Shown here one piece after another: positions 1-26,345 of a DNA stretch of 26,345 nucleotides. The translations under genes and the position numbers were made by a program. The DNA comes from a virus, in the IMG/VR virus record IMGVR_UViG_3300025818_000156, positions 1 to 26,345 of that record. The stretch is one strand, 5' to 3'. Position 1 is the stretch's first letter; each line of letters opens with the position of its first letter. A model generated the notes under the pieces. The model was given only the letters and a program-made list of their open reading frames with translations, was not told the origin of the DNA and searched no databases.

Positions 1-234
1 TATCGAGACATAGCTGCTAACACATTAGAGTTGGCCCCAGAATCCATTTCGTTTAATGATCCAAAATTTAGAACAGCATTTGGCGGACCAAATACCCCAC
101 CACCTACATTGGGTGAATGGGAAACTATGTTACGTACAGATCCCAAATATGGTTTTGAAAACACAAAGAAAGCAAAGCGTGATGCTATGACCCTAGCTAC
201 AACCATAGCTAAAACGTTTGGAGAGGTGCTCTAA
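1..234 (+). CDS. C-terminal part of a phage virion protein, 5' end cut by window
   Basis: The reading frame is open from the first base and ends at TAA 232-234, so this is the last 77 residues of a longer gene. TTG and ATG codons inside it are not needed as starts. The visible part is soluble and mixed in charge, with a Pro-rich turn (NTPPPTLGEW) followed by a basic helix. I do not recognise the family. It overlaps the next start as TAATG, which suggests translational coupling. Its position upstream of scaffold and capsid genes suggests a portal or other head-region protein, but this is inference only. Confidence 0.7.
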   Translation, partial: YRDIAANTLELAPESISFNDPKFRTAFGGPNTPPPTLGEWETMLRTDPKYGFENTKKAKRDAMTLATTIAKTFGEVL

Positions 235-1412
235 TGTCAATGTCAGAAGAAGATCTTCGGGCACTCTCTGAGGCTCGTGGTCGTCAAGTAACTCGCCCTA
301 CTCCCCAAACCCTGGATCCAGGTCTCGTTAGTGAAGCTCGTAATTATTACGGTGATGAAACCTACATTAACGAACTTGTAGCTAATACTGGAGTTGGGTC
401 GGGGACTTTAGAGCAAAGACAAAATGCTCTTAACACTCTTATTGAACAAGGTAAAGCTCGCAATCTTGCAGAACGTGGAGCAGAAGATGCTTTTCCAGGT
501 GCCCCCACCAATAACGGTGGTGGTGGTGGTGGTGGTGATAAAGAAGAATTTGTCCCAGCTGTTGGAGCAAAAGCAATATTGCGCAACGTGCTAGCTAGTT
601 ATGGCTTAGAGAGTTTGTATGAATATGCATATTCTCTTTACGCTAAAAATGAAATAGATATTAATGACGGTGATTCTCTTATCTTTGCGTTAAAAGAACA
701 AGAAGCCTACAAGAAAAGATTTGCTGCAAACGAACGGCGTAAATCTTTGGGGTTCAAAGAGTTGTCGCCATCTACTTATATTGCTTTAGAAAAGTCATAC
801 AAAGATACTTTGGCTGCCAACGGTTTGCCACAGGGGTTCTACGATTCCCCAGATGATTTTGAAAAACTAATTGGCGGTGACGTATCGGTAGCAGAATTAA
901 ACAATCGCCTTAAGGATGCATACACGGTTGTGCGTGATGCTTCCCCAGAAGTAAAGAACAAGATGGCGGAAATGTATGGGGTTACAGACGGAGATCTTCT
1001 TGCGTACGTAATTGACCCAGATCGAGCACGTCCTCTTATGGCCCCAGACTACAAACGTCAAGCACAAGCAGCTCTTATTGCTGAAAGCGCTCAGAGGCTT
1101 TCAGCGCTCAGCTTTAATAAAGATGTAGCTGAACAGTTTGTACGACAGGGCGTTACTCTAGCGGAAGCAGAAACAGCCTTCACAACAGTAGGACAGATGG
1201 GTGAACTGCGACGTGGTGGTTTTGGCGAACAGCAAATCACGGATCTTCAATTTGCTCAGGCTGCTTTGGGTACTGATGCTGAAGCTAAGAGATTGGTAGA
1301 AGAACGCAAAAAGCGTCGTATCGGTGAGGTAACTGCTAGTGGTGGTTCGGCAACTCTTGCTCAAGGTGATAGTGGTTCTTACAGATCTGGGTACGGTCAG
1401 GCAAATCTTTAA
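234..1412 (+). CDS. probable virion structural protein with poly-glycine linker
   Basis: This 392-residue protein is not recognised by family. A mostly helical N-terminal segment (about residues 1-90) is joined by seven consecutive glycines (95-101, encoded by a GGT run) to a longer helical part rich in Ala, Glu and Lys. The C-terminal 30 residues are Gly/Ser-rich and look disordered. There is no signal peptide or membrane segment. It starts at ATG 234, coupled to the upstream stop; a second in-frame ATG at 240 is possible. It sits directly upstream of the scaffold and capsid genes, where head-vertex, ejection or internal head proteins are often found. That role is inferred from position, not from a motif. 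Confidence 0.85.
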   Translation: MSMSEEDLRALSEARGRQVTRPTPQTLDPGLVSEARNYYGDETYINELVANTGVGSGTLEQRQNALNTLIEQGKARNLAERGAEDAFPGAPTNNGGGGGGGDKEEFVPAVGAKAILRNVLASYGLESLYEYAYSLYAKNEIDINDGDSLIFALKEQEAYKKRFAANERRKSLGFKELSPSTYIALEKSYKDTLAANGLPQGFYDSPDDFEKLIGGDVSVAELNNRLKDAYTVVRDASPEVKNKMAEMYGVTDGDLLAYVIDPDRARPLMAPDYKRQAQAALIAESAQRLSALSFNKDVAEQFVRQGVTLAEAETAFTTVGQMGELRRGGFGEQQITDLQFAQAALGTDAEAKRLVEERKKRRIGEVTASGGSATLAQGDSGSYRSGYGQANL

Positions 1413-1428
1413 TACAGATAGTCAACCC

Positions 1429-1456
1429 TTGACAATCACTAATTGTGATGTAAGAT
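1429..1456 (+). promoter_or_regulatory. sigma70-like promoter for scaffold/capsid genes
   Basis: A perfect TTGACA -35 box (1429-1434) is separated by 16 bases from TAAGAT (1451-1456), a 4/6 match to the -10 consensus. It lies in the only sizeable gap in this region, just upstream of the scaffold and capsid genes. The predicted transcription start is near 1463, at the base of a small hairpin. Confidence 0.65.
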
Positions 1457-1461
1457 AGTTA

Positions 1462-1477
1462 TATCCCATCAGGGATA
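1462..1477 (+). other. 5'-terminal mRNA hairpin
   Basis: TATCCC (1462-1467) and GGGATA (1472-1477) are perfectly complementary across the four-base loop ATCA. With the upstream promoter, the transcript would begin almost exactly with this stem-loop. A second weak stem (CACTTGG 1531-1537 with CCAGGTG 1547-1553, one wobble) lies further down the leader, just before the preferred scaffold start. Confidence 0.5.
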
Positions 1478-1571
1478 ACCATTGGAAACCCCCCCGATTT
1501 CAATGTGCTAACAGGGGTGAGATATGCAGCCACTTGGCCCCTCCAGCCAGGTGTGGGCGGAGGAGTGGGTC

Positions 1572-2033
1572 ATGCAAGAACAAGACTTCTATGAAGAGGA
1601 CAGCGTTCAGGAAGACCAGGCAACAAAGAATCCAGTTCGTGCAAGGATGCGTGAGTTGGAGTCAGAGGTTAAGAGCTTGCGTCAGCAAGCAGAGGAAGCT
1701 AAGTCAGCTCAACGAGAGTTGGCATTTGTGAAGGCAGGCGTAGACCTATCTTCAGGGATGTCCAAGTATTTCGTGAAAGCTTACGATGGCGAACTCACAC
1801 CCGAGGCAATCCGAGTTGCAGCCGCAGAAGCAAATCTCATTAAGCCCCAAGAAACTGTGCAAGCAGCCCCGATACAGGAGAAGCAAGCATGGGATCGAGT
1901 TAGCAACGCATCACGCGTTGGAGATACAACTGAAGCGACGGTTGACTATGCAACTAAAATTGCAAACGCTAAATCCGAAAAAGAAGTAATGGAATTGTTG
2001 GCTCAAGCAAGAATGAATCAAATCAACAATTAA
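1572..2033 (+). CDS. capsid scaffold-like protein
   Basis: The protein has 153 residues from the preferred ATG at 1572, which has AGGAG six bases upstream. The frame also contains an ATG at 1524 behind GGGGTGAG, which would add 16 untypical residues. It is strongly charged and predominantly helical: an acidic N-terminus, a likely coiled coil at about residues 20-50 rich in Glu, Lys, Arg and Gln, and a Lys/Glu-rich helix near the C-terminus. There is no membrane segment. Size, composition and position 25 bases ahead of the major capsid gene are those of a phage scaffolding protein that guides procapsid assembly and is then lost. No sequence signature proves this. Confidence 0.75.
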   Translation: MQEQDFYEEDSVQEDQATKNPVRARMRELESEVKSLRQQAEEAKSAQRELAFVKAGVDLSSGMSKYFVKAYDGELTPEAIRVAAAEANLIKPQETVQAAPIQEKQAWDRVSNASRVGDTTEATVDYATKIANAKSEKEVMELLAQARMNQINN

Positions 2034-2058
2034 CCAATTCTTTAAGGAGAATTAAAAC

Positions 2059-3015
2059 ATGGCAGGCGAAACAACAACCTCGTCCTTGTCTGTAGACCAG
2101 GTGGCGTTTGACCGTCTTGCGTATTTCGCATTGCGTTCAGAGCTTCTTTTCGATCAGGCAGCGGACGTACAACCAGTAGCACAGGCAATGCCTGGTACTG
2201 GAGTTACATTCACAATCTTCGCAGACATCGCAGCAGCGACATCTACGTTGAACGAAGTAACTGACGTAACCCCAACAGCGCTCTCGGACAGTCAGGTAAC
2301 AGTTACCTTGGCTGAATACGGCAACGCAGTTGTTACAACAGCAAAACTGCGCGGAACAGCATTCTTGGATGTTGACTCGGCAGCAGCAAACATCATTGGC
2401 TACAACGCAGGTGACTCAATGGATCAAGTTGTCCGTGAAGTCCTTGCTGGTGGTAGCAACGTTGTTTACTCAGGTACAGCAACAGCTCGAAATGAAGTTT
2501 CGGCTGATGAAAACTTGACAGCAAACAACGTACGCAAAGTTGTGGCACAGTTGCGTGGAGCAAACGTAGCAACCTTCAACGGTTCATACATTGGTTTTAT
2601 CCACCCAGACGTGTCGTACGACTTCCGTTCGGCAACCGATGCATCAGCATGGCGTACGCCAGCTAACTACGTCGATCCAACTGGCATCTACAATGGCGAG
2701 ATCGGCCTCTTTGAATCAGTACGATTTATCGAGACCCCACGCGCCAAAGTGTTTGCTAATGCTGGTAATGGCACAGGCGGCGCAGGCAACATTGACGTGT
2801 ATGCAACGAACATCATGGGTCGTCAGGCTCTTGCTAAGGCGTTCAGCACACAGGATGGAAACGGCGCAACTCCAAAGATTGTTCGTGGCAATGTCACAGA
2901 CATCTTGATGCGTCTGCAACCAATGGGTTGGTACTGGCTTGGTGGCTACGGTCGCTTCCGCGAGGCTTCGCTTCGTCGAATTGAGTCAGCTTCAACTATT
3001 GGCGCAAACTCATAA
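2059..3015 (+). CDS. major capsid protein, N4-gp56 family type
   Basis: This 318-residue protein forms the phage head shell. The pattern resembles the N4-gp56 group of HK97-fold capsid proteins: an N-terminal helix (VAFDRLAYFALRSELLFDQ), a VTFTIFADI strand, LNEVTDVTP and a TVTLAEYGNAVVTTAKLR segment, then FIHPDVSYDFR and a Gly-rich C-terminal part. Its length fits that family. A good ribosome site (AAGGAG) precedes ATG 2059. It follows the scaffold candidate and is closed by a strong terminator, as expected for a highly expressed gene. I am confident it is the capsid protein and slightly less sure of the exact family. Confidence 0.88.
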   Translation: MAGETTTSSLSVDQVAFDRLAYFALRSELLFDQAADVQPVAQAMPGTGVTFTIFADIAAATSTLNEVTDVTPTALSDSQVTVTLAEYGNAVVTTAKLRGTAFLDVDSAAANIIGYNAGDSMDQVVREVLAGGSNVVYSGTATARNEVSADENLTANNVRKVVAQLRGANVATFNGSYIGFIHPDVSYDFRSATDASAWRTPANYVDPTGIYNGEIGLFESVRFIETPRAKVFANAGNGTGGAGNIDVYATNIMGRQALAKAFSTQDGNGATPKIVRGNVTDILMRLQPMGWYWLGGYGRFREASLRRIESASTIGANS

Positions 3016-3025
3016 CTAATTAGTC

Positions 3026-3080
3026 AAAGCCCTCCGCTCCTCCTCATCGGGGCGGGGGGCTTTGCTATACTCTTTTTGTT
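3026..3080 (+). terminator. intrinsic terminator after the capsid gene
   Basis: A 15-pair GC-rich stem forms between 3026-3040 and 3049-3063 with two G-U pairs and an eight-base loop. A T-rich stretch follows (CTTTTTGTT from 3072). Its position ten bases after the capsid stop fits termination or attenuation of the capsid transcript. Confidence 0.85.
3063..3071 (+). promoter_or_regulatory. possible extended -10 promoter inside the terminator tail
   Basis: TGCTATACT (3063-3071) matches an extended -10 element (TGn plus TATACT, 5/6). No convincing -35 box is seen because that position falls in the terminator stem. The predicted start near 3078 would give a leader of about 14 bases before ATG 3092. 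It could restart transcription at a new level for the tail genes. Confidence 0.4.
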
Positions 3081-3091
3081 GAAAGGTTCTT

Positions 3092-3460
3092 ATGTCGATT
3101 TCTAACTATGCTGAAAACAAAATTCTTGACCACGTAACTGGCGAGGCTGCTTGGACTATGCCAACAACGGTGTATGTCAAGCTGCACACAGGTGATCCTG
3201 GCGAAGATGCAACGTCAAATGCTGCCACAGAAACTACACGCAAAGCGGCATCTTGGTCAGCTGCGTCTTCTGGTTCTATTGCTACAGATGCAACAATTGA
3301 GTGGACCAACGTTTCTACAACAGAAACATATTCGCATTGGTCGTTGTGGGATGCTTCAACTGGTGGTAATGCTTTGTGGACTGGTGCACTATCTGCATCA
3401 GCTGCTGTTACAGCTGGAGATACTTTCCAAATCACTTCGCTTACGCTGTCTCTCGATTAG
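3092..3460 (+). CDS. tail-fibre-like or virion surface domain protein
   Basis: The 122-residue protein matches, from memory, a common small phage family. The N-terminus has a KILDHVTG motif, then a strand with VYVKLHTGDPGED, a Thr/Ala-rich middle and a C-terminal WSLWDASTGGNALWTG segment. The mix of short strands and small residues suggests a beta-sandwich. Such proteins are often labelled tail fibre or minor structural proteins, but their role is poorly established. The ribosome site is GAAAGG. It is the first gene after the capsid terminator. Confidence 0.75.
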   Translation: MSISNYAENKILDHVTGEAAWTMPTTVYVKLHTGDPGEDATSNAATETTRKAASWSAASSGSIATDATIEWTNVSTTETYSHWSLWDASTGGNALWTGALSASAAVTAGDTFQITSLTLSLD

Positions 3461-3479
3461 TCGGTAGGGGGTAAACCCT

Positions 3480-4463
3480 ATGCAGACAATCGTAACTGGC
3501 TACACAGAAGCGTATGTAGATACACACCCGTACTATCGCAGTACTTTTATTCCTGCGCGTACAATAAGTCGTACTGCTGCTGGATCTGGAGTTGGCACAG
3601 AAGTAACTGGTGTTTCAGGTTCTAACCAATTGCGTCTTGAAACACACACCGATTATTCATTCCCATATTTAACTGGTGGACGCTATTACTTAGGTGCCCC
3701 AGTATTTAAACGTACTGCAACGAATTCTGGTCTTGGCACAGAAACCGCAACCAGATTAGTAATTACACTTAGAACGGCTACTGGTTCTGGTGCTGCTGGG
3801 GAATCAGCTAGCACAATTAAAGAAGTTTTAGCACGCACAGCTACGGGTTCTGGTGTTGGTTCTGGCGAAGCAGACCCATTCTTAGTTTTTGCTAAATCTG
3901 CAACAGGTAGTGGTGCTGGAACTTCGTCAACAACATTTATTCGTGGTCTACCAAGAGTAGCTACAGGTTTTGGGATTGGTACACAAACAGCAGTAAGACT
4001 TGTCATCAATATTAGAACAGCCACGGGATCTGGAGTGGGTGCACAGAATGCCACCAAACGCATTGTGTGGCTTCGTACTGCGTCAGGATCGGGTCTGGGT
4101 ACCGAGACAGCCACCGCAATAGAATCGCTTCCTAGAACAGCTACAGGCTCTGGCGTTGGCGCTGTAAGTCAGAATGCCACATGGGTTAAGTCTCATATGT
4201 TTAGGGTTCCACAAACAACAGGCTTTGCTTTTGTCGAAGCATATTCAGAAATTAGCTGGCAGCCACGAGAACGATTGTTTGCTCGTCTACCCAACGGCAC
4301 AAGGGTGGAGAACCTCTTTGAATTACAAGATGGTTCATATACAATTAATGATCCAAGAGACGGAACAGCAGTCAGGGTTTACCTTGGTTCGCACGTAATT
4401 CCATTGACGGACGAGGAAGTAACAAACCTGACAGCAGCTGGATACGGAGCGTACATAACGTGA
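3480..4463 (+). CDS. 20-residue-repeat virion protein
   Basis: The 327-residue protein has three parts. An N-terminal segment (1-77) contains one degenerate repeat at residue 31. A tandem array (78-238) holds eight units starting at residues 78, 98, 119, 139, 159, 179, 199 and 219. A non-repetitive C-terminal domain of about 90 residues ends in a segment with LPNGTRVENLF and DGSYTINDPRDGT. The repeat consensus is RTATGSGxGTxxAT plus about six variable hydrophobic or polar residues. A constant 20-residue period with GSG turns suggests a beta-solenoid or fibrous stalk. Among tail genes, a fibre or spike stalk is the likely role. I do not recognise the family. Confidence 0.8.
   Translation: MQTIVTGYTEAYVDTHPYYRSTFIPARTISRTAAGSGVGTEVTGVSGSNQLRLETHTDYSFPYLTGGRYYLGAPVFKRTATNSGLGTETATRLVITLRTATGSGAAGESASTIKEVLARTATGSGVGSGEADPFLVFAKSATGSGAGTSSTTFIRGLPRVATGFGIGTQTAVRLVINIRTATGSGVGAQNATKRIVWLRTASGSGLGTETATAIESLPRTATGSGVGAVSQNATWVKSHMFRVPQTTGFAFVEAYSEISWQPRERLFARLPNGTRVENLFELQDGSYTINDPRDGTAVRVYLGSHVIPLTDEEVTNLTAAGYGAYIT
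3711..4193 (+). repeat. eight tandem ~60-bp coding repeats
   Basis: The DNA repeats encode RTATGSG-type units at 60- or 63-base spacing within the gene at 3480-4463. The protein motif is conserved while third codon positions differ widely between copies. This points to old duplications under selection rather than recent expansion. Confidence 0.85.
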
Positions 4464-4732
4464 AGCACGCAGAAACCCATCCCGATTTAGATGTTGATGG
4501 TTGCTTTGGTTGTCGCATTGCAAATATTCGCATGGGCACCAATAGCACTACAACTCGCGGGCAAACAGTACAGCAAACAAATAAGGTAGAACGCAACTGG
4601 CAGAAAGACATGCCAGCTTATAAGCGTTTAAGGAAAGAAGGTTTGCAACCAAAACGAATTGATGGTGCAGCCGAAGTCGAAGCAAAAGCAAAATATAAAT
4701 GGCAAGTTGAAACAGGATTGGGTATTAAATGA
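4460..4732 (+). CDS. small CxxC phage protein
   Basis: The 90-residue protein starts at GTG 4460, overlapping the previous TGA as GTGA. The N-terminus carries HPDLDVDGCFGCR: a CxxC pair with a nearby His, possibly a metal site. The rest is basic and helical, with KAKYKWQ near the end. Similar proteins with an HPxLDVxGCFGC motif occur in actinobacterial phages, as far as I recall without known function. It opens a run of very small, coupled genes in the tail region. Confidence 0.75.
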   Translation: MKHAETHPDLDVDGCFGCRIANIRMGTNSTTTRGQTVQQTNKVERNWQKDMPAYKRLRKEGLQPKRIDGAAEVEAKAKYKWQVETGLGIK

Positions 4733-4905
4733 AAAGCAAATCTAAGGTAAATGCTGCTGGTAACTACACAAAACCAGCAATGCGTAAAAGATTGTTTAAC
4801 AAAATTAAGGCTGGTTCTAAAGGTGGAGATCCTGGTGAATGGTCTGCACGTAAAGCACAGTTGCTTGCAAGTGAATATAAAAAAGCTGGTGGGGGATACA
4901 AGTAG
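4729..4905 (+). CDS. small basic conserved phage protein (58 aa)
   Basis: ATG 4729 overlaps the preceding TGA as ATGA, and the frame ends at TAG 4903-4905. The 58-residue product is very basic and carries the pattern KSKVNAAGNYTKPAMRKRLF, then a GSKGGDPGEWSARKAQLLA segment and a C-terminal KKAGGGYK. I recognise this pattern from many aquatic phages and viral metagenomes, where it is unnamed. Its charge suggests contact with DNA or RNA, or a packaged minor protein; neither is shown. Confidence 0.8.
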   Translation: MKSKSKVNAAGNYTKPAMRKRLFNKIKAGSKGGDPGEWSARKAQLLASEYKKAGGGYK

Positions 4906-5147
4906 TGGCGCTTGCTAAATCCCAACAATCTTTAAAGAAGTGGACCCAAGAAAAATGGAGAACTTCTGACGGCAAACCCTCCAAGGGAAAGAAGCGTTAT
5001 CTACCATCAGCAGCTTGGAATGCTTTAACTCCTGCAGAGAAAGCAGCAACAAATAAAGCCAAAGCTGCTGGCAATGCAAAGGGCAAGCAGTTTGTTAAAC
5101 AACCTAAAAACATCGCAAAAAAAACAGCAAAGTACAGAGGAAAATAA
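4905..5147 (+). CDS. small basic conserved phage protein (DUF5872-like)
   Basis: GTG 4905 overlaps the previous stop by one base (TAGTG). The 80-residue, Lys-rich protein has LKKWTQEKWRTSDGKPSKGK, then RYLPSAAWNALTPAEKAA, then a basic tail. This resembles a family I recall as DUF5872; the label needs a profile search. No catalytic residues are evident. It always seems to travel with other tiny basic proteins, as it does here. Confidence 0.78.
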   Translation: MALAKSQQSLKKWTQEKWRTSDGKPSKGKKRYLPSAAWNALTPAEKAATNKAKAAGNAKGKQFVKQPKNIAKKTAKYRGK

Positions 5148-5450
5148 ATGGCTAAATCACCAGCATGGCAACGCAAAGAAGGAAAGAATCCAAAAGGTGG
5201 ACTCAACGCAAAGGGTCGTGCATCATACAAAGGTGGGACATTGAAAGCTCCTGTTAAAGCAGGGGACAATCCACGTCGGGCATCATTCCTTGCACGTATG
5301 GGAAACATGCCAGGACCTGAACGAGATGAAAAAGGTAGACCAACAAGACTGCTATTATCTTTACAGGCTTGGGGTGCTTCGTCTAAAGCGGATGCACGGT
5401 CTAAAGCTAAAGCAATATCCGCACGAAACAAGAACAAGAAAGGCAAGTAA
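5148..5450 (+). CDS. small basic conserved phage protein (DUF6321-like)
   Basis: ATG follows the preceding TAA directly. The 100-residue protein contains the segments SPAWQRKEGKNPKGGLN, GDNPRRASFLARMGNMPGP and RLLLSLQAWGASSKADARSK, and a Lys-rich end. This order of motifs matches a phage family I recall as DUF6321. Its function is unknown. The conserved basic blocks suggest nucleic acid binding or a role in the virion interior. Confidence 0.8.
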   Translation: MAKSPAWQRKEGKNPKGGLNAKGRASYKGGTLKAPVKAGDNPRRASFLARMGNMPGPERDEKGRPTRLLLSLQAWGASSKADARSKAKAISARNKNKKGK

Positions 5451-5566
5451 TGCCAAAAGTAGGAAAAAAGGAATTCGCTTACACCCCAAAAGGTATGGCG
5501 ATGGCTAAAGCAGAAGCCAAGAAAACTGGCAAGTCAATGAAAATGAAAGGCAAGAAAAAGAAGTAA
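5450..5566 (+). CDS. 38-residue Lys-rich phage protein
   Basis: ATG 5450 overlaps the previous TAA as TAATG, and its own TAA overlaps the next ATG in the same way. The product starts MPKVGKKEFAYTPKGMAMAK and ends in GKKKK. The KEFAYTPKGM motif is familiar from tiny phage proteins. Precise overlaps at both ends are the main support that it is translated. Its composition resembles the 36-residue protein at 13185-13295. Confidence 0.75.
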   Translation: MPKVGKKEFAYTPKGMAMAKAEAKKTGKSMKMKGKKKK

Positions 5567-6453
5567 TGACAACTGCAGCAACGGTAATTAATAAAACGTT
5601 GCGACAACTTCTATCTGGGACGGTGGAGGCTCGCAACAAACTAGCCTCTACTGTCAACAGTTCTGCTACTAGCATTGTCTGCACGTATGCCCTTGAGGGG
5701 TTGCGTGCTGGACAAATTTTTGAAATTGAATCTGAAGTGTTTTATATTTGGGCTGCCGACACAACAACAAAAACCTTAACCGTAGAGCGTGGGTTTAATG
5801 GAACTACTGCAGCTGCACATACTGCTGGCGCAATAGTTACGGTAAACCCTAGGTTCCCTAGAGCTCAAGTTCTTGAAGCTATTAATGATGAAGTCTTGGA
5901 TCTATCGTCACCAGTTAATGGATTGTTCCAAGTTAAAACATTAAATTTTACATACAACGGTACGGACAGAATGATCAACCTAACATCTGCTACTGATGTT
6001 ATTGATATTTTAAACGTATCTGTTCGTTACCTTAATGACGATTACCCAATTGCCCGCAAAGTAAAACTTGTTCGCGACTTACCAACAGATGACTTTGCTT
6101 CTGGTTTTGCTTTAAAGTTTGATCAAGCCGTATACCCAGGCAGACTTCGTATTGTTTATAAAGCGCCTTATAGTTCGGTTACCACAGAAGCAACCAACCT
6201 CAATACAGATTGCGGCATACAGGAATCCATAGAAGACATTGTTGTTATAGGCACACAGCTTAGGTTGATGGCACCACGCGAAATCAAACGCAACTTTGTT
6301 GAATCACAAGGTGATACCCGTAGAGCAGAAGAAGTTGCATCAGGCGCAATTACCAACTCCGCAACAGCACTAAGACAATTACGGAGAGACAGAATCATTG
6401 CGGAGGCTGCTCGCTTAATGCGGTCGTATCCGACATTCTTGACAAGGGAATGA
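5566..6453 (+). CDS. head-tail connector or neck protein candidate
   Basis: The 295-residue protein begins with a short helical segment, then a beta-rich domain (about 25-95) containing the motif VERGFNGTTAAAHTAGA. A longer part of about 200 residues follows, with alternating strands and helices and an Arg-rich helical C-terminus. The RGxxGTTAxxHxAGA motif recurs in the gene at 8313-8819, so the two share a virion module. The position between capsid and large tail genes, in what may be a short-tailed phage, favours a head-tail adaptor. Catalytic motifs are absent. The assignment is inference. Confidence 0.7.
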   Translation: MTTAATVINKTLRQLLSGTVEARNKLASTVNSSATSIVCTYALEGLRAGQIFEIESEVFYIWAADTTTKTLTVERGFNGTTAAAHTAGAIVTVNPRFPRAQVLEAINDEVLDLSSPVNGLFQVKTLNFTYNGTDRMINLTSATDVIDILNVSVRYLNDDYPIARKVKLVRDLPTDDFASGFALKFDQAVYPGRLRIVYKAPYSSVTTEATNLNTDCGIQESIEDIVVIGTQLRLMAPREIKRNFVESQGDTRRAEEVASGAITNSATALRQLRRDRIIAEAARLMRSYPTFLTRE

Positions 6454-6456
6454 TCG

Positions 6457-8304
6457 GTGACATTAGTACTGCGGTATACGGATGCTTACTATCCAGCCGT
6501 TCCTTACTTTGCGGGAAAGGAAAGTAGTTCTTTGGTTCCAGATATTTTTCCTGTTGCTATCGATTCAAGACCGTTTCTTGTAGATTCCAAATCAAACTTA
6601 TTCTCACGTGGGTTTGAACCTAGGGTTCGAGATTCGGTTGACCAATCAACCACGCCAGGCGAAGCAGCAATTAACCCACAGGGTTTGTGGCGTCGCGGTG
6701 AATCATCATGGCATCTTGGTGCTGGACAGAAGTATGCCGATACAGCAGAAGCGCAAGACTACAGGTTCTACACAAGTCAAGGAATTGACCCATGGACCAA
6801 AGGTCAAATCTCATTGCTAAAGACTGTGGCTTTGTCAAAGTCAGCTACTGGCACCAACTTGAAGATTGCTACAACTGACACAGAAGTTTATTTCTTAGAC
6901 GGCACGAATCTTTATTACTCAACGAATCCGTATGCATCAAGCCCAACATGGACAGCTGTAACTGGATTACCTACTGGTACACCACGTGACATGGTTAGCG
7001 ATGGATCATCTATTTATTTAACCTATCCAGGCACAACCAATGCGTATGGATTGTGGAAGGTTCCTTCAAGCCACACACCAGTAAACGTTGCTTATGGTCA
7101 TGAGTTTGGTTATGTTGATTTGGCTAAAGGGTTTTTTGTTATTACTGGTTCTGGCTCTGATCAACACAAACTTTATTACAACCCAACTGGAAATGTGGGA
7201 GCTGCAGATTACACACATCCATTAACAGATTGGGGATGGATTGGTGCTGCATCTGGTCCTAACGCTATGTATGTAGCTGGATCAACAGGTAACCGCGGAG
7301 CAGTTTACAAAATAACTATTACAACTGCTGGCGTGTTAGAAACTCCAGTTGTTGCACTTGATTTACCAATCGGAGAAACCCCAACGCATCTTGGCTCATA
7401 CCTTAATGGTGTATTAATTGGGACAAACAAGGGCGTGCGATTTGCAACAGCAGATAACAATGGGGACCTAACTACTGGTTCACTCATTTCTACGGGCAAA
7501 GACGTAAATCAATTTACCTCTGAAGGAAACTTTACTTGGTTTACTTGGTCAGATTTTGCAACATCAACTTCAGGGCTTGGACGTTTAGATCTTTCAACTT
7601 TTACCGCAGTTAATGTTCCAGCTTATGCTTCTGACTTGATGGCTAGTGTTGGGGGTACGGTTCAAGCCGCGGCAACATTTAACTCAAAACGACTGTTTGC
7701 AATTTCGGGTAGCGGTTTATATGCCGAATCATCAGACCTTGTTGCATCTGGCTCGATCACTACTGGTATCTATAGGTGGGGTATTCCAGACAGAAAGTTT
7801 GTAGCAAAGTTCGATATTCGTAGCACCCCATTAGCTGGTACGGTAACTCCGTATATCTCCAGCGATACTGGGGCATACACGGCAATGACGGCACACAATG
7901 TTGCGTCGGCTACCGAGTCTGTTGCTACTGGTCCACAAGCCAAATTCATCGAGGCTTCTTTTAAGCTGGACTTTACCAGGGGTACTACCACTACTGGACC
8001 AACCGTGACACGTTGGATGGCTCGAGCCTATGCTTCCCCAGCTCGCAGCCAGGTATTTAAAGTACCCCTACTTATGCATCACCAACAGGTAATTAATGGC
8101 ATTGAATACTACCTAGATGTAGAAAGTGAACTAAGTCTGTTAAGGAACCTAGTTACAAATCCCCGTGTGGTAAACTATCAAGAAAATACGGAGACCTTTT
8201 CGGTAGTCGTAGAGGACTTGGAATTCCAGGTTCTTGATGGCGTCCAGGGTAAATGGAACCTTGAGGGTATCTGTGTTGTTACAATGAGATCTGTACAGGA
8301 TTAG
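6457..8304 (+). CDS. large tail protein, possible beta-propeller/nozzle
   Basis: The 615-residue protein starts at GTG 6457, three bases after the preceding stop. The N-terminus reads like a virion protein (DIFPVAIDSRPFLVDSKSN). Residues of about 130-470 form many short strands with repeated aromatic and Gly turns such as YFLDGTNLYYST, DGSSIYLTYPGT and GSYLNGVLIGTNKGV, typical of a beta-propeller. The C-terminal part looks like a beta-sandwich. Podovirus tail nozzle proteins (T7 gp12 type) have propeller architecture, so that is one candidate. A spike or base component is another. No enzyme residues are recognised. Confidence 0.7.
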   Translation: MTLVLRYTDAYYPAVPYFAGKESSSLVPDIFPVAIDSRPFLVDSKSNLFSRGFEPRVRDSVDQSTTPGEAAINPQGLWRRGESSWHLGAGQKYADTAEAQDYRFYTSQGIDPWTKGQISLLKTVALSKSATGTNLKIATTDTEVYFLDGTNLYYSTNPYASSPTWTAVTGLPTGTPRDMVSDGSSIYLTYPGTTNAYGLWKVPSSHTPVNVAYGHEFGYVDLAKGFFVITGSGSDQHKLYYNPTGNVGAADYTHPLTDWGWIGAASGPNAMYVAGSTGNRGAVYKITITTAGVLETPVVALDLPIGETPTHLGSYLNGVLIGTNKGVRFATADNNGDLTTGSLISTGKDVNQFTSEGNFTWFTWSDFATSTSGLGRLDLSTFTAVNVPAYASDLMASVGGTVQAAATFNSKRLFAISGSGLYAESSDLVASGSITTGIYRWGIPDRKFVAKFDIRSTPLAGTVTPYISSDTGAYTAMTAHNVASATESVATGPQAKFIEASFKLDFTRGTTTTGPTVTRWMARAYASPARSQVFKVPLLMHHQQVINGIEYYLDVESELSLLRNLVTNPRVVNYQENTETFSVVVEDLEFQVLDGVQGKWNLEGICVVTMRSVQD

Positions 8305-8312
8305 GAGAATAA

Positions 8313-8819
8313 ATGGCAGCAGTAACTAGGAGATCGTATGCAGGTGCAGCTCCTGCTTGCACACTTACTAGTGGTATTACTTCTGGTGATACAACTGCTT
8401 CGCTTACTGGTACTGTAACCGACTGGCCTACAACTTCTGGCGGACCATTTCATATGGTTATTGATCCAGGTCTTTCAACAGAAGAAAAAGTTCTTGTTGG
8501 ATCGCGATCAACTGGATCGCTTTCATCTATTACTCGTGGCGTAGACGGCACTACTGCTGTTTCGCATTCTGCTGGTGCTACTTGCTACCCAGTTTTCACA
8601 GCAACTGACGCTGACGAAGCGAACACTTTGGTATCGACGATGACTACTCGTGGTGATTTGTTGACGATGGGTTCTGGTCCTACGGTTGCCCGTATTGCTA
8701 TCGGTGCTTCGGGTTATGTGCTAACTTCTGATGGTACGGATGCTGCTTGGGCTGTTCTTCCGCCGAGTGTTGCTGGTGACAGCGACCAGTTAGTTTTAGG
8801 TTCACAGGTATTCGCTTAA
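8313..8819 (+). CDS. tail-fibre/adaptor protein
   Basis: The 168-residue protein has an AGGAG site eight bases upstream. The N-terminal beta domain contains SGITSGDTTASLTG and the motif ITRGVDGTTAVSHSAGA, shared with the neck candidate at 5566-6453. After about residue 110 comes TRGDLLTMGSG, then GASGYVLTSDGTDAAW, a pattern often seen in phage tail fibres. It heads the receptor-binding block, so an adaptor that joins fibres to the tail is plausible. Confidence 0.72.
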   Translation: MAAVTRRSYAGAAPACTLTSGITSGDTTASLTGTVTDWPTTSGGPFHMVIDPGLSTEEKVLVGSRSTGSLSSITRGVDGTTAVSHSAGATCYPVFTATDADEANTLVSTMTTRGDLLTMGSGPTVARIAIGASGYVLTSDGTDAAWAVLPPSVAGDSDQLVLGSQVFA

Positions 8820-8831
8820 TATAGGAGAGAC

Positions 8832-9188
8832 ATGGCAACATTCAGCAAACGAAAATTAGAGTCAAGCACAGACGGCAAAGCAATTAAGGTAACTGGTGTA
8901 AACACGGGCGCTGCTGTGACTGTGCATACTGCTGTTTCTGGTACTACAAACTTTGATGAGATTTGGATTTACGCAAACAACACATCTGCTTCATCGGTTA
9001 AATTAACTTTGGAGTGGGGTACCGCTACTGCTGCTGATGGCAACATCGAAGTAACAGTTCAACCCGAAGCAGGTTTGGTAACTGTAATTCCTGGTTTATT
9101 GTTGCAGAACTCTTTGACTGTTAAGGCGTTTGCTGGGACTGCAGATGTGATTTTGATTACTGGTTTCGTAAATAGAATCACGGCGTAA
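8832..9188 (+). CDS. small beta-rich virion protein
   Basis: The 118-residue protein has AGGAGAG upstream of ATG. It is mostly predicted strands with alternating small and hydrophobic residues (AVTVHTAVSG, SVKLTLEWGTA, GLVTVIPGLLL, VILITGFVNRIT). It has no signal peptide, Cys or catalytic motif. This composition suits a small jelly-roll or decoration protein. It lies between the fibre adaptor and the first glycine-rich adhesin. I do not recognise the family. Confidence 0.7.
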   Translation: MATFSKRKLESSTDGKAIKVTGVNTGAAVTVHTAVSGTTNFDEIWIYANNTSASSVKLTLEWGTATAADGNIEVTVQPEAGLVTVIPGLLLQNSLTVKAFAGTADVILITGFVNRITA

Positions 9189-9190
9189 TT

Positions 9191-10090
9191 ATGCCGAACA
9201 GGCGTGAACTTGGTTATGTGAGTGCTGGAAGCACAAGCACTATTCCTGCGACTACGGGTTACGGTGTTGCGACTGGTGGTATCGGTTCGCCTACTGCTGT
9301 AACTATTTCTGGTGTGAACTACGAGTATCTAACCTTTAATTCAACAGGTACTTTGACGGTTGCTTCTGCGGGTTTGTTTGATGTGCTTTTAATTGCAGGC
9401 GGTGGCGGTTCATCTGGTGGCGATAATCCACGTCGTGCTGGTGGCGGTGGTGCTGGCGGCGTTTCTATTACAACTGTTTATCTAGATGCGAACACAACTA
9501 TTCAAGTAGGTGCTGGTGGTGCGGCTGGTGGCACAGGCGCTCAAGCATCAAGTGGTTCGTCAAGTTGTTTGAATAGCACGGCTTTTTCCAATTCGGTTGC
9601 AGGCGGTGGCATTTCAGGCGGTTATAGCATTAGTGAAAATACGATTGCATCAAGTGGTGGTAGTGGCGGTGGCGGCACTTCATATTTTGGCGCAATTTTT
9701 AGGGATGGAAAACCATCACTAGCACCAAGCATTAGTGGTTTTGCAGGCGGTAATGGTCAAGGTGATGCCGCGGGTGGCGGCGGTGGTGGTGGTGGTGCAA
9801 CAGCCGTTGGCGCAAATAGTACGGGTTCAACGGGTGGTGCAGGCGGCGCAGGTTACGATGTCAGCGCATTCATTGGTGGAAGTTCTTTATTTAAAGCGGG
9901 TGGCGGCGGTGGCGGCGGTACTACAGGCGGCGCAGGCGGTTCAGGCGTTGGTGGTGCAGGTGGAAGCAACGCTGTTGGTGCTTCGGCTTCAGCAAATACG
10001 GGCGGTGGCGGTGGCGGTTGCGGCACAACTTCAGCAAACAGCGGTGGTGCTGGTGGTAGCGGAATCGTGTATGTCAGGTTCAAGGTTTAG
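9191..10090 (+). CDS. glycine-rich receptor-binding adhesin, copy 1
   Basis: The 299-residue protein has an N-terminal domain (1-70) with GYGVATGG, YLTFNSTGTLTVASAGLFDV and LLIAGGGG, then about 220 residues dominated by Gly-rich runs separated by short Asn/Ser/Ala segments. T-even gp38 adhesins use stacked polyglycine helices to hold receptor-binding loops, and this composition suggests the same principle. It is a paralogue of the protein at 10350-11243. The small gene at 10093 follows two bases after its stop, so the pair forms a cassette. The adhesin call is strong; the receptor is unknown. Confidence 0.78.
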   Translation: MPNRRELGYVSAGSTSTIPATTGYGVATGGIGSPTAVTISGVNYEYLTFNSTGTLTVASAGLFDVLLIAGGGGSSGGDNPRRAGGGGAGGVSITTVYLDANTTIQVGAGGAAGGTGAQASSGSSSCLNSTAFSNSVAGGGISGGYSISENTIASSGGSGGGGTSYFGAIFRDGKPSLAPSISGFAGGNGQGDAAGGGGGGGGATAVGANSTGSTGGAGGAGYDVSAFIGGSSLFKAGGGGGGGTTGGAGGSGVGGAGGSNAVGASASANTGGGGGGCGTTSANSGGAGGSGIVYVRFKV

Positions 10091-10092
10091 TT

Positions 10093-10347
10093 ATGGCACA
10101 TTTTGCAAAAGTTGAAAACGGTGTAGTGCAACAAGTAATTGTCGTCAGCAACGATGACGCACCAACGGAAATAGCAGGTCAAACATTTCTTGCATCACTT
10201 GGTTTGACAGGTGAATGGGTGCAAACTTCATACAACAACAATCCGATTGAAGGTGCATCTCGTGGCAAATACGCTGGTATCGGTGATACTTGGAACGGCA
10301 CAGAGTTTGTTGCGCCTGTTATCCCTGATATCGAGAGTGAGGTTTAG
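10093..10347 (+). CDS. small adhesin-partner protein, copy 1
   Basis: The 84-residue protein begins MAHFAKVENGVVQQVIVVSN and contains GEWVQTSYN, GKYAGIGDTW and FVAPVIP. This small phage family (VENGVV..V plus YAGIG plus FVAP) commonly accompanies tail adhesins. It may be a tail-fibre assembly factor or a small virion component. A second member lies at 11268-11492 after the second adhesin, and both end in an acidic tail. Confidence 0.75.
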   Translation: MAHFAKVENGVVQQVIVVSNDDAPTEIAGQTFLASLGLTGEWVQTSYNNNPIEGASRGKYAGIGDTWNGTEFVAPVIPDIESEV

Positions 10348-10349
10348 TT

Positions 10350-11243
10350 ATGGCTGCAAGGTTGATGGGTTATGTTTCGGCTAGCAACACACCGACAGTA
10401 GTTGGGGCTACACAAGGTTATGGTGTTGCAACTGGTGGCACTCCTAGTTCCATAACTGTTTCAGGTCAGAACTATACGCTGTTGTCGTTCACAAGTGACG
10501 ACAACCTTGTTGTTTCTACAGCAGGTTTGTTTGATGTGCTTCTTGTCGGCGGTGGCGGCGGCGGTGCTGGCAGCAATGGTTCTAGCGTTAGCGGTGGCGG
10601 CGGTGGCGCAGGACAAATACTGCAACAAACAATTTATTTAAGCGCTGCTACTTATACTGTTGATATTGGGTCTGGTGGTAGTGGTATAACTAATTTTGGT
10701 GGTGGCACACCTGGTAATCCAACAATTTTGGGTGGCAATTTAACAAATCTTACTTCTGCTGGCGGTGGTGCTGGCGGCAGTTATACGGGTCAAAATATTG
10801 CTCGTTTGTTAAATGGTGGTTCGGGTGGTGGCGGTGGTGGTGGTAGCCCACAAGGTCAAGACCCTAAAGGGTCTGCTTGGGTGAGTGGCGTTACTGGTTA
10901 TGACGGGTCTAATGGTAATACTGGTGGTGCTGGCGCTGGTGCTGGCGGTGGATTTACTGCTGCTGGTGGTGCGCCTAGTGGTGGAACTGGTGGTGCTGGT
11001 GGTGCTGGTTATGACATAATAACATTTACGGGCACTTCGCAAATTAACGCCGCAGGTGGCGGTGGCGGTGGTTCAACTGGTGGTGCTGGTGGTAGTTCAG
11101 GTGTTGGCGGTGCTGGTGGTAGTTCTGCTGGTGGCACTAATGCAACAGCAAATCGTGGGTCTGGTGGTGGCGGTGCTTATTCAAATACTGCTCCTGGTGG
11201 TAATGGGTCGTCTGGTCAAATGTTTGTCAGGTTCAAAATCTAA
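10350..11243 (+). CDS. glycine-rich receptor-binding adhesin, copy 2
   Basis: The 297-residue paralogue of the protein at 9191-10090 shows the same N-terminal layout (GYVSASNTPT, GYGVATGG, FTSDDNLVVSTAGLFDVLLV) and the same C-terminal ending with QMFVRFKI against IVYVRFKV. The Gly-rich middle differs in the intervening loops, as expected if the loops bind receptors. Start ATG 10350 is two bases after the preceding stop. A divergent second adhesin may widen host range or let the virion carry two receptor specificities. Confidence 0.78.
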   Translation: MAARLMGYVSASNTPTVVGATQGYGVATGGTPSSITVSGQNYTLLSFTSDDNLVVSTAGLFDVLLVGGGGGGAGSNGSSVSGGGGGAGQILQQTIYLSAATYTVDIGSGGSGITNFGGGTPGNPTILGGNLTNLTSAGGGAGGSYTGQNIARLLNGGSGGGGGGGSPQGQDPKGSAWVSGVTGYDGSNGNTGGAGAGAGGGFTAAGGAPSGGTGGAGGAGYDIITFTGTSQINAAGGGGGGSTGGAGGSSGVGGAGGSSAGGTNATANRGSGGGGAYSNTAPGGNGSSGQMFVRFKI

Positions 11244-11267
11244 ATAAATCACACAGGAGAATAAACA

Positions 11268-11492
11268 ATGTCAGCACAATACTTCGCACAACTAGACGAC
11301 AACAATGTAGTAACCGATGTTGCTGTAGTGCAACGAGAGTTCTTAGAGGCGAACCCTGAACGCTACACGGGTCGTTGGGTTGAAACATTCTTTGATACAG
11401 CAGGCAAAACTTATGCTGGTATCGGTTTCACTTACGATGAAGCAACAGAGGATTTTGTTGCACCTGTAGTTGAAGAACCTGCCGAGTCTTAA
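11268..11492 (+). CDS. small adhesin-partner protein, copy 2
   Basis: The 74-residue protein has its own good ribosome site (AGGAGAATAAACA then ATG). It shares with the protein at 10093 the motifs LDDNNVVTDVAVV, GRWVETFFD, YAGIGFTYDE and DFVAPV, and an acidic C-terminus. Sequence divergence is greater than between the adhesins, so the duplication is not recent or this copy evolves faster. Confidence 0.72.
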   Translation: MSAQYFAQLDDNNVVTDVAVVQREFLEANPERYTGRWVETFFDTAGKTYAGIGFTYDEATEDFVAPVVEEPAES

Positions 11493-11495
11493 AGT

Positions 11496-12770
11496 GTGGG
11501 TCGCAATCTAACAAGGTGGCTGATTCCGCTACCAGCGATCCTGTTCTCGTTCTTCCCACAAACAGCCAACGCTGAAGCAACTTATAGAACTTGGACCTGC
11601 ACTACGGGTAGTGATTCTTGGCAAATGCAACAACCCGAAGCCGATTATTTGGCTGGGCTATATCCGACTTGGGCTGACTGCCTTAACTGGCAGGACGGCG
11701 CACCACCTGAACCTTACACTTGGTCATACGGTGCTTCGATAACTACCACAACTTCAACGACTACTACATCTAGTACCACTACAACTACTACATCTAGTAG
11801 TACAACTACTACAGTTGTAGAAACAACTACTACATTTAGTAGTACTACAGTTCAGGAGACCACCACATCATGGGAGCCAACTACAACATCCACGATCCCA
11901 ACGACGACAAGTACTACTACTGTTGTTCAAACGACTGTCCCTGTAACTACAACTACGACTTCTTTACCAGTACCCACGGCAACGACAACGACGACAGAAG
12001 CCCCAGTTTCCACAACCACGACCCAGCCTGAAGAAGAAGAAAGGGGGTCAGAAGGTACTCAAGAAACAACTAGTCCCACCAATGAGCCTCTACCTGAGTC
12101 AACCATAGACGAATCCGAAACCACAGTTGACGAGTCCGATACCACAGTAGAAGAAACATCTACAACCGATCTTCCCGATCTTCCTGAAGAACCCGTAGAG
12201 ACTGTTCCTGACGAGACTTTTCCTGAAGATGTTCCCGACGAAACAAATGCCCCAGAAGTAGAAGAAGAGCCAGAGGAATATACACCAGATACAACAGAAG
12301 TAGAAGAACCGTATTCATCATCTACTACCTTACCTGATATCCCAGTTGATGAGCCAGTTACTGACGAACAAATAGAGGAGATCTTGGATGCTCTTGTTGA
12401 GGCTGAACCTGAGCAGATTGTTGCTGTTATCACCCAGGTGTTAGCTGCAGAGATTACCTCAGATCAAGCTACTGAGATTGCTTCAAGTCCTGAGGTGTTA
12501 GCTGCTATTACGGAGGACCAGGCTGAGCAGTTGTTTGAGAAGATTGAAGTGGAGGAGTTAACTGAGGAACAGTTAAAAGAGTTTACGGCAGCCATTCAAG
12601 AAGCGCCTACTAAGGTAAAGAAAGCGTTTGAAAAAATCATTGATATCTTTGGTTCCCAGTTTGAAGACTACGTACCTACGGGCTCGAGCATCCCCGTTAA
12701 GACACGTAGAACCCTTGTAGCTGCTGGCGCTTTAATCGCAGCAATGCCATCTACTAGAATTAGACGCTAA
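11496..12770 (+). CDS. exported Thr-rich mucin-like protein
   Basis: The 424-residue protein starts at GTG 11496. Residues 1-26 form a clear signal peptide: RNLTRW, a hydrophobic core and an ANA-type cleavage site before EA. A short folded domain with two Cys (about 27-78) follows, then about 100 residues of Thr/Ser-rich sequence, then an acidic Glu/Asp/Pro/Thr region (about 180-300). A helical domain (about 300-390) has repeated EQI-type helices. The C-terminus is hydrophobic and then basic (TRRTLVAAGALIAAMP, then RIRR), possibly a membrane anchor. Secreted Thr-rich stalks are common in Actinomycetota. A role in envelope exposure, lysis or superinfection exclusion is possible. Confidence 0.75.
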   Translation: MGRNLTRWLIPLPAILFSFFPQTANAEATYRTWTCTTGSDSWQMQQPEADYLAGLYPTWADCLNWQDGAPPEPYTWSYGASITTTTSTTTTSSTTTTTTSSSTTTTVVETTTTFSSTTVQETTTSWEPTTTSTIPTTTSTTTVVQTTVPVTTTTTSLPVPTATTTTTEAPVSTTTTQPEEEERGSEGTQETTSPTNEPLPESTIDESETTVDESDTTVEETSTTDLPDLPEEPVETVPDETFPEDVPDETNAPEVEEEPEEYTPDTTEVEEPYSSSTTLPDIPVDEPVTDEQIEEILDALVEAEPEQIVAVITQVLAAEITSDQATEIASSPEVLAAITEDQAEQLFEKIEVEELTEEQLKEFTAAIQEAPTKVKKAFEKIIDIFGSQFEDYVPTGSSIPVKTRRTLVAAGALIAAMPSTRIRR

Positions 12771-12937
12771 TGAAACGACTTATCACGTATGTAATGGAGA
12801 ACACTTGGACATGGGTGGGAACTGGCATGGTTTTGATCACCTTATCGGGCCCCACTCTAAGACAAGCTATACTTCTTACAGGCGTAGGTATTTTAATACA
12901 CTCAGTTATATCCCTAACACAAAAGGACCCAGAATGA
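12770..12937 (+). CDS. small membrane protein of the lysis cassette
   Basis: ATG 12770 overlaps the preceding TAA as TAATG. The 55-residue product has two hydrophobic segments: roughly residues 8-25 (around TWVGTGMVLITLSG) and 30-47 (QAILLTGVGILIHSVISL). The ends are charged. It overlaps the holin-like gene by ATGA. Such a small two-segment membrane protein next to holin and endolysin is a holin or antiholin candidate. Confidence 0.65.
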   Translation: MKRLITYVMENTWTWVGTGMVLITLSGPTLRQAILLTGVGILIHSVISLTQKDPE

Positions 12938-13185
12938 ACTCAACAATCGCCAAAGCCCTAGACCTCGGACAAAGACTCGTATCATTGTTCATCGCATCAG
13001 CCCTACCTATCATCACAGGTGGCGCAATCCTCGGTGTAGACGTAATCAAGTCCGCTGGTGTTGCAGGACTCACAGCCCTATTCGGTGTCGTACAGAAACT
13101 CGCAGCCGCATCAGTTGACGGCGAACTCACATCAGAAGAAATCTCGGCAGCGTTTGGCACACCAAAAAAGAAAGCAGGCAAGTGA
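12934..13185 (+). CDS. holin-like membrane protein
   Basis: ATG 12934 is coupled to the previous stop (ATGA); upstream in-frame codons back to 12805 would overlap that gene and are rejected. The 83-residue protein has hydrophobic segments around 14-34 (SLFIASALPIITGGAIL) and 40-58 (SAGVAGLTALFGVV). A DGELTSEEI stretch and a basic tail (KKKAGK) follow. Two membrane segments, a charged C-terminus and the position shortly before the endolysin support a holin that permeabilises the cytoplasmic membrane. Confidence 0.68.
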   Translation: MNSTIAKALDLGQRLVSLFIASALPIITGGAILGVDVIKSAGVAGLTALFGVVQKLAAASVDGELTSEEISAAFGTPKKKAGK

Positions 13186-13295
13186 TGTCAAAAGGTAAAA
13201 AGTACTCTTCAAAGAAAACAAAGATGAAGCACGAGAAGATGGAAGGTGCTAAAGAACGCATGAAAGAGTACGGTAAAAAGGGAAAAAAAAAGTAG
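13185..13295 (+). CDS. 36-residue Lys-rich protein
   Basis: The ATG overlaps the holin stop (TGATG) and the TAG overlaps the endolysin GTG (TAGTG). The product is almost entirely Lys, Glu, Met and small residues (KGKKYSSKKTKMKHEKMEGA) and ends in GKKGKKK. It resembles in composition the tiny protein at 5450-5566. Exact coupling at both ends supports translation. Function is unknown. Confidence 0.65.
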   Translation: MSKGKKYSSKKTKMKHEKMEGAKERMKEYGKKGKKK

Positions 13296-13843
13296 TGAAG
13301 CAGAATTGGCCTATTGTTAAGGTTGTATTGCCTGCGGATCTTAAGGGTGTAAAACCTGGCGCTCTTCCAGAGTCCCTTCTTCGAGACATACGACCTTACG
13401 GTAGGCTTCATTGGCGTGCAGCTGATGCATATCATGCAATGCGTGCAAAGGCGTTGGCTGATGGTATTAAACCATTTAAGCCCACATCTACAGGAGATAC
13501 ATATCGTTCGTTAGCTATGCAAACTACAACGTTCTTGCAGCGCTATCAGAAAGAACCTATCCCTGGTGCTTCAACCCGTACGTGGGATGGTGTTAAGTGG
13601 TACAAGAAATCTGAGAAGTTAGCGTCGCTTGCAGCACCAGGTACATCACAACACAACCTGGGGATTGCTGTGGATATCAGCGGGGCAAGTGGTAAACGCT
13701 TTGAATGGATGCTTGCTAATGCGCCAGCGTTTGGATTTAGTTGGGAAGTGGTTCCCGAGGAACCCTGGCATATACGGTTAGTTACTGGGGACAACCCTAC
13801 TCCTGCTGTGCAGGCATGGGTTGATGCACAGAAAGCCGTATGA
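13295..13843 (+). CDS. endolysin, M15 D-Ala-D-Ala-type peptidase (VanY-like)
   Basis: The 182-residue protein starts at GTG 13295. It carries the zinc-peptidase signature SQHNLGIAVD at 118-127 (H120 and D127 as ligands) and EEPWHIR at 155-161 (E156 catalytic, H159 third ligand). The upstream STGDTYRS at 65-72 fits the usual substrate-side motif of M15 enzymes. No signal peptide or cell-wall domain is seen, so export through the holin is expected. It should cleave peptide stems or cross-links of host peptidoglycan. Its place among membrane proteins confirms a lysis cassette. Confidence 0.88.
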   Translation: MKQNWPIVKVVLPADLKGVKPGALPESLLRDIRPYGRLHWRAADAYHAMRAKALADGIKPFKPTSTGDTYRSLAMQTTTFLQRYQKEPIPGASTRTWDGVKWYKKSEKLASLAAPGTSQHNLGIAVDISGASGKRFEWMLANAPAFGFSWEVVPEEPWHIRLVTGDNPTPAVQAWVDAQKAV

Positions 13844-13844
13844 G

Positions 13845-14066
13845 GTGGACGGGGGCTGGGCGCTAATACTCTCTGCTGTAGTTACTACGGTAGGTGGAGT
13901 GTTGGTCGCTTTGATTGCACAGTTCCGTAAAGAGAATAAACAAGATCACGCCGTAGTTGCTGGGATGCTTTCTCATATATATAGAAGTGTAGGAAGAGTT
14001 GAAACGAAGGTGGATAAGGTTGAGAACAAACTCAACGACCACATCAAGGAACATACCCGCAGTTAG
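13845..14066 (+). CDS. single-TM, coiled-coil lysis-associated protein
   Basis: The likely start is GTG 13845, one base after the endolysin stop; ATG 13824 or TTG 13821 are alternatives that would overlap it. The 73-residue protein begins VDGGWALILSAVV, has one membrane segment to about residue 26, a basic stretch (QFRKENKQDH) and then a heptad-like coiled coil (VETKVDKVENKLNDHI). This layout is common beside phage endolysins and may be a second holin or an anchor. It ends the late operon. Confidence 0.7.
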   Translation: MDGGWALILSAVVTTVGGVLVALIAQFRKENKQDHAVVAGMLSHIYRSVGRVETKVDKVENKLNDHIKEHTRS

Positions 14067-14241
14067 TTAGACCTGTCTGTGTCCCCCCGTCGGGTTGCCA
14101 CAGTCCGACTCCCTATTTCAATCACAGCGCCTTGCCACATGACGTGGCAATCGACCCAGGTTCCCCTGTTTACGTCCCACCCCTTGCGACAGGGGCACAA
14201 CCATGCGCCTAATAAATTGTGTTCACACAGTAGCGTAATGC
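14067..14241 (+). other. non-coding gap between late and early genes
   Basis: No convincing gene is seen; the one forward frame has unusual composition and overlaps the next gene. TTGCCAC (14132-14138) and GTGGCAA (14144-14150) form a perfect stem with a five-base loop. TAGACCTGTC at 14068-14077, followed by a TCCCCCC run, recurs at 24912-24921 in the other large gap. The segment may hold a factor-dependent terminator or a small RNA. Confidence 0.5.
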
Positions 14242-14270
14242 TTGCTAAGTTGCAACATGTGTACTATAGT
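14242..14270 (+). promoter_or_regulatory. promoter for the early operon
   Basis: TTGCTA (14242-14247) and TATAGT (14265-14270) are separated by 17 bases, matching 4/6 and 5/6 of the sigma70 consensus. The predicted start near 14277 coincides with the first base of a long hairpin. It precedes the whole early gene block. Confidence 0.6.
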
Positions 14271-14276
14271 TTGATT

Positions 14277-14325
14277 GTAGCCCAGAGGGGTTTTGGTTCT
14301 TCCCTTCCTTTACCCTCTGGGTTAC
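14277..14325 (+). other. 5'-UTR stem-loop before the early operon
   Basis: GTAGCCCAGAGGG (14277-14289) pairs with CCCTCTGGGTTAC (14313-14325): 13 pairs with one G-U and a 23-base pyrimidine-rich loop. It ends 21 bases before ATG 14347, leaving the ribosome site (GGGAGG) free. Stabilising the transcript 5' end or a regulatory switch are the likely roles. As a terminator it lacks a T tract. Confidence 0.6.
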
Positions 14326-14346
14326 ACTTAACAAACGGGAGGAAAC

Positions 14347-14547
14347 ATGAGCAAATTCAAAGAATCGTTGAAAACAAAGATAAAAGTAAATCCACGGGAA
14401 GCAATCAAACAATTACTTGACAAAGAATCTTACGCAGATTTTGAAGCAGCTTTGAAAGATCAATCTGTTTCATCGGCAGCTATTGGTTCCACACTCCGAG
14501 AGTTCGGGGTGCAGGTATCCAACATGACGATTCAACGTTGGAGATAA
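14347..14547 (+). CDS. small HTH-like DNA-binding protein
   Basis: The 66-residue protein has a strong GGGAGG site. It is basic at the N-terminus (KFKESLKTKIKVNPREAIK). A likely helix-turn-helix occupies about 38-66, around SSAAIGSTLREFGVQVSNM, and ends in TIQRWR. The same arrangement occurs in early phage regulators. As first gene of the early operon it may regulate phage transcription. No family is named with confidence. Confidence 0.68.
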   Translation: MSKFKESLKTKIKVNPREAIKQLLDKESYADFEAALKDQSVSSAAIGSTLREFGVQVSNMTIQRWR

Positions 14548-14548
14548 C

Positions 14549-15538
14549 GTGAGTAAATTCAATGAGGTTATCCAGCTCGAAAGTAATCTAATTGAATTAA
14601 AGAAAGCATTGTTGCATAGCCAAAGAGCTGAAGCAAAAGCAAAGTTCAAGACAGCCAACCTAATAGAAGCTGTATATGAAGCAGCAGCTAACTCGTTGCT
14701 GTCCACTCCACGCCCAAAGATTATTCCTCCACTCAAAGATGCAAGGAAAAGTAAACCAGAAGTAGCCCTTGTTCATCTTACCGATTGGCAGGCTGGCAAG
14801 AAAACTATTTCATACGACATCCCTGCATTGTCGTCCCGTATGGAGGCAATGATTAAGAAGGTGTTGTCTCTTACCGAAATTCAACGAGCACATCACCCAG
14901 TTAGAGAATGCGTAGTGATGCTGGGTGGCGACATGGTGGAAGGTGTTGGAATATTTCCAGGCCAACAGTATGAGGTGAGCGCACATCTATACGAACAGTT
15001 GTTCGAAGTGGTTCGCATCATTGAAGGATGCATTCGCTCGCTTGCCCAATCGTTTGAAAAAGTCACAGTCGTGTGTGAGTTCGGCAACCATGGCAGACTT
15101 GGTAAAAAAGGTGAGATGCCAGCAGGTGACAACATTGACCGCATGGCTTATCAAATTGCTGCAAACAACTGCAAAGATATCAAGCACGTCAAGTGGCAGA
15201 TGTCGGATGATTGGTATCAGATTTTCCATATCGGAAACTACAAAGTGTTATTGGTGCACGGTGACGAGATCGGTTCATTCGGAAACATCTTGCGCAAAGT
15301 ATCGGCTTGGTCCACGGGTGTAGTAGAACCATTTGATGATTGCTACATGGGACATTTCCACACCCCAACCGCATTGACTATGGCTAATGGTGGGCGTATC
15401 TTTGTTACGGGTTCACCAGAATCACACAACGAATACGCACGTACATTTATTGCTGCCGTGGGCAAACCATCGCAGCGCATTCACTTCGTTGACCCAGATA
15501 GAGGACGCGTGACCGCAGAGTACGTGTGCTGGCTATGA
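14549..15538 (+). CDS. calcineurin-like metallophosphoesterase
   Basis: The 329-residue protein starts at GTG 14549. An N-terminal helical segment (1-60) precedes a metallophosphoesterase domain with metal-binding motifs in order: D79 (TDWQ), GGD 126-128, GNH 179-181, HGD 238-240 and GHFH 268-271. All key residues are present, so it should be an active metal-dependent phosphatase, nuclease or phosphodiesterase. Similar proteins are frequent in early regions of aquatic phages; their substrate is unknown. It overlaps the next gene by ATGA. Confidence 0.85.
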   Translation: MSKFNEVIQLESNLIELKKALLHSQRAEAKAKFKTANLIEAVYEAAANSLLSTPRPKIIPPLKDARKSKPEVALVHLTDWQAGKKTISYDIPALSSRMEAMIKKVLSLTEIQRAHHPVRECVVMLGGDMVEGVGIFPGQQYEVSAHLYEQLFEVVRIIEGCIRSLAQSFEKVTVVCEFGNHGRLGKKGEMPAGDNIDRMAYQIAANNCKDIKHVKWQMSDDWYQIFHIGNYKVLLVHGDEIGSFGNILRKVSAWSTGVVEPFDDCYMGHFHTPTALTMANGGRIFVTGSPESHNEYARTFIAAVGKPSQRIHFVDPDRGRVTAEYVCWL

Positions 15539-15705
15539 GACTTGCGTGCCAGAAGTGCAAGGCAATCCTTGAGCATGACGACACAAAGATGGTCTCGTGT
15601 CTCTGCGACCCAGATGCCCCGACATGGATAGCAATAACTCGCGAGGGTCGAATCATGTCCATGTCTCACGCTAGCTACGAGTACCTACCAAGGGCACAGT
15701 CATGA
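15535..15705 (+). CDS. 56-residue Cys-rich zinc-ribbon-like protein
   Basis: ATG 15535 overlaps the phosphoesterase stop (ATGA), and the frame ends at TGA 15703-15705. Two Cys pairs, CQKC (5-8) and CLC (about 25-27), are separated by a short charged loop and followed by a beta segment ending in YEYLPRAQS. The spacing and the Tyr-rich end resemble the small phage Cys proteins I recall as DUF7695. Zinc binding is inferred. Confidence 0.68.
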   Translation: MRLACQKCKAILEHDDTKMVSCLCDPDAPTWIAITREGRIMSMSHASYEYLPRAQS

Positions 15706-15735
15706 CACACACACGCGCGCGCCTGTGCGCGTGCA
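15705..15735 (+). other. alternating purine-pyrimidine tract with hairpin
   Basis: Eighteen bases of strict CA/CG alternation (15705-15722) and twelve more after one break form a Z-DNA-prone tract. CACGCGC (15712-15718) and GCGCGTG (15727-15733) are also perfectly complementary. An AT-rich segment follows. A similar tract lies at 20591-20640. Confidence 0.6.
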
Positions 15736-15750
15736 TAAATAAAGGTGTGC

Positions 15751-15774
15751 CCCCGCGCAACCCAATCTGCGGGG
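15751..15774 (+). promoter_or_regulatory. hairpin overlapping a ribosome binding site
   Basis: CCCCGC (15751-15756) pairs with GCGGGG (15769-15774). The right arm contains the GGGGAG ribosome site that serves ATG 15787. In the closed form translation should be reduced, so this may be a translational control element. Confidence 0.5.
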
Positions 15775-15786
15775 AGAAACCAGACG

Positions 15787-16080
15787 ATGACGAAGAATGA
15801 GCTCACCTATATATATGTGACGTGGACGGACGCGCACTCAGGTAGCGAAACGTGGACCAACATACGTGACCTTGACCAAGAACCCGTGCTCGTGCGCACG
15901 GCAGGATTTCTACTATCGCAATCAGATGGTGGCAAAGAAGGGCACATCACTATATATCAAAGCATCACCCCGAACGATGACGTAGATCATGTCCTACATA
16001 TACCGACGGCGATGGTCAAAGAATTCAAGTGCATTCAAATAAATCTGGAATCAAAGGTTGTGTCCATCCCCCTGACGTGA
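15787..16080 (+). CDS. conserved hypothetical early phage protein
   Basis: ATG 15787 is chosen because GGGGAG lies upstream; an in-frame GTG at 15745 would put the hairpin and ribosome site inside the gene. The 97-residue product has a beta-rich pattern: YVTWTDAHSGSETW, then PVLVRTAGFLLSQSDGG, HITIYQSI and VDHVLHIPTAMVKEFK. This series of motifs is familiar from uncharacterised phage early proteins. It shows no catalytic or metal site. Confidence 0.72.
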   Translation: MTKNELTYIYVTWTDAHSGSETWTNIRDLDQEPVLVRTAGFLLSQSDGGKEGHITIYQSITPNDDVDHVLHIPTAMVKEFKCIQINLESKVVSIPLT

Positions 16081-16108
16081 TACATTTGTATTACACGAAA
16101 GGAAGAAC

Positions 16109-17044
16109 ATGAGATATACAATCAACAAGCCACAACACGGCAGCCAAGAATGGTTGGAAGTACGATGGCGTGACTACAACGGTCTGTCTCGTATCGCTGC
16201 ATCAAGCGCAGCAGCCGTGCATAACGAGCACGAATACATGACAGCGGGAGATCTTGCAACAGAACTCTTGGCAGAGGAAGCACCACAACCAAAGCAGGCC
16301 AATGCTGCAATGGAGCGTGGCAACAGACTTGAACCAGTCCTTATTCAATGGACAGCAGATCTAGAAGAAATTGTTTTGAATACCCCAGACATTATGTATT
16401 GCTTTGAGAACGGTGATGCCCGCATGATTGCGACACTTGATGCAATTAGTGCGGACGGCATGCCATTTGAAATCAAGACAACCAAGAAGCGCTGGGATGG
16501 TGTACTACCACGCCAATGGTATTGGCAAGGAGTACAGCAATCTATTTGTGTGGGCACGAATCAGATTGAGTGGCGTATCTTTGACAGCGATCTTGAGTTG
16601 CATCAGTACACGCAGATCATTACGTCCGATGAACAGCAGATACACATCAGCGCAGTTGATGAGTTCTTGAATCTAATCGAGCAAGGATTGGTGCCTGAGG
16701 TAGCCAAGCTTTCTTATGACAACGTATCCAATCTGTACAGCAAATCTTCGGATATGCAAACCATGCTGCCACCATCAGCAATGGAGATCATCAATCAATT
16801 GGAGAAAACCAAGGAAGCAAAAAGAAAACTTGAGGAAGTAGAAAACAATCTCAAGGCAGAGCTTGGATTGATGATGAAAAATTCTGAGGAAGGAATATTC
16901 AACGGCGATATCGTGGTGACATGGAAAACTCAGACACGCAATGTGTTTGATTCAGCAAGGTTTGACAAAGAGCATCCAGCTCTGTCAAAAAAATACAGGA
17001 AGGACACGAGCTTTCGTGTTCTTAAAACAAAGGTAAGGAGATAA
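16109..17044 (+). CDS. YqaJ-type viral recombination exonuclease
   Basis: The 311-residue protein opens with the family pattern GSQEWLEVRW and GLSRIAASSAAAV. PD-(D/E)XK nuclease residues follow: ERGNRLEP (69-76), D111 in ATLDA, EIKT (E121, K123) and the Q140/Q143 region. A coiled segment near 230-260 (KTKEAKRKLEEVENNL) links to the C-terminus. The enzyme should resect linear DNA from its ends, giving single strands for an annealing protein. That partner appears to be the next gene, three bases downstream. Family recognition is strong. Confidence 0.85.
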   Translation: MRYTINKPQHGSQEWLEVRWRDYNGLSRIAASSAAAVHNEHEYMTAGDLATELLAEEAPQPKQANAAMERGNRLEPVLIQWTADLEEIVLNTPDIMYCFENGDARMIATLDAISADGMPFEIKTTKKRWDGVLPRQWYWQGVQQSICVGTNQIEWRIFDSDLELHQYTQIITSDEQQIHISAVDEFLNLIEQGLVPEVAKLSYDNVSNLYSKSSDMQTMLPPSAMEIINQLEKTKEAKRKLEEVENNLKAELGLMMKNSEEGIFNGDIVVTWKTQTRNVFDSARFDKEHPALSKKYRKDTSFRVLKTKVRR

Positions 17045-17046
17045 CA

Positions 17047-17703
17047 ATGCCAGGGTTCAACTTAGATAACTACGAAACAGTAGAGGACAGACTCGTAAAG
17101 TTTTGGGCTGACCATACAGATGGTCGGATCAATACATCTATCCACTACTACGATGACACACGCATCCTTGTGCGGGCAGAGGTTTACTTTGACCGTGAAG
17201 ATGTGAGACCAGTAGCAACGGGATACGCAGAAGAACTACGGGGTGCAAGCCCAGTAAACCGCACATCCCATGCAGAAAACGCAGAGACCAGCGCAATTGG
17301 TAGGGCTCTTGCTAACTGTGGATACGCAGCCAAGGGTGCACGCCCTAGCCGTGAGGAGATGCAGAAGGTAGAACGTGGGGATGTGTGGGTTTCACGACCC
17401 ATGAATCCAACCGTAGTCGTAACCAAAGATAATACCGTGAATGAAATCATGGAGGAATTGGTTAGCAACGGTGCCACCTATGTAGAGGATGAGCAGAAGC
17501 CACGGAATATCTCGATCAAGAATCCGAACGAGCCAGCATCACCCAAGCAATTAGGTATGTTGCGTGCAGTACTACGCAGCCAAGGTATCTCCGATAACAA
17601 AGAGGTGCTTGATCTGTGCAGCGCAGCAATCAACCGCAATATCTCCAAGCTTGACGAACTTGAAAAGGGTGAGGCATCATCGCTTATCACCCAGTACAAG
17701 TGA
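17047..17703 (+). CDS. single-strand annealing recombinase candidate
   Basis: The 218-residue protein has a conserved core: YETVEDRLVKFW, then DGRINTSIHYYDD, ATGYAEELRGASPVNRTSH and ENAETSAIGRALANCGYA (77-94). A C-terminal helical domain (ASPKQLGMLRAVLRSQGI) follows, with spacing like that of Rad52/Sak-type phage proteins. Its place after a YqaJ exonuclease is the standard pair for phage homologous recombination. The core belongs to a known phage family often left unnamed, so annealing activity is a strong inference rather than shown. Confidence 0.72.
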   Translation: MPGFNLDNYETVEDRLVKFWADHTDGRINTSIHYYDDTRILVRAEVYFDREDVRPVATGYAEELRGASPVNRTSHAENAETSAIGRALANCGYAAKGARPSREEMQKVERGDVWVSRPMNPTVVVTKDNTVNEIMEELVSNGATYVEDEQKPRNISIKNPNEPASPKQLGMLRAVLRSQGISDNKEVLDLCSAAINRNISKLDELEKGEASSLITQYK

Positions 17704-17849
17704 GCAAGAAAGCCAAGACTTTGATTACCATCCGTTTGGATGCCGAGTTGATTAAGCAGGTCAACCAGGTATCCAAACGGATACATTCCACAAGATCAGA
17801 AACAATCAGAGTCTTACTCAAAGAAGCACTCGGACAATACAATGGATGA
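17700..17849 (+). CDS. ribbon-helix-helix (CopG/Arc-type) regulator
   Basis: GTG 17700 overlaps the previous TGA (GTGA), and the frame stops at 17847-17849. The 49-residue product has the classic pattern: a basic N-terminus, a strand with alternating residues (TLITIRLDAELIKQV) that contacts DNA, then two helices (NQVSKRIHS and TRSETIRVLLKEAL). It should act as a dimeric repressor, perhaps of its own operon. It overlaps the next start by eight bases. Confidence 0.82.
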   Translation: MSKKAKTLITIRLDAELIKQVNQVSKRIHSTRSETIRVLLKEALGQYNG

Positions 17850-18285
17850 AAGGAAGGGTTACTGTGAAGGCAACCAAGATAAGTGCAACGCCAAGGGATG
17901 TCCCTTATTCGGAACACTCGGGCGCCCCAGTCGTGACGGTGCGCGTAGGATTCGCAACTGTGGCGACCCTGCAGCTAGGGGTAAACGTAACAGATCTAAA
18001 GGGGATTCGAAAGCGCGTCGTGCCCGTAAGAAACTTGGGTTGGGTGGTCATCTTACCCGTCACGAAGAAAACTGGGGTGGTGCTTTTCGTACCGAGGTCA
18101 AAGCGGGCGCGCAAGTTGGTCCGATTTATACACGATTCAGAGACGCGAAAGCACAGAGTGATCAAGCAAAGGCGTTGGGTGACAATCGCCCATTTGTGAT
18201 GGTCGCAATGCCAGACGGAACAACAGAAGGCATCGTGTTAATTACTCTTACCGAGTTCACAGAAATTATAAGCCTTATTCCATAA
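17842..18285 (+). CDS. PD-(D/E)XK Holliday-junction resolvase candidate
   Basis: The 147-residue protein has Cys at 8, 15, 20 and 40, possibly a zinc site. A very basic stretch follows (GKRNRSKGDSKARRARKKLG). Then comes the segment EENWGGAFRTEVKAGAQVGP with E85-V-K87 as the ExK nuclease signature, and a strand pattern with RPFVMVAMPDG. Related actinobacteriophage proteins are often called Holliday junction resolvases. Together with the exonuclease and annealing candidates it would complete a recombination set. A shorter frame starting at 17846 is a shadow. Confidence 0.72.
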   Translation: MDERKGYCEGNQDKCNAKGCPLFGTLGRPSRDGARRIRNCGDPAARGKRNRSKGDSKARRARKKLGLGGHLTRHEENWGGAFRTEVKAGAQVGPIYTRFRDAKAQSDQAKALGDNRPFVMVAMPDGTTEGIVLITLTEFTEIISLIP

Positions 18286-18303
18286 GGACTTCAGGAGTTT
18301 TAC

Positions 18304-18309
18304 TATAAT
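18304..18309 (+). promoter_or_regulatory. consensus -10 box before the transglycosylase
   Basis: TATAAT matches the -10 consensus perfectly, but no acceptable -35 box or TGn extension is seen. The predicted start near 18316 would leave a leader of about five bases before ATG 18321. It may also be chance in an AT-rich gap. Confidence 0.35.
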
Positions 18310-18320
18310 GGGAGGGAACA

Positions 18321-18863
18321 ATGAACATACTTATACGGTGTATAGCCGTACCTTTGGCAGGGATAATTGCTCTGGGCTCGCAGGCTCAAGCAGCAATCGC
18401 ACCCTCACCAGCTTCCACCTTTATTGGTTGGGAGAGTCAATCACCAACCACATACATCAAGCACGAGAGGCTGGACTTGCCAAGACCCGTGACCTTCAAG
18501 CACGGGGATATCTCTTGGCTACCGAGCTTGGCAGCTCAGGCTGGGTGGCCTCGCTCGACATGGAAGAAGCTTGGTCAGATAATCCTGAGGGAATCGGGTG
18601 GCTGCCCTAACCGTGCTGGCGGGGATATGGTCGACAAGAACTGCAATATAACTGGGGTTTCCGAATGGAACCATAGGTCAGACACAGGACTACTGCAGAT
18701 TAACGGGGTGCATTGGAAGCAGGATCATGCCCAATACCACGGACTTATCTGTAAGAGACTTGGGGTGTGCGAGCAGTCTATACTGTTAGACCCGCTCACT
18801 AATCTCATAGCAGGCAAACTCCTTTACGATGTTGCGGGGTGGAGTCCCTGGGATATCGGATAG
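18321..18863 (+). CDS. secreted lytic transglycosylase (SLT/lysozyme-like)
   Basis: The 180-residue protein has GGGAGG upstream of ATG. Residues 1-24 form a signal peptide (LIRCIAVPLAGIIALGS then AQA). The mature part contains ILRESGG with catalytic E91, then DTGLLQINGVHW (121-132) and a C-terminal NLIAGKLLYDVAGWSPWDIG. That motif order is typical of SLT/lysozyme-like folds. It should cleave glycan strands outside the membrane. It lies in the early block, far from the M15 lysis gene, so it may serve wall remodelling during infection rather than final lysis. Two frames over the start (18308 and 18321) were compared; only this one has a domain. Confidence 0.85.
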   Translation: MNILIRCIAVPLAGIIALGSQAQAAIAPSPASTFIGWESQSPTTYIKHERLDLPRPVTFKHGDISWLPSLAAQAGWPRSTWKKLGQIILRESGGCPNRAGGDMVDKNCNITGVSEWNHRSDTGLLQINGVHWKQDHAQYHGLICKRLGVCEQSILLDPLTNLIAGKLLYDVAGWSPWDIG

Positions 18864-18893
18864 AAACCAATGAAAGATAGAAAGGAATGGGAT

Positions 18894-19175
18894 ATGGAAT
18901 TAATGAATGAGTTCTCCTTGTTTAACAAGGACTTCAGCTGGGGTGACGAAGCAGCCTGCAAAGGTATGCCAACCGACATGTTCTTTCCAGAGCGTGGCAA
19001 CAGCAGCTCAGAAAGAAAAGCAATTAAAGAGTTATGTGGGGGTTGTAAAGTCCAGCAGCAATGCCTAGATTTTGCGGTTGACAACTTCATTACCTACGGT
19101 ATTTGGGGTGGCATGACATTGAATGAACGGCGTAGATATAAAGCGAGGGTTGAGTGGGCGAAGAAATCATCATGA
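18894..19175 (+). CDS. WhiB-family iron-sulphur transcription regulator
   Basis: From ATG 18894, with AAGGA seven bases upstream, the product has 93 residues; ATG 18870 is an alternative with a poor ribosome site. Four Cys (22, 48, 51, 57) have the WhiB spacing that binds a [4Fe-4S] cluster, and GIWGG (69-73) with a following basic segment (NERRRYKAR) forms the usual C-terminal part. WhiB proteins act with sigma factors in Actinomycetota, and some phages carry them to block host gene expression or septation. This identifies the host phylum and suggests control of host or phage transcription. Confidence 0.92.
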   Translation: MELMNEFSLFNKDFSWGDEAACKGMPTDMFFPERGNSSSERKAIKELCGGCKVQQQCLDFAVDNFITYGIWGGMTLNERRRYKARVEWAKKSS

Positions 19176-19333
19176 CAGACGAGATGTTAGTTAGTGTGTC
19201 AAAGTTTCTGCGTCGCGCATTCGTTGGCAAACTAGAAGAAGATGAGCTTGTCAATTGTGTATCAGTAATTGAAAACGAAATAATGAAAAGGAGGATTGAT
19301 GCTGCCAGAAAACATAGATCGATTCGTAGATAG
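19172..19333 (+). CDS. 53-residue hypothetical protein
   Basis: ATG 19172 overlaps the WhiB stop (ATGA). The product is helical and ends in a basic tail (MKRRIDAARKHRSIRR). Its last 35 bases overlap the following gene in another frame. Function is unknown. Overlap and coupled start are the main evidence that it is real. Confidence 0.6.
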   Translation: MTDEMLVSVSKFLRRAFVGKLEEDELVNCVSVIENEIMKRRIDAARKHRSIRR

Positions 19334-19676
19334 GTTGTGTGCGCTGTACCCCAACAGGCAGGTAGCACGCAACACAATCAAGTCTGGGTGGAGAGTAGAC
19401 AAAGAACTCTTAGCTGCGTCGGTGCACATGTGTCGCAGGGTTATTGATATTGTTGAAGCAGATGGAGAGTTTCCATCACTACACAGAATTAAAACATTAC
19501 TGAAAGACATGAAACCCAATGACCAGATCACCACATGCACAGTTTGTAATGGGTCAGGTTGGGGTGAGAGATACACAGCACTATCAGAGACTGGCAAGGA
19601 ATACACGTACGTCAAGCCATGCATATGCAGGGAAGGGATAACACATGAAACGTCATTGGAATTGCAGCACTTGTAA
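19299..19676 (+). CDS. Zn-ribbon early protein, possible replication loader
   Basis: A perfect AGGAGG (19289-19294) precedes ATG 19299, giving 125 residues; TTG 19296 is too close to that site. The N-terminal half is helical (VDRLCALYPNRQVARNTIK and IDIVEADGEFPSLHRIKTLL). The C-terminal half holds CTVCNGSGWG and a later CIC, four Cys suited to a zinc ribbon. The GEFPS-plus-ribbon layout resembles phage replisome organiser proteins in my memory, but no family is certain. Confidence 0.65.
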   Translation: MLPENIDRFVDRLCALYPNRQVARNTIKSGWRVDKELLAASVHMCRRVIDIVEADGEFPSLHRIKTLLKDMKPNDQITTCTVCNGSGWGERYTALSETGKEYTYVKPCICREGITHETSLELQHL

Positions 19677-19794
19677 CAATCAGATAGTTACCTATGTAGA
19701 GTTGTCTGAACCACCAACATGCTCGAACCGTCATTCAATTAAACAAATGGAAGAGAAGGGAAAACGAAATGAACATTCCGAAGTTTCAAACTGA
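19645..19794 (+). CDS. 49-residue Cys/His protein
   Basis: ATG 19645 is preceded by GGAAGGG, and the frame stops at TGA 19792-19794. It overlaps the previous gene by 32 bases and the next by 26, both in other frames. The product has CSTC (7-10), a later CSNRHS and an acidic/basic tail, matching short Cys proteins of actinobacteriophages that end in a CxNxxH pattern. Zinc binding is likely. Confidence 0.58.
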   Translation: MKRHWNCSTCNNQIVTYVELSEPPTCSNRHSIKQMEEKGKRNEHSEVSN

Positions 19795-19984
19795 GGACTT
19801 AGAAGTAATGGAAAACCTGTTAGTCGAATTGTTGGTGGCTGCACTCAGGGCACCCAACCATATCCGTGGTCCGATAACCGACCTAGCTGTTGGTATATCA
19901 AACCATCTACCAATAGAGGCAGTAGAACGCAGCAAAGAGTACGCTTTGTACAGGGCCAAGCAAGGAGAACGACATGGAGTTTGA
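19769..19984 (+). CDS. 71-residue hypothetical protein
   Basis: AGAAGGG precedes ATG 19769. The protein is helical, with a hydrophobic stretch (MENLLVELLVAALRAP) too broken for a clear membrane segment. The C-terminus contains AVERSKEYALYRAKQGERHG. The end overlaps the next gene by eleven bases, in line with the compact early block. I do not recognise it. Confidence 0.62.
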   Translation: MNIPKFQTEDLEVMENLLVELLVAALRAPNHIRGPITDLAVGISNHLPIEAVERSKEYALYRAKQGERHGV

Positions 19985-20534
19985 GGAACAAGTAGACAGT
20001 ATTTTGCGCGAAGCATACGACAACATCGTGCAAGAAGGATTAAAGCGCGAGCTTGATGACTTCAAAAAAGTGGAAGATTATTTAACATCTAATGGGTTGA
20101 TTGATGATTCGTCTACGGAAATCTGGTACATCAGCTTAAACGGTGAACCCAACATGGATATCGTCAACCCAGATGATGCCTCTGGTGAAGACCCAGAAAC
20201 TTTGGCTATTAAATACAAAGGAACTTACGGAGATTTCTATACTGCATTACAAGATTCAGAGATGATTCAACAATGTAAAGCAGATAAATGTGTGGGTATT
20301 ATTACTCGATCAGAAGCATGGGCATCCAAGACTGCAGCTGAACTGAAGAAGCAGGCGTCAGAATGTGATGACAAAATAACCATGCATCTTACAACCCTTA
20401 CTACACCGCGTGGCGTGCATGTCATCATCCGAAATGGTGATGAAGTGGACTGCTCAACCTATCCTAAATCTAAAATCAAAACAGGAGAGAATGAATTGAT
20501 TGACGCATTGGTTAATGCGTGCTTTCATTGGTGA
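19974..20534 (+). CDS. 186-residue hypothetical early protein
   Basis: AAGGAG precedes ATG 19974. The N-terminal 45 residues are acidic and helical. A mixed domain follows with WYISLNGEPNMDIV, ADKCVGIITRSEAWAS and PRGVHVIIRNGDEV. Four Cys are scattered. Neither nucleotide-binding nor nuclease motifs are seen. It is the last gene before the repeat-rich control region. I do not recognise the family. Confidence 0.7.
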   Translation: MEFEEQVDSILREAYDNIVQEGLKRELDDFKKVEDYLTSNGLIDDSSTEIWYISLNGEPNMDIVNPDDASGEDPETLAIKYKGTYGDFYTALQDSEMIQQCKADKCVGIITRSEAWASKTAAELKKQASECDDKITMHLTTLTTPRGVHVIIRNGDEVDCSTYPKSKIKTGENELIDALVNACFHW

Positions 20535-20537
20535 TCG

Positions 20538-20585
20538 CTACCGATAACGACCACTACCGATAACGACCACTACCGATAACGAAAT
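20538..20585 (+). repeat. three direct repeats of 16 bp, iteron-like
   Basis: The unit CTACCGATAACGACCA occurs at 20538-20553 and 20554-20569, with a third copy at 20570-20585 that differs only in the last three bases. The copies are adjacent without spacers. They start four bases after a stop codon and lie in a non-coding control region. They could be iterons for an initiator or operators for a regulator. Confidence 0.75.
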
Positions 20586-20590
20586 ACATT

Positions 20591-20640
20591 ACACGCGCTC
20601 GCGTGTGTGTGCGCACGGGCGCACGCACGCGCACGCGCGT
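20591..20640 (+). other. long CG/CA alternating tract with palindromes
   Basis: Fifty bases are almost entirely alternating purine-pyrimidine: 20591-20598, 20601-20616 and 20619-20640. ACACGCG (20591-20597) and CGCGTGT (20600-20606) form one perfect palindrome. GTGCGC (20609-20614) and GCGCAC (20619-20624) form another. The tract is strongly Z-DNA- or cruciform-prone. Confidence 0.7.
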
Positions 20641-20658
20641 TCTTTCTCTGCGCCGATT

Positions 20659-20686
20659 TTGACTCGGCTCGCTGTGGTGCTAGCAT
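20659..20686 (+). promoter_or_regulatory. promoter for the AAA+/VWA module
   Basis: TTGACT (20659-20664) and TAGCAT (20681-20686) are 16 bases apart. TGC directly before the -10 box gives an extended -10. The predicted start near 20693 falls just ahead of a small hairpin. Confidence 0.55.
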
Positions 20687-20694
20687 TGACCCGA

Positions 20695-20712
20695 CGCAAT
20701 TTTGCTATTGCG
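20695..20712 (+). other. 5'-terminal hairpin of the AAA+/VWA transcript
   Basis: CGCAAT (20695-20700) pairs with ATTGCG (20707-20712) around a six-base loop. It lies two or three bases after the predicted start of transcription and 30 bases before ATG 20743, leaving GGGAG free. Confidence 0.45.
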
Positions 20713-20742
20713 TTTAACTTAAAAACAAAGGGAGATAACGCT

Positions 20743-20916
20743 ATGGATATAGAGCAAGTGTTACACGCCATTACACGAATACAGGCAGAGAGATTGGTTA
20801 AATCAACTAGAAGTTTTAATGATGAGTTGGTCTATAACCAAGTAGAACTGCCTTTAATTAAAGAGATTAAGCAAGCATTGGTAACAAGGTTTGAGAGTTT
20901 AGAACTCTCAAAGTAA
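20743..20916 (+). CDS. 57-residue hypothetical protein heading the AAA+/VWA module
   Basis: GGGAGATAACGCT precedes ATG 20743. An in-frame codon at 20605 would place the Z-DNA tract and promoter inside the gene and is rejected. The product is fully helical with charged faces (MDIEQVLHAITRIQAERLVK and KEIKQALVTRFESLELSK). It may be a small partner or regulator of the module. No family is recognised. Confidence 0.65.
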   Translation: MDIEQVLHAITRIQAERLVKSTRSFNDELVYNQVELPLIKEIKQALVTRFESLELSK

Positions 20917-20959
20917 TAAGCAATACAAACAACAACAACAAAACAAAAGGGAGAATAAA

Positions 20960-21706
20960 ATGCTAGAAGGACAGGAAGCAACACAAACTCAAGGCTTTAA
21001 TAGCCCTTGGGAGAGAGCAAGTTTTGCTCTTGAGAATAACTTAGGGCGAGTATTGCTCTATGGCGCACCAGGAACAGGTAAGACATACTTTGCTATGAAT
21101 TACCACACTAATCCTGATAACGCTTATCGGTTAGTTTGCACAGAAGAAATGACTGACGCAGACCTTATCGGTATGTATAAGCCAACAGTAGTTAATGGCT
21201 CTAAGGAACTTGTGTTCCACGAAGGCGTTGCTATTAAGGCTTGGCGAACAGGTGGTCGTTTGGTCGTTGATGAAATCAACAGAGTCAATGGCGATATTGA
21301 GAGTCGCCTTATGTCTCTTATCGACACTCACGCTAGTTCATCTTGGCAAAATCCTGATACGGGTGAAACGATTAAGCCTGCTCAAGGCTTTAGCGTTGTA
21401 GCCACTATGAACGGTGAGCCAGAAGACTTAGGGCGCGCTATCCAAGACCGTTTGGTTGTGCAGTTAGAGATAACTGAACCACACCCTGACGCTATTGCTA
21501 GTCTGCCTGAATACCTTAGGGACTTAGCGTTCTCTGTGGTATCAAGAACCACACAGTCAGACCGTTACTCGTTAAGAAACTTCGTGGAGTTTGCCCAACT
21601 TTACGCAAAGACTAACGACTTGCACAAGTCAGTTGATATCTGCTTACCCCGTATAGCAGAGCAAATCATTGACAGTATTAGTCTGCAAAAGGTAGAAGCA
21701 CAGTAA
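20960..21706 (+). CDS. MoxR/CobS-like AAA+ ATPase
   Basis: The 248-residue protein has Walker A GAPGTGKT (35-42), Walker B LVVDEIN (101-107), sensor 1 in VVATMN (146-151) and an Arg finger in IQDRL (161-165). This is the order in AAA_5 ATPases of the MoxR/CbbQ/CobS type. Those enzymes remodel protein partners using ATP and work with VWA-domain proteins; one such gene lies at 21894. GGGAG precedes ATG. The protein lacks the C-terminal lid extension of some relatives, so it is on the short side. Its target in this phage is unknown. Confidence 0.87.
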   Translation: MLEGQEATQTQGFNSPWERASFALENNLGRVLLYGAPGTGKTYFAMNYHTNPDNAYRLVCTEEMTDADLIGMYKPTVVNGSKELVFHEGVAIKAWRTGGRLVVDEINRVNGDIESRLMSLIDTHASSSWQNPDTGETIKPAQGFSVVATMNGEPEDLGRAIQDRLVVQLEITEPHPDAIASLPEYLRDLAFSVVSRTTQSDRYSLRNFVEFAQLYAKTNDLHKSVDICLPRIAEQIIDSISLQKVEAQ

Positions 21707-21897
21707 TGGAAGGCGACAAAATAACCTTGTGGATAGACCATTTCATAGTTATTGCTATGGTCTGTCTCTTTATCGGCTATCAAGTTGGTGCGTTTATACA
21801 CACTCTTGATGAACGACAGAGAGAACGAGAGAACCGTTATTGGGCTAAACGCAAGTCAATGCGTAATCACCCAACTTACAAAGGGAGAACACAATGA
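21706..21897 (+). CDS. 63-residue single-TM protein
   Basis: ATG 21706 overlaps the ATPase stop (TAATG) and its own TGA overlaps the VWA start (ATGA). One membrane segment lies at about 9-30 (WIDHFIVIAMVCLFIGYQVG), followed by a basic, charged tail (DERQRERENRYWAKRKSMR). Strict coupling between ATPase and VWA genes suggests it takes part in their work, perhaps anchoring the complex at the membrane. Confidence 0.75.
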   Translation: MEGDKITLWIDHFIVIAMVCLFIGYQVGAFIHTLDERQRERENRYWAKRKSMRNHPTYKGRTQ

Positions 21898-23225
21898 CAA
21901 CTAAGCACAACACCGTAGCCCCAGAAGCATTGGGGCAACGACCAGAGTTAGATCATAACCGTTACGAGTCAGGTGGTACACCATTGGACTTTGACGGGGT
22001 AAGCGTTAGTTTCGGAACACCCACTAAGCCACACACTTATCAAGCCCCTACGGGCGACGGTCTAACAAGCCGTCGCCTTAGGCGTTTTGCTTTGACGCTT
22101 AGTAGGTTTCAGTTACCTAATAGCAAGCAACTTGCAAAGCGTTGGAAAGTAAAGCCAAGCAGCGTTAAATACGCCGAGCAGATATTTGCTATCAACGCAT
22201 ACAAGCAAGCGTTTAACGACGACCCAACCATAGGCACTATGTCCGTTGATGTATTAGCAACAATGCTTAACGAACCAAGTCCCAATAGTGAGTTGTTTGC
22301 TAAAGCCATAAGTTATCTAAACACGGAAGCGTTTGATAATTTGATGGTAAAGATAAACAATCACCAACTCAGGGACTTGTTAGTTAATTACGAGAAACAC
22401 CTTAAGAGTTGTTATGGTGAAGGCAGTTGGCGTTGGCGAGAAACAAAAGACATTAACTCGCCGTCTGACTTACGCCGTCGCCGTGCTAGAACTTCTTATC
22501 GAGATTTGGCTAAGTTAATTGACCAACTCTCAATGGCAGGCGAGAAGCAGATTAAGGAGTTAGAGAAACGAGAGAAGCAACCAGGTGAGTTTTATGAGTT
22601 TGGCAAAGGCAAAGAATATACAGACGGTTCGGATAGGTGGTATCCGTTGTATGTTTCTAAGCCTGAGTTGCCATTAACTCATACAGGCAAACTCGGTAGA
22701 CGGCTTGTTTACACAGATACAGGCAGAGCGATTAAGAATATCGGTCGCTTGTTCTCTGACCCTGAAGAACGGATATTCACTCGCAAGACTAGAGCGTTAG
22801 GGGCAGTCGTTGTTATTGACTGTTCAGGCTCTATGTCGCTAGATGAGAGTGATATCGACGAGATGATTAAAGTCTCGGCAGGTGCTACGGTGCTTTGCTA
22901 CTCGTCAGACAATAGACCAAGCCACGATAACCCTAATGCTTATGTCGTTGCCCGTAAGGGTCGCAGGATACGCAAGTTGCCATACTTTCACGGTGGTAAC
23001 GGTTGCGATGCACCAGCGTTGATGTATGGCATTAAGGTTCTTAGAGAGAGTTCTCGTCAGCCAGTCATTTGGATTAGCGACGAGATGGTTACAGGCGTAG
23101 GAGATAGTGGTGGTATGTCTCTAAGAGAAGAAACGAACAGAATAAAACAGCGTTATGGCGTTATTGTTTGCCCTAATGCTTACTCAGCAATACAAACACT
23201 TAAAAAACTACAAGGAAAAGGGTAA
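21894..23225 (+). CDS. VWA-domain partner of the AAA+ ATPase (CobT/ViaA-like layout)
   Basis: The 443-residue protein has a basic N-terminal and central region of about 300 residues, with a helical RRRRART-type stretch near 195. A C-terminal von Willebrand A domain follows: DCSGSM (309-314) forms the MIDAS start, D372 in the NGCDAP segment and ISDEM (394-398) supply later metal-site positions. All key residues appear intact. In known pairs (CobS-CobT, RavA-ViaA, NorQ-NorD) this type binds the target and the ATPase remodels it. The N-terminal region matches no family I recognise. Confidence 0.83.
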   Translation: MTTKHNTVAPEALGQRPELDHNRYESGGTPLDFDGVSVSFGTPTKPHTYQAPTGDGLTSRRLRRFALTLSRFQLPNSKQLAKRWKVKPSSVKYAEQIFAINAYKQAFNDDPTIGTMSVDVLATMLNEPSPNSELFAKAISYLNTEAFDNLMVKINNHQLRDLLVNYEKHLKSCYGEGSWRWRETKDINSPSDLRRRRARTSYRDLAKLIDQLSMAGEKQIKELEKREKQPGEFYEFGKGKEYTDGSDRWYPLYVSKPELPLTHTGKLGRRLVYTDTGRAIKNIGRLFSDPEERIFTRKTRALGAVVVIDCSGSMSLDESDIDEMIKVSAGATVLCYSSDNRPSHDNPNAYVVARKGRRIRKLPYFHGGNGCDAPALMYGIKVLRESSRQPVIWISDEMVTGVGDSGGMSLREETNRIKQRYGVIVCPNAYSAIQTLKKLQGKG

Positions 23226-23406
23226 CTTAAATGGATTGTCGCACTAAAGAACAAGTCCAGCAAGAAACAATTTACTCCGTGATTAAATTACAACACGAAG
23301 TTAAAGCGTTGTTTCCTTGGAAAATATCATACAAAGATGATGAAGTAATCCTGAGTAATGACACAATTAAGTTAATAACTCAATACATAAAACAACTACA
23401 AGGAAA
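23206..23406 (+). repeat. duplicated gene-end segment carrying a ribosome site
   Basis: AACTACAAGGAAA occurs at 23206-23218 and 23394-23406. Each copy spans the end of a gene encoding LQGKG and supplies AAGGAAA for the next start. The flanking sequence is also similar over about 35 bases, so the 60-residue gene's 3' end looks derived from the VWA gene's end. Confidence 0.6.
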
Positions 23407-23413
23407 GGGATAG
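23231..23413 (+). CDS. 60-residue hypothetical protein
   Basis: AAGGAAAAGGG lies before ATG 23231. The helical product ends in ITQYIKQLQGKG, which resembles the VWA protein's own ending (IQTLKKLQGKG). The N-terminal half has TKEQVQQETIYSVIKLQHEV, also helical. No known domain is seen. It is probably part of the same transcript and module. Confidence 0.65.
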   Translation: MDCRTKEQVQQETIYSVIKLQHEVKALFPWKISYKDDEVILSNDTIKLITQYIKQLQGKG

Positions 23414-23417
23414 AACA

Positions 23418-24155
23418 ATGGAAAATCAAGACAATGAATTAATGGCAGAATTAGAAAACATAATCGCCACTGAGAGTAAGCGTATTGCCGAACCAACAGA
23501 CGCACAGTCTGAAGGCTTGGCGATATTTAAGAACCTGATAACTGCTATGGAAGAAGACAATCCACTCGTTGGGACTCAGGTATATTCAATCAGAGCCGTA
23601 GAGCCTGACGAAGCAAGGCAAGCACTAGCAGAAGGTGCAGGCAGGTTAGTCAGTAATGGGTTCAGCAAGGAAGAAAACGAAACAGCATCACACGCAGGAC
23701 GGGTAGAACTGATAGCAGATAGTGTGCCAGTCAGTAAAATCCGTCAGTTCTTGGGCGACCTAGAGACTGCGTTGGTGCTTAGCCAATGGAAAGAGCCACA
23801 AGGCTTACTTGCTAGGGCTAAGCGCAAAGGCGAGTTGGTTCAGGCTATGGCGTTGGGGAATGTCCTTATATTCCAAAAGGTCTTAGCAAGTGGCGACACT
23901 ATCACCAAGTCTTGGGACACCAACGACGAGATAGCACCAGAACCAGAAGAGTTTGATAACAAGTGGGACTTTGACTTCCTTAAGAACACTTACACACACT
24001 TAAATCTGCCCAATATGCTTAAAGCGCAAAGCCCAATTATGTATGAGCATATTCTCGATATGCTTAAGAAAAACATCGCCAAGCAAGTCCTTAACGGCGA
24101 GAGACCAGGGGACTTAGAAGGCGACTTCGGCGATGGGTCTAGTGATGATGACTGA
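23418..24155 (+). CDS. 245-residue uncharacterised protein of the AAA+/VWA module
   Basis: AAGGAAAGGG precedes ATG 23418. The protein is mostly helical: an acidic N-terminus (MAELENIIATESKRIAEPTD), a central region with AREALAEGAG-like helices and RQFLGDLETALVLSQW, then NKWDFDFLKNTYTHLNLPN and a very acidic end (DFGDGSSDDD). There is no signal or membrane segment and no catalytic motif. As the last large gene of the module it may be the client or adaptor handled by the ATPase and VWA proteins. That is inference from context. Confidence 0.72.
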   Translation: MENQDNELMAELENIIATESKRIAEPTDAQSEGLAIFKNLITAMEEDNPLVGTQVYSIRAVEPDEARQALAEGAGRLVSNGFSKEENETASHAGRVELIADSVPVSKIRQFLGDLETALVLSQWKEPQGLLARAKRKGELVQAMALGNVLIFQKVLASGDTITKSWDTNDEIAPEPEEFDNKWDFDFLKNTYTHLNLPNMLKAQSPIMYEHILDMLKKNIAKQVLNGERPGDLEGDFGDGSSDDD

Positions 24156-24196
24156 TTAAGTCTTAAACAAAAGGAAGGAAGGAGAGTTATGACATA

Positions 24197-24259
24197 GTGC
24201 ATAGGTTATTAACCCTAATAGTGTTTGTTGTGATTTGGTTAGTATCCACTGACCATTAG
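24197..24259 (+). CDS. possible 20-residue membrane peptide
   Basis: AAGGAGAG precedes an ATG at 24189 that is followed by one codon and TAG; GTG 24197 overlaps this stop (TAGTG). From GTG the frame encodes a short hydrophobic peptide (HRLLTLIVFVVIWLVSTDH) ending at TAG 24257-24259. Its hydrophobic core suits one membrane span. Reinitiation after the two-codon frame would be needed, so support is weak. Confidence 0.3.
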   Translation: MHRLLTLIVFVVIWLVSTDH

Positions 24260-24264
24260 GGTTA
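24210..24264 (+). other. inverted repeat around the micro-frame
   Basis: TAACCCTAAT (24210-24219) and ATTAGGGTTA (24255-24264) are perfectly complementary across 35 bases. The arms enclose most of the possible membrane-peptide frame and lie directly before a stronger hairpin. Confidence 0.55.
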
Positions 24265-24267
24265 CTA

Positions 24268-24307
24268 AGCCCCTTAGGGACTTTATCCCTTGTGTCCTTA
24301 AGGGGCT
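24268..24307 (+). terminator. strong hairpin, probable terminator without T tract
   Basis: AGCCCCTTAGGGAC (24268-24281) pairs with GTCCTTAAGGGGCT (24294-24307): 14 pairs with one G-U and a 12-base loop. No T-run follows, which is common for actinobacterial terminators. It could attenuate transcription between the 23418 gene and the gene at 24482. Confidence 0.65.
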
Positions 24308-24478
24308 ATACCCTACTGCTACCGCTACCAACAACGACTACGCTTAGCGTAACGAGTAACGGGTAAAGGCGTTGTGTGGGGCAATAATGCGATTTGTGCG
24401 GGGCGATTTGCAATCGGGTTGCGATGCTGATAGCGTGGTTTCCGTTGGCAATTCCGCCAACACTTAACAAGGGAGAAA
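24308..24478 (+). other. non-coding leader with palindromes before the ATT-start gene
   Basis: No gene is supported here. TACGCTTAGCGTA (24339-24351) is a perfect 13-base palindrome, a possible operator. GTTGGC (24444-24449) and GCCAAC (24456-24461) form a hairpin that ends eight bases before the ribosome site (AAGGGAG 24469-24475). Confidence 0.5.
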
Positions 24479-24481
24479 ATC

Positions 24482-24733
24482 ATTACTACTAACCAATACA
24501 AACTAGGCTCTTGGGGCATTATCTCAGGGTCTAAAAAAGATAAGACCGCCGTTTACGGCGTGAAGGTATGGAACGGGCAAGGAGTCGTTAAAAGCGGCGA
24601 AATTGTCAGAGTTCTAAATTGGAAGGGTCAGGAGTCGCTAGTCGCTATAGGCGCTCTTGTAAAGCCAGTCGCTGAGACTGTAGAGACTAAAGGCTATGGT
24701 CTCTACAAGTTAGCGACCAAGGCTAAGAAGTAA
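24482..24733 (+). CDS. 83-residue protein with apparent ATT start
   Basis: The frame is open from the stop at 24431 to TAA 24731-24733, but it contains no ATG, GTG or TTG near its beginning. A strong AAGGGAG (24469-24475) lies six bases before ATT 24482; ATC 24479 is the only other possibility. The next codons (ACT ACT AAC CAA) match the MTTN-like openings of neighbouring genes. The product, starting TTNQYKLGSWGIISGSKK and with later GVKVWNGQGVVKSGEIVRVL, looks like a small beta barrel with a Lys-rich end. ATT starts are rare and can limit expression; a base change or assembly error is also possible. Confidence 0.6.
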   Translation: MTTNQYKLGSWGIISGSKKDKTAVYGVKVWNGQGVVKSGEIVRVLNWKGQESLVAIGALVKPVAETVETKGYGLYKLATKAKK

Positions 24734-24741
24734 TTAGGCTC

Positions 24742-24785
24742 TAGGCTCGGTAAGCCCTTAGGCAACTAGGGGTCTGCCGAGCCTA
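24742..24785 (+). terminator. long hairpin with GCAA tetraloop, module terminator
   Basis: 24742-24761 pairs with 24766-24785 almost end to end, with one A-C mismatch and three G-U pairs, around the stable GCAA tetraloop (24762-24765). It starts eight bases after the stop of the 83-residue gene. No T tract follows; instead a C6-A-G7 palindrome lies at 24791-24804. This marks the end of the AAA+/VWA module. Confidence 0.75.
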
Positions 24786-25151
24786 CCCTACCCCCCAGGG
24801 GGGGTAATACCCGTCCTGTATATGTGTGGATTTGTTACATTTTCTGTGGTGAACGGCGCTAGTTTGTGTGTATACGATACACATACGCTGGTTAACTGTC
24901 ACGAATCGACCTAGACCTGTCAGCTCCCCCCACGGTTCGCATCCTTTATGGAGCAGGTCGCCGTAGCCAAGCTATTTAGCCGACACCTTAGTTGATGATG
25001 TATCGTTCATCACGTCGCTTCTCCCAGTCATGGGAGATCTACCCCAGTTACCTGGTGTTCAATGCCCCGCTCTGTGCGAATAGAGTACGGCCCGTGCGTT
25101 TAGTCGGTTGTGAGTGCTGCCACTCTAGCACCATGGTGTACACTTGACAAC
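24786..25151 (+). other. 366-base non-coding gap upstream of packaging-end genes
   Basis: No gene is supported. Seen here are the C6-A-G7 palindrome (24791-24804), TGTGTAT/ATACACA (24867-24883), TAGACCTGTC plus a C-run (24912-24929) that also occurs at 14068, TGATG...CATCA near 24993-25012, and TCTCCCA/TGGGAGA (25020-25037). I tested for a tRNA and found none. A packaging or cos-like site, an operator cluster or an RNA is possible before the terminase-region genes. Confidence 0.5.
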
Positions 25152-25391
25152 ATGATGAAACCAAAAAATAAAAATTTTTATGGCTCTCTTGCTGAATACA
25201 AGGAAACCTCAATGGAAGAACAGGATCCTCGTACGCTTACTCAAATGCGTGAACGTCTCAAGATGATCCAACAGCAAATGGATGCAATCACTAGTGAGGT
25301 TGGCATGAAAGAGTTTGAAGAATTAGCGTCCGAACGAAAGATTGTTAAGAGGGGCATTAAGCGGGCGGAGCGGGCTAGGAAGTCTAAGTAA
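25152..25391 (+). CDS. 79-residue protein with YGSLAEYKE motif
   Basis: ATG 25152 is chosen because the next gene begins with the same N-terminal motif; GTG 25110 would add an unrelated stretch. From ATG 25152 the product begins MMKPKNKNFYGSLAEYKE. Residues after 20 are a charged helix (LTQMRERLKMIQQQMDAI) and a basic end (KRGIKRAERARKSK). No ribosome site is visible, so a leaderless transcript is possible. Position next to terminase suggests a packaging or head role. Confidence 0.68.
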   Translation: MMKPKNKNFYGSLAEYKETSMEEQDPRTLTQMRERLKMIQQQMDAITSEVGMKEFEELASERKIVKRGIKRAERARKSK

Positions 25392-25394
25392 GCG

Positions 25395-26138
25395 ATGGCT
25401 CCTCGTCGTCCCAACTACTACGGTTCTTTGGCTGAATATAAAGAATCGATGATCCAACCAGACTCCAATGAATCCCAAATAGATACTGGTGGTGGTGAGA
25501 AAGATGCTGTTAATTCGACGTTGGCTTTAGGTCTTGCTGGTTTTGCTGGTTTAACTGCTGCTGGTGTGGCTTTGCGCAAAACTGGTGTTGGTGCGAAGAC
25601 AATTAACAAAGTTTTGCCATCGCAAATTGGTGTGCATCATAGTGTTACCCCAGAAAGCGGTTTACCATTTACAAAAATAGTAAAACCATCTGTAGCAAAT
25701 AAAAGCTTAACAGCAATGGATCAAAAGGTTGGTTATTCTTATTTTTGGGATACAGGAAAAGGAAAGCCTGGAATCAATAAAGCAGTTTCCGAAGTGGATT
25801 TTCAAACAAAAGAAATTGCTGATAAATGGATTCTTGATTCAGGACAAAAAGCGGTTGGTTATGTAACAAAAAGTCCTAGAGGTGTTGCTAAAGCAGACAC
25901 TAATGTTCCTGGCACTATTGCTAGAGAATTGAAAGGAAGCCAAAAAATTGTTAATACCGTTGTTGCTTCTGGTTCTACATATCGTGGCGGAATGACAAGT
26001 TTTAGCCCACAAGATTTACAAAAATTATCTAGAGCAATCCAGATTGCTAAACAAAAAGAATTATTAAAATCGGGTAGTAAAATTGTTGGTGCTGTTGCTG
26101 CGTCAATTATTGGCGCAAAAAAAATTAAGCAACGTTAA
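25395..26138 (+). CDS. 247-residue protein with YGSLAEYKE motif, possible internal virion protein
   Basis: ATG 25395 lies three bases after the previous stop. The N-terminus (APRRPNYYGSLAEYKES) shares the motif of the preceding gene. Two hydrophobic segments are seen: about 43-60 (LALGLAGFAGLTAAGVAL) and near the end (IVGAVAASIIGAKK). The middle is Lys- and Ser-rich with SYFWDTGKGKPG. Such layouts occur in proteins injected with DNA or in head proteins, but I do not recognise the family. Confidence 0.68.
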   Translation: MAPRRPNYYGSLAEYKESMIQPDSNESQIDTGGGEKDAVNSTLALGLAGFAGLTAAGVALRKTGVGAKTINKVLPSQIGVHHSVTPESGLPFTKIVKPSVANKSLTAMDQKVGYSYFWDTGKGKPGINKAVSEVDFQTKEIADKWILDSGQKAVGYVTKSPRGVAKADTNVPGTIARELKGSQKIVNTVVASGSTYRGGMTSFSPQDLQKLSRAIQIAKQKELLKSGSKIVGAVAASIIGAKKIKQR

Positions 26139-26345
26139 ATGTCCCAAGGTAGAAGGGCGATCTCGGCTGAAGACCGAGCCCTATTCTGGCAAGCCCTACA
26201 GTCTGGCGTATCCACAAAAGAAGCTGCACGTATCTCTGGTGTTTGCTACAACACGGCTGTCAAGTGGCGAGCTAAAGCAAAAGAAACAGAAGCCAAACTT
26301 GAGTTAGAGCAAGTCAAGTTAGCTAAGCCAGGTGGTGGCAGAGGA
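26139..26345 (+). CDS. small terminase subunit-like HTH protein, 3' end cut by window
   Basis: ATG 26139 directly follows TAA, and the frame is open to the window edge (69 residues seen). The N-terminus has RAISAEDRALFWQALQSG. A helix-turn-helix follows at about 24-45 (STKEAARISGVCYNTAVKWR), then a charged helix (KAKETEAKLELEQVKLAK). This layout resembles small terminase or related DNA-binding proteins that begin phage packaging operons. The large terminase would be expected just beyond the window. Confidence 0.68.
   Translation, partial: MSQGRRAISAEDRALFWQALQSGVSTKEAARISGVCYNTAVKWRAKAKETEAKLELEQVKLAKPGGGRG

Follow-up and report, generated by a model that had tools for sequence, protein, structure and literature searches.

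New in this analysis is a tie, drawn from sequence comparison, between the previously unexplained N-terminal half of a freshwater phage's VWA protein and the HExxH metallopeptidase domain, from which this half probably descends with loss of its zinc ligands. The VWA gene adjoins an AAA+ ATPase gene in IMGVR_UViG_3300025818_000156, a 26-kb virus record analysed here over its full length of 26,345 nucleotides (the window), and in our preferred reading, given a probability of about one half, the phage AAA+ ring would work on a protein target through the VWA adaptor, remodelling rather than cutting it, with dedicated client or adaptor proteins assisting. Such AAA+/VWA pairs occur commonly in phages, and in tailed phages of bacteria their targets have only been proposed in the literature on them. 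The present system is small and testable, being compact and existing in versions with an intact or a dead peptidase that lend themselves to natural comparison, and its testability is increased by a partner gene following the VWA gene in virtually every contig.

The AAA+/VWA pair and its genomic setting

The window has a G+C content of 46% and its genes include structural, RecE-like, WhiB and terminase genes, of which the WhiB gene points to an actinobacterial host for the phage. The ATPase, one-TM, VWA, 60-aa and 245-aa ORFs overlap or nearly so (Table 1), and all five are present where a preliminary description of positions 20743–24733 had placed them. Its further claim that they are served by a promoter region of their own found no support, since promoter-like sites in the region number 4 against 8.4 expected, while the closing hairpin is a real structure that, lacking a T-run, is only putatively a terminator. 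A membrane protein encoded between the two main genes had also been counted as part of the module. Of 80 contigs of the window's clade (clade I), 11, all close relatives, carry this one-TM gene, and in most relatives its gap is closed. Because related phages carry the ATPase/VWA pair without it, the membrane part of the module idea fails; the gene neighbourhood rules it out as the core of the machine, and it is not part of that core. Both the one-TM gene and the 60-aa gene are confined to close relatives and were added recently.

Table 1. Features of the window, with positions counted from its first letter.
Feature	Positions	Strand	Remarks
186-aa upstream member of the 186/151/245 superfamily	19974..20534	+	HHalign; outside 20743–24733
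57-aa ORF	20743..20916	+	phmmer matches in the window's close relatives only
MoxR/CobS-like AAA+ ATPase, 248 aa	20960..21706	+	Pfam and PHROG matches
63-aa one-TM protein, lineage-specific insertion	21706..21897	+	hydrophobic FIVIAMVCLFIGYQVGAFI; 11/80 contigs
VWA protein, 443 aa, whole gene	21894..23225	+	
VWA protein N-domain, about residues 1–235	21894..22598	+	HHalign to HExxH metallopeptidase domain
VWA protein linker and VWA domain	22599..23225	+	fold matches in PDB
60-aa ORF	23231..23413	+	shared with a single further contig (L034)
245-aa downstream member of the 186/151/245 superfamily	23418..24155	+	HHalign; acidic C-terminal tail SSDDD
Strong RNA hairpin after the 245-aa gene	24258..24318	+	-32.1 kcal/mol, z -5.3; no T-run

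The ATPase matches Pfam AAA_5 (1e-18) and AAA_3 (above the cut-off) as well as PHROG_16448 (3e-72) and PHROG_249 (3e-20), the last being the phage 'porphyrin biosynthesis' CobS family, and among proteins of solved structure it is related to midasin modules, NorQ and CbbQ. Its catalytic residues (Walker A G35–T42, Walker B D104–E105, sensor-1 N151, Arg finger R164 and sensor-2 R206) are invariant across relatives, in agreement with the earlier view of its Walker A, Walker B and Arg finger as intact, and dN/dS for this protein is 0.03–0.10. With the ATPase, the VWA protein and HExxH relatives as queries, searches of viral contigs recovered 130 that hold both genes, and in every one of these the ATPase gene lies upstream of and adjoins the VWA gene, mostly within 30 nt.

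The VWA protein belongs to PHROG_33218, where its function is given as unknown, and its AlphaFold2 model (mean pLDDT 92) contains a VWA domain at residues 299–443 (best PDB match Z 8.9), residues 242–442 matching NorD (9qhd_G, Z 7.3); in a viral structure library its neighbours are VWA and CobT-like phage proteins. A profile search of the family against PDB sequences gave chance-level matches only, and tblastn of the protein in annotated phages gave no match. The putative MIDAS is made up of D309-S311-S313, N369/D372 and D396. Its DCSGSM motif, earlier described as intact, is kept (as DxSGS) in full-length homologues, and D372 and D396 are invariant in the family alignment, but where the canonical DxSxS-T-D has a Thr in loop 2 this family has Asn369, so that metal binding is less certain. 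This Thr is inessential to the class of the pair, and both marks of MoxR-type AAA+/VWA pairs are found, namely an AAA_3/AAA_5-type AAA+ protein with intact Walker, sensor and Arg-finger residues and, encoded by the adjoining gene, a VWA partner with a DxSxS MIDAS. The VWA protein as a whole has a dN/dS of about 0.2. ATPase motifs, VWA fold and adjacency together bear out the proposal of a remodelling AAA+/VWA pair in a phage.

The N-terminal half of the VWA protein

In distant VWA homologues the N-terminal half contains the motif HEL[MIV]H and, after it, EExRxN. Profiles of this half, built separately for clade I and for the clade retaining HExxH, were aligned by HHalign with a probability of 92 and an E-value of 6e-7 over 204 columns, so that the profile comparison suggested in the preliminary description revealed homology to a metallopeptidase domain in which HExxH has apparently been lost. 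In the window's protein the HExxH aligns opposite F65-A66-L67-T68-L69 (FALTL) and the second zinc-site motif opposite A94-E-Q-I-F-A-I-N (AEQIFAIN); HExxH and the downstream Glu, both present in the sister clade, are missing, and none of the VWA proteins of the window's clade has HExxH. Similar motifs occur in named phages with AAA+/VWA pairs (HEALH in DSL-LC01, HETGH in Sixama gp115, HEVGH in S-SSM7, HEIGH in DLP6). The N-domain is modelled with a pLDDT over 90 in most of its length, and a fold search with the model of the whole VWA protein returned a list dominated by the VWA domain and hence uninformative on a zincin fold. Between the window and its nearest relatives dN/dS is about 0.2 for the N-domain and 0.10–0.14 for its core helices, so the domain has been kept by purifying selection. 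A dead peptidase domain maintained in this way may act as a binding or stator domain that holds the target, analogous to the role proposed for the NorD N-domain.

On the ATPase tree the HExxH loss is a clade-wide change amounting to about one event. Five contigs (L049, L050, L110, L204 and L223) that show no HExxH and gave no match to the 245 profile fall in between; by this order HExxH was lost first and the 245 family came to stand next to the pair afterwards. (L050 carries an 'Hx' label on this tree, which reflects a chance HEVKH close to the linker.) No contig was found to hold both HExxH and a 245-family gene when the 245 profile was used. The exclusion is incomplete, since the broader profile, 151, detects a superfamily copy in the HExxH contig L154, some 0.7 kb past its VWA gene, and others, further off, in L139 and L145. 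A repeated linkage of HExxH loss with 245-family gain was considered and rejected, and since the tree gives about one change of each, their mutual exclusion is not an independent correlation.

The flanking superfamily and candidate targets

In 50 of 51 testable contigs a 245-family gene lies directly after the VWA gene; the exception, L041, has a split VWA frame and a 245-family copy is present there too. Iterated profiles also find a member ahead of the ATPase gene and, in a subset of contigs, one more lying between the ATPase and VWA genes. By HHalign the upstream, middle and downstream genes form one unnamed superfamily (probabilities of 99.3, 98.9 and 100%), the 186-aa upstream gene matching the downstream copies with a probability of 99.3 and an E-value of 9e-21. 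Among the 72 clade I contigs that could be tested, 62 have the upstream copy, and several of the others have a middle copy instead. The 186-aa gene, left out of the earlier module, belongs to the conserved unit; comparison of gene neighbourhoods in related phages thus upholds the pair with its 245-family gene, which stays after the VWA gene, and removes the TM gene, absent from most. Apart from its kinship to the 186/151 genes, which emerged from the profile search envisaged for it, the 245-aa protein has no match in Pfam, PHROG or NCBIfam; its model (pLDDT 88) retrieved no recognisable solved fold in a fold search (best PDB Z 4.7), and tblastn of the 245 and 151 proteins in annotated phages gave no match.

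An acidic tail, defined as three or more D/E among the six C-terminal residues, terminates 38 of 42 downstream copies, 13 of 50 upstream copies and 6.8% of background ORFs. It is plausible that the tail of the downstream copy is a MIDAS ligand, and it could instead serve another partner. In the mechanism that we favour, a MoxR/CobST-type ring of the ATPase would drive the VWA adaptor, and the 245-aa protein, perhaps together with its 186-aa paralogue, would serve as a dedicated client or adaptor. The acidic C-terminal tail of the 245-aa protein may be gripped by the MIDAS, and ATP hydrolysis might then pull or twist it. The fuller evolutionary version is offered tentatively: this phage lineage may have converted an AAA+-coupled protease into a pure remodeller, with the dead domain retained for docking and a family of two to three copies presenting itself or its cargo to the MIDAS via the acidic tail. 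Virion assembly and a host complex are the candidates for the final target.

The pair sits slightly upstream of the terminase gene, as might suit a chaperone for the folding or assembly of a head or tail protein, a role that is compatible with the preferred reading and would name its target class. Such a role has been proposed for jumbo-phage MoxR-vWA-peptidase pairs of the same architecture (PMC7824862), and one in virion assembly is reported for the pair of Acidianus two-tailed virus. However, when 33 terminase-matched loci with at least 7 kb (7–9 kb) of upstream sequence were compared, 9 had ATPase, VWA and 245-family genes, 2 the pair alone and 22 none of these genes, and 12 of 16 larger contigs checked whole had no such ATPase. 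The module is therefore accessory in this lineage and the pair is not needed for the packaging lineage in general, and its cellular homologues lie in chromosomal surroundings, all of which leaves virion assembly a somewhat unlikely answer. A terminase search for isolated relatives gave remote T7-type terminases only, and published work on cultured and metagenomic freshwater actinophages does not mention the pair. Phages of 'Ca. Nanopelagicales' have been brought into culture (PMC10202952).

The same accessory distribution would suit a remodeller acting on a host complex in takeover or counter-defence, for which the 186/151/245 copies would be interchangeable specificity factors. This family is multi-copy and fast-evolving (dN/dS up to 0.32), and the neighbouring genes include WhiB and recombination genes; against this, the PADLOC defence models matched the window only in generic AAA P-loops, and no other defence or anti-defence model match was obtained. 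We regard host takeover as unlikely, and for the same reason the anti-phage or superinfection system suggested earlier is without specific support.

A pair of the same family with HExxH is found in Acidimicrobiia genomes (23 loci), the ATPase gene directly before the VWA gene. In most loci genes for LysM, nrdR, a PIG-L deacetylase and dinB follow, and several loci have a divergently oriented lexA upstream; the VWA protein is 35–44% identical to the HExxH clade query, and the 245 family was not detected in these loci. The proximity to nrdR is one argument for an auxiliary cobaltochelatase, in which phage CobS/CobT would join host CobN and raise cobalamin and hence ribonucleotide reduction, as already proposed for haloarchaeal tailed viruses (PMC8651126). 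The PHROG_249 match and the CobT-like structural neighbours also speak for it. Yet CobN was not found in any of 12 genomes with the closest cellular pair, each of which has the pair's VWA protein and in which a control was detected, and this absence argues against the role. Moreover, no CobT model matched at E 1 (PF06213 having no match in the window record), and the CobT-like relatives in viruses have a peptidase signature of their own, HExxH. A chelatase role thus appears quite improbable.

Comparison with known systems

The preliminary description had presented the function of the pair as a mystery. Its kind is already described, as phage cobST and MoxR-vWA (PMC8651126, PMC7824862). Phage MoxR-vWA pairs with an N-terminal metallopeptidase are known from group 2.2 jumbo phages (PMC7824862), and resemble the present pair in the adjoining AAA+ gene and in the position of an N-terminal domain within the VWA protein; HExxH is also found in the sister clade analysed here. 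Unlike these, the window's clade is devoid of HExxH, resides on contigs of about 38 kb and is flanked by the 186/151/245 family. The Acidimicrobiia chromosomal pair, although the same gene pair and family, differs in its intact HExxH, its fixed LysM-nrdR-PIG-L-dinB neighbours and the lack of a detectable 245 family.

A mechanistic precedent is NorQ/NorD, which serves FeB insertion into nitric oxide reductase (NOR) and where the ATPase is a sequence relative (5.7e-13), the VWA region matches and the layout of an N-domain followed by a C-terminal VWA domain recurs; there is, however, no NOR target here, and the MIDAS Thr is Asn in the phage protein. To our knowledge the NorD N-domain has no relation to a peptidase. 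The AAA+ ring of NorQD is plugged by the VWA protein, whose MIDAS is required for the target, and acidic residues of the target have been implicated; for the N-domain the proposed role is to give specificity or to keep hold of the target while the ring twists the VWA domain (PMC9976466, PMC13036017).

Viral cobST clusters, described in cyanophages and haloarchaeal viruses (PMC8651126), likewise consist of neighbouring AAA+ and VWA genes, with an ATPase core resembling CobS. They are set apart by the missing CobT model match, by the cellular carriers of the related pair being without CobN and by length, the VWA protein having 443 aa here and 609–809 aa in the viral CobT-like proteins compared. 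The 'peptidase' annotation of cyanophage cobT has been called mistaken (PMC8651126); HExxH motifs in viral CobT-like relatives suggest that it has a real sequence basis. The present system is also relevant to the question whether viral CobT is a subunit of a chelatase or an adaptor that descends from a peptidase. Set beside these systems, that of the window is a pair of an already known type, distinguished, as far as its sequence tells, by the loss of HExxH and by its 186/151/245 flanks.

Flanks of the module

The tandem repeat immediately 5' of the module is followed by a long C/G-rich tract of alternating purines and pyrimidines. Downstream of the 245-aa gene, an open reading frame lacks ATG, GTG and TTG codons for initiation. 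Its homologue in contig L033 (44%) begins with ATG; either a non-canonical start is used here or the original start has been lost. A second strong hairpin then precedes the terminase-side genes.

Coordinates of features in the window and in compared contigs
Feature	Position	Detail
Short tandem repeat, then C/G-rich tract	20530-20640	repeat: accgataacgaccact
Open reading frame	24482-24733	83 codons; start ATC/ATT
Second hairpin	24730-24815	z -4.5
VWA gene, apparently split by a frameshift	L041:6701-8087	possibly an assembly error
AAA-ATPase region, Microbacterium phage Big4	L012:5653-10075	rIIA-like and rIIB-like genes

Age of the flanking protein superfamily

Members of the 186/151/245 superfamily, which flanks the pair in the window, also occur near the pair or some kilobases away in a few contigs of the sister HExxH clade (L145, L139, L154) and in L110, outside it, and the superfamily thus probably predates its association with the module.

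Related ATPases and the chromosomal pair

In Big4, the rIIA-like and rIIB-like genes lie directly 3' of the related ATPase, where a VWA gene would otherwise be. In Acidimicrobiia genomes (L168-L188) the AAA+/HExxH-VWA pair sits on the chromosome in a conserved cluster that also holds LysM, nrdR, PIG-L and dinB genes and often a divergent lexA; CobN was undetected in all 12 pair-bearing genomes searched. The SOS response or ribonucleotide reduction is possibly what this cluster is linked to.
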